From Reyranella sp. (lineage in GTDB: Bacteria; Pseudomonadota; Alphaproteobacteria; Reyranellales; Reyranellaceae), in assembly GCA_019750135.1 (NCBI GenBank), contig JAIEOV010000031.1, forward strand, positions 1 to 64,000: a DNA stretch of 64,000 nt. Direction: 5' to 3'. Positions 1 to 64,000 of this stretch are shown here, in pieces. The notes under the pieces are model-generated. The model worked only from the letters and a program-made list of their open reading frames with translations. It did no database searches and was not told the DNA's origin. Every line of letters begins with the position of its first letter. Position 1 is the stretch's first letter. Position numbers and translations under genes: made by a program.

Positions 1-173
1 CAGCCAGCATCTTGAATCAGACTTCCGATTCCTTGGGAATCCCCTTTCGATTCTTATTTCAAGCTCGATGCTCTAGCACTGGAGGGTGGCACATGTTCAG
101 GAGTGGAACAACAGGACATACGCAACCGTGACGGGTGACCCAATCACGGTCTGGAAGACGAAACCAAGAGCTG

Positions 174-341
174 ACGAATGGGCGGCACGTAGAAGACGCC
201 TTGCCCAGCGGTCGGTCCGCCGAGGCCAAGGACGAGCTAGCCGAGCGCCTTGGCGGCGTCGAGATTGGGATCAGCCTGTACCCGATGGCCGGCCGGAACC
301 GCGGCGACTGCGATCGCCGCGGCCAACAAGAATTTGCGCAT
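174..341 (-). pseudogene. Relic of a fourth AapJ-like amino-acid binding protein
   Basis: On the minus strand an ATG at 341 opens a signal-peptide-like start (MRKFLLAAAIAVAA...) followed by NLDAAKALG, which matches the LDAIKARG that begins the mature part of the three intact paralogues just upstream in transcription. A TAG follows at 237-239. In the same frame the sequence resumes as GQGVFYVPPIR, matching the YAPPIR terminus of the intact copies, with the stop changed to CAG. I read this as an extra copy that lost nearly all of its middle by deletion. The similarity blocks are short, so a coincidental small secreted peptide of 34 residues is the alternative. Bases 1-173 hold nothing else I can support. 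Confidence 0.5.
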
Positions 342-375
342 GAACGCCCCCGAGCACGCGCTCGGATGACGGATC

Positions 376-1407
376 TTAGCGGATCGGCGGCGCGTACTGC
401 AGCCCGCCCTTGGTCCACAGATTGTTGAGGCCGCGGTCGATCTTGAGGATGGAGCCCTGGCCGACGTTGCGCTCGAAGCTCTCGCCGTAGTTACCGACCT
501 GCTTGACGATGTTGTAGACCCACTTCTCGTCGACGCCGAGCGCCTTGCCCATGCCCGGGGTGACGCCGAGGATGCGCTTGATGGCAGGGTTCTCGCTCTT
601 CAGCATCTCGTCGACGTTCTTGGAATCGATGCCGTACTCCTCGGCCTCGATCATGGCGTACTGGGTCCAGCGCACGATGTCGGCGAACTGGTTGTCGCCA
701 TGGCGGACGGCCGGCGCCAGCGGCTCCTTGGAGATGATCTCCGGCAGCACGATGAAGTCCTCGGCCTTGGCCGGCGCCGGCACGTTGGCGGCGCGGGTCG
801 CATAGAGGCTCGAGGAATCGTTGGTGTAGACGTCGCACCGGCCCGAGAAGAAGGCGGCGCGCACTTCCTCGACCTTCTCGATGACGACCGGCTTGAAGGT
901 CATCTTGTTGGCGCGGAAGTAGTCGGCGAGGTTGAGCTCGGTGGTGGTGCCGGGGGCCACGCAGACGGTGGCGCCGTTCAGCTCCTTGGCGCTCTTCACG
1001 CCGAGCTTCTTGTTCACCAGGAAGCCCTGGCCGTCATAGTAGGTGACGGCGGTGAAATCGAGGCCGAGCGCGGTGTCGCGCGTCAGCGTCTCGGTGGTGT
1101 TGTTGGACAGCAGGTCGACCTCGCCCGACTGCAGCGCGGTGAAGCGCTGCTGCGATGTCAGTCCCACGTACTTGACCTTCTCGGCGTCGCCGAAGATCGC
1201 CGCTGCAATCGCCCGGCAGACATCGACGTCGAGGCCGACCCATTTGCCCTGGCTGTCCTGCATCATGAAGCCCGCTGTGCCGGTGCCGACTCCGCAGACC
1301 AGCGAGCCGCGCGCCTTGATCGCGTCGAGATCCTTGCCGGCCATGGCGGCGGTCGAGAACACGGTCGCGGCAAATCCGGCTGCCGCCGCCATCATCACAT
1401 TGCGCAT
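376..1407 (-). CDS. Amino-acid ABC transporter substrate-binding protein (AapJ/BztA-like), copy 1
   Basis: Periplasmic binding protein for polar or general L-amino acids, 343 residues. A Sec signal peptide ending AMA-GKD is followed by the family's LDAIKARGSL start and ends GGLQYAPPIR. The start at 1407 is chosen over an upstream ATG at 1470 because GGGGCTTC lies just before it and copy 2 has the same leader. The pocket-facing segment reads LLSNNTTETLTRD where copy 3 has the more usual LLVRTTTWTLTRD, so its ligand may differ. It is the last of three tandem paralogues on this strand. No permease or ATPase of an Aap system is nearby, so it probably shares a transporter encoded elsewhere (inference). 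Confidence 0.93.
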   Translation of the reverse strand: MRNVMMAAAAGFAATVFSTAAMAGKDLDAIKARGSLVCGVGTGTAGFMMQDSQGKWVGLDVDVCRAIAAAIFGDAEKVKYVGLTSQQRFTALQSGEVDLLSNNTTETLTRDTALGLDFTAVTYYDGQGFLVNKKLGVKSAKELNGATVCVAPGTTTELNLADYFRANKMTFKPVVIEKVEEVRAAFFSGRCDVYTNDSSSLYATRAANVPAPAKAEDFIVLPEIISKEPLAPAVRHGDNQFADIVRWTQYAMIEAEEYGIDSKNVDEMLKSENPAIKRILGVTPGMGKALGVDEKWVYNIVKQVGNYGESFERNVGQGSILKIDRGLNNLWTKGGLQYAPPIR

Positions 1408-1497
1408 TGAAGCCCCTTTTTTTGCGTTTTCTCCCACAGGGAGTGTCAGCCCTCGGGGCCCTGCAAGCAACAGGCCAAATGAGGAACGGGAGGCGGC

Positions 1498-2526
1498 CTA
1501 GCGGATCGGCGGGGCGTACTGCAGGCCGCCCTTGGTCCAGAGATTGTTCAGGCCGCGGTCGATCTTGAGGGCCGAATCCTTGCCGATGTTGCGGTCGAAG
1601 CTCTCGCCGTAGTTACCGACCTGCTTGACGATGTTGTAGACCCACTTCTCGTCGACCCCCAAGGCCTTGCCCATGCCCGGGGTGACGCCGAGGATACGCT
1701 TGATGGCGGGATTGTCGCTCTTCAGCATCTCGTCGACGTTCTTGGAATCGATGCCGTACTCCTCGGCCTCGAGCATGGCAAAGAGCGCCCAGCGCACGAT
1801 GTCGGCGAACTGGTTGTCGCCATGGCGGACGACCGGCCCCAGCGGTTCCTTGGAGATGATCTCCGGCAGGATCAGGAAGTCGTCGAAGGTCCGCGGCGGC
1901 GGCACGTTGGCGGCGCGGGTCGCCGCCAGGCTCGAGGCATCGGTCGTGTAGACGTCGCAGCGGCCGGCGAAGAAGGCGGCGCGGATCTCGTCGACCTTCT
2001 CGATCACGACCGGCTTGAAGGTCATCTTGTTGGCGCGGAAATAGTCGGCGAGGTTGAGCTCGGTGGTGGTGCCGGGGGCCACACAGACGGTGGCGCCGTT
2101 CAGCTCCTTGGCGCTCTTCACGCCGAGCTTCTTGGGCACCAGGAAGCTCTGGCCGTCGTAGTAGAACACGCCGGTGAAATCGAGGCCGAGCGCGGTGTCG
2201 CGGGTCAGCGTGTAGGTGGCGTTGCCCATCACCATGTCGACTTCGCCCGACTGCACGGCGGTGAAACGCTGCTGCGAGGTGAGGGGGACGTACCGGACCT
2301 TCTCGGCATCGCCGAACAACGCCGCCGCCACGGCGCGGCAGACGTCGACCGACAGGCCTTTCCACTTGCCCTGGCTGTCGGCCAGCATGAAGCCCGCCGT
2401 GCCGATGCCGACGCCGCAATTCAGCGAGCCGCGCGCCTTGATCGCGTCGAGATCCTTGCCCGCCATGGCGGCGCCCGACAGGAGCAGGCCGGCGAGGCCG
2501 GCCGCGGCGGCGATGAACTTTTGCAT
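1498..2526 (-). CDS. Amino-acid ABC transporter substrate-binding protein (AapJ/BztA-like), copy 2
   Basis: Second tandem paralogue, 342 residues, with a Sec signal peptide (MQKFIAAAAGLAG..., cleavage near AMA-GKD) and the same domain plan as its neighbours. The start at 2526 has an AGGGGCTTC Shine-Dalgarno leader almost identical to copy 1. The segment homologous to the ligand pocket reads MVMGNATYTLTRD, different from both other copies, while the central block KKLGVKSAKELNGATVCV is nearly identical even at the DNA level. It lies 90 bp upstream of copy 1 and could be co-transcribed with it. A terminator separates it from copy 3. Confidence 0.93.
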   Translation of the reverse strand: MQKFIAAAAGLAGLLLSGAAMAGKDLDAIKARGSLNCGVGIGTAGFMLADSQGKWKGLSVDVCRAVAAALFGDAEKVRYVPLTSQQRFTAVQSGEVDMVMGNATYTLTRDTALGLDFTGVFYYDGQSFLVPKKLGVKSAKELNGATVCVAPGTTTELNLADYFRANKMTFKPVVIEKVDEIRAAFFAGRCDVYTTDASSLAATRAANVPPPRTFDDFLILPEIISKEPLGPVVRHGDNQFADIVRWALFAMLEAEEYGIDSKNVDEMLKSDNPAIKRILGVTPGMGKALGVDEKWVYNIVKQVGNYGESFDRNIGKDSALKIDRGLNNLWTKGGLQYAPPIR

Positions 2527-2597
2527 TGAAGCCCCTGTGTTTCACGACTCCCCGGCGCGAGTGTAGAGGCGCTCACTCGGCATGCAACAGTCCAAAT

Positions 2598-2626
2598 GAA
2601 AAACCGCCGCCCTCGCGGGCGGCGGT
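2598..2626 (-). terminator. Rho-independent terminator after binding-protein copy 3
   Basis: Read on the minus strand, ACCGCCGCC and GGCGGCGGT form a 9-bp stem with a 6-nt loop, followed directly by TTTTT. It lies 40 bp past the stop of copy 3 and before the start of copy 2. Copy 3 should therefore be a separate transcript and copies 1 and 2 should have their own promoter. Confidence 0.8.
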
Positions 2627-2665
2627 CTGTTTCAGTTCGATGATCTTTGGCTCAGCGGATCGCTC

Positions 2666-3691
2666 TCAGCGAATTGGGGGCGCGTACTGCAGGCCGCCCT
2701 GGGTCCACAGCGCGTTCTGGCCACGGGCGATCTTGAGCGGCGAGCCCATGCCGACGTTGCGCTCGAACATCTCGCCGTAGTTACCGACCTGCTTGATGAT
2801 GTTGTAGACCCACTTCTCGTCGACGCCGAGCGCCTTGCCCATGCCGGGCGTGACGCCGAGGATGCGCTTGATGGTGGGGTTGTCGCTCTTCATCATCTCG
2901 TCGACGTTCTTCGAGGTGATGCCGTACTCCTCGGCCTCGATCTGGGCGAACAGCGTCCAGCGCACGATGTCGGCGAACTGGTTGTCGCCATGGCGCACGA
3001 GCGGGCCCAACGGCTCCTTGGAGATGATCTCCGGCAGGATGATGTAGTCGTCGGGGTTCGGCGCGTTGGCCGCACGGGTCGAGTAGAGGCCGGAGGCGTC
3101 CGTCGTGAACACGTCGCAGCGGCCGGCGAAGAAGGCGGCGCGCACTTCCTCGACCTTCTCGATGACGACCGGCTTGAAGGTCATCTTGTTGGCGCGGAAG
3201 TAATCGGCGAGGTTGAGCTCCGTGGTGGTGCCGGGCTGCACGCAGACCGTGGCGCCGTTGAGCTCCTTGGCGCTCTTCACGCCGAGCTTCTTGTTCACCA
3301 TGAAGCCCTGGCCGTCATAGTAGTTGACGCCGGTGAAGTCGAAGCCGAGCGCGGTGTCGCGCGTCAGCGTCCAGGTCGTGGTGCGGACCAGCAGGTCGAC
3401 CTCGCCCGACTGGAGCGCGGTGAAGCGCTGCTGGGCGGTGGTCGGCACGAACTTGACCTTGTCGGCATCGCCGAAGATCGCCGCGGCGATGGCGCGGCAG
3501 GTGTCGACGTCGAGGCCCGTCCACTTGCCCTGGGTGTCGGCGGCTGCGAAGCCCGCCACGCCCGTGGAGACGCCGCAGATCAGGCTGCCGCGCGCCTTGA
3601 TGGTGTCGAGATCCTTGCCGGCATACGCCGTACCCGCGGCGCCGACCAGGGTGGCCGCGACGACGCCGGCGGCCATGTACTTCTTGAGCAT
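2666..3691 (-). CDS. Amino-acid ABC transporter substrate-binding protein (AapJ/BztA-like), copy 3
   Basis: First of the tandem binding proteins in transcription order, 341 residues. It has a Sec signal peptide (MLKKYMAAGVVAATL..., cleavage near AYA-GKD). The start at 3691 is preceded by GGGAAGGA. Its pocket segment LLVRTTTWTLTRD is closest to what I know of the AapJ family, so it may be the ancestral-function copy. It ends GGLQYAPPIR like copies 1 and 2 and is followed by a strong terminator. No transport permease is adjacent. The exact amino acids bound cannot be read from the sequence. Confidence 0.93.
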   Translation of the reverse strand: MLKKYMAAGVVAATLVGAAGTAYAGKDLDTIKARGSLICGVSTGVAGFAAADTQGKWTGLDVDTCRAIAAAIFGDADKVKFVPTTAQQRFTALQSGEVDLLVRTTTWTLTRDTALGFDFTGVNYYDGQGFMVNKKLGVKSAKELNGATVCVQPGTTTELNLADYFRANKMTFKPVVIEKVEEVRAAFFAGRCDVFTTDASGLYSTRAANAPNPDDYIILPEIISKEPLGPLVRHGDNQFADIVRWTLFAQIEAEEYGITSKNVDEMMKSDNPTIKRILGVTPGMGKALGVDEKWVYNIIKQVGNYGEMFERNVGMGSPLKIARGQNALWTQGGLQYAPPIR

Positions 3692-3833
3692 TTGTCCTTC
3701 CCTTCGTGGTTGCCTCTGCCGTCCGTCGGGCCTCAGCCGGGCCGCGGACGACGATGGCGCAATTCCTAGGCGATCAAACCGACGCGCGCAACGGCGGGCG
3801 CCGGTTCAACTGAGGCTGATTGCGGCCGCCAGA

Positions 3834-5240
3834 TTACAGGCGATCAACGTTGCGCGAGGAGAAGGGATTGTGGCTCCACGGCTCCGCACCCTGCAGGCCG
3901 CGGAAGCGGTTGCCGTCGTCCTTGGCGCCAGCGGCCTTGCGGATCTCCTGCTGCCATTGGCGGTAGGCCACCAGGCTCTCGTTGACCAGCACGCTGTTGA
4001 AGCCTTTGCCCGCGATGTAGGGCTGCGGATCGACGAACTGGCCGTTCACGATCACGGAGAAGTGCAGGTGCGGGCCGGTCGAACGGCCTGTCGAGCCGAC
4101 ATAGCCGATCAGGTCGCCCTTGCGGACGCGGCTGCCCGGGCCCATGCCGTCGGCGAAGCGCGACATGTGGGCATACAGCGTCTCGAAGCTGTCGGCGTGG
4201 CTGATCTTCACCGTGCGGCCGTAGTTGAAGTACCAGCCCTGGTGATTGATCGTGCCGTCGGCCGCCGCATAGATCGGCATGCCGGTCTTGCCTTCGAAAT
4301 CGATGCCGTTGTGGAAGCCGCCGCCGCTCGAGCGGCCGTAGTAGCGGCGCCCGCCGAACGGCGAGGAGATGCGCGCACCGCCGCTCGGCTCGGCGAGGCC
4401 GGTGTTGCCGAGCCGCTTGCCGTTCTCGTCGAACCAGCCTTCGGGCTCGTTGGGCGGCGCGAACCACCAGAACGACTTCTTGGACGAGCCTTCGCCGATG
4501 GCGGCGGCGAGGAGCCGCGACGTGCCGTCGACGGTGCGGCCCTTCCAGACCTCGACCTTGGTGCCGCCGGTCTGGAAGCCCGAGAGCGCTTCGGTCAGTT
4601 CCTTGAGCGTGGCGCTGCTGGCGCCGGTCGAAGCGAGGCTGGTCGCCAGCCCGGAGCTGCCGCTCACCTTCACAAGGCCGACCGAACCGGCCACGACCGA
4701 GCGGGCGCCGGCTCCGGCGGCCTGGGTCGTGCTCGGGACGCTCGACACGCGCTCGTCGTCGTTCGCGGTGGCGTTGGGGGCGAGCTTGTAGCCGTAGGTG
4801 CCGTCGGCGCCACGATGCAGCTCGATGGCCAGCGAGGTGGCGGAATAGAGCTGCAGGGCGACCAGGCGCTTGGGCTGGCCCGCACCCTGCGGCTGCAGGA
4901 CGGCGCGGCCGGAATTGGTGACCTTGCGGTCGAGTTGCTCGAGGGCCTTGGCGACGGCGTCGTTGGCAGCCTGGGCGTCGGCCGGATCGATGTTCAGCGC
5001 GGTGAGCTGCTCGGTCACCTGGCCATTTGCACTGATCGCGAACGGCTGGATGTCTTCGGAGGGAGCGGCCGCTGCCTTGGGCGCGGCCTTGAGATGGTTC
5101 TTATTGGGCGCCTTGATCTGGGCCATGGACCCGGCGGCGCAGACGAACTGACAGGCGGAAAAAACGAAGGTAGCTGCAATGAGGTTTGGGACGATTCGCC
5201 AGCGCTGGGCGCGTTGATCTTGCGTCGTCTTGAACGCCAT
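3834..5240 (-). CDS. M23 family metallopeptidase (LytM/lysostaphin-type)
   Basis: Secreted or membrane-anchored cell-wall endopeptidase, 468 residues. The start at 5240 (MAFKTTQDQR...) has GGAGAAGG upstream and gives an N-terminal hydrophobic segment (IAATFVFSACQF). The longer frame to 5426 adds an unlikely leader. The long middle region has no motif I recognise. The C-terminal third is the M23 domain, with the zinc ligands in HNGID (about residue 310) and HLHF (about residue 391) and the connecting YAHMSRF. Both catalytic motifs are intact, so it is probably an active peptidoglycan hydrolase. It stands alone and is divergent from the pirin gene. Confidence 0.9.
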   Translation of the reverse strand: MAFKTTQDQRAQRWRIVPNLIAATFVFSACQFVCAAGSMAQIKAPNKNHLKAAPKAAAAPSEDIQPFAISANGQVTEQLTALNIDPADAQAANDAVAKALEQLDRKVTNSGRAVLQPQGAGQPKRLVALQLYSATSLAIELHRGADGTYGYKLAPNATANDDERVSSVPSTTQAAGAGARSVVAGSVGLVKVSGSSGLATSLASTGASSATLKELTEALSGFQTGGTKVEVWKGRTVDGTSRLLAAAIGEGSSKKSFWWFAPPNEPEGWFDENGKRLGNTGLAEPSGGARISSPFGGRRYYGRSSGGGFHNGIDFEGKTGMPIYAAADGTINHQGWYFNYGRTVKISHADSFETLYAHMSRFADGMGPGSRVRKGDLIGYVGSTGRSTGPHLHFSVIVNGQFVDPQPYIAGKGFNSVLVNESLVAYRQWQQEIRKAAGAKDDGNRFRGLQGAEPWSHNPFSSRNVDRL

Positions 5241-5519
5241 CAGCCTTCTCCCGGTCCATTGAAACTCGAACTCAGCTCTCAGCGGAAACAGCGAATTCAC
5301 CGACCCATCCCCTGATCGGAGCCCCACGCCATGCCCTGCTAACCCCAAGTGTGGCCACGGATAATCCACAAGTCCAACAAAAAGTTGCAAAAATGCAACA
5401 CCCGTGAATAAGGCGTGTGAGGTCATATGCGGCGGCGTTAAAGCGCCTGACGGCCGCGCAAGCGCACGTCGGACAAGTTGTCACTGCGGACGTCGCGATA
5501 GAGGGAGTAGGAGGACAAG

Positions 5520-6401
5520 ATGGCCGATCCGATCGAGCTTCTCATCCAGGGGCGCGCTCACGAACTGGGACCGGGCTTCCCGGTGCGGCGCGTGCTGCCC
5601 AGCGCCAAGCGGCGCATGGTCGGGCCGTTCATCTTCCTCGACCATTTCGGGCCGATGGTCGTGCCGCCGGGCGGCGACGGCATGGAGGTGCGGCCTCATC
5701 CGCATATCGGGCTCGCCACCGTGTCCTACCTGTTCGACGGCGGCATCTTCCATCGCGACAGCCTGGGCTATGCCCAGCCGATCCGGCCGGGCGACGTGAA
5801 CTGGATGACCGCCGGCAGCGGCATCGCCCACAGCGAGCGCACCGACCCCGAGATGAAGCGCACCGGCTTTCGCATGCACGGTGTCCAGACCTGGGTGGCG
5901 CTGCCCAAGAGCCACGAGGAGACGGCGCCGTCGTTCGAGCATGTCGAGAAGGCCAGGCTGCCGGCCTGGCAGGACGGCGGCAGCGCGCTGCGCCTGATCG
6001 TCGGCACCTACGGCGGGCGCACGGCGCCGACGACGCACTTCTCGCCGATCTTCTACGTCGCGGTCGAGATGCCGGCGGCCGCCAAGGTCGCGGTGTCGCC
6101 CGAGCATGTCGAGCGCGCGGCCTATGTTGCCGAGGGTAGCCTGATGGTCGGCGACCGCCAGCTGACGGTGGGCGACCTCGCGGCGTTCCATGCCGGCCAG
6201 CCGGTCGAGATGATCGCCGGTCCCGACGGCGCGAAGGTCATGCTGCTGGGCGGCGCCACGATCGACGGTCCGCGCCACATCTGGTGGAACTTCGTGTCGT
6301 CATCCAAGGAGCGCATCGAGAAGGCCAAGGCCGACTGGCGCGACGGCCGCTTCGCCAAGGTGCCGGGCGACAAGGAGTTCATCCCGCTGCCGGATCGGTG
6401 A
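5520..6401 (+). CDS. Pirin family protein
   Basis: Cytosolic bicupin of the pirin family, 293 residues. The N-terminal cupin carries the metal-site pattern RPHPHIGL, a later His in IFHRD, and GSGIAHSE. The pirin C-terminal domain follows. Characterised pirins bind iron and some act as quercetin dioxygenases, but the substrate here cannot be inferred. The start is ATG at 5520 with AGGAGGA in front. It stands alone and converges on the TRAP operon, with a palindromic repeat between the two. Confidence 0.9.
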   Translation: MADPIELLIQGRAHELGPGFPVRRVLPSAKRRMVGPFIFLDHFGPMVVPPGGDGMEVRPHPHIGLATVSYLFDGGIFHRDSLGYAQPIRPGDVNWMTAGSGIAHSERTDPEMKRTGFRMHGVQTWVALPKSHEETAPSFEHVEKARLPAWQDGGSALRLIVGTYGGRTAPTTHFSPIFYVAVEMPAAAKVAVSPEHVERAAYVAEGSLMVGDRQLTVGDLAAFHAGQPVEMIAGPDGAKVMLLGGATIDGPRHIWWNFVSSSKERIEKAKADWRDGRFAKVPGDKEFIPLPDR

Positions 6402-6413
6402 CTTCTTGCCGGA

Positions 6414-6435
6414 GCGCGGACCTGGAGGTCCGCGC
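6414..6435. repeat. Single palindromic unit of the GGACCTCCAGGTCC family
   Basis: A 22-bp palindrome with 10-bp arms, GCGCGGACCT and AGGTCCGCGC, lies in the 42-bp gap between the convergent pirin and dctM genes. The same unit, including the flanking CTTGCCGGA, occurs in the nested repeats near 17.8 and 23.4 kb. Here it appears singly and may help end both transcripts. Confidence 0.75.
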
Positions 6436-6443
6436 CCCGAGCG

Positions 6444-7784
6444 TCAAGTCGGGCAGATGTAGCCGGTGCCGCTCGGGTTCTTGAAGCAGCCTACCGATTC
6501 GGGCAGCAGCAGCTTGGGCAGGTAGAGGACGACATCGGGAAACAGCACCGTGAAGGCGATGACGACGAAGAACACGATGTAGATTGGCAGCGAGGCATAC
6601 ATTGCCCGCGCGAAACTGACTCCGACGAACTTGGAGGCCACCAGCAGCGACAGCCCGTAGGGCGGCGTAATCAAGCCGAAGACGAGCGTGGTGATGATGA
6701 CCACGCCCATATGCACGGGATTGATGTTCCCGAGCTCGGTCAGCTTGTTGATGATCGGCATGAAGATGATGATGGCAGGTACGGCATCGACGAAATCGCC
6801 GATGATGACGAACAGCAGGACCAGCAGCAGCAGGATCATGCCGGCGTCGGTGCCGGCGAAATCGGCGATCCAGGCCGCGACGATGTCGGGTCCGCGCAGG
6901 TAGCCCAGCATCCAGCCGAAGGCCGAGGCGCCGGCCACGGCGGCCAGCGGGATGGCATAGAGCATCCCGGTATAGACGAAGTCCCACAGCAGGAAGCGGA
7001 TATGGCCGCGATTGAGCGCCGGGATCAGCACGACCAGGATGTAGACCGACGCGATCATGCCGGCCTCGGTCGGCGTGAACCATCCGGTCAGGATGCCGCC
7101 CATGATGATCAGCGGGATCATCAGCGGCAACGACGAGCCCCTGAGCGCCCCGGCGAACTCGCCGAAGGACGCCATCTTCTTCTTGATGCCGACGGGTCCG
7201 AAGAAATAGGCATAAATCATCAGCCCTATGCCGATCAGCACGCCGGGCACGATGCCGCCGAGGAACAGCCCGCCGATGGAGACGTTGCCGGTGGCGCCGT
7301 AGACGACCGCCATGATGCTGGGCGGAATCAGGTTCGCCATGGTAGAGGCGCAGGCGATCAGGGCGGCGGTGAAGGCGCGGTCGTAGCCTTCGCGGTCCAT
7401 CTCGGGCGCCACGGTGCGGCTCAGCACAGCGACGTCGGCTGTCGAGGAACCCGAAATGCCCGCAAAGAACATGCTGAACAGGGTGACGACCTGGGCGAGG
7501 CCGCCGCGCAGGTGGCCGACCATGGTCTGCGCCAGACGCACCATGCGTTGCGTGACGTTGGCCGAGGTCATGAGCTCGCCGACCAGGAGGAAGAACGGCA
7601 CGGCCAGCAGCGTTTCCGAATCGATGCCGTGGAACATTTGTCCCACCATCGACTGCAGGCTGATCTGCGTGAAGGCGGTGGCGACCATGACGCCGGCCAT
7701 CAAGGCGAAGGCGACCGGAACGCCCATGTAGCCAAGGCCGAGAAACAAGAAGGCCATGAGGAACAGGACGTAGCCGTTGCTCAT
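6444..7784 (-). CDS. dctM: TRAP transporter large permease (DctM)
   Basis: Large membrane subunit of a TRAP-type secondary transporter for a carboxylate-like solute, 446 residues, with about a dozen hydrophobic segments. It starts MSNGYVLFLMAF at 7784 and overlaps the small permease by 4 nt (ATGA), so the two are translationally coupled. The long open frame that runs further upstream in the same phase is antisense-like noise over dctQ. Family landmarks such as the GISGSSTADVAV region and the PPSIMAVVYG stretch are present. It is the last gene of the dctP-dctQ-dctM order. The substrate is unknown. Confidence 0.93.
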   Translation of the reverse strand: MSNGYVLFLMAFLFLGLGYMGVPVAFALMAGVMVATAFTQISLQSMVGQMFHGIDSETLLAVPFFLLVGELMTSANVTQRMVRLAQTMVGHLRGGLAQVVTLFSMFFAGISGSSTADVAVLSRTVAPEMDREGYDRAFTAALIACASTMANLIPPSIMAVVYGATGNVSIGGLFLGGIVPGVLIGIGLMIYAYFFGPVGIKKKMASFGEFAGALRGSSLPLMIPLIIMGGILTGWFTPTEAGMIASVYILVVLIPALNRGHIRFLLWDFVYTGMLYAIPLAAVAGASAFGWMLGYLRGPDIVAAWIADFAGTDAGMILLLLVLLFVIIGDFVDAVPAIIIFMPIINKLTELGNINPVHMGVVIITTLVFGLITPPYGLSLLVASKFVGVSFARAMYASLPIYIVFFVVIAFTVLFPDVVLYLPKLLLPESVGCFKNPSGTGYICPT

Positions 7785-8329
7785 TCGACGAGCTCGCGCA
7801 GGTCGGCGGTGTCTTCCGGCCCCTCGAAGCCGTTCTTCCAACCGTTGACCAACTGCTCGACGGCGAACAGCGCGATCAGGGCCCCCGCCAGCGGCACGCT
7901 GGCCGTGTAGAAGGTGAGGGGGATCAGCGAGGGCATGCGGAAGCTGCCGAGGTCGAGGATGGCGTTCTTGTAGCCGAACCACACCATGGCCAGCGCCACA
8001 CACAGCACGACGAGGCGGTTGAAGCTCTCCATGAAGGTGCGCTTGGGGCCTCTCAGGCGCTTCGTGATCTCGACCAGATAGAGATGGTCGTTGCGCCGCG
8101 CCGCCGCGGCCATGCCGATGAACACACCCCAGGCAAAGAAGCCCGTCGTCACCTGTTGCAGCCACAGCCACGGTGCGCCGATCTCGCGCGTCACGACATC
8201 GAGGAACACCGAACCCGTGAAGCCGATGATCGACACGCCGCAGAGGACCATCAGGGCAGCCTCCAGCGGATCCAGCGCCTTCCACTTGAGATGACGATGG
8301 CGCTGGAGGACGAGGGTGCGGTTACTCAT
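7781..8329 (-). CDS. dctQ: TRAP transporter small permease (DctQ)
   Basis: Small membrane subunit, 182 residues, with four hydrophobic segments and the typical WLQQVTTGFFAWGVF and family core motif ARRNDHLYLVEI. It works with DctM and the periplasmic DctP in sodium- or proton-driven uptake. The start at 8329 lies 36 bp after the dctP stop, and the 3' end overlaps dctM by 4 nt. Order and spacing support a single dctPQM operon. Confidence 0.92.
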   Translation of the reverse strand: MSNRTLVLQRHRHLKWKALDPLEAALMVLCGVSIIGFTGSVFLDVVTREIGAPWLWLQQVTTGFFAWGVFIGMAAAARRNDHLYLVEITKRLRGPKRTFMESFNRLVVLCVALAMVWFGYKNAILDLGSFRMPSLIPLTFYTASVPLAGALIALFAVEQLVNGWKNGFEGPEDTADLRELVE

Positions 8330-8365
8330 GACAACGCGTGTGTCCGGCAGGAGCGACCGTTCGGA

Positions 8366-9373
8366 TCACTTCACGTTGCGCACGAGGCCGAGGATCTTGA
8401 CGGCGTGCGGTCCCAGTTCGACGGCGAGCTGATCCTGGATGGGCGCGGCCGCCTTGGCGAAGCCGGTCTTGTCGACGCCGTCGACCACCTTCACGCCCAT
8501 CTTCTTCAGCCGCTCGGCCGAATCCTTCTCGAGCTGCAACGCCTTGGCAGGCTCGGTCTTGGAGACCTCGTCAGCCGCGGCCTGTACCCACTTCTTTTGC
8601 TCGTCGTTCAGGCTGTCCCAGGTCTTCTGGCTCACCCAGATGCAGTTGTTGTTGGCCTCGTGCTCGGTCATCGACAGGATCGGCGCCACTTCGTAGTGCT
8701 TGTTGGCGAGATAGACGTTGACGCCGTTCTCCGCGACGTTGACGACACCGGTCTGCAGCGAAGTGTAGACCTCGCCGAACGGCATGTGCACGGTCTGCGC
8801 GCCGTAGGCCGGGAAATGGGTGTCCTCGGTCTTGGTCGCCTGAACACGCACCTTCTGGCCCTTGATGTCCTCGACCGACTTGATCTCCTTCTTGGAATAC
8901 ATGTTGCGCATGCCCATGGTCATCAGCCCGAGGACCTGCGCGCCCTGAACTTTTTCCTTGATCATGTCGCGGAAGGCTTTCGAGACCTCCGGGTCGGCGA
9001 GCACGCGCGTGAGGTGGCCCTGGTCGCGGAAGATGAAATGCAACGAGAACACGCCGGCCTCGGGCGCGAGCGTTGCGGCGTTGGCGGTGGCCGTGATGAC
9101 GAAGTCGATGTCGCCTGCGCGCATCTTCTGCAGCGCCTGCGGTTCCTGGCCGAGCTGGCCGCCGGGGAACTGGTTGATGGTGAACTTGCCACCGCTCAGT
9201 TCCTTCAGCTTGGCGTCGAAGATGTTGGCGGCAATGCCGTAGGCCGTACTGGTCGGCTGATCGTAGGCGAAGCTGAACTGGCGGTTCTGGGCGGTCGCCT
9301 GGCCGGCAACCAGCACGCCGGCGGCGAGCAGCGACACGGACAGCGCGGTGCGACGCGTGATCGTCTTGGACAT
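8366..9373 (-). CDS. dctP: TRAP transporter solute-binding protein (DctP)
   Basis: Periplasmic solute receptor, 335 residues. The signal sequence (MSKTITRRTALSVSLLAAG...) ends near ATA-QNR and contains a twin arginine. The start at 9373 is preferred over an ATG at 9391 because GGGAGAAG precedes it. DctP landmarks include FPGGQLGQEPQALQKMRAGD and the conserved region around VRVQATKTED. It heads the TRAP operon. The 240 bp upstream to the next gene carry no clear signal. The ligand is probably an organic acid, which is inference from the family. Confidence 0.92.
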   Translation of the reverse strand: MSKTITRRTALSVSLLAAGVLVAGQATAQNRQFSFAYDQPTSTAYGIAANIFDAKLKELSGGKFTINQFPGGQLGQEPQALQKMRAGDIDFVITATANAATLAPEAGVFSLHFIFRDQGHLTRVLADPEVSKAFRDMIKEKVQGAQVLGLMTMGMRNMYSKKEIKSVEDIKGQKVRVQATKTEDTHFPAYGAQTVHMPFGEVYTSLQTGVVNVAENGVNVYLANKHYEVAPILSMTEHEANNNCIWVSQKTWDSLNDEQKKWVQAAADEVSKTEPAKALQLEKDSAERLKKMGVKVVDGVDKTGFAKAAAPIQDQLAVELGPHAVKILGLVRNVK

Positions 9374-9613
9374 CGTTCTTCTCCCTTGCATTCACCCGGC
9401 CGTGTTCGACCGTGGCGCGGGCGGGCCTGCTGGCCTGCCTCCCCGTATGTGGGCAGAGTGGCACCCGGCGAGTTGCCAGACAATTCTAATCGGGCCCCCG
9501 GACTCCTTAATCATCGCCCCGTATGACGGGGCTGGGCCATCGCATATGGCCAGCGCTCGGCTTCGGCCGGGATGGCGGGATTTTCGAGCGACGGGGAGGT
9601 GGAAAAGGAGGTG

Positions 9614-11182
9614 CTATTTCTTCTCCACGTTCCAGAACACGACGACCGGCGACACCACGTTGCCGCTGACGTTCGCGCGGCGCGCCATCGGCTGCTGGAA
9701 CTGGCCGAGCGGCACGGTGACGCCTTCGCCCAGGATGCGCGTCTGGACCTTCTCCGCGATCTCGAGCTGCTTCTTGGGATCGCCCTCGCGGATGAACTGC
9801 ACCCTGAGCTTCTCGATCTCCTCGTCGAGTGGCCAGCCGAACTGGGCGCGATCGCCGCTCGCCTCGGCGTAGTGGTTGTTCACCGGGTCGAGCAGCAGCA
9901 CCGCCGCCGCCGCGGTCTGGGCGATGTTCCAGCCGCCCTGCGCCACGGGATCCTTCTTGGCGCGCCGCGCCACCAGGGTCTGCCAGTCCATCGACTGCAC
10001 GTCGACCTTGAAGCCGCCGCGCTCGAGCAGGGTCTTGGTGACCGGGGCCAGGTTGGTCAAGGTCGGGTTGTCGCTGGTCTGCAGCACGACGATGGGTGTG
10101 CCGTCGTAGTTCAGCTCCTTCAGGAGCTTGCGCGATTCCTCGAAGCGCGATTCCAGCAGGCCCTGCATGCCGGCTGAGGTCTCGAGCGGCGTGCCGCAGC
10201 CGAACATCGCCTTGCATTCCTTGTAGTAGCGCGGATCGCCGATCACCGCCTGCAGAAAGTCCTTCTGGTTGAGCGACAGCGTCGCGGCGCGGCGGTAGCG
10301 CACGTCGTTGAACGGCGGCTGCTTCCAGTTGTAGCGCAGGATGTAGGTCAGCCCGAGCTGATCGAGCACGACGACCTGGACGTTCTTGTCCTTCTCGAGG
10401 ACGGGCAGCAGGTCGTGCGCTACCGTCTCGATCATGTCGATCTCGCCGGACATCAGGGCGTTGACCGCGGTCTGCGGATCGGAGATCGAGCGCCACTCGA
10501 CGCGGTCGAGCTTGGCGACCTTGCCGCCCGCCAGGCCCGACGGCGGCTCGGCGCGCGGCTTGTAGTCGGGATTGCGGACATACACGACCTTCTCGCCGGC
10601 CTTCCATTCATCCTTCTTGAAGATGAAAGGACCCGAGCCGGTGGTATCGGAGATCTGCTGCGACACCGGCGTCTCGGCGACGCGCTTGGGCATGACGAAC
10701 AGCGGCACCGAGGCGGACTTGGCGAGCGCGCTCAGCATCAGGCCGAACGGCTCCTTGAGCGCGATCTGGAAGGTGCGATCGTCGACGGCCGTCATCTCCC
10801 TGGTCGACTTGGCCAGCAGGCCGCCCAGCGCATCCTTGTCCGTCCAGCGCTTGATCGAAGGGATGACGTCGGCCGAGGTCACGGGCGTGCCGTCGTGCCA
10901 CTTGAGGCCGTCGCGCAGCTTGAAGGTCCAGGTGAGCTTGTCGTCGCTCACCGTCCAGCTGTCGACCATCTGCGGCTGCGGCTGGAACTTGCCGTCGATG
11001 GCGAACAGCGTGTCGTAGATCAGGTAACCGTGATTGCGCACGATGTAGGCCGTGGTCCACACCGGATCGACGATCTTGAGATCCGAATGCATGACCAAGC
11101 GCAGCGTCTTGGGCGATTGCGCCAACGCCGGGCCGGAGAGCAACGCGACGCCCGCCAGGGCGAACAACGAACGACGCAACAT
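9614..11182 (-). CDS. ABC transporter substrate-binding protein, family 5 (peptide/nickel type)
   Basis: Secreted binding protein of the SBP_bac_5 class, 522 residues. A signal peptide (MLRRSLFALAGVALLSGPALA) is followed by the family opening TLRLVMHSDLKIVDPVWTTAY and the WTFKLRDGLKWHDG core motif. AAGGGAGG precedes the start. It sits 29 bp after the M81 metallopeptidase on the same strand, and such peptidases are often found beside oligopeptide-type transporters. No permease or ATPase genes follow, so the transporter must be elsewhere or the protein is orphaned. Confidence 0.93.
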   Translation of the reverse strand: MLRRSLFALAGVALLSGPALAQSPKTLRLVMHSDLKIVDPVWTTAYIVRNHGYLIYDTLFAIDGKFQPQPQMVDSWTVSDDKLTWTFKLRDGLKWHDGTPVTSADVIPSIKRWTDKDALGGLLAKSTREMTAVDDRTFQIALKEPFGLMLSALAKSASVPLFVMPKRVAETPVSQQISDTTGSGPFIFKKDEWKAGEKVVYVRNPDYKPRAEPPSGLAGGKVAKLDRVEWRSISDPQTAVNALMSGEIDMIETVAHDLLPVLEKDKNVQVVVLDQLGLTYILRYNWKQPPFNDVRYRRAATLSLNQKDFLQAVIGDPRYYKECKAMFGCGTPLETSAGMQGLLESRFEESRKLLKELNYDGTPIVVLQTSDNPTLTNLAPVTKTLLERGGFKVDVQSMDWQTLVARRAKKDPVAQGGWNIAQTAAAAVLLLDPVNNHYAEASGDRAQFGWPLDEEIEKLRVQFIREGDPKKQLEIAEKVQTRILGEGVTVPLGQFQQPMARRANVSGNVVSPVVVFWNVEKK

Positions 11183-11211
11183 GACAGCCTCCCTTCAAGG
11201 GCGGCGGTCCT

Positions 11212-12747
11212 TTAGACGCCAGTGGGTGGCGTCCAGCTCGTTTCTTCGTCGAGTGGATAGACCGGCCGCGGCAACTTGGTCCAAGTGAAGTTCGCCAGGA
11301 TCGGCGACGTCAAGCCCGGACAGTCGACTTCGTAGATCTGGCCGGTGTTGAAAAACTCGTCGAAACCGCCCCGGAAATGGCCGCGGCTCTTGACCACGAC
11401 CACCCGCGCCTGGGCGATGTCGAGGCCGAACATCTCGAACTGCATGGGGTCCATGCACTGGCAGCGGTTGGTGATGACCACGAGCTGGATGCCGCCGAGA
11501 TCGAGCAGGGCCGAAGGACCCATGTCGGACGACACGTTCCGCAGCACGCCACGGCGGCCGACATACTTGCCGTCCGACAGTTTTATGACCTTGGCCTCGC
11601 AGTCGAAGGGCAGGGAGAATTCCTGGTGTTCCTGGGAGTTGAACGAGGCGGTGAAGATGGCGCCTTCCCCCAACTCGTGCGCCTTGGCGGCCGCGGCGCC
11701 GTCGTTGAACACGCCAAAGATCACATGCTGGGCGCGGGCGGCCTTCAGCGCACGCAGGAGGTAGGTGGTGTTGCCACGGCCGCCGCCACCGGGATTGTCG
11801 GCGACGTCGGCCAGAATGATGGCCTTGCGCCGCCGGTCGCGTCCGACCGAGACGGCGAGTTGGACGGCATCGGCGAGCGTCGTCATGGCGCGCTTGAAGC
11901 GCTCCTTCATGCCCCAGGCGCGCTTGGCGATGTCGAGCGACAGGTCGGCCGCGGCCTGGCGGTTGCCATTGCGCGCCGTCACCACGGCGGTGAGGCCGTT
12001 CTTGGGACTGTCGCTGTAGGCGAAGCCCGCCATCACCGAGACGTTGAGGATGTCGCCGCCCACCTTGGTCTGGCCGTACTTGATCAGGTCGGCATAGGGG
12101 CCCTTGGCGGTCAGCAGCGCGATCTGCGGCGGCACCAGCGGCACCTTGACCATGGTGACGGCGGTACGAGCGCCGGCCAGGCACTCGCGCATGTGCTTGG
12201 CGGCTTCGACACCGCGCTCGTAGATGTCGGTGTGCGGGTTCTCGAGGTAGCCGACGAACACCGAGAGGTTGTCGGTCATCCGGCGCGAGACGTTGGCGTG
12301 CAGGTCGAAGGTCGAGACCACGGGGATGTCCGGCCCGACGACCTTGCGGATGACCTCGAACAGATCACCCTCGGGATCGTCGGTGCCTTCAGCCAGTGCC
12401 GCGCCATGAGCCGCGACGAACACCGCATCGAGAGGCATCGCCGCTTGCAGGCCGGCCTCGATCTCGGCCAAAAACGCCTTGAAGAAGCTCTCCTCGACCG
12501 GACCGCCGGGCTGGGCCTGCGAGACGCGCAACGGCACCGGCGTCCAGTTGCCGGTGCGATCCATCTCGGTGAAGAAGCCGGGAAGGTCGGGCAGGGTGAT
12601 CGATGCGCCCGAGCGGGACTCGCTCACGATCTGGTTGCCGCGGATATCGACGTCCGTCTGGAAGTCTTCCGCCGTGGTCACCGGCGAGAAGCGATTGCAT
12701 TCGATGGCGAAGCTCAGAACGGCAATCCGCGGATTGTCCTGCGACAC
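11212..12747 (-). CDS. M81 family metallopeptidase (MlrC-like)
   Basis: Zinc peptidase of the microcystinase C family, 511 residues. The N-terminal DUF1485 half contains HGAALAEGTDDPEGD and FDLHANVSRRM. The C-terminal MlrC half contains ADVADNPGGGGRGNTT. In the mlr pathway MlrC cleaves linear microcystin products, but most relatives have no known substrate and no other mlr gene is present. The start is GTG at 12747, chosen for its exact GAGGAGGAAAC leader. It lies in a minus-strand series, 9 bp after the alpha/beta hydrolase and 29 bp before the binding protein, so a peptide or amide salvage role is plausible. Confidence 0.9.
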   Translation of the reverse strand: MSQDNPRIAVLSFAIECNRFSPVTTAEDFQTDVDIRGNQIVSESRSGASITLPDLPGFFTEMDRTGNWTPVPLRVSQAQPGGPVEESFFKAFLAEIEAGLQAAMPLDAVFVAAHGAALAEGTDDPEGDLFEVIRKVVGPDIPVVSTFDLHANVSRRMTDNLSVFVGYLENPHTDIYERGVEAAKHMRECLAGARTAVTMVKVPLVPPQIALLTAKGPYADLIKYGQTKVGGDILNVSVMAGFAYSDSPKNGLTAVVTARNGNRQAAADLSLDIAKRAWGMKERFKRAMTTLADAVQLAVSVGRDRRRKAIILADVADNPGGGGRGNTTYLLRALKAARAQHVIFGVFNDGAAAAKAHELGEGAIFTASFNSQEHQEFSLPFDCEAKVIKLSDGKYVGRRGVLRNVSSDMGPSALLDLGGIQLVVITNRCQCMDPMQFEMFGLDIAQARVVVVKSRGHFRGGFDEFFNTGQIYEVDCPGLTSPILANFTWTKLPRPVYPLDEETSWTPPTGV

Positions 12748-12756
12748 GTTTCCTCC

Positions 12757-13590
12757 TCAGCGCTGGCGCGCCAGAAACGCCTCGACCAGCGCGTTGAACG
12801 TAGCGGCCTCCTCGAAATATGGCGAGTGGCCGGCATGGGGGATCAGATGTGCTTCGCCGCATGGCAAGGCTGCTGCGATGGCGCTTGCCAGGAAGGCCGG
12901 GAAGACGATGTCCTGGCCGCCGGCGATCAGGAGCGTCGGTACGCGGAAATCCTTCAGGTCATTGACGGTCCGTTGCGCGGTGCGGCGCAGACCGGCGCGG
13001 ACCTTCTCCTTGTCGAGCGCGCCCGCCATGGTGTCGATGCTGGCATAGAGAAGGTGCAGCGCCGGCGAGCGCGCCGCGGCGCTCATGCCCATCGCCGGAT
13101 GGATGCCGCTGGCGCGTCCCGCCGCGATCTTCGCTTCGGCGTCCTTCGTCCAGGCATCGTAGGCGCCGCCGCCCGACGGATCGCAGCTGCGCCGATCGAG
13201 CGTGCCGGAGGTCGAGCTCAGGACCAGCGCCTTCACCTTCTCCGGGTTGGCGATCGCGTAGTCGAGGACGGCCCAACCGCCCATCGATTGGCCGACCAGG
13301 CGCACGTCGGAAAATTTCAGGTGATCGATCAGCGCGGCGAGGTCGGAGGCGTAATCGGCCGGATCGGGACCGCCGTCAATGGCGCTCGAGGGCGCGAAGC
13401 CGCGATGGGCGAAGCTCACGCACGTATAGTGGGGAGCGAAGTGCGCCACCTGTTGCCACCAGCTCAGGTGATTGCCGCCCAGGCCGTGAGCGAACAACAG
13501 TGCCGGACCGCTGCCCGACACCTCGTAGTAGAGGTCGCCGAACGGTCGCTTCAGTCGGCCGACGCTGTGCGCCGGCGCCTTGTAGGTCAT
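12757..13590 (-). CDS. Alpha/beta hydrolase
   Basis: Cytosolic alpha/beta-fold hydrolase, 277 residues. Visible motifs are the oxyanion loop HGLGG, the nucleophile elbow GQSMGG (Ser) and the late His in PHAGHSPYFEE, with the acid probably in GGQDIVF. The start at 13590 (MTYKAPAHSV) follows GAGAGGG. The open frame continues upstream but only as a shadow of the neighbouring gene. It lies 16 bp after the unknown protein and 9 bp before the M81 peptidase. The substrate is unknown; homologues include esterases and lactonases. Confidence 0.88.
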   Translation of the reverse strand: MTYKAPAHSVGRLKRPFGDLYYEVSGSGPALLFAHGLGGNHLSWWQQVAHFAPHYTCVSFAHRGFAPSSAIDGGPDPADYASDLAALIDHLKFSDVRLVGQSMGGWAVLDYAIANPEKVKALVLSSTSGTLDRRSCDPSGGGAYDAWTKDAEAKIAAGRASGIHPAMGMSAAARSPALHLLYASIDTMAGALDKEKVRAGLRRTAQRTVNDLKDFRVPTLLIAGGQDIVFPAFLASAIAAALPCGEAHLIPHAGHSPYFEEAATFNALVEAFLARQR

Positions 13591-13606
13591 GGAGATGGAA
13601 GCCCTC

Positions 13607-14161
13607 TCAGAAGAGGACCAGCGTAGAGCCGACAACGCCCAACGGCCAGCGGCCCGCGGCGAACAGACGAAACTTGCTTTCGAACGGCGAGGCGGCGTCT
13701 TCCGCCAAGCGTGCCAGCGCCAGTTGGTAGGCGGCCTGTGCGGCCGCGCCGGCCGCAACATGGATCGAGGCCCTGGCCGCGCCGCCCATGCGCGAGGCGG
13801 CGGTGGCGGCCTTGCCGTGCACGATCTCGCCCGCGCCGGTGGTGAGCTCGGTGAGCGCCATCCACAAATCGCGCTCGGGATAGCGCGCTTCGGCTTTGGC
13901 CAGCAGGTGCTGGCGCAGCGCCTCTTCGCGATCCCACCACGCCGGCGACCAGTCGGGCGCCTTGAGGACGCGTTCCGCCTCGGGCCAGTCGTGGGCGTGC
14001 ACGACGCGGAGCGGGCCAAGGCCGAGTGCAGCGGCATAGGCAATGGCGTCGCTCCGGTCGCCTTCGGTCAACGGCTCGCCGAGTGCCGCAAACCACGCGG
14101 CGGCTCGAATTTCCTTGCGCAGCGTTGCAAGCGAGGCGTTGGAAACGGCAATCGCCTCCAT
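13607..14161 (-). CDS. Protein of unknown function, coupled to a ribbon-helix-helix protein
   Basis: I do not recognise this 184-residue protein. It is Ala- and Trp-rich, with a motif DWSPAWWDREEALRQHL and a helix-rich second half, and no signal peptide or clear membrane segment except a hydrophobic tail. Its ATG at 14161 overlaps the TGA of the RHH gene (TGATG), which is the arrangement usual in antitoxin-toxin operons. It does not look like PIN, MazF, RelE or HicA. It could be an unclassified toxin or simply an enzyme accessory of the hydrolase 16 bp downstream. Confidence 0.7.
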   Translation of the reverse strand: MEAIAVSNASLATLRKEIRAAAWFAALGEPLTEGDRSDAIAYAAALGLGPLRVVHAHDWPEAERVLKAPDWSPAWWDREEALRQHLLAKAEARYPERDLWMALTELTTGAGEIVHGKAATAASRMGGAARASIHVAAGAAAQAAYQLALARLAEDAASPFESKFRLFAAGRWPLGVVGSTLVLF

Positions 14162-14382
14162 CACTTCGTTGTCGCGGCCTTCCGCAAGAGCGCAAGGCCA
14201 CGAGCGGTCCTGCCTCGGCCGCGAGCGGCCCTGATGGCGAAGCGGGATTCCGCATCGGCTTCGGCGATCATGACGGTCGCCATCTCTTCCATGAGGCGGT
14301 TGACGCTGGTGCCCCGCCGGCGCGCCAACGACTTCAAGCGAGCATGCTTGTCATTCGGTAGGCGTAGAGTGAGAGCGCTCAT
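14161..14382 (-). CDS. Ribbon-helix-helix (HicB/CopG-type antitoxin-like) protein
   Basis: Small DNA-binding protein, 73 residues. The N-terminus (ALTLRLPNDKHARLKSLA) forms the RHH strand and helix, and RGTSVNRLMEEM the second helix, as in HicB- or CopG-family antitoxins that repress their own operon. The C-terminal 30 residues are basic and would be the partner-binding tail. Two tandem 8-bp repeats lie immediately upstream (14389-14404) and could be its operator. It begins 20 bp after the stop of the diiron protein and overlaps the next gene by 1 nt. Confidence 0.75.
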   Translation of the reverse strand: MSALTLRLPNDKHARLKSLARRRGTSVNRLMEEMATVMIAEADAESRFAIRAARGRGRTARGLALLRKAATTK

Positions 14383-14388
14383 TCGGCA

Positions 14389-14404
14389 AATTGTTCAATT
14401 GTTC
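14389..14404. promoter_or_regulatory. Tandem 8-bp direct repeat, candidate RHH operator
   Basis: AATTGTTC occurs twice head to tail with no spacer, 7 bp upstream of the RHH start codon and reaching into the stop of the preceding gene. It is AT-rich in a GC-rich neighbourhood. RHH repressors commonly bind short tandem or inverted repeats, so autoregulation is likely but inferred. Confidence 0.45.
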
Positions 14405-15110
14405 ATGCTGCCTGCCGGACGTCGGGCAGGGTGAGGTCGTACTTGGCGGCGACCTCGGTCGCGCGCTTCATGAAGTCGGAGCGCATCTCGTCGTTGGTGC
14501 GCTGCTTGATGTTCCACCTGCGGAAGACCTCGTTGTTCTTAGACTTCGAGCCGCCGAAGAACGAGGGCAGGTAGGGGAAGTATTCGTCGATCGCGGCCTG
14601 CAGCGTGGCCTTGCCCTCCGGCGTCCTGATCAGCTCGGCGGTGAAGTCCTCGCCGAACTGCGCGTGGAAGCGCTCTTCCGGCATGGTCGCACGGGCAAGG
14701 TTCCGCAACGGATGGAACGTGCAATGCAGCAGGTCCTCGACCTGCAGGATCTCGGCCAGGTCGGCCAGCAGCTTGATGGCGACGAACTCCTCCCAGGTCT
14801 TGAGCGGGAACTCGAAGATCGACAATGGCCGCTTGCCGGCGCCCGGGATCATGCGCTCCTCGGGGATGCCCATCTGCACGCCGAGCTGCTTGAAGCGCAC
14901 GTGATGGCCGTACTCCTCCATGGCGACGCGGCAGGTCAGCCACTTGGCGTAAGGCGTCGGCGCGTAGGCGATCGCCGGCTCGTCGAACACCTGCGCGCCG
15001 TAGAGCTCGTTGACGGCATGGCTGATCACCAGCTTCGCCACGGCCTCGCGATACTCTTCGGGAGCGGCTTTCAACTCCTCGACGGTCTTGACGACGATGG
15101 GCTCGCTCAT
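14403..15110 (-). CDS. PaaA/PaaC-like ferritin-fold diiron protein
   Basis: Relative of the phenylacetyl-CoA epoxidase subunits, 235 residues. Two ExxH motifs are visible, MEEYGHHV (about residue 65) and PEERFHAQF (about residue 145), consistent with a carboxylate-bridged diiron site for oxygen activation on a CoA-bound aromatic or similar substrate. The reductase and SDR genes upstream in the same direction would supply electrons and process the product, but both are damaged at their junction. The start at 15110 (MSEPIVVKTV) has GGAGCCG-like purines upstream. The exact substrate is not determined. Confidence 0.8.
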   Translation of the reverse strand: MSEPIVVKTVEELKAAPEEYREAVAKLVISHAVNELYGAQVFDEPAIAYAPTPYAKWLTCRVAMEEYGHHVRFKQLGVQMGIPEERMIPGAGKRPLSIFEFPLKTWEEFVAIKLLADLAEILQVEDLLHCTFHPLRNLARATMPEERFHAQFGEDFTAELIRTPEGKATLQAAIDEYFPYLPSFFGGSKSKNNEVFRRWNIKQRTNDEMRSDFMKRATEVAAKYDLTLPDVRQAA

Positions 15111-15134
15111 GGTCGGCTCCTCAGACGAGCATCA

Positions 15135-15944
15135 TTAAAGTAGCGGTTCGGTATTGAAGGCTTCCAGATCGGTCGTGAGGTCGGTGAACTTGTCCGAGAG
15201 CTTGGCGCTGAGGTCCTGTGCGAGCGATGCGCCGGCTTCGATGCGGGCTACCGGCCGCGGCTGGCCGAACAGGAAGACCTCGCGGCCACGCACGCCCAGC
15301 AGTTGTCCGGTGATGCCTTTGCCGGCCGGCGCGCAGAGCGCCGTCACCAGGTTGGCGACATGGTGCGCACCGATCTTGAGAGCGCGTTCCTTGTAGGATT
15401 TCTGCGCGTCATTGGCCGGCTGGATGATGTCGGTGACGCGCGTGCGCGCGAACGGCGCCACGGCATTGGCGGTGATCTGCGCGCGGAAAAGGTCCATCGC
15501 CGTGACGCGGGTCAGGCCGAACAGGCCCGCCTTGGCGCTGGCGTAAGCTGCTTGGCCGAGATTTCCGTAAAGACCGGCCGACGACACGATGTTGACGATG
15601 CGGCCCCAGTCGTAGCCACCGGATCCGCCGCGGCCGGATTTGCCCTGGTCGCGCATCACCGGCGAGGCGGCGTTGATGAGATAGAAGGCAGCCGACAGGT
15701 TGTTGCGGATCACCGCATCCCAGTCGCGCGGATCGGCGCGGAAGACGAAGGCGTCGCGCAGGATGGCGGCGTTGTTCACCACGATGTCGATGCCGCCGAA
15801 GTTCTTCACCGCCATCTCGACCAGGCCCTTGGCGGCACCGGGCGAGGCGACGCTGTCGGCGAAGGCGAGCGCCTTCTTGCCCAGCGCCGCTGCCGTCTCC
15901 TTGGCCACCGTCGGGTCGCCATCCTCGCCGCCGATCGAGGCGCC
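15135..15944 (-). pseudogene. SDR oxidoreductase lacking its N-terminus (deletion junction)
   Basis: The last 269 residues of a short-chain dehydrogenase resembling (3R)-hydroxyacyl-CoA dehydrogenases. Present are VNNAAILRDAF, the catalytic Ser in NIVSSAG, the YASAK motif and a typical C-terminus. The frame enters abruptly at IGGEDGDPTVAKET, so the cofactor-binding TGxxxGIG segment and the start codon (about 35 residues) are missing. Upstream sequence in this frame is out-of-phase reductase DNA. A deletion has joined it to the reductase gene out of frame. A sequencing or assembly error is possible but would have to remove several hundred bases. Confidence 0.75.
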
Positions 15945-16738
15945 GGAATGAAGTGCAGGTTCTTGTGCGTCTCGGCCAGCTTGGCGAAATGGTCGTGCAG
16001 ATAGAGGTCGCGTTCGCTGCGGACGCCGAAATAGAAGTAGATATGCTGCGGCAATGCCTGCTGCAGCGCGCGCTCGATCACCGACTTGATGGGCGCCATG
16101 CCCGAGCCGCCGGCGACGGCGATGATCGGCCCACGATGGGTCTCGCGCAGGTAGGAGGGGCCGAACGGGCCTTCGACGCGCACATGGTCGCCGACCTTGA
16201 GCTTCTCGGCGACATGCGCGGAGGTGGCGCCGCCCGTCGTGCGCACATGGAATTCGAGGATCGGATCGCCCGGCACATTGGCCATCGAATAGTCGCGCGG
16301 CGGGCAGCCCTCGAAGGTCACCGAGGCGAACTGGCCGGCCGAGAAGTCGAACGGCCCGCCCGACACGATCTTGAGGCGGACTCGCTTGATGTCGTGCGTG
16401 GCGTCGTCGAGGCCCACGACCTCGCAGTCGAGCAGGCGCCGCGGATGGACGATCAGGTCGTCCTCCTCCAGCCAGGCGACCTCGCTGTCCTCCCACGGCA
16501 CGGCGCGGCAGGCGAGGATCAGGCCGCGCGCCTTCTCCTCGTCGCTGAGAGCGAACTCCGAGTAGCCCTCCATCGTCACCTCGCCCTTCACGAGGTGCGA
16601 CTTGCAGGCGCCGCAATTGCCGGACTGGCAGCCGAACGGATAGGACAGGCCGGCGTCGAGCGCGGACGACAGAATGGTGGCCCCGGTCGGAACCTCGATG
16701 GTACGCTCGGCCTGGACGATACGGACTTTGAAGCTCAT
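15944..16738 (-). pseudogene. 2Fe-2S ferredoxin-NAD(P) reductase lacking its C-terminus
   Basis: The first 265 residues of a plant-ferredoxin/FNR-type electron-transfer protein. The N-terminal 2Fe-2S loop (CQSGNCGACKSHL, with a later Cys in LACRAVPW) and the FAD-binding PRDYSMAN and GGSGMAPIKS motifs are intact. The frame then reaches HKNLHFIPA and crosses into SDR sequence, losing about 80 residues including the CGPP nucleotide-binding motif. The start at 16738 is ATG (MSFKVRIVQ). The 5' frame extension to 17248 is antisense to marR and not real. The gene is divergent from MarR over a shared 57-bp operator region. Confidence 0.8.
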
Positions 16739-16755
16739 CGGGCAAACGCGATAAT

Positions 16756-16774
16756 TTGTTTGATCCCCAAACAA
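16756..16774. promoter_or_regulatory. MarR-type operator in a divergent intergenic region
   Basis: TTGTTTG and CAAACAA form a 7-bp perfect inverted repeat with a 5-nt spacer, centred between the divergent starts of the reductase (16738) and MarR (16796). Size and position fit a MarR dimer site controlling both directions. Binding is inferred. Confidence 0.7.
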
Positions 16775-16795
16775 TCTCCGTTTACCACTCCCGGC

Positions 16796-17269
16796 ATGGG
16801 CCGTCCACCCGCCAAACCGACCGCCTCGCTGGATCGCGGGCTTCTGCCTTCCTTGCTGGGCTATGTGCTGCGGCGCGCCCAGTCGGCGGTGTTCGACGAC
16901 TTCGCCAATACGTTCGCCAAGGCGGGCGAAGCGCTGACGCCGGGCGAGTTCGGCCTGCTGGTGCTGGTCGACCGCAATGCAGGGCTGAGCCAGATGGAGC
17001 TGGCGCGGGCGCTCGGCATCGACCGTTCCACGCTGGTGCCGATCCTCGACCGCCTGCAGGAACGCGGGCTGCTGATGCGTCACCGCTCGCCGACCGATGG
17101 CCGCACCCATGCGCTGGCGCTGACGCCCAACGGCGAGAAGGCGCTGGCGCGCTTCGCCCGGTTGGTGCGTACCCACGAAAAGCGCATTGCCTCGCAGCTT
17201 TCGGCCGCCGAAATACGGGTGCTGATCGACCTCTTGGAGAAGGTGCACGCGGGCGCGCGTTCAGTATAG
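16796..17269 (+). CDS. MarR family transcriptional regulator
   Basis: Winged-helix repressor of 157 residues. The recognition region LSQMELARALGIDRSTLVPILDRL and the wing with the DGRTHAL motif are clear. The start is ATG at 16796, directly after the inverted-repeat operator. It is divergent from the reductase/SDR/diiron genes and 10 bp upstream of a thioesterase, as in aromatic acyl-CoA pathways where MarR proteins respond to the pathway ligand. The ligand here is unknown. Confidence 0.9.
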   Translation: MGRPPAKPTASLDRGLLPSLLGYVLRRAQSAVFDDFANTFAKAGEALTPGEFGLLVLVDRNAGLSQMELARALGIDRSTLVPILDRLQERGLLMRHRSPTDGRTHALALTPNGEKALARFARLVRTHEKRIASQLSAAEIRVLIDLLEKVHAGARSV

Positions 17270-17279
17270 TCCGCGCCGC

Positions 17280-17747
17280 ATGACCTCTACCCATCCTGAC
17301 TTCGCCGGCGTCGACATCGGCACGCTGAGCGACGCCGAGGCGCTGAAAGTCCTCAATGCCCGCACCACCGAGCCGGTGAAGATCCTGAACGGCCAGGTCA
17401 TCGACCTCGATTCGAAACGCGGCTTCTGCCGCTTCCGCTTCGAGATCGTACCGGCCTTCTGCCATTCGCAGGGCCGCGTCTGTCAGGGCGGCTTCCTTAC
17501 CGGCATGGTCGACACCGCGATGGCCCATGCCGCGATGGCCAAGGGCAACTTCATCAACGCGGTGCCGACGCTCGAGCTCAAGATCAGCTTCCTCGAGGCT
17601 GCCGGCCCGGGCATCGTGACCGCCGAGGGCCGCGTTGTGCGCTGGGGCGGCTCGGTCGGCTTCCTCGACGGCGACATCAGGGACGACAAGGGCCGCCTGG
17701 TGGTGCACGCGACGTCGACCATCAAGATCGTGCGGCCGAAGAAGTAG
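17280..17747 (+). CDS. PaaI family hotdog thioesterase
   Basis: Acyl-CoA thioesterase of the hotdog fold, 155 residues. The helix motif CQGGFLTGMVDTAMAHAA carries the usual Gly-Gly and acidic residue. In phenylacetate degradation PaaI hydrolyses dead-end CoA esters, which fits the neighbouring MarR gene and the diiron/reductase genes across the divergent region. The ATG at 17280 lies 10 bp after marR, so the two are probably one transcript. It is followed by a nested palindromic repeat. Confidence 0.88.
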   Translation: MTSTHPDFAGVDIGTLSDAEALKVLNARTTEPVKILNGQVIDLDSKRGFCRFRFEIVPAFCHSQGRVCQGGFLTGMVDTAMAHAAMAKGNFINAVPTLELKISFLEAAGPGIVTAEGRVVRWGGSVGFLDGDIRDDKGRLVVHATSTIKIVRPKK

Positions 17748-17752
17748 CCTTA

Positions 17753-17886
17753 GCGCGGACCTCCAGGTCCGCTCATGCTGGGGGCGCGCGACTCCAGTCG
17801 CGCGTCTTCGTCGAGGCAAGAGATGATCGCGCCACTGGAGTGGCGCGCCCCCAGCGAAGATCATGAGCGGACCTGGAGGTCCGCGC
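17753..17886. repeat. Nested inverted repeat A-B-B'-A'
   Basis: Outer arms of 25 bp (17753-17777 and 17862-17886, beginning GCGCGGACCTCCAGGTCC) are perfect inverted copies. Each arm itself contains a palindrome. Inside them a second pair (17778-17788 CTGGGGGCGCG and 17843-17853 CGCGCCCCCAG) frames two further small palindromes of the CGCGACTCCAGTCGCG type. The element fills the gap between the convergent thioesterase and deacetylase genes. The same modules recur at 6.4, 23.4 and 33.0 kb. Confidence 0.85.
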
Positions 17887-17896
17887 TCCGGCAAGA

Positions 17897-18781
17897 CTAG
17901 AATCTCGCCAGCCAATGCTCCGCGATCTGGCGGCGCGTGGCGAACCAGGCGCCGCCTTTCCGCTTCATGTGCGATACGATGCTGTCGAGCGCCGCGATGC
18001 GGCCGGGGCGGCCGATCATGCGCAGGTGGAGCCCGATCGACATCATCCTGGGCGCCTGTTCACCTTCGGCCCACAACGTGTCGAAGGCATCGGTCGTGTA
18101 CTCGGCGAAATCGCGCGCCGTCACGAAGCGGTGGAAGCCCTGGTGGTAGTGCATGTCGTTGGTGTCGAAGCTGTAGGGCAGGACGAGATGGCGTTTGCCC
18201 GAGACATCGACGAAGAACGGCAGGTCGTCGGAATAGTCGTCGCTGTCGTAGAGGAAGCCGCCTTCCTCGACCAGCAGGCGACGCGTGTTGGGCGACGGCG
18301 TCGAGCGCGTATGCCAGCCGACCGGCCGCGCGCCGGCGATCTCGGTCAGCACCTTCACCGTGCGGGCGATCGCCTCGCGCTCCTCGGCCTCCTTCATGTG
18401 CGCATGCCGCTCCCAGCGCCAGCCATGGCAGGAGATCTCGTGGCCGCGCGTGACCGCATCCTCGATCAGCCAGGGCGAGAGCTCGGCCGCCTTGCCGCAG
18501 GTGCTGACGGTGGCCTGCACGCCAAGCCGCTCCAGGGCGTCGGCGATCCGCCACCAGGCGGCCTTGGTGCCGTACTCGAAGTGCGATTCCATGCAGCGGT
18601 CGGCGACGCCCGAGATCTCGTCGGTCACCTCGTAGACCTTTTCGTTGAAGGCATCGCCGGCGGAGAGGGACATCTCCGCGCCTTCCTCGAAGTTGATGAC
18701 GAAGGAGACGGCGACACGCGCGCCGTGCGGCCACTGCGCGTGGGGCGGTGTGCGGCCGTAGCCTTTCAGGTCACGAGTCAC
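17897..18781 (-). CDS. Polysaccharide deacetylase family protein (PuuE allantoinase-like)
   Basis: NodB-fold amidohydrolase of 294 residues in the PuuE-like branch. Motifs seen are VINFEEGAEMSL near the N-terminus, HEISCHGWRWERH for metal binding and IGLHLRMIGRPGR near the end. PuuE converts allantoin to allantoate without needing the usual allantoinase. The start is GTG at 18781, overlapping the racemase gene by 11 nt with no clear ribosome site of its own, so it is probably translated by coupling. With the racemase-fold protein and polyamine-type transporter it may serve the breakdown of an imported cyclic amide or ureide. Confidence 0.85.
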   Translation of the reverse strand: MTRDLKGYGRTPPHAQWPHGARVAVSFVINFEEGAEMSLSAGDAFNEKVYEVTDEISGVADRCMESHFEYGTKAAWWRIADALERLGVQATVSTCGKAAELSPWLIEDAVTRGHEISCHGWRWERHAHMKEAEEREAIARTVKVLTEIAGARPVGWHTRSTPSPNTRRLLVEEGGFLYDSDDYSDDLPFFVDVSGKRHLVLPYSFDTNDMHYHQGFHRFVTARDFAEYTTDAFDTLWAEGEQAPRMMSIGLHLRMIGRPGRIAALDSIVSHMKRKGGAWFATRRQIAEHWLARF

Positions 18782-19520
18782 GGTGCGCGATCACGTCGGC
18801 GAGGGCTGTCGAGAGGCCCTTGGAGTCCTTCGGCCCCGGACGGCGATAGGTGCCGGCGGTCGCCTTGCGCGGGTTCATGCGCACCAGGCCCTCGGCCATC
18901 ACGACGGCCGCCTGGATGCCGTCGACCAGCGGCACCGGCACGCGGTCGCGGATCTTGTTGGCGAGGCCCGCCAGCGGCGCACCGGCCAGGATCACGACGT
19001 CGGCGGCATCGTTGGTGACGGTGCGCAGGGCGAGGTCGATCAACACCGCCTCTTTCTCCTCCTGCACGTCGTCGATCGACTTGAAGCCCTCGTCGAGGGT
19101 GCGGATGGCGGCGCAGCGGCCGGTCATGCCGTGCCAGGCGACGATCTCGGCGAACCACGGCTCGAGCGAGCGCGAGAAGCTCACGATGCCGAAGCGTCGT
19201 CCGAGCGTGCAGGCCATCAGCATCGCGGCTTCCGCCATGCCGACCACCGGGAAGTCGAACAGCTCGCGCGCGCCGCCCAGGCCTGGATCGCCGAACGCGG
19301 CAATGATGGCGGCATCCATCGTGCCGCGCCGCTCCGCCAGCATGTCGAGGGCGGCAGCCGAGCCGATGGCGGCTTCCGCCCGCGTGGCGATGTAGGGCAC
19401 GCCGTACGACGCCGTCATCGCCTGCAGCTCGGTGCCGGGGCTGGCGACGAGCTTGCCCGAGGCGACCAGCCGGTCGGTGACGCCCGTCGAGGTGTTGGGA
19501 TTGGCGACCAGGATTTTCAT
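18771..19520 (-). CDS. Asp/Glu/hydantoin racemase family protein without the usual cysteines
   Basis: Racemase-fold protein of 249 residues, beginning ILVANPNTSTGVTDR as in hydantoin and allantoin racemases. Active members use two cysteines, one before FxDPGL and one in a later LGCAG-like loop. Here these read IIAAFGDPGL and ILAGAPLAGL, so I see Ala and Gly in place of both. Either it belongs to a subfamily with another chemistry, or it binds without racemising. It lies between the PuuE-like gene (11-nt overlap) and the ABC permease (20 bp), in one operon. Confidence 0.85.
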   Translation of the reverse strand: MKILVANPNTSTGVTDRLVASGKLVASPGTELQAMTASYGVPYIATRAEAAIGSAAALDMLAERRGTMDAAIIAAFGDPGLGGARELFDFPVVGMAEAAMLMACTLGRRFGIVSFSRSLEPWFAEIVAWHGMTGRCAAIRTLDEGFKSIDDVQEEKEAVLIDLALRTVTNDAADVVILAGAPLAGLANKIRDRVPVPLVDGIQAAVVMAEGLVRMNPRKATAGTYRRPGPKDSKGLSTALADVIAHRDS

Positions 19521-19540
19521 GGCGGAAGTCTAGCCCAGTT

Positions 19541-20341
19541 CTAGAAGTCGGCGAGCTTGCGAAGGCCGACCAGGCGATCACCGATCACCAGCGCCACGAC
19601 GGCCAGCAGCACCAGCCCTGCCGAGATGGCGGCGATGGTGGGATCGGGCCGCTCTTCGACATATTGCAGCATCTGGATGGGCAGGGTCTTGGTCCAGGCG
19701 TCGGTGAAGAAGATCGAGATCGGGTAGTTATCCATCGAGGCCAGGAAGGCGAACATGCCGGAGGTCAGGAAGGCCGGCGCCAGCGCCGGCACCAGCACGC
19801 GCAGCAGCGCCTGCGGGTAGTTGCAGCCGAGCGTGCGGGCGGCATCGATCAGCGAGAAGTCGAACAGGCTGAGCGCGCCCACGACGGTGCGCACGACATA
19901 GGGCAGGGTGATGACCACATGCGCCACCAGCAGGCTGGCGTAGATGTCGCGCAGGCCCATCGCCTTGAAGCCCTGCAGCATCGCGATACCGATCACCAGG
20001 CCCGGCAGCATCAGCGGCGACACCAGGAAGGTCGATATGGCCTCGCGTCCGGGGAAGCGGCCGCGCACCAGGGCGATGGCGCAGAGCGTGCCCAGCGCCA
20101 TGGCGACGGCCGTCGAGATCGCCGCGACCTGCAGGGAGGTGACCAAGGCGGGCAGAAGGCCGCGCGTGTTGGCCAAGCGCTCGTACCAGCGCAGCGACCA
20201 GTCGGGCGGCGGCAGGGTGAAGACCGTCGAGGAGCCGAACGACACCGCGATGGTGACGACCAGCGGCGTCATCAGGAAGACCACGGTGAAGGCCGCGATG
20301 AACCAGGTGAAGTAGCGCGTGGCGCGCTCGATACCCGTCAT
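19541..20341 (-). CDS. ABC transporter permease (PotC-like)
   Basis: Inner-membrane permease, 266 residues, six predicted hydrophobic helices. The EAA-type loop is recognisable around DAARTLGCNYPQALLRVLVP. The start ATG at 20341 overlaps the partner permease by 4 nt. Long in-frame extension upstream is noise over that gene. It forms the spermidine/putrescine-class importer with the next three genes. The true substrate could be a polyamine, an opine or another small cation. Confidence 0.93.
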   Translation of the reverse strand: MTGIERATRYFTWFIAAFTVVFLMTPLVVTIAVSFGSSTVFTLPPPDWSLRWYERLANTRGLLPALVTSLQVAAISTAVAMALGTLCAIALVRGRFPGREAISTFLVSPLMLPGLVIGIAMLQGFKAMGLRDIYASLLVAHVVITLPYVVRTVVGALSLFDFSLIDAARTLGCNYPQALLRVLVPALAPAFLTSGMFAFLASMDNYPISIFFTDAWTKTLPIQMLQYVEERPDPTIAAISAGLVLLAVVALVIGDRLVGLRKLADF

Positions 20342-21183
20342 GTGCTGCCGCCAAGCCGGCGGGCAAGCCAGGTCGAGCCGACGACGATGGCAACGGCCAG
20401 CGCCAGCAGGATGACGGCCGTGGTCGAGCCGAGCTGCTCGTTGCGCATCAGCAGGAAGGAGCGGCCGGTCAAGGTCGACAGCGTCTGGAAGCGATCGCCG
20501 ATCAGCAGCGAGGGGATGACGAACATCGAGACGCTGAGCGAGAAGACGAAGGCGATGCCCGAGACCACGCCCGGCAGGGTGAGCGGCAGGGTGACATGCG
20601 TGAAGCGATAGATCGGCGTGGCGCCCAGGGTCGCGCCGGCCTCGCTCAGCCGGGGATCGATCAGCTTCACCACCGAATATATCGGCAGGATCATGAAGGG
20701 CAGGAAGATGTTGGCGGCGCCCAGCACCAGCCCGGTCTCGGTGAAGAGAAGTCGCTGCGGCTCGTCCCAGATGCCCAAGCCCATCATGAACTGGGTGACG
20801 ACGCCGTCGCGGCGCAGGACGATCTGCCAGGCGAAGGCTTTCACCACCGCACCGATCGACAAGGGCAGGATGATCGAGACCAGCATGACGATCTGCAGCA
20901 CGGTGCCGGCTCGCGCGAGGGCGAAAGCGGCCGGATAGCCGATGACGAAGCAGACCACGGTGACCCAGGCCCCGACGCGCAGCGTGTTGCCGACGACGCG
21001 CCAGTTGAACGGGTCGCTCATGAAGGCGATGTAGGGTTGCAGCGTCGGTCCGGCGGGGCCGCTGAAACTCTTCATCAGCAGCCAGAGCAGCGGATAGGCG
21101 TAGACGACCAGCAGGTAGAGCACCGCGGGCAGGGCGAGCAGCGCCACTGGATCGCGCCATGCCGAAGGAACTTGGGCCTTCAT
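20338..21183 (-). CDS. ABC transporter permease (PotB-like)
   Basis: Partner inner-membrane permease, 281 residues, six hydrophobic helices, with the EAA-like loop LSEAGATLGATPIYRFTHVTLP. It overlaps PotC-like by 4 nt at its end and the ATPase by 4 nt at its start (ATGA at 21180-21183), giving tight translational coupling. Together with the binding protein it makes a complete importer. Confidence 0.93.
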   Translation of the reverse strand: MKAQVPSAWRDPVALLALPAVLYLLVVYAYPLLWLLMKSFSGPAGPTLQPYIAFMSDPFNWRVVGNTLRVGAWVTVVCFVIGYPAAFALARAGTVLQIVMLVSIILPLSIGAVVKAFAWQIVLRRDGVVTQFMMGLGIWDEPQRLLFTETGLVLGAANIFLPFMILPIYSVVKLIDPRLSEAGATLGATPIYRFTHVTLPLTLPGVVSGIAFVFSLSVSMFVIPSLLIGDRFQTLSTLTGRSFLLMRNEQLGSTTAVILLALAVAIVVGSTWLARRLGGST

Positions 21184-22247
21184 GGCGCCGGATAGATCAG
21201 GGTGTCGCCGCGCGACCAGGCGAGCTGCATCGCCGTTCCAGGCGCGGGCAGCCCGCCCGGCAAATCGGCGGTCTCGACCAGCAGCCGGTCGGTCTCGGCG
21301 CTGGCGAAATGCAGCTGGACCTTCGAGCCCTGGAACACCGCGTCGCGCAGCTCGGCACGCACCTCGTTGTCACCGGGCTGGTTGACGGCGATGCGCTCCG
21401 GCCGCACCGCGACCACGACGTCGCTGCCGGCAACGAAGCTGCCGCGGCCGAACAGCCGGCCGACCGAGGTATCGACCGCGAGCACGCCGCCGTCGCTGGT
21501 GCCGACGACCTTGCCGGCCAGCCGCGACGACAGGCCGACGAACTCCACGACGAAAGCCGTCGCGGGCGATCGATAGATCATCTCCGGCGTGGAGAGCTGC
21601 TCGATGGCGCCGCGATTCATCACCGCGATGCGATCGGACATGGTCAGCGCCTCGTCCTGGTCGTGGGTGACGAACACCGCCGTGGTGCCGAGCTCGCGCA
21701 GCAGGCGGCGCAGCTCGATCTGCATCGTCTCGCGCAGCTTGCGGTCGAGGGCGGAGAAGGGCTCGTCGAGCAGCAGCAGCTTGGGCCGCACGGCGAGGGC
21801 GCGGGCGACGGCGACGCGCTGCTGCTGGCCGCCCGAGAGGGCGCGCACCGAGCGGTCGGCGAAGTCGGTGAGATGCACCAGCTCGAGGAAGCGCTTGACC
21901 GTGGGCGCGATGTCGCCGGCGGCGCGGCGTCGCGCCTTCAAGCCGAAAGCGACGTTCTCGGCGACGGAGAGATGGGGGAACAGGGCATAGTTCTGGAACA
22001 CCACGCCGACGTCGCGCCGATGCGGGGGCCGGGCGGTGATGTCCTCGCCGTCGAGTCGCACGCTGCCGCGATCGGCCGCGAGAAGCCCGGCGATGATGCG
22101 CAACAGGGTGGTCTTGCCGCAGCCCGAGGGGCCGAGCAGGGAGACGAACTCGCCGGCCGCGACCTTGAGATCGACGCCGCCCAGTACCGTGGCGGCGCCG
22201 AAGGCCTTCTCGGCTCCGGTGACGTCGAGGAACGAGTTGTTGGCCAC
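21180..22247 (-). CDS. ABC transporter ATP-binding protein (PotA-like)
   Basis: Cytosolic ATPase of 355 residues. Walker A GPSGCGKTT, the signature LSGGQQQRVAVARAL and Walker B LLLLDEPFSALD are intact, followed by a C-terminal TOBE-type regulatory domain. The start is GTG at 22247, 9 bp after the binding-protein stop; a ribosome site is weak, so coupling is likely. It energises the two permeases downstream. Confidence 0.94.
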   Translation of the reverse strand: MANNSFLDVTGAEKAFGAATVLGGVDLKVAAGEFVSLLGPSGCGKTTLLRIIAGLLAADRGSVRLDGEDITARPPHRRDVGVVFQNYALFPHLSVAENVAFGLKARRRAAGDIAPTVKRFLELVHLTDFADRSVRALSGGQQQRVAVARALAVRPKLLLLDEPFSALDRKLRETMQIELRRLLRELGTTAVFVTHDQDEALTMSDRIAVMNRGAIEQLSTPEMIYRSPATAFVVEFVGLSSRLAGKVVGTSDGGVLAVDTSVGRLFGRGSFVAGSDVVVAVRPERIAVNQPGDNEVRAELRDAVFQGSKVQLHFASAETDRLLVETADLPGGLPAPGTAMQLAWSRGDTLIYPAP

Positions 22248-22256
22248 GACCGGCGA

Positions 22257-23309
22257 CTACATCGCCATGTCGCGATCCCAGCGCTTCACCCAGTCGGCAC
22301 GGTTGTCGGCGACGAACTGCCAGTCGACGCCGAACATGGTGGCGTTGGTCGGCATGCCGGCCGGCACCGGCGTGTCCTTGTTGGTCGGCAGCGAGAAGGT
22401 GACCGAGGAGAGCTTGGCCTGCACCTCCGGCCCGATCATCTCGTTGATGTAGGCGGCGGCGAGCTCGGGCTGCGGGCCGCCCTTCACCAGCGCCACGCCG
22501 GACGGCATGGCGAAGATGCCTTCCTTGGGCACGGCGATGTCGACGGGCGCGCCGGCTGCCTTGCGCTCCAGCGCCACCTGCGAGATCGCGCTCGAGATCA
22601 TGAAGCCCTCGCCCTGCTCCAGGAGATTGTAGGCCTGCGGCATCTGCGTGTACGCCGTCAGCAGGTTGGGCTTGATGGTCACGAGCTTCTTGAAGGCGGC
22701 GTCGATGTCCTTCTGCGCCTCGGGCATCGGCTTGCCGGTGGCGAGGAAGGCCGCCATGAACAGGTTGGCCAGGCCCTCGGTGTTCTGCAGCGACGGCAGG
22801 ATCACCCGGCCCTTGTACTTGGGATCGTAGGCGTCGGCCCACGAGGTCGGGGCCGTCTTCATGGCCTTCGGGTTGTAGGCGATGCCGAGCCAGGGCTGCA
22901 GGTAGTTAAGCCACATGCCGTCCATGTGGACGGTGCCCGGTTTCAGGTTGGCGATGTTCGGCACCTTGGTCGCCGTGATCTTCTCCAGCAGGCCTTCGGC
23001 GACGGCGGGGATCATGACGGGATCGTCCATCTGGACGACCGAGAGATACTGCTTGTCCTTGTTCTTCTGCATCTTCTCGAGGTTCACCAGCGAGCGCGTG
23101 CCCTCGTAGACGATCTTGCAGCCGTACTTCTTCTCCACCACCGGCGCGATGATGGTCTCGACGAAGGTCTTGTGGCTGGCGGCGCCGCCGACCACGAGCT
23201 CCTTGCCCTGGGCGCGCAGGATGCGCGGGGCGGCAAGAGCGGCCGTGGCGGCACCCGCGGCGGCGAGAATCATGCGGCGGTTCAAGGCGATGGTCTGAGG
23301 CTTTTTCAT
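22257..23309 (-). CDS. ABC transporter substrate-binding protein (PotD/spermidine-like)
   Basis: Periplasmic binding protein, 350 residues. The N-terminus has a twin-arginine signature (LNRRMILAAAGAA) and a hydrophobic stretch ending near LRAQGKE, suggesting Tat export. The start at 23309 has GGGGAAG 8 nt upstream and is preferred over 23333. It heads the operon of binding protein, ATPase, two permeases, racemase-fold protein and PuuE-like deacetylase. The ligand cannot be read off, but the two enzymes suggest an amide, ureide or hydantoin. Confidence 0.92.
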   Translation of the reverse strand: MKKPQTIALNRRMILAAAGAATAALAAPRILRAQGKELVVGGAASHKTFVETIIAPVVEKKYGCKIVYEGTRSLVNLEKMQKNKDKQYLSVVQMDDPVMIPAVAEGLLEKITATKVPNIANLKPGTVHMDGMWLNYLQPWLGIAYNPKAMKTAPTSWADAYDPKYKGRVILPSLQNTEGLANLFMAAFLATGKPMPEAQKDIDAAFKKLVTIKPNLLTAYTQMPQAYNLLEQGEGFMISSAISQVALERKAAGAPVDIAVPKEGIFAMPSGVALVKGGPQPELAAAYINEMIGPEVQAKLSSVTFSLPTNKDTPVPAGMPTNATMFGVDWQFVADNRADWVKRWDRDMAM

Positions 23310-23357
23310 ATGGCTTCCCCTTCGGGAACCCAAGGAAGCAAGGACCGTGCCTATGCT

Positions 23358-23492
23358 CTTGCCGGACTGCGCGCCTCCAGGCCTGCCTCATGCTCTTCGG
23401 AGCGCGGACCTCCAGGTCCGCTCATGAGCATGATGCGGACCTGGAGGTCCGCGCTCCGCCATGAGCGGGCGGAGGCCCGCGGTCCGACAAGA
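23358..23492. repeat. Nested inverted repeat of the GGACCTCCAGGTCC family
   Basis: Inner arms at 23400-23421 and 23435-23456 (GAGCGCGGACCTCCAGG... and its exact complement) are 22 bp and perfect. Each arm is itself palindromic. Outer arms starting CTTGCCGGAC (23358 on) and ending GGTCCGACAAG (near 23491) are imperfect inverted copies with internal CCTCCAGG-like palindromes. It lies between the PPOX gene's 3' end and the binding-protein promoter region. Confidence 0.8.
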
Positions 23493-24083
23493 TTAAGAGC
23501 CCTTGAGCCGCGCCACTTCTTCTTCCAGCTCCTTGATGCGTTGCGCCAGGCGGTCCACGGCGGGAGCGACTTCAGCCTCAGTGTAGCGCGGGATGATGTG
23601 CTGCTGGCAGTTGACGTCCCAAACGTCGAGGGTGAACACGATCGCGCGCTGGGGCTTGGCCTTGTAGCCCGGGTCGACCAGGCGCTCCATTAGCTCCAGA
23701 TCGCCTTCGACCACCCGCGCGCGGCCCCACAGCTTGACGCGCTGCCGGGTGGCGAAATGCAGGAGGAAGATGTGGGCGCGGACGTTCTCCTTGAGATGCC
23801 CGAGCGTTATGTACTGCCGATTGCCGGCGAAGTCGGCGAAGGCCAGCGTGTGGGTGCCGATGGTCTTGAGGAATCCCGGCGGCCCGCCGCGATGCTGGAT
23901 GTAGGGCTGTCCGTCGGCGCTGGCCGTCGCCAGGAAGAAGGTGTCGATGACTCTCAGGAACTCGCGGAGATCGTCGGTGATCTCGGCCTTCCATTCGCGG
24001 TCCTCGAACAGGGTCCGCGATCCCAGACGCATCTGCTCGGCCTTGACCGCGGGCGAGAACATCACGTCTTCGGGGTTTGCCAT
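23493..24083 (-). CDS. Pyridoxamine 5'-phosphate oxidase (PPOX)-family flavoprotein
   Basis: FMN-binding split-barrel protein, 196 residues. The family region around FFLATASADGQPYIQHRGG is clear. The last 25 residues (RLAQRIKELEEEVARLKG) look like a coiled coil, unusual but known in some members. The start at 24083 (MANPEDVMF) is taken because GGAG precedes it and an earlier start would run deep into the preceding gene. It lies 2 bp after the DUF815 gene. The substrate of this subgroup is unknown. Confidence 0.88.
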   Translation of the reverse strand: MANPEDVMFSPAVKAEQMRLGSRTLFEDREWKAEITDDLREFLRVIDTFFLATASADGQPYIQHRGGPPGFLKTIGTHTLAFADFAGNRQYITLGHLKENVRAHIFLLHFATRQRVKLWGRARVVEGDLELMERLVDPGYKAKPQRAIVFTLDVWDVNCQQHIIPRYTEAEVAPAVDRLAQRIKELEEEVARLKGS

Positions 24084-24085
24084 GA

Positions 24086-24949
24086 CTACTCCAGTTTCTT
24101 GCCGAGCTGTCCTGCCACTTCCTGGATGAACTGCCAGGCGACGCGGCCCGAGCGCGAGCCGCGGGTCACCGACCATTCGATCGCCTGCTTGCGCAGGTCC
24201 TCGACCGGCACGCCGAGCTTATAATGGTTGGCGTAACCTTCGATCATGGCGAAGAAGGTGTCCTGGTCGGCGTTGTGGAAGCCCAGCCACAGGCCGAAGC
24301 GGTCGCTGAGCGACACCTTCTCCTCGACCGCCTCCGACGGGTTGATCGCCGTCGACCGCTCGTTCTCGATCATGTCGCGCGGCATCAGGTGGCGGCGGTT
24401 GGAGGTGGCGTAGAACACCACGTTGTCCGGCCTGCCCTCGATGCCGCCTTCCAGCACCGCCTTCAGCGACTTGTAGGCGGCGTCCTGACCGTCGAACGAA
24501 AGATCGTCGCAAAACACCACGAAGTGACGCGGCGAGGTCCTGATCATCGACAGCAGAGCTGGCAGGGAGGGGATGTCCTCGCGATGGATCTCGACCAGCG
24601 CCAGCGGTCCGGGTGGTCCGCCCATCTCGCGGTTCACATGGGCGTGCACGGCCTTCACGATCGAACTCTTGCCGGCGCCGCGCGAGCCCCACAGCAGGGC
24701 GTTGTTGGCTGGCAGGCCCTTGGCGAAGCGCCGGGTGTTCTCGAGCAGGGTCTCCTTCTGGCGGTCGACGCCCATCAGGAGGTCGAGGTCGACCCGGTTG
24801 ACCTTCGGAACGGCTTCCAGGCGGTGGCCGGCCGCGTGCCAGACATAGGCTTCGGCGGTGGCGATGTCGGCGGTGGCGGGAGCGGGCGGGGCGAGCCGGT
24901 CGAGGGCTTCGACAATGCGTGAAAGCGTGGCTTTAAGGTCTTGATCCAT
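24086..24949 (-). CDS. DUF815 family AAA-type ATPase
   Basis: Cytosolic P-loop protein, 287 residues. Walker A is GSRGAGKSS and Walker B is FVVFCDDLSFD, followed by a sensor-like FYATSNRRHLMPRD, all typical of DUF815. The function of the family is not established. The start at 24949 (MDQDLKATLSRI) avoids an N-terminal extension with no similarity. It is divergent from yajC and co-directional with the PPOX gene. Confidence 0.9.
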   Translation of the reverse strand: MDQDLKATLSRIVEALDRLAPPAPATADIATAEAYVWHAAGHRLEAVPKVNRVDLDLLMGVDRQKETLLENTRRFAKGLPANNALLWGSRGAGKSSIVKAVHAHVNREMGGPPGPLALVEIHREDIPSLPALLSMIRTSPRHFVVFCDDLSFDGQDAAYKSLKAVLEGGIEGRPDNVVFYATSNRRHLMPRDMIENERSTAINPSEAVEEKVSLSDRFGLWLGFHNADQDTFFAMIEGYANHYKLGVPVEDLRKQAIEWSVTRGSRSGRVAWQFIQEVAGQLGKKLE

Positions 24950-24997
24950 CGTTGCCGGGGACGTGAAAGGGGGCGACCATACGCTCCCGCAGTTGCG

Positions 24998-25025
24998 TTG
25001 CAAAGCGGGGCGGGGCCGCTATAGT
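24998..25025 (+). promoter_or_regulatory. Sigma-70-like promoter for yajC-secDF
   Basis: TTGCAA, a 16-bp spacer and TATAGT precede yajC by about 47 bp. The location fits transcription of the yajC-secD-secF-Mth938 operon, and the spacer is very GC-rich. Confidence 0.45.
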
Positions 25026-25072
25026 CCGCGCGCTTTTTCCGGCGGCCGGAAGAACGAAGATCGGAGCGCAAG

Positions 25073-25501
25073 ATGTTGATATCAGAAGCATGGGCCCAGG
25101 CGGGCGGCGCGGGGGGCGGCGATTTCCTCGTCCAGCTCTTCCCGCTGATCCTGATCTTCGTCGTCTTCTATTTCCTGCTGATCCGTCCGCAACAGGCCAA
25201 GGTCAAGGCGCAGCGCGAGATGCTGTCCGGCGTCAAGCGCGGCGACCGCGTCGTCACCGGCGGCGGCATCATCGGCCTGGTCACCAAGGTGATCTCCGAC
25301 AACGAGATCCAGGTTGAACTCGCAGAAGGCGTGCGGGTGCGCGTCATCAAGCAGACCATCACCGACATCGTCACCCGCGGCGAATCGGTGCGGGGCGCCA
25401 AGGACACCGAGGACGACGAGAAGCCCATGCTGCCGCCGCCCGCACCGGCGCCCGAGCGCAAGAGCCTGCTCGGCAGCCTGTTCGGGGGTGGTAAGAAGTA
25501 G
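25073..25501 (+). CDS. yajC: Preprotein translocase subunit YajC
   Basis: Small membrane protein of the SecDF-YajC complex, 142 residues. One N-terminal membrane helix (FPLILIFVVFYFLLIRPQQ) is followed by the conserved GDRVVTGGGIIGLV cytosolic domain. The C-terminal tail of about 40 residues is Pro- and Glu-rich, longer than in E. coli. The ATG at 25073 has GGAGC upstream. It is first in the operon with secD and secF. Confidence 0.97.
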   Translation: MLISEAWAQAGGAGGGDFLVQLFPLILIFVVFYFLLIRPQQAKVKAQREMLSGVKRGDRVVTGGGIIGLVTKVISDNEIQVELAEGVRVRVIKQTITDIVTRGESVRGAKDTEDDEKPMLPPPAPAPERKSLLGSLFGGGKK

Positions 25502-25527
25502 CCTTAATGGCCATGTAGAAGGTCGGC

Positions 25528-27192
25528 ATGCTTAATCTTCAGCGCTGGCAGACGATCGCCGTGATTGCTTTCACGGCGCTCGCCGTGCTGTTCGCCCTGC
25601 CGAACGTGCTTCCGGTGGTCGTGCTCGACCATCTGCCGGGCTGGTACCAACAGAGCCGCATCAACCTCGGCCTCGACCTGCGCGGCGGCGCGCACTTCCT
25701 GCTGGAGGCCGACCTGCGGTCGGTGCTGAACGAGCGCCTGACCAACCTCGGCGATTCGGTGCGCGGCGAACTGCGCAAGCAGCAGGTGGCGTTCAAGGAC
25801 ATCACCACGGAGCAGGGACGCGCCGTGGTCGTGGTGCTGCGCGACGAGGCCCAGCGCGCCAAGGCGATCGAGGCGATCCGCAACGTCGACCCGTCGCTCA
25901 GCGTGTCGGGCAGCGGCGACACGATCCGGCTGGCCTATTCCGACCAGGACCTGTTCCGCCGCAAGAAGGAAGTGATCGACCAGTCGATCGAGATCCTGCG
26001 CCGCCGCGTCGACGAGACAGGCACTATCGAGCCGACCATCGTGCGCCAGGGCGACGACCGCATCCTGCTGCAGGTGCCGGGCATCAAGGACACGACCGAC
26101 CTCAAGCGCAAGATCAACCAGACCGCCAAGCTCACCTTCCATCTGGTCAACGAGGACATGGCGGCGTCGCCGCCCAACGCGCCGACGCCGCCCACCACCA
26201 TGATGGTGCCGACGCGCGAGGGCATGCAGGACCTGCGGCGCAGCAATCCCAAGGCCTGGGACGAGATCCAGGCCGCCAATCCGCGCATGAGCCCGGAGCA
26301 GATCTGCCGGCGCTACCAGCCGCAGTGCCTGCCTGTACTGAAGCGCGTCATCGTTGGCGGCGAGGATCTTGACGACGCCAAGTCGACCTTCGAGCAGCAG
26401 CAGGGCGGCCGGCCGATCATCAGCTTCACCTTCAACGCAGCGGGCGGCCGCGCCTTCTGCGCCGCTACGCGCGCCAATATCGGCAAGCGGCTGGCCATCC
26501 AACTCGACAACGAGATCATCAGCGCCCCGGTCGTGCAGAGCGCGATCTGCGGCGGCAGCGGCATCATCACTGGCACCTTCACCACCCAGCAGACCCAGGA
26601 GCAGGCGCTGCTGCTGCGTTCGGGCGCGCTGCCGGCCACGCTGACCATCATCGAGGAACGCACGGTTGGCGCCGATCTCGGCGCCGACGCCATCCGAGAC
26701 GGCACGGTTGCCGCCCTGGTCGGCACGGCGCTGGTCGTCCTGCTGATGCTGATCGTCTATGGGCCGGTGTTCGGCGGCTTCGCCAGCCTCGCCATGGTGG
26801 TCAACATGCTGCTGGTGTTCGCCGGCATGTCGATCCTGGGCGCCTCGCTCACCTTGCCCGGCATCGCGGGCCTGGTGCTGACCGTCGGCATGTCGGTCGA
26901 TTCCAACGTGCTGATCTACGAGCGCGTGCGCGAGGAAAGCGCCAACGGCCGCTCGCCGTTCAGCGCGCTGGCCACGGGCTATGAGCGGGCACTGACGGCG
27001 GTGATCGATTCCAACCTGACGGCGCTGATCGCCGGCGTCCTGCTGTTCGGCTTCGGCTCGGGGCCGATCAGGGGCTTCGCCACGTCGTTGACGCTCGGAC
27101 TGCTCACCCATCTGTTCACGGCCACCATCTTCACCCGCATGCTGCTGTCCCTCTGGGTGCGTTGGCGGCGGCCGACGGCATTGCCGATCTGA
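25528..27192 (+). CDS. secD: Protein translocase subunit SecD
   Basis: Membrane subunit that helps release translocated proteins using the proton gradient, 554 residues. The first helix is followed by GLDLRGGAHFLLE, the periplasmic P1 head, and then a six-helix RND-like domain with AGLVLTVGMSVDSNVLIYERVREE. All landmarks are intact. It lies 26 bp after yajC and 9 bp before secF. Confidence 0.97.
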   Translation: MLNLQRWQTIAVIAFTALAVLFALPNVLPVVVLDHLPGWYQQSRINLGLDLRGGAHFLLEADLRSVLNERLTNLGDSVRGELRKQQVAFKDITTEQGRAVVVVLRDEAQRAKAIEAIRNVDPSLSVSGSGDTIRLAYSDQDLFRRKKEVIDQSIEILRRRVDETGTIEPTIVRQGDDRILLQVPGIKDTTDLKRKINQTAKLTFHLVNEDMAASPPNAPTPPTTMMVPTREGMQDLRRSNPKAWDEIQAANPRMSPEQICRRYQPQCLPVLKRVIVGGEDLDDAKSTFEQQQGGRPIISFTFNAAGGRAFCAATRANIGKRLAIQLDNEIISAPVVQSAICGGSGIITGTFTTQQTQEQALLLRSGALPATLTIIEERTVGADLGADAIRDGTVAALVGTALVVLLMLIVYGPVFGGFASLAMVVNMLLVFAGMSILGASLTLPGIAGLVLTVGMSVDSNVLIYERVREESANGRSPFSALATGYERALTAVIDSNLTALIAGVLLFGFGSGPIRGFATSLTLGLLTHLFTATIFTRMLLSLWVRWRRPTALPI

Positions 27193-27201
27193 GGCATCAT
27201 C

Positions 27202-28380
27202 ATGTTGTGGAGACCGCACCACCTCATCCAGGCCCGGCCCAACTTCGACTTCCTGGGCAAGCGCAAGATCGCGATGGTCCTGTCGACGGTGATCAACGTC
27301 GCCTCGCTGGTCGGCGTCTTCATCTTCGGCCTCAATTTCGGCATCGATTTCGAGGGCGGCATCGCCATCCAGGTGAAGGCGAAGCAGGGCACGGTCCATC
27401 TCGAGGACCTGCGCTCAACCCTGGGCCATCTCGGCGTCGGCGAGGTGTCGCTGCAGGAGTTCGGCGACGCCAGCACCGCGCTCATTCGCGTCCAGCGCCA
27501 GGAAGGCAACAACCAGTGCGTGGCCAACGCCGAGCGCGTCATGAAGAAGCGGGCGGGCGACGGCTGGAGCGTGAAGCCCGGCCCCGCCAGCACCGGCGAC
27601 GTCGAGTTCACGGCGCCCAGCTCCCTGGATGCCGTCGCCTGGCGCGACGCGGTGAGCCGGGTCGGCCTCACCGTCCAGGAGCGCCAGTTGCCGCGCGGCA
27701 CGGTCAACACCGCCAAGATCGACATGACGCACGAGCAGCGCGCCGAATGGTGCCAGCAGGTGGCGATCAAGCTGGTCGAGGACACGATCGGCAGCAATTA
27801 CGAGCTGCGCGGCACCGAATCGGTCGGTCCCAAGATCGGCGAGGAGCTGATGCGCAACGGCATCCTCGCCGTGCTGGCGACCCTGGGCGCGATCGCGATC
27901 TACGTCTGGTTCCGCTTCGAATGGCAGTTCGGCGTCGGCGCCCTGGTGGCGCTGCTGCACGACGTGCTGTGCACGGTGGGCCTGTTCGTGCTGCTCAGGC
28001 TCGACTTCAGCCTGACGGCGCTGGCTGCGCTGCTGACCATCGCCGGCTACTCGATCAACGACACGGTCGTGATCTTCGACCGCGTACGCGAGAACATGCG
28101 CCGCTACAAGAAGATGGGCCTGATCGAGCTCCTGAACTTCTCGATCAACGAGACGCTGGCCCGCACCTTGATGACTTCGGGCACGGTGTTCGTGGCGGTG
28201 CTGGCGCTGGTGCTGTTCGGCGGGCCTGTCCTGTACAGCTTCTCGATCGCCATGCTGTGGGGCGTCATCGTCGGCACCTATTCGTCGATCTGGGTGGCCT
28301 CGGCCTGCCTGGTCTACCTGAACCTCAGGCCCGAGCAGCTGCGGATGGACGCGGAGAAGGCCGAGAAGGCCAAGGCGTGA
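27202..28380 (+). CDS. secF: Protein translocase subunit SecF with an enlarged periplasmic loop
   Basis: Partner of SecD, 392 residues, against roughly 310-325 in better known SecF proteins. The first helix leads to FGIDFEGG. The extra length lies at about residues 101-185, between ALIRVQRQEG and YELRGTESVGP, and contains two cysteines (106 and 184) that could pair in the periplasm. The C-terminal helices with YSINDTVVIFDRVRENMR are normal. The gene overlaps the next by GTGA. Confidence 0.95.
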   Translation: MLWRPHHLIQARPNFDFLGKRKIAMVLSTVINVASLVGVFIFGLNFGIDFEGGIAIQVKAKQGTVHLEDLRSTLGHLGVGEVSLQEFGDASTALIRVQRQEGNNQCVANAERVMKKRAGDGWSVKPGPASTGDVEFTAPSSLDAVAWRDAVSRVGLTVQERQLPRGTVNTAKIDMTHEQRAEWCQQVAIKLVEDTIGSNYELRGTESVGPKIGEELMRNGILAVLATLGAIAIYVWFRFEWQFGVGALVALLHDVLCTVGLFVLLRLDFSLTALAALLTIAGYSINDTVVIFDRVRENMRRYKKMGLIELLNFSINETLARTLMTSGTVFVAVLALVLFGGPVLYSFSIAMLWGVIVGTYSSIWVASACLVYLNLRPEQLRMDAEKAEKAKA

Positions 28381-28778
28381 AGCCGCCGCAGGGTCCGGCC
28401 GACAAGACCCTGCCGACGCCGGACCCCGCGCAGGTCCAGCTCATCCGCAGCTACGGCCCCGGCCATTTCCTGATCAGCGAGCGCGAATGGCGCTCGCCCG
28501 TGCTGGTAACGCCGACGCGCACGACCGAGTGGAACGTGGTGCGCGCCGAGGACCTCGCTCTGGACAATCTCGCCGCCCTCAGGGAGGCACCGACGCCGAC
28601 CGAGCTTCTGGTCGTGGGCTGCGGCCCGCGCGCGGTCTTCCTGCCGCCGGCATTGCGGGCGTCGCTAAAGGCCGCCGGCCTGTCGCTCGAGGTCGTCGAC
28701 ACGGGCTCGGCCTGCCGCATCTACAACGTCCTGCTGGCCGAGGGCCGGCGCGTCGCGGCGGCGCTCATCCCGGTCTAG
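28377..28778 (+). CDS. Mth938-like domain protein (DUF498; NDUFAF3 family)
   Basis: Cytosolic protein of 133 residues with the Mth938 fold, including LLVVGCGPRAVFLPP and EVVDTGSACRIYNVLLAEGR. The mitochondrial relative NDUFAF3 is a complex I assembly factor. The start is GTG at 28377, overlapping the secF stop by 4 nt. Placement after secDF is a known alphaproteobacterial arrangement. A squalene-synthase-fold gene, related to the assembly factor NDUFAF6, follows about 1.1 kb later. Confidence 0.88.
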   Translation: MKPPQGPADKTLPTPDPAQVQLIRSYGPGHFLISEREWRSPVLVTPTRTTEWNVVRAEDLALDNLAALREAPTPTELLVVGCGPRAVFLPPALRASLKAAGLSLEVVDTGSACRIYNVLLAEGRRVAAALIPV

Positions 28779-29144
28779 GGGCTCGTGACAGCATCGCAGG
28801 CACTACCGCTTGTCTTGCCCACTATAGTTATTGACCCATCTAATAATCTGAGTTATTTTTGATCCGTGGCCGGTTTCCGGTCTCCGCTCTATGCATCGTC
28901 TATCCCATACCCTTCGCGCGACGCGCCTGCGGTCGACGAGCAAACAGGCGCGCTCGGATCCGATCGAGGAGGCTGCCAGTTCCAACCTGAAAACCGGTAG
29001 CGGAAATAGCGGAAATGTCCGAAATGGCAACGCCCCCCAATCAGTGGTGTAGCGCTTCCGGGAGGACCACAACGACCTCCGCCGGAAATACCGGAAATAC
29101 CGCAAAGTCCTCCTGGGCTGCACGCCGTGGTGGGAAAGGGACCG
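28779..29144. other. Gene-free stretch with AT-rich patch and short GGAAATA repeats
   Basis: About 370 bp without a credible gene. Bases near 28820-28865 are unusually AT-rich (TAATAATCTGAGTTATTT). Around 28998-29020 and 29079-29098 the unit CGGAAATA is repeated (GCGGAAATAGCGGAAATG and CCGGAAATACCGGAAATACC). Open frames here are low-complexity translations of these repeats. Similar GGAAAT arrays occur between genes in other proteobacteria, but I cannot name an element. Confidence 0.5.
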
Positions 29145-29173
29145 GCAAAAGAGAACGGGGCCCGTGGGCCCCG
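29145..29173 (-). terminator. Rho-independent terminator of the PuuD-like gene
   Basis: On the minus strand CGGGGCCC-AC-GGGCCCCG forms an 8-bp stem, followed by TTCTCTTTT. It lies 36 bp after the stop of the PuuD-like gene. Confidence 0.75.
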
Positions 29174-29208
29174 CTTCCGTCGATCTTGTCGCCAGATCTT
29201 GTTGCCGA

Positions 29209-29805
29209 TCAGATCGGCGCGTTCTGCTGTGCCACCATGCAGTAGAGCATGCCGATCGAAAACATGGTGTTGAAGCGGCTGGCATAGAGGGCGGGCTTGG
29301 CGGCGGCGGCCTTCTGCTCGGCCGTGGCTTCGACGAGGCCCAGGATCTTCTGCTGGTTCGGCCAGATGATGAACCAGACGTTGAAGGCCATGACCAGCGC
29401 CATCCACATGCCGATGCCGATCATCACGAAGCCCGGACGCAAGGCCAGCGCCTGGATGATGTAGCCCTGCATCCACGCCAGCAGCAGGCCAGTGATCACC
29501 GTGGCGAGCGCGGCGTAGCGGAAATAGAAGAGCACGTTCGGTGCGATGAACTTGCTGATCGCCGCGCGATGCTCGACCGGCTGGATGGTCGGCATGGTCG
29601 GCACCTGCACGAAGTTGAGGTACCACAGCAATCCGATCCACAGCACGCCGCTGATCACGTGCAGCCAGCGCATGATAAAGGTCGAGTAGGAGTGGTCGAC
29701 CTTGACCATCTGCCCCGTGGCCAGCCCCACGACGATGACGATGGCAATGATCAGCACGACCCCGGCGATGACGGTATTCCTGGGCGATGTGAAGATGGCA
29801 CCCAT
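29209..29805 (-). CDS. PuuD-like (urate hydroxylase family) membrane protein without cytochrome domain
   Basis: Integral membrane protein of 198 residues with four or five hydrophobic segments. It matches the N-terminal membrane part of PuuD (WLHVISGVLWIGLLWYLNFVQ and the repeated HisTrp-type pattern). Full PuuD carries a C-terminal cytochrome c, and here the protein ends shortly after the last helix (AQQNAPI), so it lacks that domain. The start at 29805 has AAGGGGT upstream; longer frames have none. Its strand breaks the SecDF/Mth938/squalene-synthase-fold order. A role in urate oxidation is uncertain. Confidence 0.8.
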   Translation of the reverse strand: MGAIFTSPRNTVIAGVVLIIAIVIVVGLATGQMVKVDHSYSTFIMRWLHVISGVLWIGLLWYLNFVQVPTMPTIQPVEHRAAISKFIAPNVLFYFRYAALATVITGLLLAWMQGYIIQALALRPGFVMIGIGMWMALVMAFNVWFIIWPNQQKILGLVEATAEQKAAAAKPALYASRFNTMFSIGMLYCMVAQQNAPI

Positions 29806-29865
29806 GTTAGCTACCCCTTTTATGTTGTTGATGGGCTTGGTGAATCTCCGTTTGCGCATTGTACG

Positions 29866-29881
29866 CGCAGAAGCTTCTGCG
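29866..29881. promoter_or_regulatory. 16-bp perfect palindrome in a divergent region
   Basis: CGCAGAAGCTTCTGCG is a perfect palindrome between the divergent PuuD-like (29805) and squalene-synthase-fold (29914) starts. A second, shorter inverted repeat TGCGC-N7-GCGCA overlaps its left side (29853-29869). It could be an operator for either gene. Confidence 0.45.
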
Positions 29882-29913
29882 TTCAACGGTCGCAGGTTGG
29901 AGTTTTCCGCTGC

Positions 29914-30558
29914 ATGAGCGACGCCTACCTCGCGCCTGCAGCATCGCAGCGCTATGTGCTCGACCTCGTTCGCGGCGCCGATCGCGATCGCTTCCTCGGC
30001 GCATTGTTCGCGCCCGAGCCCGCGCGCACGGATCTGCTGGCGTTGCTGGCCTTCAATCACGAGCTGGCTCGCACACGCACTGTCACGCGCGAGCCGATGC
30101 TGGCGCGCATTCGCCTGGAATGGTGGCGCGAGGCCGTCGCCGAGGCCGCCGGCACCGGCAAGCCACGCGCGCAGCCCATCGTCGAATCGCTGAGCGAAAC
30201 CGTGCGGCGGCACCGTCTGCGCCCGCATGACCTCATCGCCCTGATCGATGCCCGGGAAGAGGAGATCGAAGGCCCGCTCGACGTGCTGCGCGCGGGCCAC
30301 GCGTTGGCCGACTTGGAACTCTCCGTCCTCGGCGCGAGCAGCGAGGCGAGCCGACGCGCGGCGCGCGCGGTCGCCGCGGCGTGGCTGATGGGCGAGGGGC
30401 CGGAGCGCGATGCGCTGCTCGCCGACGCGCGGGCGTTGCGCCGCGAGGTCGAGCCCGCTTCCCTGCCGATCCTGCTGCCGGCGCTCTCGCTCGGCGATAT
30501 CGGCGCCTGGCGCAAGCCCATCGCCTATTGGTGGGCCGCCAAGCGCGGCCGATACTGA
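29914..30558 (+). CDS. Squalene/phytoene-synthase-fold protein (NDUFAF6-like)
   Basis: Protein of 214 residues with the all-alpha prenyl-synthase fold, shorter than true squalene or phytoene synthases (about 280-350). The region ARIRLEWWREAV and a FNHELART segment stand where synthases carry their first acidic motif, but a clear DxxxD is missing. I therefore favour the NDUFAF6-like complex I assembly branch over an isoprenoid enzyme. The ATG at 29914 is placed by similarity, with GGAG 13 nt upstream. It is followed by a small gene 5 bp later. Confidence 0.75.
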   Translation: MSDAYLAPAASQRYVLDLVRGADRDRFLGALFAPEPARTDLLALLAFNHELARTRTVTREPMLARIRLEWWREAVAEAAGTGKPRAQPIVESLSETVRRHRLRPHDLIALIDAREEEIEGPLDVLRAGHALADLELSVLGASSEASRRAARAVAAAWLMGEGPERDALLADARALRREVEPASLPILLPALSLGDIGAWRKPIAYWWAAKRGRY

Positions 30559-30563
30559 CCGGC

Positions 30564-30830
30564 ATGTCCCAGCGCATCGACAAATCGTGGGTCGTCCTGC
30601 GCAGCATCGAGAACAGCGAGCACGACCGCTGCGTCGACCTGTTCCGCCGCCCCGACGGCAGCTTCGGCTTCGACGAGTTCCGCCGCGACGTCGAGGATGC
30701 CGGCGCCTGGACGCCGGTTGCGTACTATTCAGGCGCCGCTTATGCGTCGAATGACGCGGCCCTGGCGGCCGCCGTCAGGTCCGTCGCCTGGTTGGCGATG
30801 GCGCTCAACACAGCAGGGAAGGCGACCTAA
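30564..30830 (+). CDS. Small conserved-looking hypothetical protein
   Basis: 88 residues, unrecognised. It reads like a compact soluble domain: SWVVLRSIENSEHDRCVDLF, then RRDVEDAGAWTPVAYY and an Ala-rich C-terminal helix. It is packed between the squalene-synthase-fold gene (5 bp) and the hydrolase (its TAA abuts the next GTG), so it is probably translated. No signal peptide or membrane segment is seen. Confidence 0.65.
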   Translation: MSQRIDKSWVVLRSIENSEHDRCVDLFRRPDGSFGFDEFRRDVEDAGAWTPVAYYSGAAYASNDAALAAAVRSVAWLAMALNTAGKAT

Positions 30831-31715
30831 GTGGCGCGCATCAAGGCCAACGGCATCGAGATCGAATACGAGACGGCAGGCAGCAAGAACGATCCGGCTC
30901 TGCTGCTGATCATGGGCTTGGGCGGACAGCTCACCATCTGGCCGGATGCCTTCTTCGAGGGCCTGGCGAAGCAGGGCTTCTACGTCATCCGCTACGACAA
31001 TCGCGATACCGGCCTGTCGACCGACTTCGGCTCTTGGGGAGTGCCCAACCTCATGGAGGCCTTCGGCAAGCTGATGAGCGGCCGGAAGCTCGAGGCGCCC
31101 TACGTCCTGAACGACATGGCGGCCGATGCGGTGGGCCTGCTCGACGCGCTGGACATCGAGCGTGCGCACATGGTCGGCATCTCGATGGGCGGCATGATCG
31201 CCCAGATCGTCGCGGCGCAGTACCCGCAACGCACGCGCTCGCTGCAGTCGATCATGTCGACCAGCGGCCGGCCCGGCCTGCCGCAGGGCAAGCCCGAGGC
31301 GCTGGCCATGCTGACCGCGCAGCCCGAAGGCCCGAGCCGCGAGCATCGCGTGGCGCACGGGATGAAGGTGCGCCGCGCCATCGCTGGCGCGGGCTACCCC
31401 ATGCCCGAGCCCGAGGTGCGTGCCTTCGTCGAGAGGAACGTCGATCGACGCTGGTATCCCGAGGGCGGCGCGCGCCAGTATCTTGCGATCCTGGCCTCGG
31501 GCGATCGCGTCGAGATGCTGAAGGGCATCAAGGTCCCGACCCTGGTGCTGCATGGCGAGGACGACCCGCTCCTGCCGGTCGAGTGCGGCCGCGACGTCGC
31601 GCGACTGGTGCCGGCGGCAAAGATCGAAACCTTCCCGGGCTGGGGCCACGATCTGCCGGGCGCCTTCCTGCCGACGCTGATCGATCGCATCGCCGGGTTC
31701 TGCGACGGCAAATAG
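30831..31715 (+). CDS. Alpha/beta hydrolase
   Basis: Alpha/beta-fold hydrolase of 294 residues. Seen are MGLGGQ for the oxyanion hole, YDNRDTGLS, the nucleophile elbow GISMGG, the acid in HGEDDPLLP and His in GWGHDLP. The start is GTG at 30831, directly after the preceding TAA. It resembles aclacinomycin-methylesterase and haloalkane-dehalogenase-type enzymes, but the substrate is unknown. The next gene, a luciferase-like oxidoreductase, follows 19 bp later. Confidence 0.9.
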   Translation: MARIKANGIEIEYETAGSKNDPALLLIMGLGGQLTIWPDAFFEGLAKQGFYVIRYDNRDTGLSTDFGSWGVPNLMEAFGKLMSGRKLEAPYVLNDMAADAVGLLDALDIERAHMVGISMGGMIAQIVAAQYPQRTRSLQSIMSTSGRPGLPQGKPEALAMLTAQPEGPSREHRVAHGMKVRRAIAGAGYPMPEPEVRAFVERNVDRRWYPEGGARQYLAILASGDRVEMLKGIKVPTLVLHGEDDPLLPVECGRDVARLVPAAKIETFPGWGHDLPGAFLPTLIDRIAGFCDGK

Positions 31716-31734
31716 CCGTCATGACGGAGGAAAC

Positions 31735-32979
31735 ATGAAATTCGGCATCTTCTACGAACACCAACTGCCGCGCCCCTGGGGGCCGAAGAGCGAATACCAG
31801 CTGCTGCAGGACTCGCTCACCCAGATCGAGCTCGCCGACAGGCTGGGCTACGATTACGCCTGGGAGGTCGAACATCACTTCCTCGAGGAGTACTCGCACT
31901 CCTCGGCGCCGGAAGTCTTCCTCGGCGCCGCCAGCCAGCGCACCAAGCGCATCCGGTTGGGCCACGGCGTCGTCCAGCTCACGACCAACCAGCCGCATCG
32001 CGTCGCCGAGCGCGTCGCCACGCTCGACCTGCTGTCGGGCGGCCGCGTCGACCTCGGCATGGGCGAGGCGGCGGGGCCGGCGGAGCTTCATCCCTTCAAC
32101 ATCCGCGTGCGCGACAAGCGCGAGCGCTGGGAGGAGGCGGTCAAGGCGATCGTGCCGATGTTCACCAAGGAGAGCTGGGAGTTCCACGGCCAGTACTACG
32201 ACTTCCCGGCGCGCAACGTCATTCCCAAGCCCTACCAGAAGCCGCATCCGCCGCTGTGGGTCGCCTGCTCCAACATCCAGACCATCGGCAAGGCCGGCGA
32301 ATGGGGCATGGGCGCGCTGGGCTTCACCTTCGTCACGCCCGAGGCGGCGCGCGCCTGGGTGCACAAGTACTACAACAACCTCTTGAACAATCCGGCGAAG
32401 CTCACCGACTATCCCGGCAATCCCAACGTCGCCATGGTGTCGGGCTTCATGTGCGCGGCGACCGATGAGGAAGCCGAAGCCAAGGCGGCCGGCTGGACGT
32501 TCTTCATCTTCGCGCTCAGCTACTACGGCCGGAAGGGCGTCGATGCGCCGGGCACGTCCGATCTCTGGCAGGAGTACCAGAGCTGGAAGGGCGGGCCCGA
32601 GGAGCGCAAGGCGCTCGACTCCGGCCTGATCGGCTCGCCCGAGACGATCCGCAGGAAGCTGCGCCAGTTCCAGCAGAGTCGCGTCGACCAGGTGATCCTG
32701 TTGAACCAGGCCGGCAAGACCAGCCACCAGGACATCTGCGATTCCCTGGAGTTGTTCGCCAAGGAGGTGATGCCCGAGTTCCATGCTGCCGAATCCGAGC
32801 ATGCCGAGTGGAAGCGCAAGGTGCTGGCGCGCGAGATCGTGCTCGAGGACCTCGACGTCCAGAAGTACGACATCTACAGCCACCAGAACGAGCACATCGT
32901 GCGGCTCACGCCCGAGCAGCTGAAGCAGAAGATGGCCGAGAAGGAAGCGGCGGCGAAGGTAGCCGGCGGTGAGGACTGA
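31735..32979 (+). CDS. LLM-class flavin-dependent oxidoreductase
   Basis: Bacterial-luciferase-like monooxygenase of 414 residues, using reduced flavin from a partner reductase. It starts MKFGIFYEHQLP at 31735 behind ACGGAGGAAAC. The family TIM-barrel features include EHHFLEEYSH, LGHGVVQLTTNQPHRVAERVATLDLLSGGR and HPPLWVACSN. The C-terminal 60 residues are Lys/Glu-rich. It sits between a hydrolase and a nested repeat, beyond which lies an FAD monooxygenase. Confidence 0.92.
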   Translation: MKFGIFYEHQLPRPWGPKSEYQLLQDSLTQIELADRLGYDYAWEVEHHFLEEYSHSSAPEVFLGAASQRTKRIRLGHGVVQLTTNQPHRVAERVATLDLLSGGRVDLGMGEAAGPAELHPFNIRVRDKRERWEEAVKAIVPMFTKESWEFHGQYYDFPARNVIPKPYQKPHPPLWVACSNIQTIGKAGEWGMGALGFTFVTPEAARAWVHKYYNNLLNNPAKLTDYPGNPNVAMVSGFMCAATDEEAEAKAAGWTFFIFALSYYGRKGVDAPGTSDLWQEYQSWKGGPEERKALDSGLIGSPETIRRKLRQFQQSRVDQVILLNQAGKTSHQDICDSLELFAKEVMPEFHAAESEHAEWKRKVLAREIVLEDLDVQKYDIYSHQNEHIVRLTPEQLKQKMAEKEAAAKVAGGED

Positions 32980-32985
32980 TCATCG

Positions 32986-33124
32986 CTGGGGGCGCGCCAC
33001 TCCAGTGGCGCGTCATGGTCTTCCGGACCGCCGGCCTCTGGCCGGCCTCATGAGCATGAGCCGGCGAGACGCCGGCGGTCCAAAAGAGCATGAAAGACGC
33101 GCCACTGGAGTGGCGCGCCCCCAG
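32986..33124. repeat. Nested inverted repeat filling the gap before an FAD monooxygenase
   Basis: Outer arms at 32986-33014 and 33096-33124 (CTGGGGGCGCGCCACTCCAG... and its exact complement) are 29 bp and perfect. Inner arms GGACCGCCGGC (33025-33035) and GCCGGCGGTCC (33071-33081) are 11 bp and perfect. At the centre are CTCATG and CATGAG. The element begins 6 bp after one stop codon and ends 2 bp before the next ATG, so the downstream gene's ribosome site (GGAG near 33106) lies inside the repeat. Confidence 0.85.
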
Positions 33125-33126
33125 CC

Positions 33127-34656
33127 ATGAAGCACGTTCCCGTCCTCATCGCAGGCGGCGGGCCGGTCGGGATGACGCTGGCACGGACGCTTGCCTCGTT
33201 CGGCATCCGCTGCCTGCTGGTCGAGCGCAACGCCTCGACCACGCGGCATCCCAAGATGGACATCACCAACGGGCGCTCGATGGAGCTGTTCCGCCGACTC
33301 GGCCTGGCCGGGAAGCTGCGTGCAGTGGCGGTGCCCGAGGCGAACAACTTCGATGTCTCCTGGATCACATCGCTGACCGGCCGCGAGCTGCATCGCTTCC
33401 GCTATCCCAGCGTCGTCGAGAAGCGCGCCGAGATCCTGGCCAGGAACGACGGCACCCAGCCGCGCGAGCCCGCCATGCGTGTCAGCCAGGTCATGATCGA
33501 GCCGGTGCTGCAGGCGGCGATCCTGGACGACCGACTCGTCGATGCGCGCTGGGGCGTGGCCTTCGAGGACTTCCAGCAGGACGCCGACGGCGTGACGGCG
33601 ACCCTGCGCACCGTCGAGACCGGCGCCACGGAACAGGTGCGCTGCGACTTCCTGGCCGGCTGCGACGGCGGCTCCAGCATCGTGCGCGACAAGCTCGGCA
33701 TCGGCCTCGAAGGCCGCGCGGCGGTGGCCCATCGCTACATGATCCATTTCCGCTCCGACGCGCGCGACATCCTGCAGGCCTTCGGCGTCGCCTGGCACTA
33801 CCAGACGGCGCGCGGCACCCTGATCGCGCAGGACGACAAGGACACCTGGACCCTGCAGACGCGGCCGCCGCCCGGCATCGACGTGCCCAACCTCGATCCC
33901 GACGCCGTGCTCGAGGCCTGGGTCGGCCGGCCGTTCGCGCGCGAGATCCTGGTCGCCAATCCCTGGTTCACGCATCTCCTGCTGGCCGAGCGCTACCGGG
34001 GCGGGCGCGTCTTCCTGGCCGGCGATTCGGCGCACCAGTACATCCCGACCGGCGGCTACGGCATGAACACCGGCATCGGCGACGCCGTCGATCTCGGCTG
34101 GAAGCTCGCCGCGACTCTCAAGGGTTATGCCGGTCCCGGCCTGCTCGCCTCCTACGAAGCCGAACGCCGGCCGGTCGGCTATCGCAATCGCTTGGCGTCG
34201 GAGCGCCACACCGACGTGCGCATCAAGATCGGCGAGCTCTATGAGCGCATCCCCGATCCCGACATGCTGGCGCGCGAGATCGCGGCACTGGGCAACGCCG
34301 AGAACGAGAGCTGGGGCGTCGAATTCGGCTATCGCTACGACGGCGTCGAGCCCGATCCCGTGACGTACGAGCCGACGACGGCGCCGGGCGCACGGCTGCC
34401 CAGCACCTTCCTGCGCGACGGCAGCGCGCTCTACGACCGGCTCGGTCCCTGGTTCACCTTGCTGGTGTTCGGCAACGCCGATCCGTCGCCCCTGATCGAT
34501 GCCGCGCCTGCGCCGCTCGACATCGTCATGGTCGATGATCCCGTGGCGCCGATCTACGAGGCGCGACTCGTGCTGGTGCGGCCCGACACGCACGTTGCCT
34601 GGCGCGGCAATGCCTGCGCCGACGGCCGCGCTGTCTGGCGTCAGCTGCTGGCCTGA
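33127..34656 (+). CDS. FAD-dependent aromatic monooxygenase (phenol/MhpA-type)
   Basis: Group A flavoprotein hydroxylase of 509 residues. The N-terminal FAD site GGGPVGMTLARTLA, the mid DG motif FLAGCDGGSSIVR and the GDSAHQYIPTGGYGMNTGIGDAVDLGWKLA motif are intact. A thioredoxin-like C-terminal domain follows, as in phenol hydroxylase and MhpA. It inserts oxygen into a phenolic ring using NAD(P)H. The ATG lies 2 bp after the nested repeat. The neighbours are a C45 acyltransferase and a second FAD monooxygenase, which suggests a small aromatic pathway. Confidence 0.92.
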   Translation: MKHVPVLIAGGGPVGMTLARTLASFGIRCLLVERNASTTRHPKMDITNGRSMELFRRLGLAGKLRAVAVPEANNFDVSWITSLTGRELHRFRYPSVVEKRAEILARNDGTQPREPAMRVSQVMIEPVLQAAILDDRLVDARWGVAFEDFQQDADGVTATLRTVETGATEQVRCDFLAGCDGGSSIVRDKLGIGLEGRAAVAHRYMIHFRSDARDILQAFGVAWHYQTARGTLIAQDDKDTWTLQTRPPPGIDVPNLDPDAVLEAWVGRPFAREILVANPWFTHLLLAERYRGGRVFLAGDSAHQYIPTGGYGMNTGIGDAVDLGWKLAATLKGYAGPGLLASYEAERRPVGYRNRLASERHTDVRIKIGELYERIPDPDMLAREIAALGNAENESWGVEFGYRYDGVEPDPVTYEPTTAPGARLPSTFLRDGSALYDRLGPWFTLLVFGNADPSPLIDAAPAPLDIVMVDDPVAPIYEARLVLVRPDTHVAWRGNACADGRAVWRQLLA

Positions 34657-34659
34657 AAT

Positions 34660-34675
34660 TCAAATTGCAATTTGA
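34660..34675. promoter_or_regulatory. 16-bp AT-rich perfect palindrome
   Basis: TCAAATTGCAATTTGA begins 3 bp after the monooxygenase stop, in a 147-bp gap before the C45 acyltransferase. Perfect symmetry and low GC in a GC-rich genome suggest an operator for the acyltransferase and second monooxygenase. It lacks a U-tract and is not a terminator. Confidence 0.5.
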
Positions 34676-34803
34676 GGAGTGTAGCGCTCGCCAACCCCGC
34701 GATGAAGGGCTGTCATGGCGGACCGGTTATGCGGGCCGCCCGATTGACCATCCACCGCTGCCGGCAACAGCATGAGCGAGTAAATGGGCGGAGCATCAAG
34801 CGA

Positions 34804-36105
34804 ATGACCAAGCCGTGGCGCGTCGATGTGCTGGAATGTCGGGGAAGCTCCTACGATGTCGGCAAGCAGCTCGCCGAAGCGTTTCTGAAGACGACGCGCG
34901 GTCGCGCCTATGCACGCCGCAAGGAGCGGCGGCCCTTCGCCTTCAGCCTCCGGAACGCCGAAGCAGCCCTGAAGACCTGGGCGCCCAATGTCTGGGAAGA
35001 GCTGCACGGCCTGGCCGACGGCTTGAAGATTCCCCTCGAGCGCGCCGTCGCGGAATATTCCAACGGCCGCCTGCGCTATCCGCCGCGCGGCTGTTCGGCC
35101 GTGATGAGCGCGGGCCTTTACGGACGCAACTACGACTACGACGTCCGCCACTACGACCGACTCCTGGTCGCGATCCAGCCCAAGGGCGTGCACGCCAGCA
35201 TCGGCTTCTCCGATCGCTTCACCGGCCGCGTCGACGGCATGAATGAGCACGGGCTCTGTGTCGGCCTGCACCAGGTGAGCCAGCGGACATGGAAGCCGGG
35301 CCTCGTCTGCATCCTGATCGTGCGCATCGTGCTCGATCAATGCGCCACGACGCGCGAGGCCGTCGCCCTGCTGCGGCGGATTTCGCACGGCCTTTCCTTC
35401 AACTATTCGCTGATGGATGCCGGCGGCCATGGCGCCGTCGTCGAGGCCTCGCCGGCCGAGGTCGTCGTGCGCGAGGGCGGGCAATTGGGCTGCGCCAACC
35501 ATTTCCTGGCGCCGTCGCAGCAGGCCTTCAATCGGCGCAATCCCGGCTCGTACCGGCACCTGCCGGCGCTCGAGACGTTCGCGCGCGAGCAGCTCGCCGC
35601 CGACCGGCTGTTCAAGGCGCTCAACGACTCGCTGTCGCCGGTCTTCGATCACCGCTACACGACCGGGTCCGGGACGATGCACACCATTGTCTGCATCCCG
35701 GCCGAACGGCGAATGCAGATCGGCGTCGGCGGCGACGCAACGCCCAGCGACATCGACGTCGGCGGCTGGGCGAGGGGACGGCCGCTCGGCCTGGAGGCGT
35801 TGGAGGGTCAACTCGGCGGCACCGCCAAGCCGTTCGATCCGGGCCGCCGCGTAATCGTGAAGCCAGAAGGCCCTGCCAAGGTGTTCATCGGCATGCGGCT
35901 CGAAAACGCCCTGTTCAAGGACGTCACGCTGGCCCAGGCGTCGTTTGAGAATGTCAGCCTGTCCGGGGCGAAGTTCGACGACATCGACTTCAGCAATACC
36001 GTGATCACCTCGAACTGCAACTTCAACGGCATGCAGATCGCCGGTATCAATGTGAAGGACCTTCTGGCGAGCTATGCACGGCGACAATCATCGGAGCAGG
36101 CATGA
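34804..36105 (+). CDS. C45-type acyltransferase/amidohydrolase with a pentapeptide-like C-terminal tail
   Basis: 433-residue member of the acyl-CoA:6-aminopenicillanate acyltransferase (C45) N-terminal-nucleophile family. The nucleophile would be Cys97 in RGCSAV, followed by GRNYDYD and the MNEHGLCVGLHQ motif. Related enzymes cleave or transfer acyl groups on amides such as carcinine. After the catalytic domain, about residues 368-433 show the pentapeptide pattern with F or L every five residues (ALFKD, ASFEN, AKFDD), then NCNFNGMQIAG. I know of no standard architecture with this tail. The start at 34804 has GGCGGAG upstream. It overlaps the next monooxygenase by ATGA. Confidence 0.85.
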   Translation: MTKPWRVDVLECRGSSYDVGKQLAEAFLKTTRGRAYARRKERRPFAFSLRNAEAALKTWAPNVWEELHGLADGLKIPLERAVAEYSNGRLRYPPRGCSAVMSAGLYGRNYDYDVRHYDRLLVAIQPKGVHASIGFSDRFTGRVDGMNEHGLCVGLHQVSQRTWKPGLVCILIVRIVLDQCATTREAVALLRRISHGLSFNYSLMDAGGHGAVVEASPAEVVVREGGQLGCANHFLAPSQQAFNRRNPGSYRHLPALETFAREQLAADRLFKALNDSLSPVFDHRYTTGSGTMHTIVCIPAERRMQIGVGGDATPSDIDVGGWARGRPLGLEALEGQLGGTAKPFDPGRRVIVKPEGPAKVFIGMRLENALFKDVTLAQASFENVSLSGAKFDDIDFSNTVITSNCNFNGMQIAGINVKDLLASYARRQSSEQA

Positions 36106-37268
36106 AGATCGCAGTCATCGGCGGCGGCATCGGCGGCCTGTCCGCCGCGTTGCATCTCCTCAAGGCGGGGCTCGACGTCCATGTCTACGAGCAGTCACCG
36201 CGCATCGGCGAGATCGGCGCCGGCATCCAGATCAGCCCCAACGCCTCGCGTTTGCTGGTGCGGCTCGGCCTGAAGCCGGCGATGGATCGCGTCGGCGTGC
36301 GGCCGGCTGCCGTGAATCAGCGGCGATGGGACGACGGCCGCACCCTGCAGAGGGCACCGGTGGGCGCGGAGGTCGAGACGGCCTTCGGCGCTCCCTATTA
36401 TCACTTCCACCGCGGCGATCTCGCCGGGTTCCTGGGAGACGCCGTGCCGGCCGAACGCCTGCATGTCGGCCACAGGCTGGTCGACCTCGAGCAAGGCGAG
36501 CGCGTGATCGCGCGCTTCGAGAACGGCGCCTCGACCGAAGTCGATCTTCTGGTCGGCGCCGACGGCATCCATAGCCGGGTGCGCCATCTCACCTTCGGGC
36601 CAGAGAAGCCGCGCTTCACGGGCTGCGTCGCCTGGCGTGGGCTCGTCCCGGCCGAACGCATCAGGCATCTCGACATCGAGGTTGCCGCGCACAACTGGAT
36701 GGGCCCGGATGGGCATGTCGTGCACTACTGGGTCGCGTCGGGACAGCTGATGAACGTCGTCTGTGTCACCGAGCATGGCGCGTGGACGGATGAATCGTGG
36801 ACCACCAGGGGCAATGTCGCCGAGGCGCTGGCGCGCTACGAAGGCTGGCATCCCACCGTGCGCGGCCTGATCCAGGCCTTCCCCGAGACCTTCGTCTGGG
36901 CGCTGCACGACCGCCTGCCGTTGCCGCGCTGGACCGACGGCCGGGTCACGCTGCTGGGTGACGCATGCCATCCCATGCTGCCTTTCATGGCGCAGGGCGC
37001 GGCGCAATCGATCGAAGATGGGGCCGCGCTGGCAGCGCTCTTGGAGAAAATGCCAAGCAACGTGGCTGAGGCGCTCGGGCGTTATGAGGAACTGCGCAAG
37101 CCGCGGGCGACACGACTCCAGGAAGCGAGTTCGGCGAACCGCACACGGTTCCATCTTCCCGACGGGCCCGAACAGCAGAAGCGCGACGAGGCGATGGCGG
37201 CCTCAGGCGATCGCTCGATTGCCAACATCAGCTGGCTTTACCAGCACGATGCGGCGGCAATCGCCTGA
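36102..37268 (+). CDS. FAD-dependent monooxygenase (salicylate/3-hydroxybenzoate hydroxylase-like)
   Basis: Group A hydroxylase, 388 residues. FAD site GGGIGGLSAALHLLKAG, DG motif LLVGADGIHSRVR and GDACHPMLPFMAQGAAQSIEDGAAL are intact, in the salicylate-hydroxylase branch. It overlaps the C45 gene by 4 nt, so their products likely act on one pathway: amide cleavage could release an aromatic acid that is then hydroxylated (inference). Confidence 0.92.
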   Translation: MKIAVIGGGIGGLSAALHLLKAGLDVHVYEQSPRIGEIGAGIQISPNASRLLVRLGLKPAMDRVGVRPAAVNQRRWDDGRTLQRAPVGAEVETAFGAPYYHFHRGDLAGFLGDAVPAERLHVGHRLVDLEQGERVIARFENGASTEVDLLVGADGIHSRVRHLTFGPEKPRFTGCVAWRGLVPAERIRHLDIEVAAHNWMGPDGHVVHYWVASGQLMNVVCVTEHGAWTDESWTTRGNVAEALARYEGWHPTVRGLIQAFPETFVWALHDRLPLPRWTDGRVTLLGDACHPMLPFMAQGAAQSIEDGAALAALLEKMPSNVAEALGRYEELRKPRATRLQEASSANRTRFHLPDGPEQQKRDEAMAASGDRSIANISWLYQHDAAAIA

Positions 37269-37281
37269 GGCGCCGTTTGAC

Positions 37282-37506
37282 TTAGTAGTAGTACTGACGC
37301 GGCGCCGTGGCCGCACCGATCGCTGCGCCGCCCAGGCCGCCGACCACCGCGCCGGCCACCGGATTGCCCGCCGCTGCGCCGACCAGCGCACCGCCGCCGG
37401 CGCCGATCGCGCCGCCCGTCAGGGCACGGTCGACCGGGCGCTCGCCGCAGGCTGCGGTCGCGGTGGCGAGAGTCGCAAGGACGACAAGGGTTTTGACACG
37501 CAGCAT
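37282..37506 (-). CDS. Small glycine-zipper lipoprotein
   Basis: 74 residues. The leader MLRVKTLVVLATLATATAAC ends in a lipobox-like ATAAC with Cys20. The rest is a Gly/Ala-rich zipper (GGAIGAGGGALVGAAAG) of the YMGG/17-kDa-antigen type. The family anchors in the outer membrane and is usually structural. GAGGAGG precedes the start at 37506. Confidence 0.85.
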   Translation of the reverse strand: MLRVKTLVVLATLATATAACGERPVDRALTGGAIGAGGGALVGAAAGNPVAGAVVGGLGGAAIGAATAPRQYYY

Positions 37507-37585
37507 ATGAACCTCCTCGTGGATTTGTTCGCCTCAAAACGGGCGAGCGAGGAGGAAGTTCCTTGCGTCCAAATTATGCCGCGTT

Positions 37586-38719
37586 TCAGCCCTTGTTCGG
37601 ATTGATCAGGAATTTCTCGCCGGTCGAGCGCTTGCCGTAGACGGCGATGTTGTCGAGATCGAGCACCTCGGGCAGCGACACCACCTTCGTGTAGTGGCTG
37701 GCGAAGGTGGTCTTCAGGTTCTTGACCACGCGCTCGCGCAGCGCCGCCTGGCCGGGCCGGCCGATCTTCTGCAGGAAGGGCGTGAGCAGCCAGCCGCCGA
37801 CGCCCCACGCCGTGCCGTAGTTGCGCGAGAGCTCGACCGGGCCGGTGTTGAGGCTGCCGTAGATGTAGACCTGCTTGTGCGTGGTCGAGCCGTAGCGGCT
37901 GTACTCCTTGGCCGTCTTGTTGATCGCCATCTCCATGGCGGTCAGGATCTGGCTGGCGAGCTTGCCGCCGCCGATCGCATCGAAGGCGATGGTGGCGCCG
38001 GTCTCGACCAGCGCCTGCGTCAGCTCTTCGTTGAAATTTGGCGAGGTCGAATCGACGACGTGCTTGGCGCCGATGCCGCGCAGGATTTTCGCCTGCTCGG
38101 CGCTGCGCACGATGTTCACCAGGGGAATGCCGTCCTCCTGGCAGATCTTGTTCAGCATCTGGCCGAGGTTGGAGGCCGCCGCGGTATGGACCAGCGCCTT
38201 GTGGCCCTCGCGCTTCATGGTCTCGGTCATGCCGAGCGCGGTCAGCGGATTGACGAACCACGAGGCGCCCTCGGCCGCCGTCGTGCCGGCCGGCAGCGGC
38301 TGGCAGTCGGTCGCCTTCAGCAGCCGGTACTGCGAGTACATCGAGCCGCCAACCGCCGACACCGTCTTGCCCATCAGCGCCTGGGCGGCCTCCGACGAGC
38401 CCGCCTTGATCACGGTTCCCGCGCCCTCGTTGCCGACCGGCATGGCCTGGTCGAGCCGCGCGGCGATGAAGGGCAGCGCCTGCTCCGGCACCTTGGCCGT
38501 CACCTTGGCGGCCGCACCGCTGCCCGAGGCCTTGGCCGTGCTCATGTCGGCCGGTCCGATCAGCAGGCCGAGATCCGACGGGTTGATCGGCGTCGCCTCG
38601 ATCTTGACCACGACCTGGTCCGGACCGGGCTCGGGGATCGGCATCTCCACCAGCGACAGCTCGAGCTCGCCGCTCTTGGTGATGAGGGAGCGAAGTTGCA
38701 GTCCCGTCGTTGCGCTCAT
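37586..38719 (-). CDS. Zinc-type alcohol dehydrogenase-like oxidoreductase (MDR family)
   Basis: MDR-fold NAD(P)H oxidoreductase, 377 residues. The GroES-like N-domain (EATPINPSDLGLLIG) has an insert rich in Ala/Ser around residues 60-75. The Rossmann region contains HTAAASNLGQMLNKIC. I see no zinc-ligand pattern, so it is more like quinone- or enoyl-reductases than an alcohol dehydrogenase. The start at 38719 is well placed. The divergent hypothetical gene starts 90 bp away. Confidence 0.88.
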   Translation of the reverse strand: MSATTGLQLRSLITKSGELELSLVEMPIPEPGPDQVVVKIEATPINPSDLGLLIGPADMSTAKASGSGAAAKVTAKVPEQALPFIAARLDQAMPVGNEGAGTVIKAGSSEAAQALMGKTVSAVGGSMYSQYRLLKATDCQPLPAGTTAAEGASWFVNPLTALGMTETMKREGHKALVHTAAASNLGQMLNKICQEDGIPLVNIVRSAEQAKILRGIGAKHVVDSTSPNFNEELTQALVETGATIAFDAIGGGKLASQILTAMEMAINKTAKEYSRYGSTTHKQVYIYGSLNTGPVELSRNYGTAWGVGGWLLTPFLQKIGRPGQAALRERVVKNLKTTFASHYTKVVSLPEVLDLDNIAVYGKRSTGEKFLINPNKG

Positions 38720-38808
38720 GGTCGTTCTCCCGCTAATCCGTGCATGAGACCTTTGTTAGCACATCCAGCCCGCGGGGACGCTATGCTCCGCCAACAGCGG
38801 AGGTTCGG

Positions 38809-39102
38809 ATGGCGAACTGGCAGGCGACGCTCCTCATGCAGACCCTCAGCACCGGATCGGTGCTGGTTCTGCAGCGCGACAAGATCGACAAGGACGAGGT
38901 GCCCACCCTGCATGGTGGCGACACCTTCTACGGCAGCCTGCCTGACGGCGATCCGTTCGGCGGCACGGTGATGGAGCGCCACCAGAATCGCGCCATCGTC
39001 GAGGTCGACCAGAAGCGCTACCATCTGCACAAGGCGCAGGAACACGAAGCCAACTTCGACGTCACCGTCGAGCTGCCCCACGAATTCTGGGTCATCGACT
39101 GA
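38809..39102 (+). CDS. Hypothetical protein
   Basis: 97 residues, unrecognised. MANWQATLLMQTLSTGSVLVLQRDKIDKDEVP is followed by a small beta-rich domain containing two histidine-bearing stretches (MERHQNRAIVEVDQKRYHLHKAQ). There is no signal peptide or membrane helix. The start at 38809 has GCGGAGG 8 nt upstream. It lies 9 bp before a VOC-family gene, with which it is probably co-transcribed. Confidence 0.75.
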   Translation: MANWQATLLMQTLSTGSVLVLQRDKIDKDEVPTLHGGDTFYGSLPDGDPFGGTVMERHQNRAIVEVDQKRYHLHKAQEHEANFDVTVELPHEFWVID

Positions 39103-39111
39103 GGCCGACAC

Positions 39112-39591
39112 ATGATCGAAGTCAACGGCATGGCGCACGTCATCCTGACGGTGAGCCAATGGGACAAGGCGCGCGCTTTCTACGCCGAGCTGCTGCCCTT
39201 CCTCGGCCTCACCAAGGTCTATGACGGCAACAACTTCCTCTATCATGTCGGCGGCCGCACCGCGGTCGGCATCCAGCGTTGCGCGCCCGAGCACGAGGGC
39301 CAGCGCTTCGTCGCCAGCCGCATCGGCCTGCATCATTTCTGCATCCGCGCCCGGTCGCGCGAGGATGTCGATGCCGTCGCCGCCAAGTTGCGCGAGATGG
39401 GAGCCCATATCGATCGCGGGCCGATGGCCGGCGATTGGGCGCCCGGCTACTACTACATCGTGTTCGAGGATCCCGACGGCATCCGCCTGGAGGTGAACTT
39501 CATCCCGGGCAAGGGCCTGCTGGTCGGCGACAAGCCACTCAGCCCCTCGAGCGATCCCGACTGGAACCAGGATCCGACGCCGAGGTTCTGA
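39112..39591 (+). CDS. VOC superfamily (glyoxalase/dioxygenase fold) protein
   Basis: 159 residues with two beta-alpha-beta-beta-beta modules. Probable metal ligands are in [19 protein letters not shown] and [12 protein letters not shown]. The family includes glyoxalase I, fosfomycin-resistance enzymes and extradiol dioxygenases, and single-domain members like this usually work as dimers. The substrate is unknown. It follows the small hypothetical gene and precedes phosphoketolase by 100 bp. Confidence 0.85.
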
Positions 39592-39692
39592 ACGGCGCTC
39601 GCCGTTGGCCGCCTTGTGATATCCTCGGGCAAGCCCTCGACTTGCCAACCGCTTTCCCTAATGTTCGGTATGGGACGTACGGGAGGCGAGTC

Positions 39693-42095
39693 ATGGCCAA
39701 CACCTTGTCGGACAAGGAACGGACGTCGATCGACGCGTATTGGCGCGCGGCCAACTATCTGTCCGTCGGTCAGATATATCTCTACGACAATCCGCTGCTC
39801 AAGCAGCCGTTGTCCAAGGACCACATCAAGCCGCGCCTGCTCGGCCACTGGGGCACGACACCGGGGCTGAACTTCGTCTACGTCCACCTCAACCGGATCA
39901 TCCGCAAGCACGACCTCGACATGATCTATGTCGCCGGCCCCGGCCATGGCGGCCCGGCCATGGTGGCGAACGCCTACCTCGAAGGCACCTACAGCGAGGT
40001 CTATCCCAACGTGTCCGCCGACGAGGCGGGGATGAAGCGCCTGTTCACCCAGTTCTCGTTCCCCGGCGGCATACCCAGCCACGTCGCGCCCGAGACCCCG
40101 GGCTCGATCCACGAGGGTGGCGAGCTGGGCTATGCCTTGTCGCACGCCTATGGCGCCGCCTTCGACAACCCCGACCTGATCGTCGCCTGCGTCGTCGGTG
40201 ACGGCGAGGCCGAGACCGGGCCGATGGCGACGAGCTGGCATTCCAACAAGTTCCTGAACGCGGCGACCGACGGCGTTGTCCTGCCGATCCTCCATCTCAA
40301 CGGCTACAAGATCGCCAACCCGACGATCCTCGCCCGCATCAGCCACGAGGAACTGGAGCAGCTCTTCCGCGGCTACGGCTATACGCCGCATTTCGTCGAG
40401 GGCGACGACCCGGAAAAGATGCATCAGCTCATGGCCGCCACCCTGGACGCGGTCATCGGCGAGATCCGCGACATCAAGGCGAAGGCGAAGCAGGGCTCGG
40501 CCGAACGTCCGCGCTGGCCGATGATCGTGCTGCGCACGCCCAAGGGCTGGACCTGCCCGAAGGAGATCGACGGCAAGCGCACCGAGGGCTACTGGCGCGC
40601 CCACCAGGTGCCGATGGGAGAGATGCACACCAATCCGGAGCATGTGCGCATCCTCGAGCAATGGATGAAAAGCTACCGGCCCGAGGAGCTGTTCGACGAG
40701 GCCGGCCGCCTGCGGCGCGAGCTTGCCGAGCTTCCGCCCAAGGGCACGCGGCGCATGAGCGACAATCCCCGCACCAACGGCGGCATCGTGCTGCGCGACC
40801 TGCGGCTGCCGGACTTTCGCGACTATGCGGTCGAGGTGCCCCAGCCGGGCGCCGCGACCGCCGAGGCGACGCGCGTCATGGGCGGGTTCCTGCGCGATGT
40901 GATGAAGCTCAACGGCGAGCAGAAGAACTTCAGGCTCTTCAGTCCCGACGAGAACAACTCCAATCGCTGGCAGGACGTGCTCGACGTCACCAACCGTGCG
41001 TGGGCCGCTAAGATCGAGCCGTGGGACGACCACCTCGCGCCCGACGGCCGGGTCATGGAGGTGCTGAGCGAGCATCAATGCCAGGGCTGGCTGGAGGGTT
41101 ATCTCCTGACCGGTCGGCACGGCTTCTTCTCCTGCTACGAGGCGTTCGTTCACATCGTCGATTCGATGGTCAACCAGCACGCCAAGTGGCTGAAGGTCTG
41201 TAATCACATCGAGTGGCGACGGCCGATCGCCTCGCTGAACTATCTGCTGTCGAGCCACGTCTGGCGCCAGGATCACAACGGATTCAGCCATCAGGATCCC
41301 GGCTTCATCGACCACGTCGTCAACAAGAAGGCCGAGGTCGTGCGCGTCTACCTGCCGCCCGACGCCAACTGCCTGCTGTCGGTCACCGACCACTGCCTGC
41401 GCAGCCGCAACTACGTGAACGTCGTCGTCGCCGGCAAGCAGCCCGCGCCGCAATGGCTGACGATGGACCAGGCGCTCCGGCACTGCCAGGCCGGCCTCGG
41501 CATTTGGGAGTGGGCCAGCAACGACCGCGGTGGCGAGCCCGACGTCGTGATGGCCTGTTGCGGCGACGTGCCGACCCTGGAGACGCTGGCGGCGGTCGAG
41601 CTCATCCGGCGGCACGCACCCGAGGTGAAGATACGCGTCGTCAACGTCGTGAACCTGATGACCCTGCAGCCGTCCAGCGAGCATCCGCACGGGCTGAACG
41701 ACGCCGACTTCGACGCCCTGTTCACCACCGACAAGCCGATCATCTTCGCGTTCCACGGCTATCCGTGGCTCATCCACCGGCTGACCTATAAGCGCCACAG
41801 TCACGCCAATCTTCACGTGCACGGCTACAGGGAGGAGGGCACTACGACGACGCCGTTCGACATGTGCGTGCTGAACGGGCTCGACCGCTTCCACCTGGTG
41901 GGCGCGGTGATCGACCGCCTGCCGGGCCTCGGTGCGCGGGCGGCCTATGCCAAGCAGGCGATCCGCGACAAGCTCATCGAGCATCGTCAGTACATCGCCC
42001 GCCATGGCGACGACATGCCGGAGATCAGCAGCTGGCGATGGGGGCGCCACGCCGCTTCCGGCGGCGGTAGCTCGACCGAGGCCGATAATGTTTGA
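39693..42095 (+). CDS. xfp: Phosphoketolase
   Basis: Thiamine-diphosphate enzyme, 800 residues, cleaving xylulose-5-phosphate (and often fructose-6-phosphate) with phosphate to acetyl-phosphate plus a triose or tetrose phosphate. Motifs seen are [34 protein letters not shown], and [21 protein letters not shown] for the cofactor. The start is ATG at 39693 ([12 protein letters not shown]) with GGGAGG upstream, and the length is normal. It overlaps or nearly abuts glycogen phosphorylase. No acetate kinase or phosphotransacetylase lies within the window. Confidence 0.96.
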
Positions 42096-42118
42096 GTGAC
42101 GAAAACAGGGCTGAAAGC

Positions 42119-44626
42119 ATGGCACGGAACAAGACCATGACGGCTGTCGCCGAGGCGTGGAGCGCACCGGAGTTCGCCAAGCTCCTCGAGCAATATGGCG
42201 GGCCGATCCAGTTCGACGGCGAGCGTGATGCGCTGTTCGAACGGCATCTCATGTTCGACAACGTGGCCGACAGTGCCGAGGTCGGGCTGCGCCAGCACTA
42301 CGACGCGCTTGCCCGATCGGTGCGGGATATCCTCTCGCAGCGCTGGCACCGTACGCAGCAGACCTACGATCGGGAGAATCCCAAGCGGGTCTACTATCTA
42401 TCCCTCGAGTTCCTGATCGGCCGGTCGCTGTCGAACAACATCCTCAACCTGCGCCTCGACCCCGTGGTCCGGCGCATCGTCGACGACAACAAGCTCGACT
42501 GGCCGGCCATCCTCGAGGAGGAACCCGACGCCGGTCTCGGCAATGGCGGCCTGGGCCGCCTCGCGGCGTGCTTCCTCGATTCGATGGCCACGATGCAGCT
42601 CCCGGCGATGGGCTACGGGCTGCGCTACGAGTACGGCATCTTCCGCCAGAGCATCGAGAACGGCTGGCAGCGCGAGCAGCCGGACAACTGGCTGAGATAT
42701 CCCGACCCTTGGGAGATCGCCCGGCCCCAGGAGGCGGTCGAGTTCAAGCTCGACTGCTCGTTCGAGGTACACGAGGGAACTCTGCGCGCGAAGTTCGGCA
42801 GCCCGTCCACCGTGTTCGGCGTGCCGTACGACCGGCCGATCGTGGGCTACGGCGGCCGGACCATCAATACGCTTCGGCTATGGGCGGCCGGCACGCCCGA
42901 CGTCTTCGACCTTCAGGCGTTCAGCACCGGCGCGTTCGTCACCGCGCTCGCCAAGCGACTTGCGGCCGATTCGATCACCCGGGTCCTCTATCCCGACGAT
43001 TCGACGACCTTGGGGCGAGGCCTGCGCTTCGTGCAGGAGTATTTCCTGGTCGCCTGTTCGCTGGCGGATCTCGTGCGGCGCTTCCGTCGACACAACGACG
43101 ACTGGAATGCCCTGCCGGAGAAGGCTGCGATCCAGCTCAACGATACCCATCCCAGCTTGGCGATCCCGGAACTGATGCGGATCCTGCTCGATCAGGCAGG
43201 CATTGGATGGGACCAGGCCTGGGACATTTCCAAGCGGACCCTGGCCTATACCAACCACACGCTGCTGCCCGAGGCCCTGGAGAAATGGCCGCTCCGATGG
43301 TTCGAGCTGATGCTGCCGCGCCATCTCGAGATCATCCTGGGCATCAACCAGCGCCTCGTCGACGAGGTGCGAGCGCGCTTCCCCGGCGAAGAGGATCGGG
43401 TCGCGCGCATAAGCCTGGTCGAGGAAGGCGACGAGCGCAGGGTCCGCATGGCCAATCTTGCCGTCGTCGGCTCGCACAGCACGAACGGGGTCGCGGCGAT
43501 CCATTCGAGGTTGCTGCGCTCGTCGACGCTGAAGGACCTGGCCGACCTGTTCCCCGAGCGCTTCAACAACAAGACCAACGGCATCACGCCGCGGCGTTGG
43601 CTGCTGGCGGCCAATCCGGCGCTTGCCGGCCATATCACCGAGGCGATCGGCGACGGCTGGATCACCGACCTGACCGAGCTGGCGCTGTTGAAGCCGTTCG
43701 CCGGAGATGTGGGCTTTCGCGACGCCGTCCGCCAGGCCAAGCGCCAGTCCAAATCGCGCTTCGCCGACTGGCTGAAATCGACGGCCGGGATCGCCGTCGA
43801 CCCGGACTCCATCTTCGACAGCCAGGTCAAACGCATCCACGAGTACAAGCGCCAGTTGCTGAACGGACTGCGCGTCGTCGCCCTGTACAATCGGCTGCGC
43901 GAGGAGCCGCATCTCGCCATGGCGCCGCGCACGTTCTTTTTCTCCGGCAAGGCGGCGCCCGCCTATCACCTGGCAAAGCTGGTCATAAAGTTCCTCAACA
44001 GCCTGGCCGAGACCGTCAACGCCGACCCGGCGATGCAGGGCCGGCTGAAGGTCGTCTTCCTGCCCGAGTACTGCGTGTCGCTCGCCGAGCGGCTGATCCC
44101 GGCGACCGACGTCTCCAACCAGATCTCGACCGCGGGCTACGAGGCGAGCGGGACCAGCAACATGAAGTTCATGATGAACGGAGCGTTGACCCTCGGCACG
44201 CGCGACGGCGCCACGATCGAGATGGCCGAGGCCGCGGGCGAGGGAAACTTCTTCCTGTTCGGGCTCAGCGCGGAGCAGGTGGCGGCCAACCGCAGCTGGT
44301 ACAGCCCGCAGTGGCACTACGACAACGAAGCGGAGACGCGCAGCGCGCTCGATGCGATTTTCTCGGATCGCTTCAATGCCGGTGAGCCCGGCATCTTCGA
44401 GCCGTTGCGCGAGCCGCTGCTGGTCCGCGACCACTACATGCACCTGGCCGATCTCACCTCCTATCTGGAGACCGACCGACGGCTGCTGGAGCTGTATGCC
44501 GACCCGCAGGAGTGGGGGCGGAGAGCAGTTCTGAACATCGCAAGCTCCGGCAAGTTCTCCAGCGACCGCACCATCGCCGAATACGCCGCCGACATCTGGC
44601 ACGCGAAGCCCTGCCCGGTGCCGTAA
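42119..44626 (+). CDS. glgP: Glycogen/alpha-glucan phosphorylase
   Basis: PLP enzyme, 835 residues, releasing glucose-1-phosphate from glycogen or maltodextrin. The substrate site LGNGGLGRLAACF, KTNGITPRRW and the PLP-lysine region SGTSNMKFMMNGALTLGTRDGA are intact. The start is put at ATG 42119, with AGGG 10 nt upstream. A TTG at 42092 overlapping the phosphoketolase stop is the alternative and would add nine residues. The pair with phosphoketolase suggests storage glucan is turned into acetyl-phosphate through the pentose route. Confidence 0.95.
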   Translation: MARNKTMTAVAEAWSAPEFAKLLEQYGGPIQFDGERDALFERHLMFDNVADSAEVGLRQHYDALARSVRDILSQRWHRTQQTYDRENPKRVYYLSLEFLIGRSLSNNILNLRLDPVVRRIVDDNKLDWPAILEEEPDAGLGNGGLGRLAACFLDSMATMQLPAMGYGLRYEYGIFRQSIENGWQREQPDNWLRYPDPWEIARPQEAVEFKLDCSFEVHEGTLRAKFGSPSTVFGVPYDRPIVGYGGRTINTLRLWAAGTPDVFDLQAFSTGAFVTALAKRLAADSITRVLYPDDSTTLGRGLRFVQEYFLVACSLADLVRRFRRHNDDWNALPEKAAIQLNDTHPSLAIPELMRILLDQAGIGWDQAWDISKRTLAYTNHTLLPEALEKWPLRWFELMLPRHLEIILGINQRLVDEVRARFPGEEDRVARISLVEEGDERRVRMANLAVVGSHSTNGVAAIHSRLLRSSTLKDLADLFPERFNNKTNGITPRRWLLAANPALAGHITEAIGDGWITDLTELALLKPFAGDVGFRDAVRQAKRQSKSRFADWLKSTAGIAVDPDSIFDSQVKRIHEYKRQLLNGLRVVALYNRLREEPHLAMAPRTFFFSGKAAPAYHLAKLVIKFLNSLAETVNADPAMQGRLKVVFLPEYCVSLAERLIPATDVSNQISTAGYEASGTSNMKFMMNGALTLGTRDGATIEMAEAAGEGNFFLFGLSAEQVAANRSWYSPQWHYDNEAETRSALDAIFSDRFNAGEPGIFEPLREPLLVRDHYMHLADLTSYLETDRRLLELYADPQEWGRRAVLNIASSGKFSSDRTIAEYAADIWHAKPCPVP

Positions 44627-44656
44627 GCGCTCCACTACGATGGCCGGTTGATCTTT

Positions 44657-44688
44657 CCATTATGTTGGACAATGATCCAATATAATGG
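44657..44688. promoter_or_regulatory. Long palindromic operator overlapping the XRE-cupin start codon
   Basis: Arms 44657-44669 (CCATTATGTTGGA) and 44676-44688 (TCCAATATAATGG) are 13-bp inverted repeats with one mismatch and a 6-nt centre. The right arm contains the ATG of the XRE-cupin gene (44685). A repressor binding here would block transcription start or translation, so autoregulation by the encoded protein is the natural guess. Confidence 0.65.
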
Positions 44689-45248
44689 ACATCAACGACC
44701 GCATCGCCGCGCGCGTGCGCCAGATCCGGGCCGAGCGCGGGCTGTCGCTGGAAGCGCTGGCCGAAAGCTCGGGCGTCAGCCGCTCGATGATCTCGCTGGT
44801 CGAGCGCGGCCAGAGCAGCGCGACCGCCGTGGTGCTCGAGAAGCTCGCGACCGGACTCGGCGTGCCGCTGGCCTCGCTGTTCGATGCGCCGGCGGCGCCG
44901 GCCGCTCCGGTGTCCCGCCGCAAGGATCAGGTCGAATGGCGCGATCCCGCCTCGGGCTACGTCCGCCGCAACGTCTCGCCGCCCGGCTTTCCGTCGCCCA
45001 TACAGATCGTCGAGGTCGTCTTCCCCGCGGGCGCGCGCGTGGCCTACGACACCGGCCCGCGGCCGGGTGTGCAGTATCAGCAGATCTGGGTGCTTCAGGG
45101 AGCGCTCGAGGTGACGGTGGACAAGATACGCCACGAGCTCGGCGCGGGCGACTGCCTCGCCATGGTGGTCGACAGCCAGATCACCTTCAGCAATCGGACG
45201 TCCAAATCGGCGCGCTACGCGGTGGTCATCGATCATCGGCCCGCTTGA
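44685..45248 (+). CDS. XRE-family regulator with a C-terminal cupin domain
   Basis: 187 residues. The N-terminal helix-turn-helix (about residues 9-63, LSLEALAESSGVSRSMISLVERG) is joined to a cupin sensor domain (about 100-180). Proteins of this build, such as the PuuR/MdcR types, repress catabolic or export genes and sense a small molecule through the cupin. Its ATG lies inside a long inverted repeat, and it overlaps the DMT exporter by 1 nt (TGATG), so the exporter is the likely target. Confidence 0.92.
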   Translation: MDINDRIAARVRQIRAERGLSLEALAESSGVSRSMISLVERGQSSATAVVLEKLATGLGVPLASLFDAPAAPAAPVSRRKDQVEWRDPASGYVRRNVSPPGFPSPIQIVEVVFPAGARVAYDTGPRPGVQYQQIWVLQGALEVTVDKIRHELGAGDCLAMVVDSQITFSNRTSKSARYAVVIDHRPA

Positions 45249-46084
45249 TGGACGCCCTCGACGTCGCTGCCGCGCTGACAAGCGCGCTTCTGCATGCCGG
45301 CTGGAATGCCGCGTTGAAGGCGAGCCGCGATCCGCCGCGGGCCATGACCGCGCAAATGCTGCTGAGCGCCATTCTGGTGCTGCCGGGCCTGCTTTGGTCC
45401 GGCCTGCCGCCGCTGGCGGCGTGGCCGTGGATCGCGGCATCGACCTTGCTGAACGTCATAACCGTGACCGCCTTGCTGCGCGGCTACGAGCTCGGCGGCT
45501 TCGGTCTGGTCTATCCCGTCGCCCGCGCCATCGCGGTCGTGCTGGTCGTGCCGCTGGTGGCCGTGGTCGCCGGCGGCTGGCCCAGCACGGCGGCACTGGC
45601 CGGCATTGCCGTCATCGCGCTGTCGCTTGCCGTGCTCGCCTGGGACACCGTGCGCGCTCGCGGTGTTCCGCTGCAGGCCTTGGCCTGGATCTTCGCCGCA
45701 GGCGTCGGCGCCGCCGGCTACATCCTGTGTGACGCCCAAGGCGTGCGCACGTCGGGCTCGCCGTGGGCCTACGGCTTCGTCGTCTCGGTCACCAATGCCG
45801 CGGCGATGTGCTGGCGCCAGCGCCGCAACGGCGCGCCGTGGATGCAGCTCAAGGGCCAGTGGTCGATCGCCACGCCGGCCGCCATCGCCTCGGTCGCATC
45901 ATATCTGCTGATCCTCTGGGTGTGGGGCCATGCTCCGATCGCGCCGGCCGCCGCCTTGCGCGATACCAGCGCGGTCTTCGCGATCCTGATCGCCGTCGTC
46001 TGGCTGAAGGAACCTTTTACGCGCACACGCATCGTGGCTGTGCTGCTGGCCGCCGCAGCAATACCGCTGCTGCGGCTGGGGTGA
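45248..46084 (+). CDS. EamA/DMT superfamily transporter
   Basis: Inner-membrane exporter of the drug/metabolite family, 278 residues, ten predicted helices in two five-helix repeats. The first helix contains the typical LLHAGWNAALKAS, and the second repeat ends ALRDTSAVFAILIAVVWLKE. It shares an operon with the XRE-cupin regulator. The in-frame upstream extension is noise. The solute may be an amino acid or metabolite sensed by the cupin. Confidence 0.92.
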   Translation: MDALDVAAALTSALLHAGWNAALKASRDPPRAMTAQMLLSAILVLPGLLWSGLPPLAAWPWIAASTLLNVITVTALLRGYELGGFGLVYPVARAIAVVLVVPLVAVVAGGWPSTAALAGIAVIALSLAVLAWDTVRARGVPLQALAWIFAAGVGAAGYILCDAQGVRTSGSPWAYGFVVSVTNAAAMCWRQRRNGAPWMQLKGQWSIATPAAIASVASYLLILWVWGHAPIAPAAALRDTSAVFAILIAVVWLKEPFTRTRIVAVLLAAAAIPLLRLG

Positions 46085-46168
46085 TTGATCACAGGCCATC
46101 CCCTCGACTGGGCGGACGAATTTCTTATTTTCGAACTCCCACGCCCTTCAAGCGCCGATGGAGTTGTG

Positions 46169-46609
46169 ATGTCGCGTCGCGTGATAGTTTTGTTGCTTGC
46201 CGCGTTCCTGGTTGGCGCCTGCGCCACGGGCCACAGTGTGGCGACGGACGGTCGCCGCGCCGTCCTCGGCATGAACGCCGATACCTTCCAATCTTGTGCC
46301 GGCATTCCGACGCGCATGAAGCGCCTCGATGACCGCACCGAACTCTTGTCCTACGAGCTTAAGAACGAGAACACCGGCGGCGTGGAAGTCAGCGTTCCAA
46401 TGGTGGGCGGCGGGTTCAAAATCGGCAAGAGCGGTTCCTACTGTCACGCGATCGTCCGCGTCGTCGACGGCAAGGTCGCCGAGCTGAACTACACCGGCGA
46501 CAACGACGATTTCGTCGGCAAGGAGGGCGTCTGCGCGCCGATCGTGCGCGGCTGCCTGCGCGCCCACGGCAGCGATCCAGAAATGAAGACCGCCAACGGC
46601 GCCCGCTAG
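46169..46609 (+). CDS. Putative lipoprotein of unknown function
   Basis: 146 residues. The leader MSRRVIVLLLAAFLVGAC has a lipobox (VGAC). The mature part is a small secreted domain with three further cysteines (SCAG, SYCHA, GVCAP...GCLR), which may form disulfides, and I do not recognise the domain. The start at 46169 has GGAG in front; the frame continues upstream but without a leader. It converges on cobF with a 4-nt overlap of 3' ends. Confidence 0.75.
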   Translation: MSRRVIVLLLAAFLVGACATGHSVATDGRRAVLGMNADTFQSCAGIPTRMKRLDDRTELLSYELKNENTGGVEVSVPMVGGGFKIGKSGSYCHAIVRVVDGKVAELNYTGDNDDFVGKEGVCAPIVRGCLRAHGSDPEMKTANGAR

Positions 46610-47364
46610 CGCCGCATCAGGTACGTATCCATGATCCATCCGTTGGCGCGGCGCGCTTCGGCACGGCGCCGATGGATCTCCTCGGCCACGTCCTTCACCT
46701 TGCCCGCGATTAGGATCTGGTCAGGCGTGCCGAGATAGGCGCCCCAGTAGATGTCGACGTCCCCATGGACCTTGGAGTCGGCGAAGCGCCTGAACGTGTC
46801 CTCGCCGTCGAGCAGCACGACCACGCTGTCGACGCCCGGTGGGAAGCCATTCGCGAGCTTGCGGCCCGTCGTGATCGTGACCGCCTCGGCGATGCGGTTG
46901 AGCGGGATCCTGTGCGCGGCCGCCAGCACCTGAATGGCGGTGATGCCGGGGATCACCTCGTAGTCGAACGCGCTACCCGCTTCCTTCAGCGCATCGAGAT
47001 TGCGGATGGTGCTGTCGTAGAGCATGGGATCGCCCCAGACGAGGAACGCGCCGGTCTCGCCGTCCTTCATCTCGCCGATCAGCGTCTCGAATACAGCCTG
47101 CTTGGCCTGGTTCAAGTCGTCGACGCAGGCGCGGTAGTCGGCGGGTGCGGAATCGCGGGGCGGGCTCGGCGCCTCGGCGACGCGATACGTCCGGTCCCTG
47201 GCGTGCCGCCGCAGGATCTCCTCGCGCAGTCCGCGCAGCTTGGTCTTGGCCGGACCCTTGTCCAGGACGAAGAAGACGTCGACTCGGTTCAGCGCCTTCA
47301 CCGCCTGCACCGTGAGCTGGTCGGGATCGCCCACGCCGATGCCGATGACCAAGACCTTCTTCAT
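46606..47364 (-). CDS. cobF: Precorrin-6A synthase (deacetylating), CobF
   Basis: SAM-dependent methyltransferase of cobalamin synthesis, 252 residues, which methylates C-1 of precorrin-5 with loss of acetate in the aerobic route. The tetrapyrrole methylase motifs VLVIGIGVGDPDQLTVQAV, LVWGDPMLYDSTIRNLD and the glycine-rich PPGVDSVVVL are present. The start is ATG at 47364 with AAGG upstream. No other cob gene is in the window, so it is an isolated member. Confidence 0.93.
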   Translation of the reverse strand: MKKVLVIGIGVGDPDQLTVQAVKALNRVDVFFVLDKGPAKTKLRGLREEILRRHARDRTYRVAEAPSPPRDSAPADYRACVDDLNQAKQAVFETLIGEMKDGETGAFLVWGDPMLYDSTIRNLDALKEAGSAFDYEVIPGITAIQVLAAAHRIPLNRIAEAVTITTGRKLANGFPPGVDSVVVLLDGEDTFRRFADSKVHGDVDIYWGAYLGTPDQILIAGKVKDVAEEIHRRRAEARRANGWIMDTYLMRR

Positions 47365-47396
47365 GCCGGCCTTGTCGCATATTCGGCCGGCGATAC

Positions 47397-48314
47397 CTAG
47401 TTGGTGGCTGCGATGAGGCGGGCGATCCGAGGCGAGAGCGTGCGGACCTGCGGTGCGTTGGGCAGCAGGGCGCGGGCCCGGTCGCAATCGGCGAGCGCCC
47501 GGCCCAGGTCGCGGCCGGCGACGGCGCGCGTCAGGCAACGGTTGAGGTAGGCCCAGCCGAACTGCGGATCGAGGTCGATCGCGGCGCTGTAGTCGCGGAT
47601 GGCCGCCTCGTGCTGGTGGCGGGAGAAATGGATATAGCCGCGATTGTAGAGCGCCAGGGCGTTGCGCGGCTCGATCGCCAGGGCGGCATCGAGGTCGCGC
47701 AGGCCGGCATCGGAGTCGCCTTTGCCAACCATGATGGCCGCGCGATTGACCAGGGCATCGACGTTGCGGTCGTCGAGCGCCACTGCGCTGCCGTAGTCGA
47801 TGCTGGCCTGCGCTACGTCTCCCAGCATGGCGTGCGCGAGGCCGCGCAGGACACGGACCTGGGCGCTGGTCGGTGCGCTCGCGACGGCACGATCGAAGTC
47901 GGCCAGCGCCTGGCGGTAGGCGGCGCGATGCATGTGGGCGTCGCCGCGGAAGACCAGAGCATCGATGTTGCCGGGCGCCAGTGCAAGCACACGGTCGAAA
48001 TCGGCGATGGCGCGATCCGGCTCCGAGAGATGCGTCGACAGGACGATGCCGCGATTGAGCAGCGCGACCCGGTTGGCAGGCTCGCTGCGGAGGACCTCGT
48101 CGTAGAGGGCCAAAGCCCTGCGGGCGTCACCGCGTGCATGCCCGTCCATGGCGCGCTCGAGCAGAGCCAGGCGGCCTGGCTCGCCGACAGGCCCGTGCGG
48201 GCGCGCGCGGCTGTCGTGCAGCGGCGAGCGCTGGTCCTGCGCCCGAGCCGGCGAGGATGTCGCGGCAAGCAACAGCAGCAAGCAGGTCCCACACACAGAA
48301 AGCACACGAAGCAT
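47397..48314 (-). CDS. Secreted TPR-repeat protein
   Basis: 305 residues with a signal peptide (MLRVLSVCGTCLLLLLAATS..., cleavage near ARA-QDQ) followed by about six tetratricopeptide repeats, for example ALALYDEVLRSEPANRVALLNRG and AIRDYSAAIDLDPQFGWAYLNR. It should form a periplasmic protein-interaction scaffold, possibly in envelope biogenesis. GAGGACG precedes the start. It begins 33 bp beyond cobF in the same direction. Confidence 0.88.
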   Translation of the reverse strand: MLRVLSVCGTCLLLLLAATSSPARAQDQRSPLHDSRARPHGPVGEPGRLALLERAMDGHARGDARRALALYDEVLRSEPANRVALLNRGIVLSTHLSEPDRAIADFDRVLALAPGNIDALVFRGDAHMHRAAYRQALADFDRAVASAPTSAQVRVLRGLAHAMLGDVAQASIDYGSAVALDDRNVDALVNRAAIMVGKGDSDAGLRDLDAALAIEPRNALALYNRGYIHFSRHQHEAAIRDYSAAIDLDPQFGWAYLNRCLTRAVAGRDLGRALADCDRARALLPNAPQVRTLSPRIARLIAATN

Positions 48315-48405
48315 GACGTCCTCCTATGGGACGGAGCTTCGTCTTCCGCCGTAACCCGGAAATTGCGCGGGTTCGGCGATTGGTTTCGTAGGTTGCGCCG
48401 CGTGC

Positions 48406-48455
48406 TCATCCCGTCCAGGCCCGGGAGGGCGAGAAGGCTGCCGCCGCCGGCGACC
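48406..48455 (-). pseudogene. Relic of a third MATE-gene 3' end
   Basis: Just past the stop of MATE copy 1, 48406-48423 is identical to the last 18 bases of MATE copy 2 (49808-49825). The bases next to it (to about 48455) repeat the copy-2 segment that encodes GGGSLLAL, which in copy 2 lies about 95 bp further from the stop. The intervening piece is missing. I read this as a decayed copy with an internal deletion. Confidence 0.6.
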
Positions 48456-48461
48456 CCCGTA

Positions 48462-49811
48462 TCAGACGTGCCAGGCGCGGCGCGTCGTCGAGACAGCGAG
48501 CAGGAGCGCGTAGGCTACTACCCCCGCGGCGACGCAGGCATAGAGGCCGGGCGCCGCCCATCCCCAGACGTCGAGGGCGAGCAGGCCGCCGCCGATAACG
48601 ACAACGATGCGCGTAGCGGTGGCCAGCGTCGGCCAGATCATGTCGCCCGCGCCCATGGCGGCGAAGTTCAGCGCCATCGCCAGGCCGAAGAGGCCATAGG
48701 TCGGCCCGACGATGCGGAAATAGAGGCGACCGGCTTCGAGCGCCGCAGGGTCGTCGGTGAACATCCGCAGCCACAGGTCGGGGAACAACGCCACAGTGAG
48801 GCCGATGGCCATCGTGACGGCACCGGCGATCAGCGCACCGGCCCAGGCGGCTCGGCGCGCCCGTGCGAACTGGCGGGCACCCTTGTTGGTGCCGACCATG
48901 GCGGTCAGCGCCGCGCCGATGCCGAAGGTGAGCGGGCTCAGGAGGTATTCCAGGCGGCTGCCGACGCCGTAACCGGCGATCGCCGCGTCGCCGGCGCGAC
49001 CGATCAGCCCGATGACGACCAGCACGGCGGCATTGATCAGGATGACCACGACGCAGGACGTGGCGCCGACCTTCAGGATGTCAGCAAAGATCGGCCAACG
49101 GAATCCACCCGCGGGCCAGCGCAGCCGCACGCCAGCGCGGCCCTGGAGGATCGGCAGCAGGATCCAGGCGGCAGCGACGGCGTAGGAGATCACGGCGGCA
49201 AGAGCGGGGCCGGCGACGCCGAGCCGCGGCATGCCCAGCCAGCCCAGCGTGAGGGCGCCGCTCACCGGGACCTGCAGGATGGCGAGGGTGATCAGGGCAT
49301 AGCCCGGCGTCTTCATGTCGCCGCTGCCGCGCAGGATGGACGCGAGCGTGTTGGCCAACCAATGCGCGCCGCAGCCCAGGAACATCACCGTCGAGAAGGC
49401 GATGGCGCCCTCGAGTGCTGCACCGCTGCCGCCCAAGGCGGCGAACAGTGGCCGACCGAAGCCCACGAACACGACCGCAAACAGCGCGGTCATGACCGCG
49501 GCGATGACGAGCGCATGCGTGGCCACGGCCTCTGCGCGCTCGCGATCGCCGGAGCCCAGCGCGCGGGCCACGGACGAGGAGACGCCGCCGCCCATCGCGC
49601 CGGCCGACATCATCTGCAGCGTAGTCTGGGCGGGGAAGACCAGCGCCAGCGCGGCGAGCTCCGCCGTGCCGAGTCGGCCGACGAACCAGCCGTCAGCGAT
49701 CAGCACCAGGCTTTGTACCGAGACATTGACGATATTGGGCGCAGCCAGTGCGAGGATGGTGGGAAGCAGCGGCCCCACCAGCATCGATTGACGGCGCTGC
49801 TCGGGACTCAT
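48462..49811 (-). CDS. MATE family efflux transporter, copy 1
   Basis: Multidrug/toxic-compound exporter, 449 residues, twelve hydrophobic segments in two homologous halves. It starts MSPEQRRQSMLVGPLLP at 49811, overlapping copy 2 by ATGA. It is the same length as copy 2 and aligns throughout. A relic of another copy lies just beyond its stop. MATE proteins use sodium or proton gradients to export cationic drugs or metabolites. The substrate is unknown. Confidence 0.93.
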   Translation of the reverse strand: MSPEQRRQSMLVGPLLPTILALAAPNIVNVSVQSLVLIADGWFVGRLGTAELAALALVFPAQTTLQMMSAGAMGGGVSSSVARALGSGDRERAEAVATHALVIAAVMTALFAVVFVGFGRPLFAALGGSGAALEGAIAFSTVMFLGCGAHWLANTLASILRGSGDMKTPGYALITLAILQVPVSGALTLGWLGMPRLGVAGPALAAVISYAVAAAWILLPILQGRAGVRLRWPAGGFRWPIFADILKVGATSCVVVILINAAVLVVIGLIGRAGDAAIAGYGVGSRLEYLLSPLTFGIGAALTAMVGTNKGARQFARARRAAWAGALIAGAVTMAIGLTVALFPDLWLRMFTDDPAALEAGRLYFRIVGPTYGLFGLAMALNFAAMGAGDMIWPTLATATRIVVVIGGGLLALDVWGWAAPGLYACVAAGVVAYALLLAVSTTRRAWHV

Positions 49812-51157
49812 CCCGTCCAGGCCCGTCGCGTCGTCGAGAAGGCGAGCAACAGGGAAAAGGCAATGATCCCGGTTGCGACGCAGGCATAGAGCCCCGACAC
49901 GCCCCAGCCGAACTGGTCGAGGGCGAGAAGGCTGCCGCCGCCCGCGATGGTGATGCGCGTGAGGTTGGCGGCGACCGGCCAGTACATCTCGCCCGTGCCC
50001 TGCGAGGCGAAGTAGAGCGCCATGGCGACGCCGAAGAAGCCGTAGGCTGGGCCGACGATGCTGAGATAGTGACCGCCCGAGGCGAGCGCCTTGGGGTCGG
50101 CGGTGAACAGGCCGAGCCAGAGGCCGGGCCAGATCGCCACAACGATGCCGATGGCGGCGGCGATGCCGCCCGCCATGGCCGCGCCCGTCCAGGCGAGCCG
50201 CTGGGCGCGGGCGTACTGGCGGGCGCCGATGTTGGTGCCGACCAGGGCGGTCAGCGTGGCGCCGATGCCGAAGCTGATGGGGATCAGCATGTATTCCAGG
50301 CGGCTGCCGATGCCGTAGCCCGCGATGGCGCCATCGCCTTCGCGCCCGATCAGCCCGGTGACGACCAGCACCGTGCCGTTGGTCAGGATGACGACCAGGC
50401 AGGCGATCAGGCCGACCTTCAGGATGTCGCGGAAGGCCACCCACTTGAAGCCATCGCGAGGCCAGTGCAGGCGCAGCGCGGCCTTAGGCCCCAAAAGCTT
50501 GCTCAGCATCCAGACGGCGGCGAGGGTGAAGGAGATCACGGCGGCCAGGGCTGGCCCGCGGATGCCGAGCGCGGGCAGGCCGAACCAGCCCAAGGTCAGC
50601 GCGCCGGTCAGCGGGATCTGCAGTGCCGCGGTGGCGACCAGGGCATAGCCCGGGGTCTTCATGTCGCCGGTGCCGCGCAGCACCGAGGCCATGGAGTTGG
50701 CGACCCAGTGGGCGGCGCAGCCCAGGAAGAGCACGGTAGCAAAGGCCTCGGCGCGATCGAGGGCGGCACCGCTGCCGCCCAGCGCGCCGTAGATCGTGCG
50801 GCCGAAGCCCACAAACACGACGGCGAACAGCACCGACATGCCGAGCGCGATCACGAGCGCATGGGCGGCGGCGGCTTCGGCGGCAGCGCGGTTGCCGGCG
50901 CCCAGCGCGCGCGCCACCAAGGAGGAGATGCCGCCGCCCATGGCGCCGGCGGACATCATGCCGAGCGTCATCTGGGTCGGGAACACCAGCGCCAGGGCGG
51001 CGAGGTCGACGATGCCGAGCTGGCCCACGAACCAGCCGTCGGAAATGCTGACCAGGCTCTGCATGGCCACGTTCAGCACATTGGGCATGGCAAGGGCGAG
51101 AATGGTGGGCACGATCGGCCCTGCCAGCATCATCTGCCGGCGCTCGGCGGGACTCAT
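49808..51157 (-). CDS. MATE family efflux transporter, copy 2
   Basis: 449 residues, upstream partner of copy 1, with the same N-terminus type (MSPAERRQMMLAGPIVP) and the matching SAGAMGGGISSLVARALG region. The two are clearly tandem duplicates that have diverged, and the 4-nt overlap means they are co-translated. They may act separately or as a pair. An acyl-carrier-like gene lies 95 bp upstream on the same strand. Confidence 0.93.
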   Translation of the reverse strand: MSPAERRQMMLAGPIVPTILALAMPNVLNVAMQSLVSISDGWFVGQLGIVDLAALALVFPTQMTLGMMSAGAMGGGISSLVARALGAGNRAAAEAAAAHALVIALGMSVLFAVVFVGFGRTIYGALGGSGAALDRAEAFATVLFLGCAAHWVANSMASVLRGTGDMKTPGYALVATAALQIPLTGALTLGWFGLPALGIRGPALAAVISFTLAAVWMLSKLLGPKAALRLHWPRDGFKWVAFRDILKVGLIACLVVILTNGTVLVVTGLIGREGDGAIAGYGIGSRLEYMLIPISFGIGATLTALVGTNIGARQYARAQRLAWTGAAMAGGIAAAIGIVVAIWPGLWLGLFTADPKALASGGHYLSIVGPAYGFFGVAMALYFASQGTGEMYWPVAANLTRITIAGGGSLLALDQFGWGVSGLYACVATGIIAFSLLLAFSTTRRAWTG

Positions 51158-51252
51158 GGATTACTCGTGTAGATACACCTACCGAGCAACATGCCCATGC
51201 TCACGCGGTTCTGCGCGCGAGGTTATCTCATGGGCTTATCAGAGGAGGGGCG

Positions 51253-51543
51253 TCAGGCCCGGGCGCACAGCGTCAGGATCGTGTTGGCGAGCTGGTCCAC
51301 GGTGCGGACTTCGGCGATGAGATTGATGGGGAGGGAGACGTCGAACCGGTCCTCGAGCGCCATGATCATGTCCATGAGCGTCAGCGAATCGATGGTCGAG
51401 CCATCGGAAATGACCGTAGCCCCGGTGATCGGTCTGTCGCCGACCTGGTAGGGCAGAAGCTGATGGCGGATCTCGCGCATCACGTCCAGCTGCAGGGACA
51501 CGCGCTCCGCTTTGTCGGCAATCAGGTTGATCGTGCTTTGCAA
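51253..51543 (-). CDS. Acyl-carrier-protein-like protein
   Basis: 96 residues with the phosphopantetheine site DSLTLMDMIMALEDRF (Ser in DSL). The helices fit the four-helix ACP fold. It is not the housekeeping AcpP, whose site usually reads ADSLDxVE. It may serve a specialised lipid or peptide route. The start is TTG at 51543, chosen for GGCGGAGAG 8 nt upstream, and the ATG further in would delete part of helix 1. It lies 95 bp before the MATE pair. Confidence 0.85.
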   Translation of the reverse strand: MQSTINLIADKAERVSLQLDVMREIRHQLLPYQVGDRPITGATVISDGSTIDSLTLMDMIMALEDRFDVSLPINLIAEVRTVDQLANTILTLCARA

Positions 51544-51604
51544 AACGACTCTCCGCCGAATGACGCCGATGGCATCAAACAGGAATCGTCAGTCGCAGGG
51601 AAAT

Positions 51605-51625
51605 AACGTTTGGTTACCAAACGTT
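51605..51625. promoter_or_regulatory. 21-bp near-perfect palindrome upstream of the ACP-like gene
   Basis: AACGTTTGGT-T-ACCAAACGTT has 10-bp perfect arms around one base. It lies 62 bp upstream of the ACP-like start and 9 bp after the trmFO stop. No T-tract follows on the minus strand, so an operator (TetR- or LuxR-like size) is more likely than a terminator. Confidence 0.6.
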
Positions 51626-51633
51626 GCGACGGT

Positions 51634-52992
51634 CTAATCTGCTGCGAGCGGAGTTGGCTTCAGCCAGCGATCGAAATCACGCAGGGCGCGTGCACTAAGC
51701 GCCTGCTTGCGCTCCTTGCCGCGCAGGGTTCCCTCGATCGGCGGGAACAGGCCGAAGTTGACGTTCATCGGCTGGAAGGTCATGGCGTCGGCACCGCCCG
51801 TGATGTGGCCGAGCAGCGCGCCCATCGCCGTCGTTGCAGGCGGTGTGGCAGACGCCTGCCCGAGCCGCTCGGCCGCCGCGAACCGGCCGGTCATCAGTCC
51901 GACCGCCGCGCTTTCGACATAGCCCTCACAGCCCGTGATCTGGCCGGCGAAGCGCAGGCGTGGCATGGCCTTCAGCCGGAGCGTGGCGTCGAGCAGCCGC
52001 GGGCTGTTGAGGAAGGTGTTGCGATGCAGCCCGCCCAGGCGCGCGAACTCGGCGTTCTGCAGGCCGGGGATGGTGCGGAACAGGCGCGTCTGCTCGCCGT
52101 GCTTCAGCTTGGTCTGGAAGCCCACGATGTTCCACAGCGTGCCGAGCGCGTTGTCCTGGCGAAGCTGCACGACGGCCCAGGGGCGATGGCCGGTGCGCGG
52201 GTCGCGCAGGCCGACCGGCTTCATCGGCCCGAAGCGAAGCGTCTGCGGCCCGCTGGCGGCGATCACCTCGATCGGCTGGCAGCCGTTGAAGTAGGGCGTG
52301 TTGTGCTCCCACTCCTTGAATTCGGTCTTGTCGCCGGCGAGCAGGGCCGCGACGAAGGCCTCGTACTCCGGCTTGGTGAGCGGGCAGTTGAGATAGTCGG
52401 CGCCGTCGCCGGCCGGGCCCCCTTTGTCGTAGCGCGACTGCTTCCAGGCGATCGACAGGTCGATGCTCTCGTGGTGCACGATGGGCGCGATGGCGTCGAA
52501 GAAGGCGAGCGCTTCCTCGCCGCTCAGCGTGCGGATCGCCTCGGCCAGCGCCGGCGAGGTGAGGGGGCCGGTGGCCACGATCACGCTATCCCAGTCGGCA
52601 GGCGGCAGGCCCGCCACCTCCTCGCGCCGAAGCTCGACCAGCGGATGGCCGAGCAGGGCGTCCTGCACGGCCGCCGAGAAGCCGTGGCGGTCGACGGCGA
52701 GCGCGCCGCCGGCCGGCAGCTTGTGGGCGTCGGCCGCCCGCATGATCAGCGAGCCGGCGCGCCGCATCTCCTCGTGCAGCAGGCCGACCGCGTTGTTGGC
52801 GGCATCGTCCGAGCGGAAGGAATTGGAGCAGACCAGCTCGGCCAGGCTGTCGGTGAGATGCGCCTCGGTCCCGCGCACCGGCCGCATCTCGTGCAGCACT
52901 ACGGGCACGCCGGCCGACGCGATCTGCCACGCCGCCTCGGAGCCGGCGAGACCGCCCCCTACGATATGTATTGGCTTGGCGCTTGACGTCAT
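51634..52992 (-). CDS. trmFO: TrmFO, methylenetetrahydrofolate-tRNA-(uracil-5-)-methyltransferase
   Basis: Flavoenzyme that makes 5-methyluridine at position 54 of tRNA using methylene-THF and NAD(P)H, 452 residues. FAD site [16 protein letters not shown], catalytic Cys in [10 protein letters not shown] and the second Cys in [14 protein letters not shown] are intact. The start ATG is at 52992. It takes the place of TrmA in bacteria that use this pathway. The gene stands alone. Confidence 0.96.
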
Positions 52993-53065
52993 GCTGTCCG
53001 ACCTGAGAGTTCTGAGGTCCTTCGCTTCGCTCAGGATGACAAGCTAATAGATGGGAGATCGCGCA

Positions 53066-53449
53066 ATGGCCAACAAGTTCCACAACCCCAAGACCGTTGC
53101 CCTCGCCGGCAAGTATAGTCTTGCCGCCGAGGTTCCGGCCGGTGCGCGGGTCGTCTTCGTCGCCGGCCAGGTCGGCCTCGACGGCAGCGGCAAGCTCGCC
53201 GACGGCATCGAGGCACAGTGCGACCAAGTGTGGAAAAATATCGGCGAGGTGCTGAAGGCCGCCGACATGACCTTCAAGGACATCGTGAAGATCAATTCCT
53301 TCCTGACCGACAGCCGCTTCATCATGGCCAACCGCGCCGCGCGCGACAAGGTCATCGGCGAGCCGTATCCGTCTTCGACCCTGCTCATCGTCCAGGGGCT
53401 GGCCGATCCCGCCATGCTGGTCGAGATCGAGGTCATCGCCGCGAAGTAG
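53066..53449 (+). CDS. RidA/YjgF family protein
   Basis: Trimeric enamine/imine deaminase family member, 127 residues. The motif region around VVFVAGQVGLDGSGKLADGIEAQCDQVWKNIGEVLKAA is clear. The usual conserved Arg in the IN/RNxxFTDxR context appears in INSFLTDSRF. The start at 53066 has GGGAGA upstream. A near copy of its last 26 codons follows immediately. Confidence 0.88.
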   Translation: MANKFHNPKTVALAGKYSLAAEVPAGARVVFVAGQVGLDGSGKLADGIEAQCDQVWKNIGEVLKAADMTFKDIVKINSFLTDSRFIMANRAARDKVIGEPYPSSTLLIVQGLADPAMLVEIEVIAAK

Positions 53450-53536
53450 CCGCATCTGTCCTGTACCTTGCTCATTGTCCCGGGGCTGGCCGATCCCGCC
53501 ATGCTGGTCGAGATCGAGCTCATCGCCGCGAAGTGA
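53371..53536. repeat. Tandem duplication of the RidA 3' end
   Basis: Bases 53371-53449 (end of the RidA gene including its stop) recur at 53458-53536 with few changes: GGGGCTGGCCGATCCCGCC is shared, and one stop is TAG and the other TGA. The second copy is untranslated unless read as part of the next gene's leader, and supplies AAGGAG just past its end. It looks like a recent local duplication. Confidence 0.8.
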
Positions 53537-53549
53537 AGGAGCAAGTGCC

Positions 53550-54053
53550 ATGCGTAGGATCGCCTGCAGCCTGATCGCATCCATCGTCGTATCGTCGGGT
53601 GTCGCCTACGCGGCCGATGAGCTGGTGCCGCCACCGAAGGGCTCAGCGCTGTTGCTGGAGGTCGAGGCGGACGGCGTGCAGATCTACGCCTGCGAAGCCA
53701 AGGACCAGGGCTTTGCCTGGGTGTTCAAGGCGCCCGAGGCCAATCTGTTCGACAAGCAGGGTCGCCTGGTCGGCACTCACTTCGCGGGGCCGACCTGGAA
53801 GCTCGCCGACGGCAGCGTGGTCGGCGAGGTCGCCGTGCGCGCCGATGCGCCGTCGAGCGGGGCCATTCCCTGGCTGCTGCTCAAGTCCAAGAGCCACGAG
53901 GGCTCGGGTGTGCCGGCAAACGCCGCCTTCGTTCGCCGCGCCGATACCAGGGGCGGCGGAGCCCCGACCGCGGGCTGCGATGCGGCGCACAAGGGCGAAC
54001 AGGCCCGCATTCGTTATTACGCGCTTTACCAGTTCTTCGGCGCCGCGAAGTGA
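53550..54053 (+). CDS. DUF3455 domain-containing secreted protein
   Basis: 167 residues. The signal peptide MRRIACSLIASIVVSSGVAYA is followed by a DUF3455 domain (LVPPPKGSALLLEVEADGVQIYACEAK and WKLADGSVVGEV). The function is unknown, though members are common in proteobacteria and fungi. The start at 53550 has AAGGAG from the RidA tail copy. It is followed by the nadE promoter. Confidence 0.88.
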   Translation: MRRIACSLIASIVVSSGVAYAADELVPPPKGSALLLEVEADGVQIYACEAKDQGFAWVFKAPEANLFDKQGRLVGTHFAGPTWKLADGSVVGEVAVRADAPSSGAIPWLLLKSKSHEGSGVPANAAFVRRADTRGGGAPTAGCDAAHKGEQARIRYYALYQFFGAAK

Positions 54054-54067
54054 CGGCGGGCGGCGCC

Positions 54068-54098
54068 TTGACATCAATTATGCTCAAAAATAGCATAA
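54068..54098 (+). promoter_or_regulatory. nadE promoter with overlapping inverted repeat
   Basis: TTGACA (54068-54073), a 17-bp spacer and TAGCAT (54091-54096) form a near-consensus sigma-70 promoter. TTATGCT and AGCATAA (54078-54084 and 54092-54098) make a perfect 7-bp inverted repeat with a 7-nt centre that covers the spacer and -10, as an operator would. Transcription should begin close to the ATG at 54103, so the message may be leaderless. Confidence 0.65.
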
Positions 54099-54102
54099 GA
54101 AG

Positions 54103-55758
54103 ATGACGCAGTCGCTCAAGGTCGCCCTCGCCCAGCTCAATCCCACGGTCGGCGACGTCACGGGCAATCTCGCCAAGGTCCGGGCAGCGCGCACAGAAGC
54201 GGCAAGGCAGGGCGCCGACCTGATGCTGACGACCGAACTGGTCCTCGCCGGATACTTCCCCGAGGACCTGGTGTTGAAACCCTCGTTCGTGAAGCGCTGC
54301 CACGACGCGGTCGAGGAACTGCGCGCCGATACGATGGATGGCGGGCCGGCGCTGTTCGTCGCCACGCCGTGGCACGAGGACGGCAAGCTCTACAACGCGA
54401 TCATCTGCCTCGACAAAGGCGAGATCGTCGGCAAGCGCTACAAGGTCGACTTGCCGAACTACGGCGTGTTCGACGACAAGCGCGTCTTCGCCCCCGGCCC
54501 GATGCCGGGGCCGCTGGTGGTCAGGGGCGTCCGCATCGGCGTGCCGATCTGCGAGGACGTCTGGACGCCCGATGTCGTCGAATGCATCTCCGAGACCGGC
54601 GGCGAAATCCTGCTGGTGCCCAACGCCTCGCCCTATGAGGTAGGGAAGACCGACATACGCGTGCAGCTCGCGGTGAAGCGCGTGGTCGAGAGCGGCCTGC
54701 CGCTGGTCTATCTCAACCAGGTCGGCGGCCAGGACGAGGTGGTCTATGACGGCGGCTCGTTCGCCCTGGGCGCCGACCGCTCGCTGAAGGTCAAGCTCGC
54801 CTCGTTCCGCGAGCAGGTCGTGACCATCGAGTTCCGCCGAAATGGCAGCGGTTGGGAATGCCAGCCTGGGCCGATCGCCCCCGAGCTCAGCGATATCGAA
54901 TCGATCTACCAGGCGATGATGCTGGGCCTGCGCGACTACGTGAACAAGACCGGCTTCCCATCGGTCGTGATCGGCCTGTCGGGCGGCGTCGATTCGGCGC
55001 TGACCGCGGCGGTCGCCGCCGACGCGCTGGGCCCCGACCGCGTGCACACGATCATGATGCCGTCGCCCTACACCAGCGCGCATTCGCTGGAAGACGCCAA
55101 GGCCTGCGCCGAGGCGATCGGCGTGCGCTACGACATCGTCGGCATCGAGCCGGCGATGGAGGCTTTCCGCGGCATGACGGTGCCGCTGTTCGGCAACGCC
55201 CCGGAAGATGTCACCGAGGAGAACATCCAGAGCCGCGCCCGCGGCGTCGTGCTGATGGCGGTGTCCAACAAGCTCGGCGGCATGGTGGTGACGACGGGCA
55301 ACAAGTCGGAGATGGCGGTGGGCTATGCCACGCTCTATGGCGACATGTGCGGCGGCTACAACGTGCTGAAGGATGTCTACAAGACCACGGTGTTCGAGCT
55401 CTGCCGCTGGCGGAATGGGCACCTGCCCGAGGGCGCGCTGGGCCGCAAGGGCAGGGTGATCCCCGAGCGCATCATCGACAAGCCGCCGTCGGCCGAGCTG
55501 CGGCCCGACCAGCAGGACTCCGATTCGCTGCCGCCCTATCCGGTGCTGGATGCCATCCTGAAGGGCCTGATCGAGCGCGACCTGTCGGCCGAAGAACTGG
55601 CGGGCGAAGGCCACGATCTCGCCGTCGTGAACAAGGTGTGGCGCCTGCTCGAAGGTGCGGAGTACAAACGACGCCAGGCGCCGCCGGGCGTCAAGATCAC
55701 CTCGCGCATCATCAGCCGTGAGCGGCGCTATCCGATCGTGAATGGGTTCAGGGGTTGA
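54103..55758 (+). CDS. nadE: Glutamine-hydrolysing NAD+ synthase
   Basis: 551 residues. The N-terminal nitrilase-like glutaminase has the triad Glu45 (TTELVLAGY), Lys114 (YKVDLPNYG) and Cys150 (VPICEDVW). The C-terminal synthase has GLSGGVDSALTAAV near residue 290, where NaAD is adenylated and amidated to NAD+. All residues are intact and the length is normal. It has its own promoter and lies 49 bp after the DUF3455 gene. Confidence 0.97.
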   Translation: MTQSLKVALAQLNPTVGDVTGNLAKVRAARTEAARQGADLMLTTELVLAGYFPEDLVLKPSFVKRCHDAVEELRADTMDGGPALFVATPWHEDGKLYNAIICLDKGEIVGKRYKVDLPNYGVFDDKRVFAPGPMPGPLVVRGVRIGVPICEDVWTPDVVECISETGGEILLVPNASPYEVGKTDIRVQLAVKRVVESGLPLVYLNQVGGQDEVVYDGGSFALGADRSLKVKLASFREQVVTIEFRRNGSGWECQPGPIAPELSDIESIYQAMMLGLRDYVNKTGFPSVVIGLSGGVDSALTAAVAADALGPDRVHTIMMPSPYTSAHSLEDAKACAEAIGVRYDIVGIEPAMEAFRGMTVPLFGNAPEDVTEENIQSRARGVVLMAVSNKLGGMVVTTGNKSEMAVGYATLYGDMCGGYNVLKDVYKTTVFELCRWRNGHLPEGALGRKGRVIPERIIDKPPSAELRPDQQDSDSLPPYPVLDAILKGLIERDLSAEELAGEGHDLAVVNKVWRLLEGAEYKRRQAPPGVKITSRIISRERRYPIVNGFRG

Positions 55759-55760
55759 AT

Positions 55761-56056
55761 TCTTCCGGACCGCGCGCATCCTGCGCGCTCATGATCATGT
55801 TCCTCTCCCCGCCAGGGCAGGGCTATCGCATAAGACCGCAAAACCCCGTCATCCCGACCGGAGCCGAGCGTAGCGAGGCGGAGCGGAGGGACCTCTTTTG
55901 TTGATGCGTCGACAAAAAAAGGTCCCTCGACTGCGCCGCCCTTCGGGCGGCTTCGCTCGGGATGACGGGAAAATCAGTCAATGCGATAGCCCTACCCTGG
56001 CGGGGAGAGGAGTATGAAGAAGGTGTGAGCGCGCTGGAAGCGCGCGGTCCGGAAGA
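55761..56056. repeat. Three-layer nested inverted repeat of about 300 bp
   Basis: Layer 1: 55761-55777 (TCTTCCGGACCGCGCGC) pairs perfectly with 56040-56056. Layer 2: 55802-55831 (CCTCTCCCCGCC...) pairs with 55981-56010 with one mismatch in 30. Layer 3: 55845-55857 (CCCGTCATCCCGA) pairs with 55957-55969. Inside is GGGACC (55888-55893) against GGTCCC (55921-55926) with T/A-rich flanks. The whole gap between nadE and the phosphodiesterase is this one structure, and it is the largest of the nested repeats here. Confidence 0.9.
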
Positions 56057-56071
56057 CCATGAGGGCAAGTC

Positions 56072-56875
56072 ATGTTGATCGCGCAAATCTCCGACATGCA
56101 CGTCAAGCCGCCGGGCGAGCTTCTGTACAAGCGCATCGATACGACGGGCTTCCTCGAGCGGGCGGTGGCCCATGTCATGGCGCTCGACCCCAAGCCCGAC
56201 GTCGTCGTCGCCACGGGCGACCTGGTCGACGGCGGCAAGCCCGAGGAATACGCCCTGCTGCGCCGCCTGCTGGCGCCGTTGTCGATGCCGGTCTATCTCA
56301 TCCCCGGCAATCACGATGCGCGCGACGCCATGCGCGAGGCCTTCCCCGATCACGCCTATCTGCCGAAAGACGGCTTCCTGCAGTACACGATCGAGGACCT
56401 GCCGGTGCGGCTGATCGCCCTCGACACGCTGGTCCCTGGCAAGGGCCACGGCGCGCTGTGCGAGGAGAGGCTCGGCTGGCTGGAAGCTCGGCTCGGCGAA
56501 AGCGACCGGCCGACGGTGCTGTTCATGCATCACCCGCCCTTCGACTGCGGCATCGATGCCTTCGACGGCATGAAGGTCAACGAGGGTGCCGACCGGATGG
56601 CCGCGATCGTCCGGCGTCACAGCCATGTCGAGCGCGTGATGTGCGGCCACGTCCATCGGCCGATCCAGGTGCTGTGGGCCGGCACGATGGCCTCGATCGC
56701 GCCCAGCACCGCCCACCAGGCGACGCTCGATCTTCACCGCGGGACGCCGCATTCGTTGATGATGGAACCGCCTGGCCTGTCGCTTCACCTGTGGCGGCCA
56801 GGCATGGGGCTCGTGACCCACGTCAGCTACATTGGAACCTACAAGGGCCCGGAGCCGTTTCGAACGCTGCAATGA
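56072..56875 (+). CDS. Metallophosphoesterase (CpdA-type cyclic-nucleotide phosphodiesterase family)
   Basis: Cytosolic calcineurin-like phosphoesterase, 267 residues. Metal ligands are in QISDMHVKP, ATGDLVDGG, PGNHDARD, FMHHPPFDCG and GHVHRPIQ. Relatives include the cAMP phosphodiesterase CpdA, but substrate specificity varies. The ATG at 56072 has GAGGGCAAG upstream. It overlaps the Nramp-like gene by ATGA. Confidence 0.9.
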   Translation: MLIAQISDMHVKPPGELLYKRIDTTGFLERAVAHVMALDPKPDVVVATGDLVDGGKPEEYALLRRLLAPLSMPVYLIPGNHDARDAMREAFPDHAYLPKDGFLQYTIEDLPVRLIALDTLVPGKGHGALCEERLGWLEARLGESDRPTVLFMHHPPFDCGIDAFDGMKVNEGADRMAAIVRRHSHVERVMCGHVHRPIQVLWAGTMASIAPSTAHQATLDLHRGTPHSLMMEPPGLSLHLWRPGMGLVTHVSYIGTYKGPEPFRTLQ

Positions 56876-58155
56876 CGGTCGCACAATCTCAGCCCGGTTC
56901 GCGGTGGAGCCTTGAAGCTCTTTTGAAGAAGCTGGGGCCGGGAGTGATCACCGGCGCAGCCGACGACGACCCCAGCGGCATCGCCACGTACTCTCAGGCC
57001 GGTGCCCAGGCGGGCCTGGGGCTCCTGTGGACGGTGGTGCTGACCTTCCCCCTCATGGTGGCGGTGCAGTCGATCAGCGCCCGCATCGGCCGCGTCACGG
57101 GGCGCGGTCTTGCCGGCAACATGGTGAAGGTCTTTCCGAAGGGCATCGTCATGGTGCTCGTGCTGCTGCTGTTCGTGGCCAACACCATCAATCTCGGCGC
57201 CGATCTCGCCGCCATGGGGGCGGCAGCGAAGCTGGTGCTGGGCGGCAGTGAACGCCTGTACACGCTGGGCTTCGCCGTCTTCTCCCTGCTGGCGATCGTG
57301 TTCGTGCCCTATCATCGCTATGTGGGGCTGCTGAAGTGGTTCACCTTCTCGCTGCTGGCCTATGTAGGCGTGGTCTTCTTCGTGAAGATCGACTGGGCCG
57401 CGGTCGCGGCCGGCGCCCTCGTCCCGAAGGTGGCGCTGTCCGGCGACGCGCTGACCCTGGTCGTCGCCATATTCGGCACGACCATCAGTCCCTATCTCTT
57501 CTTCTGGCAGAGCTCGCAGGAGGTCGAGGAAGAGGAGGCCGATCCCGAGGCGGGCCCGCTCAAGGAACATCCGGAGCAGGCCAGGCGTGAGCTGAACCGC
57601 ATCAGCTGGGAGACCTGGGTGGGCATGGGAATGTCCAACCTGATCGCCTTCTTCATCATGCTGACCGCGGCAGTGACCTTGAACGCCGCCGGCAAGACCG
57701 ACATACAGACGGCCGAGCAGGCGGCCGAGGCGCTGCGCCCGATCGCGGGCGACGCCGCCTTCTTCCTGTTCAGCCTTGGCCTGATTGGCACCGGGCTTCT
57801 CGCCGTGCCCGTGCTGGCGGGCTCGGTCGCCTACGCCGTGGGCGAAGCGCGCGGCTGGCAGATCGGCCTCGAACGCCCGCTCAACGAAGCGCGCCCGTTC
57901 TACATCGTCATCGCGCTGGCCATCCTGCTCGGTGTCGGGGTGGAGTTCACCCCGCTCGATCCCATCAGGGCACTGTTCTGGAGTGCGGTGGTAAATGGCG
58001 TCATCGTCGTGCCGATCATGGTGGCAATGATGATCATGGCGAGCCGGCGCAAGCTGATGGGCCGCTTCGTCGCCGCGCGCTGGCAGGTGGTGCTCGGCTG
58101 GTCGGCGACGGCCGTCATGACCGCGGCGGCGGTGGCCATGTTGGCGACGATGTGA
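56872..58155 (+). CDS. Nramp-like divalent metal transporter (non-canonical motif)
   Basis: 427 residues, about eleven hydrophobic segments, with the Nramp/LeuT-type fold and a C-terminal half typical of the family. Classical Nramp proteins carry DPGN in helix 1; here the first helix reads GAADDDPSGIAT, and the helix-6 region reads GTTISPYLFFWQS instead of the usual MPHN. It therefore belongs to the related branch whose metal selectivity is less clear, possibly including Mg-type transporters. Translation is coupled to the phosphodiesterase. The long 5' extension in frame is noise. Confidence 0.85.
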   Translation: MTVAQSQPGSRWSLEALLKKLGPGVITGAADDDPSGIATYSQAGAQAGLGLLWTVVLTFPLMVAVQSISARIGRVTGRGLAGNMVKVFPKGIVMVLVLLLFVANTINLGADLAAMGAAAKLVLGGSERLYTLGFAVFSLLAIVFVPYHRYVGLLKWFTFSLLAYVGVVFFVKIDWAAVAAGALVPKVALSGDALTLVVAIFGTTISPYLFFWQSSQEVEEEEADPEAGPLKEHPEQARRELNRISWETWVGMGMSNLIAFFIMLTAAVTLNAAGKTDIQTAEQAAEALRPIAGDAAFFLFSLGLIGTGLLAVPVLAGSVAYAVGEARGWQIGLERPLNEARPFYIVIALAILLGVGVEFTPLDPIRALFWSAVVNGVIVVPIMVAMMIMASRRKLMGRFVAARWQVVLGWSATAVMTAAAVAMLATM

Positions 58156-58168
58156 GAACCAGGCCGTC

Positions 58169-58666
58169 ATGACGGTCTATGAAATCACGCCGATCGCCGA
58201 GAATCATATTCTGGGTTTCCGCGCGACGGTGGATGCGGTGGCTCGGGAGCGCAAATCCCTGTCGTTCCTGGAAGCGCCGCCGCTCGAGCAAATGCGGCCT
58301 TTCGTTCTGAACAACATCAAGGAAGGATCGCCGCAGCTGGTCGTTCTCGCCGAAGACGAGGTAGTCGGCTGGTGCGATGTGCTTCCCATGCCGCGAAGGA
58401 CCGTTTCCGGTCACTGCGCGACTTTGGGCATGGGGCTGTTGCTGGCGTATCGCGGCCAGGGGATCGGTCGAAAGCTCATGCGGTGCACGGTCGATGCGGC
58501 TCTTGCCTTTGGCTTCACCCGCATCGAGCTGACGGTGCGAGAAACCAACATCAACGCGATCGCCCTGTACGAAAGCTTCGGCTTCGAGATGGAAGGCCTG
58601 CACCGGAAGGCGGTTTGCATCGACGGGTGCTATGAGAACACGCTTTCGATGGCGTTGATGTCCTAG
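58169..58666 (+). CDS. GNAT family N-acetyltransferase
   Basis: 165 residues with the acetyl-CoA loop MGLLLAYRGQGIGRKLM (pattern QGIGRKL) and the C-terminal ELTVRETNINAIALYESFGFEMEG. It acetylates an amine on a protein or small molecule; the subgroup resembles RimJ/RimL-like or phosphinothricin-type enzymes. The start at 58169 follows the transporter by 13 bp. Its 3' end overlaps the serine hydrolase by 4 nt. Confidence 0.9.
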   Translation: MTVYEITPIAENHILGFRATVDAVARERKSLSFLEAPPLEQMRPFVLNNIKEGSPQLVVLAEDEVVGWCDVLPMPRRTVSGHCATLGMGLLLAYRGQGIGRKLMRCTVDAALAFGFTRIELTVRETNINAIALYESFGFEMEGLHRKAVCIDGCYENTLSMALMS

Positions 58667-59799
58667 TCCTTCACGGCGGGGAGGACGACGCGATTGAAGA
58701 TGCCGAAGGGGATCGGGCCCTGTAGGCCGTCGCGGTAGTGGCCGGCCGTGATCATGACCACGAGGTCGAGCGCGGGCACGACATAGAGGCGTTGGCCGCC
58801 CAGGCCGACGCCGGCTGCCCAGGTGAGCTCGCGGCCATTGCGGAAAGAGCGACCGAGCCACCATTGATAGCCGTAGAAGAACAGCCCCTCGCCGTTGATG
58901 CGCGGCTTGATCGATTCGGCGGCCCAGCCTGCCGGTATCACCTGCTTGCCGTTCCACTGGCCGTCGGTCAGCAGCAGGCGGCCGAGCTTGGCGGCGTCGC
59001 GCGGCCGCATGCGCAGGCTGCCGAAGGCGCCGAGCCGGCCGCTCACGCCGGCGTCCAGCCATTCGAAGTCGGGTGCGTCGATTGGCAGGAAGAGCTTTTC
59101 GCGCGCATAGTCGCGCAGGCTGCGGCCGGTCGACCGCACCAGCGTCTCGCCCAGGAGCGACGTACCACCAGCGGAGTAGACGTAGACCGTCCCCGGCGGA
59201 TAGGCGACGGGCCGCGAGAGGATGTAGCGGAACGGATCGGCCGCCATGATCATCGCCTCTTCCGTGTTGCGCGGATCTTCCCATGGCAGGTCTTCGTTCC
59301 ATGCTAGTCCCGACGACATGGTGAGCAAGTCGCGAAAGGTGATACGCGCCTTCTCAGGGGTCCTGAGATCAGCGTAGTCTGAGAAGGTATCGAATACCGA
59401 CGAGTCGAGAGCGGGGAACTTGCCTTCGCTCAACGCGATGCCGACCAGTAGAGAGGTGACGCTCTTGGAGATCGAGCGCAGATCATGCTTCGTCTCCGGG
59501 CCGAAGGTGACGCGGCCGAGCTCGTCGCCCCACCTCTCGTCTTCGCCTGCGAAGTAGCGTTCCATGACGAGCTTGCCATTTCGCACCACGACGACCGCAT
59601 GGATGTTCGCCCTGGGCCATTGCCCGATGAAGGCGTCGAGCTGGCAGAGCCTTGTCGAATCGAGACCAACCTCTGCCTGGCTGGCGATGCTCCAACCATC
59701 GTTCAACGCGACGGGCGCGCCGCAGACTTTCGTGTCCTGTGCCGATGCGGGCAGAGAGAGGGCCAGCAGCGCCAGCAACAGCATGAGAGACTTTGTCAT
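58663..59799 (-). CDS. Serine hydrolase, beta-lactamase class C family
   Basis: 378 residues with a signal peptide (MTKSLMLLLALLALSLPASA) and the class C fold. The SxxK motif is SISKS and the second motif YSAGGT replaces the canonical YxN, as in many esterase-like members. Such enzymes act as esterases, D-aminopeptidases or lactamases, and it is probably periplasmic. It converges on the GNAT gene. Confidence 0.9.
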   Translation of the reverse strand: MTKSLMLLLALLALSLPASAQDTKVCGAPVALNDGWSIASQAEVGLDSTRLCQLDAFIGQWPRANIHAVVVVRNGKLVMERYFAGEDERWGDELGRVTFGPETKHDLRSISKSVTSLLVGIALSEGKFPALDSSVFDTFSDYADLRTPEKARITFRDLLTMSSGLAWNEDLPWEDPRNTEEAMIMAADPFRYILSRPVAYPPGTVYVYSAGGTSLLGETLVRSTGRSLRDYAREKLFLPIDAPDFEWLDAGVSGRLGAFGSLRMRPRDAAKLGRLLLTDGQWNGKQVIPAGWAAESIKPRINGEGLFFYGYQWWLGRSFRNGRELTWAAGVGLGGQRLYVVPALDLVVMITAGHYRDGLQGPIPFGIFNRVVLPAVKD

Positions 59800-59855
59800 T
59801 CCGGCCTAGCTTACGTCGTGCACGAAAGCGGGCAAGCACATGCTACCGTTTTCCC

Positions 59856-60533
59856 ATGAAGCTCTATTCCGGACCGCTCAGCATGTTCGGCGCCAAGGCC
59901 GAGATTGCCGCCCATGAGAAGGGGCTCGACTTCGAGCTCATCATGGTGCCCTTCGAGATGAAGACGCTGTATGAGCCCAAGCATCCCGAGGTGCTGCGCG
60001 TCAATCCCAAGCGCCAGGTGCCGGTGCTGATCGATAGTGGCCCCGGGGGCGATCTCGAGATCTTCGATTCGACGCAGATTTTCGAGTACTTCGAATCGAT
60101 CAAGCCCGAGCCGGCGCTGTGGCCGGCCGAGCCCAAGGCCCGCGCGAGAGCGCGGCTGCTCGAGCACAAGTCCGACGAAGTCTACTTTCCGCCGATCATT
60201 CGGTTGATGGGGCTGCAAGGCACTCCCGACGATCCCGTAGCCGTCGAGGCGCGCGCGGCAGCACGCGCCTTCCATGACAGGATGGAGAAGGAGATCGCCA
60301 GCATGGACTGGTTGGCCGGCGGCTACTCGTACGCCGACATTGCGTTCTACATGGCGCAGATCTTCGGGGATCGTATGGGCGCCCCCATGACCGGCGCCCA
60401 TCCGCGACTGCAGGCGTGGCGCGACCGCATGAGCGCTCGGCCCGCCGTCCGCAAGGTTGCCGGTGCCATGGGGCAGTATCTGCTGAGCCAAGGCCGTAAA
60501 CTCCCGGCGTTCCTTGCTGAGCTCACCAGGTAA
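59856..60533 (+). CDS. Glutathione S-transferase family protein
   Basis: 225 residues. The N-terminal thioredoxin-like domain (KLYSGPLSMFGAKAEIAAHEKG, then VLRVNPKRQVPVL and DSTQIFEYFE) is joined to a helical C-terminal domain (SYADIAFYMAQIFG). A Ser in the first loop is the probable thiol-activating residue, as in beta or zeta classes. The start at 59856 begins the GST fold; the earlier in-frame ATG adds 21 unlikely residues. A hydrolase gene follows 10 bp later. Confidence 0.9.
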   Translation: MKLYSGPLSMFGAKAEIAAHEKGLDFELIMVPFEMKTLYEPKHPEVLRVNPKRQVPVLIDSGPGGDLEIFDSTQIFEYFESIKPEPALWPAEPKARARARLLEHKSDEVYFPPIIRLMGLQGTPDDPVAVEARAAARAFHDRMEKEIASMDWLAGGYSYADIAFYMAQIFGDRMGAPMTGAHPRLQAWRDRMSARPAVRKVAGAMGQYLLSQGRKLPAFLAELTR

Positions 60534-60543
60534 GGCTGCCGAC

Positions 60544-61140
60544 ATGGCGAAGATTCTGTTCCTCCCCGGCGCCGGCGCATCGCCTGACTTCTGGAAGCCC
60601 GTCGGGGCGCTGCTGCCGGCCGATTGGCAGAAGGAATATTTCGGTTGGCCCGGTCTCGGCGATGAGCCGCACGACCCTGCCATCAAAGGGATCGACGACC
60701 TGGTGCGCATGGTCGCCGCGAAGATGGACGGTCCGGTCGACCTGGTGGCCCAATCGATGGGCGGCGGCATCGCCGCCCGGCTGGCGATCGAGCGGCCGCA
60801 GAAGGTGCGCCGCCTGGTGCTGTCCGTGACGTCCGCCGGCATCGACATGGCGGGCCTGGGCGCGTCGGACTGGCGCGAGAGTTATCGCAAGTCGTTTCCG
60901 CGTGCGGCATCCTGGATCACCGAAGCGCGGGCGGCGGCCCTGCTGCCGGTCGAACAGATCGCCGCGCCGACGCTGCTGCTGTGGGGTGACGCCGATCCGA
61001 TCAGCCCGGTCGCCGTCGGCCGTCATCTCGAGCAACGCATCTCCGGCGCGCGCTTGCACGTCGTTGCGGGTGGCGATCACGATCTGGCACAGACCCACGC
61101 GACCGAGATCGCGCCACTGATCGCGCACCATCTCGCCTGA
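60544..61140 (+). CDS. Small alpha/beta hydrolase
   Basis: 198 residues, compact. LFLPGAGASPDFW for the oxyanion loop, nucleophile Ser in VAQSMGGG, acid in WGDADPISP and His in GGDHDLAQ are in order. It is shorter than most members, with no lid insert. The start at 60544 (MAKILFLPG) avoids an upstream leader that overlaps the GST stop. Its TGA abuts the stop of the convergent phosphatase gene. Confidence 0.88.
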   Translation: MAKILFLPGAGASPDFWKPVGALLPADWQKEYFGWPGLGDEPHDPAIKGIDDLVRMVAAKMDGPVDLVAQSMGGGIAARLAIERPQKVRRLVLSVTSAGIDMAGLGASDWRESYRKSFPRAASWITEARAAALLPVEQIAAPTLLLWGDADPISPVAVGRHLEQRISGARLHVVAGGDHDLAQTHATEIAPLIAHHLA

Positions 61141-61716
61141 TCAGGCGGTTGGTTGGCGTCCCTGCACGGTGAGCTTGCCTCCGGCGTCGCGGCGCACCAC
61201 GACAATCTCACCGTCGTCGGTTGGCCCCTGGGCTATGGTCGAGATCACCAGCTGGTGCGTCAGTAGCAGCGTCGGTTGCGCAAGCTCGAGTCCGGCGATC
61301 CAGGCCCGCAGGTCGGCGATCTGCTTCAGCGTGCGATCTGGATCGCGGCCGAAGTAGTTGAGCAATGGTTGCTGGGTGACATCGCCCAGCTTCATGAGCG
61401 TCGCGGTATCGAGACAGCGGCACCATTGGCTGGAATAGATACGTGCCGCCGTGAAGCCGTTGGCGCGGAAAAGATCGCCCATCCGGATCGCCTGCGCGCG
61501 GCCCCCGTCCGATAGATTGCGTTGGGTCGAGCAGTCGTCGAGCCTGAAGCCCGGCGGGTCCAGCGTGCCGGGGGCGGTGGCGTGGCGGATCAACGCGAAA
61601 TGGCCAGGGTCGCTCAAGGCCGACCACAGGTCGGACGAGCGCGCGGGGATGAAAGCGAGCGGTATCCCGAGGAGGGCGCCGAGCGAGCGGCGCGTCAGCG
61701 GGATGCCCTTGCTCAT
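61141..61716 (-). CDS. Histidine phosphatase family protein, exported
   Basis: 191 residues. The leader (LTRRSLGALLGIPLAFIPARS) has a twin arginine, so Tat export is likely. The catalytic RHAT stands at ALIRHATAPG, the second arginine in SSQWCRCLDTA and the second His in LLLTHQLVIS. All four phosphatase residues seem present, so it is probably active. The start is at 61716 and the gene follows the 420-residue protein with 7 bp between. Confidence 0.87.
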   Translation of the reverse strand: MSKGIPLTRRSLGALLGIPLAFIPARSSDLWSALSDPGHFALIRHATAPGTLDPPGFRLDDCSTQRNLSDGGRAQAIRMGDLFRANGFTAARIYSSQWCRCLDTATLMKLGDVTQQPLLNYFGRDPDRTLKQIADLRAWIAGLELAQPTLLLTHQLVISTIAQGPTDDGEIVVVRRDAGGKLTVQGRQPTA

Positions 61717-61723
61717 GGCCGCG

Positions 61724-62986
61724 TCACGTCCGCCCGCAGGCGTCGGGCACCGGCGGCTCGCCGGTCAGGATCTGGGCGATGGTCTCACAGTATTCCGAGC
61801 CATCGTCGACGGTCTTGAAGCCCTCCAGCAGCCGTTCGCGGATCTTCTCCGGAGGAGGGCACCCGTTGGGGAGGGAGATGTCGTCGCTCAGCCAGAAACG
61901 CTTGGCCTTGTCCCAGAAGCCGATGCGGTCGAGGAAGCGGACGCCGTAGTAGTAGCCGTCGATCGTCTTTTCCTTGCCGAAGTGATCATCCCGCAGCGAT
62001 CGGGTGAGGCACCAGTCGAGCAGGGCCTGTATTTCGTGCCGAACAACCTCGCGCTGCTTCCATGACGCGGCCCTCCAGCCGCAATCGAACAGGGTGACGA
62101 CGTCATAGTTGTTGTGGTCCGAGAAGCTGCCGTCCTTCTCGAGCCAGCCGTTCGGATAGATCTCGTGTTTCATGGCGAGCGTGGTCGCCACCATCTTGTC
62201 GAGGTTGGGTGCAACCCGGGTCGTGTTGTCCATGTAGTAGTGGACGACATGGAAGGTGAATGAGAGGTCCGGCACGGTCGCGATGCCGTCATCGAACTTG
62301 TAGGACGGGCCCCAGTAGCCGGTCTGCTTCTGCTGGAGGCCCCAGAGGTAGTCGATGAACGTCTCCTCGAGCTCCTGCGAGACCGTGAACTTCAGCTGTG
62401 GCCGGCAGACCAGCAGCTTGCGCAGTCCGTCCTTGAAGATGAGCTGGCCGAGTGCCGTCAACAGGGCGTTCTGCTCGTCGCGCAGGTTGCGTCCGGTGGC
62501 GACGATGTCGCTGACGCTGAGGGCCCGGAGCAGCCCGACGACGTTCGCCGGCTTCTGCAGGAAGCTCATGAAGGCCAGGGGCTCCAGGTGATCGGTTGCC
62601 GCTTCCCTTTCCTGCAGGGCATCGATGGTCGGCTCGAGCTTGCGATACCATTCGTGGCAGCAGGGTCCCCAGGAGCCGTCGTCGCCCTGCTTGATGCGCG
62701 GTTGGTCGACGTCCTGCAGGCTCTTTTCGCACTCGTCCAGCGCCGCGGACGCGCGAGCCCAATCGTCGGTGTAGTTGATCAGCCACTTGGCTTCGTAGAA
62801 GTGCTGGAGGGCGCATTCCATCGGATGGCCCTTCTTCAGCAGTTCGGCGAGGATGTCGTTGAGGTTCTTTCGCCGGGCGTTCAGCGGCATCCAACGCGCG
62901 TCGTAGTAGGGATCCCTCTGCCGGAACGCCTGCGCGATCCGCTCGAGGACCGAACCGCGCGAGCGTTCGAGGGCGACCTCGATCAC
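61724..62986 (-). CDS. Protein of unknown function with alpha-alpha toroid-like features
   Basis: 420 residues, unrecognised. It is rich in Trp, Tyr, Asp and His, with GYWGPSYKFDDGIATVPDLS and GSFSDHNNYDVVTLFDCGWR, and a helical pattern that reminds me of terpene-cyclase or glycosidase toroids. That comparison is only by eye. No signal peptide is seen. The start is GTG at 62986, overlapping the dehydrogenase stop by GTGA, so the two are translated together. The histidine phosphatase follows in the same direction. Confidence 0.75.
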   Translation of the reverse strand: MIEVALERSRGSVLERIAQAFRQRDPYYDARWMPLNARRKNLNDILAELLKKGHPMECALQHFYEAKWLINYTDDWARASAALDECEKSLQDVDQPRIKQGDDGSWGPCCHEWYRKLEPTIDALQEREAATDHLEPLAFMSFLQKPANVVGLLRALSVSDIVATGRNLRDEQNALLTALGQLIFKDGLRKLLVCRPQLKFTVSQELEETFIDYLWGLQQKQTGYWGPSYKFDDGIATVPDLSFTFHVVHYYMDNTTRVAPNLDKMVATTLAMKHEIYPNGWLEKDGSFSDHNNYDVVTLFDCGWRAASWKQREVVRHEIQALLDWCLTRSLRDDHFGKEKTIDGYYYGVRFLDRIGFWDKAKRFWLSDDISLPNGCPPPEKIRERLLEGFKTVDDGSEYCETIAQILTGEPPVPDACGRT

Positions 62987-63870
62987 CGCTTGACCGTCCG
63001 GCCCAGCGCCGTCTCGTAGACGCGCAGGATCGACGAACTATCGCTCGAGCCGAGCTTCATGCCGCGCGCCAGGCGTTGCAGGTTGTGGGTCGAGGAACCC
63101 TGCGGCAGCGGCACGCCGAGCTCGTCGCCGAGCTCCAGGGCGAGATGCAGGTCCTTGTAAGCGAGGTCCAGCGCGAAGCTCGCCTTGAAGTCGCCGCTCA
63201 GCGAGCGCTCGGACAGGCTCTTGAAGGCGTTGGAGTTGCCGCTGGAGCTGGACACGACCTGGATCAGCTTCTTCGGGTCGAGGCCGGCCGTGACGCCGAG
63301 CATCAGTCCTTCGGCTGCCGCGGCGGCGTTGCAGAAGGCCAGCATGTTGTTGACCAGCTTGGCCACCGTGCCGGTGCCGAGCTCGCCCATGTGGATGACG
63401 TTGGCGCTGAACGATTGCAGCACGGGCAGGGCGTCGTCGAACACCTTCTTGTCGCCGCCCACCATGATGGCGATGGTGGCGGCCTCGGCGCCCACCGTGC
63501 CGCCGCTCACCGGCGCGTCGAGCATGGCGATGCCCTTGGCCGCCATGGCGGCGCCGATCTTCTTCACCATCGAGGGCGCGTTGGTGCTGAGGTCGATGTA
63601 GGTCTGACCCTTGTTGATCGTGGCCAGAATGCCGTTGTCGCCCAGGGTCACGGCCTCGACGTCCTTGGGCATGGGCAGCGAGGTCATGACCACGTCGGCG
63701 CCCTTGGTCACCTCGGCGATCGACTTGGCCGCGGTGGCGCCGAGATCGGTGCAGGTCTTCACGGCGGCGGCGTTCAGGTCGAACACCGTCACCTGGTGGT
63801 TACTGCGCTTGACGATGTTGCGGCACATGGGGCCGCCCATGTTGCCGACGCCGATGAATCCGACTTTCAC
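62983..63870 (-). CDS. NAD(P)-dependent 3-hydroxyisobutyrate dehydrogenase-like (beta-hydroxyacid dehydrogenase) protein
   Basis: 295 residues. The Rossmann start VGFIGVGNMGGPMCRNIV, DAPVSGGTVGAEAATIAIMVGG for substrate binding, the catalytic Lys in GTGTVAKLVNNML and the C-terminal KDLHLALELGDELGVPLPQ are typical. The substrate could be 3-hydroxyisobutyrate, tartronate semialdehyde or another hydroxy acid. The start is GTG at 63870, chosen because TGGAGGAAAAA precedes it. It is first in the coupled trio with the unknown protein and the phosphatase. Bases 63871-64000 hold its upstream region. Confidence 0.92.
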   Translation of the reverse strand: MKVGFIGVGNMGGPMCRNIVKRSNHQVTVFDLNAAAVKTCTDLGATAAKSIAEVTKGADVVMTSLPMPKDVEAVTLGDNGILATINKGQTYIDLSTNAPSMVKKIGAAMAAKGIAMLDAPVSGGTVGAEAATIAIMVGGDKKVFDDALPVLQSFSANVIHMGELGTGTVAKLVNNMLAFCNAAAAAEGLMLGVTAGLDPKKLIQVVSSSSGNSNAFKSLSERSLSGDFKASFALDLAYKDLHLALELGDELGVPLPQGSSTHNLQRLARGMKLGSSDSSSILRVYETALGRTVKR

Positions 63871-64000
63871 TTTTTCCTCCAGCAGGATGCGACGGCCAAC
63901 TATACGCCGGATTGTGAACGGGAGTGTTTCGCCTCGCAACGCGGCGGGGCAATATGGCCGGCAAGACTGGGAGGACCGACCGGCCAATGGCGCGTAACAA

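Follow-up and report, generated by a model that had tools for sequence, protein, structure and literature searches.

A 296-bp palindrome between two genes of Reyranella: a probable stack of small mobile palindromic repeats nested in one another

Among described systems, the REPINs and their RAYT (TnpA-REP) genes come closest to the locus reported here, sharing with it paired inverted REP hairpins around a short loop, dispersed copies, and REPs that flank RAYT genes (Bertels and Rainey 2011, PMC3116915; Nunvar et al. 2010, PMC2817692). As far as the available parts of those papers go, the published REP heads read GT(A/G)G, whereas those found here are GGACC, GGAGC and GGGGG; in addition, REPINs lie here inside REPINs, together with layers of other families. 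The text of PMC3116915 does not contain the words 'nested', 'inserted' or 'loop', and in the portion available the insertion of DNA into REPINs is considered as an origin of singlets. The accessible part of PMC2817692 describes the IS200/IS605-type reaction as producing no larger target duplications. CGTC-tagged REPs (Di Nocera et al. 2013, PMC3733652) resemble the innermost layer of our locus, which has CGTC at its outer ends with an adjacent AT, but the arms of that layer are longer and carry extra hairpins. In the available sections of that paper, REPs are reported inside palindromes in A. variabilis, T. roseum and H. neapolitanus, free target palindromes being absent from A. variabilis and H. 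neapolitanus and numbering hundreds in T. roseum; the CGTC repeats are described as having no dedicated known transposase; and both the target choice of REPs and REPINs and the question of whether RAYTs move them are treated as open. Those sections describe one host-palindrome layer, whereas here the host palindromes form dispersed families of their own, relatives have empty versions of some sites, and up to four layers are present. The same sections describe TIRtrons (TIRYT), which like our elements have Y1 transposase genes bordered by non-GTAG inverted repeats, in some genomes dispersed as dimers; their published TIR motif, GGGGWSAS, differs from the heads of our A1 and A2 subfamilies, and our A units are short self-complementary hairpins. 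PMC6006769, in the part available, groups TnpA-REP proteins and mentions TIRYT. Finally, REPs serve as landing sites for mobile DNA in the REP-targeting IS elements (Tobes and Pareja 2006, PMC1525189, available in part), although the inserted DNA in our case consists of small non-coding palindromes and not of gene-bearing IS. In the open-access literature searched, we found no account of multi-layer nesting of palindromic elements and, judged by title and abstract start, no related work on Reyranella palindromic repeats. While REPINs, CGTC repeats and the use of REPs as insertion targets have all been described before, multi-layer nesting traced by empty sites appears to be new.

The window, by which we mean the whole 64,000-nt stretch analysed, is contig C129 of its own assembly (G000; 8.46 Mb in 160 contigs). 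An inverted-repeat stack at 55761-56056 (296 bp) lies within a 313-nt spacer, with two co-directional genes on either side. We take the 551-aa upstream protein, from its sequence, to be of the NAD+ synthase type, and the 267-aa downstream protein is presumably metallophosphoesterase-like. Several Reyranella MAGs are among the closest records to the upstream protein when it is compared with named genomes (best 80 matches). An earlier note had described the region as a nested, in-register inverted repeat of almost 300 bp, and an inverted-repeat search bore this out with three arm pairs, all in register: outer arms at 55761-55791 and 56026-56056 (31 nt, 94% identity), middle arms at 55795-55831 and 55981-56017 (37 nt, 92%), and inner arms at 55845-55899 and 55915-55969 (55 nt, 80%, with a 15-nt loop). 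The exact 17-bp outer arms and the 30-bp middle arms with one mismatch, as noted earlier, are contained in these longer arms, and the GGGACC/GGTCCC core was found; the inner repeat exists as well, but is much longer than the 13 bp first assigned to it. While the nesting stands, three layers proved too few: the middle pair consists of half-hairpins (B) outside and separate arms (C) inside, and the stack has at least four in-register layers, in the order A>B>C>D from the outside in. Its features, with the two flanking genes, are as follows.

54103-55758, plus strand: upstream gene (551 aa), an anchor for locus comparison
55761-55788, plus strand: left REP of layer A, TCTTCC plus the hairpin unit GGACCGCGCGC-ATCCT-GCGCGC of the outer REPIN; the same unit type flanks RAYT genes
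55789-55799, plus strand: left part of the REPIN loop, TCATGATCATG; B starts immediately 3'
55800-55817, plus strand: left half-hairpin of layer B, TTCCTCTCCCCGCCAGGG, a CCTCTCC hairpin repeat; B without C/D is known in relatives
55818-55846, plus strand: left arm of layer C, CAGGGCTATCGCATAAGACC, plus an A-rich stretch; genome pattern matches with a reversed-pattern control
55847-55967, no strand: layer D, a palindrome with CGTC at both outer ends, CGTCATCCCGA...GGGACC-loop-GGTCCC...TCGGGATGACG; D-only matches at many places
55978-55994, minus strand: right arm of layer C (ATGCGATAGCCCTA), from the repeat-unit pattern search
55995-56011, minus strand: right half-hairpin of layer B (CCCTGGCGGGGAGAGGA), from the inverted-repeat and pattern searches
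56012-56028, plus strand: spacer GTATGAAGAAGGTGTGA, compared below with that of a relative
56029-56056, minus strand: right REP of layer A (GCGCGC-TGGAA-GCGCGCGGTCC plus GGAAGA), from the inverted-repeat and pattern searches
56072-56875, plus strand: downstream gene (267 aa), an anchor for locus comparison

RNA folding predicted a single continuous hairpin for one strand of 55745-56071 (-226.4 kcal/mol, versus -130.1 +/- 5.9 for 100 shuffles; z -16.3) and likewise for the opposite strand (-229.0 versus -124.1 +/- 5.2 for shuffles; z -20.1), in agreement with the earlier suggestion that a transcript could form one long hairpin. The energies fall far below those of the shuffles on both strands, and the hairpin structure at 55761-56056 is therefore far beyond chance. 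No promoter-like sites were found in 55650-56150, and the sole terminator-like site there (55669-55686) lies outside the repeat stack.

Every layer has copies elsewhere in its own genome. The A-type hairpin gave 78 genome matches with at most two mismatches, versus 1 for the reversed pattern, and the GGACC-type pattern gave 81; simple REPINs, such as GGACCGCGCGCATCCTGCGCGCTCATGAGCATGAGCGCGCAGGATGCGCGCGGTCC, are also present, with loops such as TCATGATCATGA. A 421-bp query across the stack had at least 85 matches (40 of 305 candidates were scored), and the kinds among the listed matches were B+C+D, C+D and D alone, many being D only or C+D only. The layers are thus not confined to this site, as a separate search for each had been proposed to establish, and free copies exist of A and D and, in relatives, of B; C was never found free of a D-type palindrome. 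The C sequence, CAGGGCTATCGC (also written CAGGGCTATCGCAT and its inverse), had 30 arm matches (15 + 15) with at most two mismatches, versus 0 in the reversed-pattern control, and 27 of the 30 lie near D or D-like palindromes: 23 at listed D loci, two on C63 around a divergent palindrome, one at C140, and one degenerate at 9533 of the window. The other three, all two-mismatch matches, have no repeat surrounding them. With C arms confined to the surroundings of D or D-like palindromes, C may represent the end of D and not a layer in its own right, and the independence of the middle layer from the inner one is only partial. A sister version of the stack is found on C63 (L332, 3300-3900), where C arms enclose a D-like palindrome of divergent sequence (CGTCGTCTCGACCGGAG..GAGAGACC) and are themselves bordered by remnants resembling B. 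At 9500-9600 of the window, a degenerate remnant with one C arm (TGGGCCATCGCATATGGCC), whose right end resembles D, adjoins a small CCCCGTATGACGGGG hairpin. The left outer end of D is CGTCATCCC, with its complement at the right, so that a terminal CGTC is followed by AT in the stem. Reading of the sequence revealed small extra hairpins inside the D arms (GCCGAGCGTAGCGAGGC and GCCGCCCTTCGGGCGGC); each arm is about 50 nt long with an internal hairpin and does not have the 8-9 bp stem, 4-5 nt loop and CCA tail of CGTC-tagged REPs. D is CGTC-like only.

Comparison of the same spacer between species revealed subsets of these layers. The downstream protein had a match in 46 of 61 genomes, and the spacer was examined in loci L061-L086; the gene start was located in 17 of these 26 loci, the other nine lying outside the comparison, and the same upstream gene is present in 12 of the 17, the upstream sequence being different in the remaining five, G012 included. 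The spacer measures 313 nt in the own genome (A>B>C>D), 194 nt in G014 (A with a B doublet), 87 nt in G033 (A alone), and 33 nt in G004, where only CTTCTTACGGTACGGAAGACC, a 21-nt remnant of A's ends, is left; it is 3-8 nt in G007, G009, G006, G002, G003 and G016 and 25 nt in G036 and G022, with no layers in these eight. The earlier note had proposed that palindromes were inserted successively into one another, and this reading is well supported, neither of the two results that the note named as refuting having turned up: the layers recur elsewhere, and the gaps of the relatives compared do not contain random sequence. At this site itself the nesting holds, although its order is only probable and B, C and D may or may not have arrived separately. 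The start point of B, directly 3' of TCATG, is identical in G014 and the own genome, and the right-hand spacers beside B are equal in length, so that B within A may represent one shared event, the homology of those spacers extending to only 11 of 17 positions. The comparison is unrooted, and A alone in G033 may reflect loss there and not gain in the own genome. In other Reyranella records (L096 and L098), a different, simpler inverted pair (GGGATGAC..GTCATCCCGAGCGTAGCGAGGGAT) is found at the 3' end of the same upstream gene, which suggests independent insertions at this spot. The GGACC-type pattern was found in 26 of the 61 genomes, all within the genus (26 of 37, versus 0 of 24 outside it). 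Positive genomes contain from 1 to 554 matches, a more than 200-fold spread, and 11 of the 37 have none; G004, with only the remnant at this spacer, has 2.

Three further nested stacks of the window were compared in six relatives. At 32990-33120, the own genome has A3>A1, G033 has the same A3 around a different A1, and G012 has A1>A1; other repeats are present in G014 and G006, and no inverted pair in G004 and G009. At 23360-23490, A1>A2 in the own genome corresponds to A1>A1 in G033; G004 lacks the stack, G014 may retain a remnant, and G006 has repeats of other kinds. At 17753-17886, the own genome has an A2 REPIN with A3 inside it, which G014 lacks; the place is taken by other repeats in G033 and G006 and by C/D-type elements in G004. 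For the latter two stacks, G012 and G009 had only one flank per locus. Empty and filled sites were also found for C+D at two sites on other contigs. The G033 orthologue of C158:127033 is a B doublet alone, CCTCTCCCCCAAGGGGGAGAGG, where the own genome has CCTCTCCCCCCAAGGGG-[C+D]-CCCCAAGGGGGAGAGG, that is, C+D inside B; G012 and G004 have no repeat there, and G014 has an unrelated 600 bp. The filled version differs from the empty one by a duplication, CCCCAAGGGG, which is palindromic and at most 10 bp long; the palindromic target leaves the exact length of the duplication ambiguous. This target duplication argues against movement of C+D by an IS200/IS605-type reaction, as far as sequence comparison can indicate. 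At C155:27606, C+D lies in a complete B doublet in the own genome and B is alone in G014, while G004 has no B and G033 and G012 had one flank only. Beyond the spacer described above, B without C/D is thus seen twice, once in G033 and once in G014. On C148 (L024, 1400-2000), another A>B>C>D stack contains a complete B doublet and was therefore assembled separately; it has further hairpins inserted in D's right arm and in the right REP.

To quantify nesting, we used a structural parser whose head and tail motifs were set after viewing the data, with reversed sequence as the main check. It identified 32 REPINs (88 units) in 1.264 Mb of the own genome, versus 0 pairs (13 units) in the reversed sequence. 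Fuzzy regular expressions for counting repeat units were rejected, the A1 pattern giving 152 matches in reversed sequence against 44 real ones. Loop lengths of the 32 REPINs were bimodal: 21 were at most 30 nt (7-28), none fell between 31 and 60 nt, and 11 exceeded 60 nt. Another inverted repeat lies in every one of the 11 long loops; six of these repeats are REPINs found by the parser and five were seen by reading, whereas 0.07-0.35 nestings would be expected by chance (random insertion into 2-10% of the sequence). Composite copies could inflate the count of 11, as two A3>A2 stacks have a common left junction, but the variety of orders seen (A3>A2, A2>A3, A3>A1, A2>A1, A1>A2, the last of these by reading, and A1>A3b) speaks against this. 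The parser undercounts, since the nestings at C158:52642 and at window position 23360 are outside its six nested pairs. An A-type hairpin core is present in the loop of 8 of 26 outermost REPINs (about 361 bp of loop) and within 100 bp outside 4 of 26 (5200 bp), one of these four being itself nested, which corresponds to a roughly 29-fold higher density of A-type cores in loops than in flanks. In 800 kb of G014 and G033 the parser found 21 REPINs with no strict REPIN-in-REPIN, one 48-nt loop with a single A2-like unit, and four loops longer than 60 nt. Three of these four hold another palindrome by eye (A3>A2, A1>A3b and A3>B, with B directly after TCATG), and the fourth looks like mispairing. 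The relatives thus replicate the nesting only weakly in the automatic count. Where inner elements are concerned, the motif TCATG is present at 11 of the 12 flanks, compared with 14 of the 52 remaining flanks and a background of 2.9%, element ends being imprecise, and the enrichment beside inner elements is partly trivial because the loop itself contains TCATG. Hairpins precede TCATG in 88 cases, versus 4 in two reversed controls. A fixed TCATG target rule was considered and is not claimed: the motif is enriched beside other REPINs too, and several of those lie inside or adjoin larger ones.

We consider it likely that small mobile palindromic repeats have been stacked to form the 296-bp palindrome, and that in this lineage the loop or centre of an existing element is a preferred landing place for the next, with hairpins growing from the inside. 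The outermost A would be a REPIN of the family that flanks RAYT-type (HUH/Y1) genes, and presumably moves with them. B would have entered the TCATG-containing loop of A, and C+D, which sits at the centre of B, would either have entered a resident B or arrived with its own B ends as a unit of about 225 bp. Two features may make the loop a favored target: during extrusion of the hairpin on the lagging-strand template it would be the part that stays unpaired, and it contains TCATG, the motif found next to nearly all inserted REPINs. Nested stacks constitute a record of relative insertion order, and the empty loops of sister species are candidate target sites that make the targeting rule directly testable. 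Such stacks are relevant, too, to replication stalling and to the question of how 300 bp of hairpin can be added to a tightly packed gene pair.

The second of the two routes for C+D leads to a simpler history, in which B-C-D, as one MITE-like unit, entered the loop of A in a single jump and only one nesting event took place. We regard this as possible, if rather doubtful. The unit, about 225 bp long, is present at several other loci, its order of half-B, C, D, C, half-B recurring at L002, L004 and L006 with a similar arrangement at L003, and the confinement of C to the surroundings of D or D-like palindromes also fits a composite. However, G014 holds B without C/D in the same loop and with the same start point, C+D lies within complete B doublets at C158 and C155 where G033 and G014, respectively, have B alone, and the stack on C148, with its complete B doublet, has another topology. 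It is also conceivable, but in our judgment unlikely, that elements insert anywhere and survive only in repeat-filled spacers, with no targeting needed. The sites compared lie between conserved flanks, the window site lies between genes, and REPINs as a class are extragenic; against this, A-type cores are far denser in loops (8 per 361 bp) than in flanks (4 per 5200 bp), and although insertions that split an arm went uncounted, the comparison of loop with flank is unaffected by them.

More improbable still is that the hairpin is retained for a function of its RNA or DNA structure, such as the stabilization of mRNA between the two genes. Its strong fold on both strands and the co-directional neighbors would suit such a role, as would the known action of REPs on mRNA, but the site is not conserved, being a remnant in G004 and absent in G007, G009, G002 and others; moreover, Rfam gave no match at gathering thresholds across 50000-62000, and the only terminator-like site is outside the element. 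We give hardly any credence to a fold-back duplication or template switch that made the long inverted repeat once, without insertion: it would account for the symmetric arms, but each layer comes from a dispersed family, arm identity varies by layer (94, 92 and 80%), and the layer subsets in relatives at the same site contradict it.

Returning to the stack of mobile repeats, the enzyme that would move its outermost layer is suggested by the genes that A-type REPs accompany. Layer A has the characteristics of a REPIN, namely two inverted REP units, a short loop, many dispersed copies, and a REP type that also flanks RAYT genes. All five Y1_Tnp matches in the own genome adjoin an A-type REP. At L091, L092 and L093 the gene lies between complete inverted A-type REPs; L095 has a complete left copy and a partial right copy, which adjoins an IS110-like ORF; and L094 has an A-type REP at the right only, its other side lying beyond the contig end. 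The GGACC subfamily (A1), to which layer A of the window belongs, is found at three of the five genes (L091, L092 and L094), and the A3 and A3b subfamilies at L093 and L095. Scores against NF047646, the NCBIfam model of REP-associated tyrosine transposases, were 93.1, 91.1, 84.1 and 77.9, so that three of four pass the cut-off of 80 (L094 was outside this sample), and HVH and one tyrosine are invariant in the alignment of the four transposases. None of the A-type heads (GGACC, GGAGC and GGGGG) is of the classical GT(A/G)G form. Given the REPs beside all five genes and the scores with the RAYT model, layer A is grouped on sequence grounds with the RAYT elements despite its heads. A RAYT would then move layer A, mobility being read from presence and absence between species. 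The RAYT link covers A-type REPs only, and B and C+D would need other or shared enzymes. As a more tentative extension, which is quite conceivable, RAYTs might insert REPINs specifically into exposed REPIN loops via their own TCATG target, giving rise to self-propagating nested hairpins that unrelated palindromic families exploit; each insertion would then create the next landing pad, leading to ever longer nested hairpins. At L095 (1830-3110), the ORF beside the RAYT gene (MKHYAGIDVS...), which we take to be IS110-like, lies inside the right REP with GCGCCACGGAGATGG on both sides, and looks like a REP-targeting IS.
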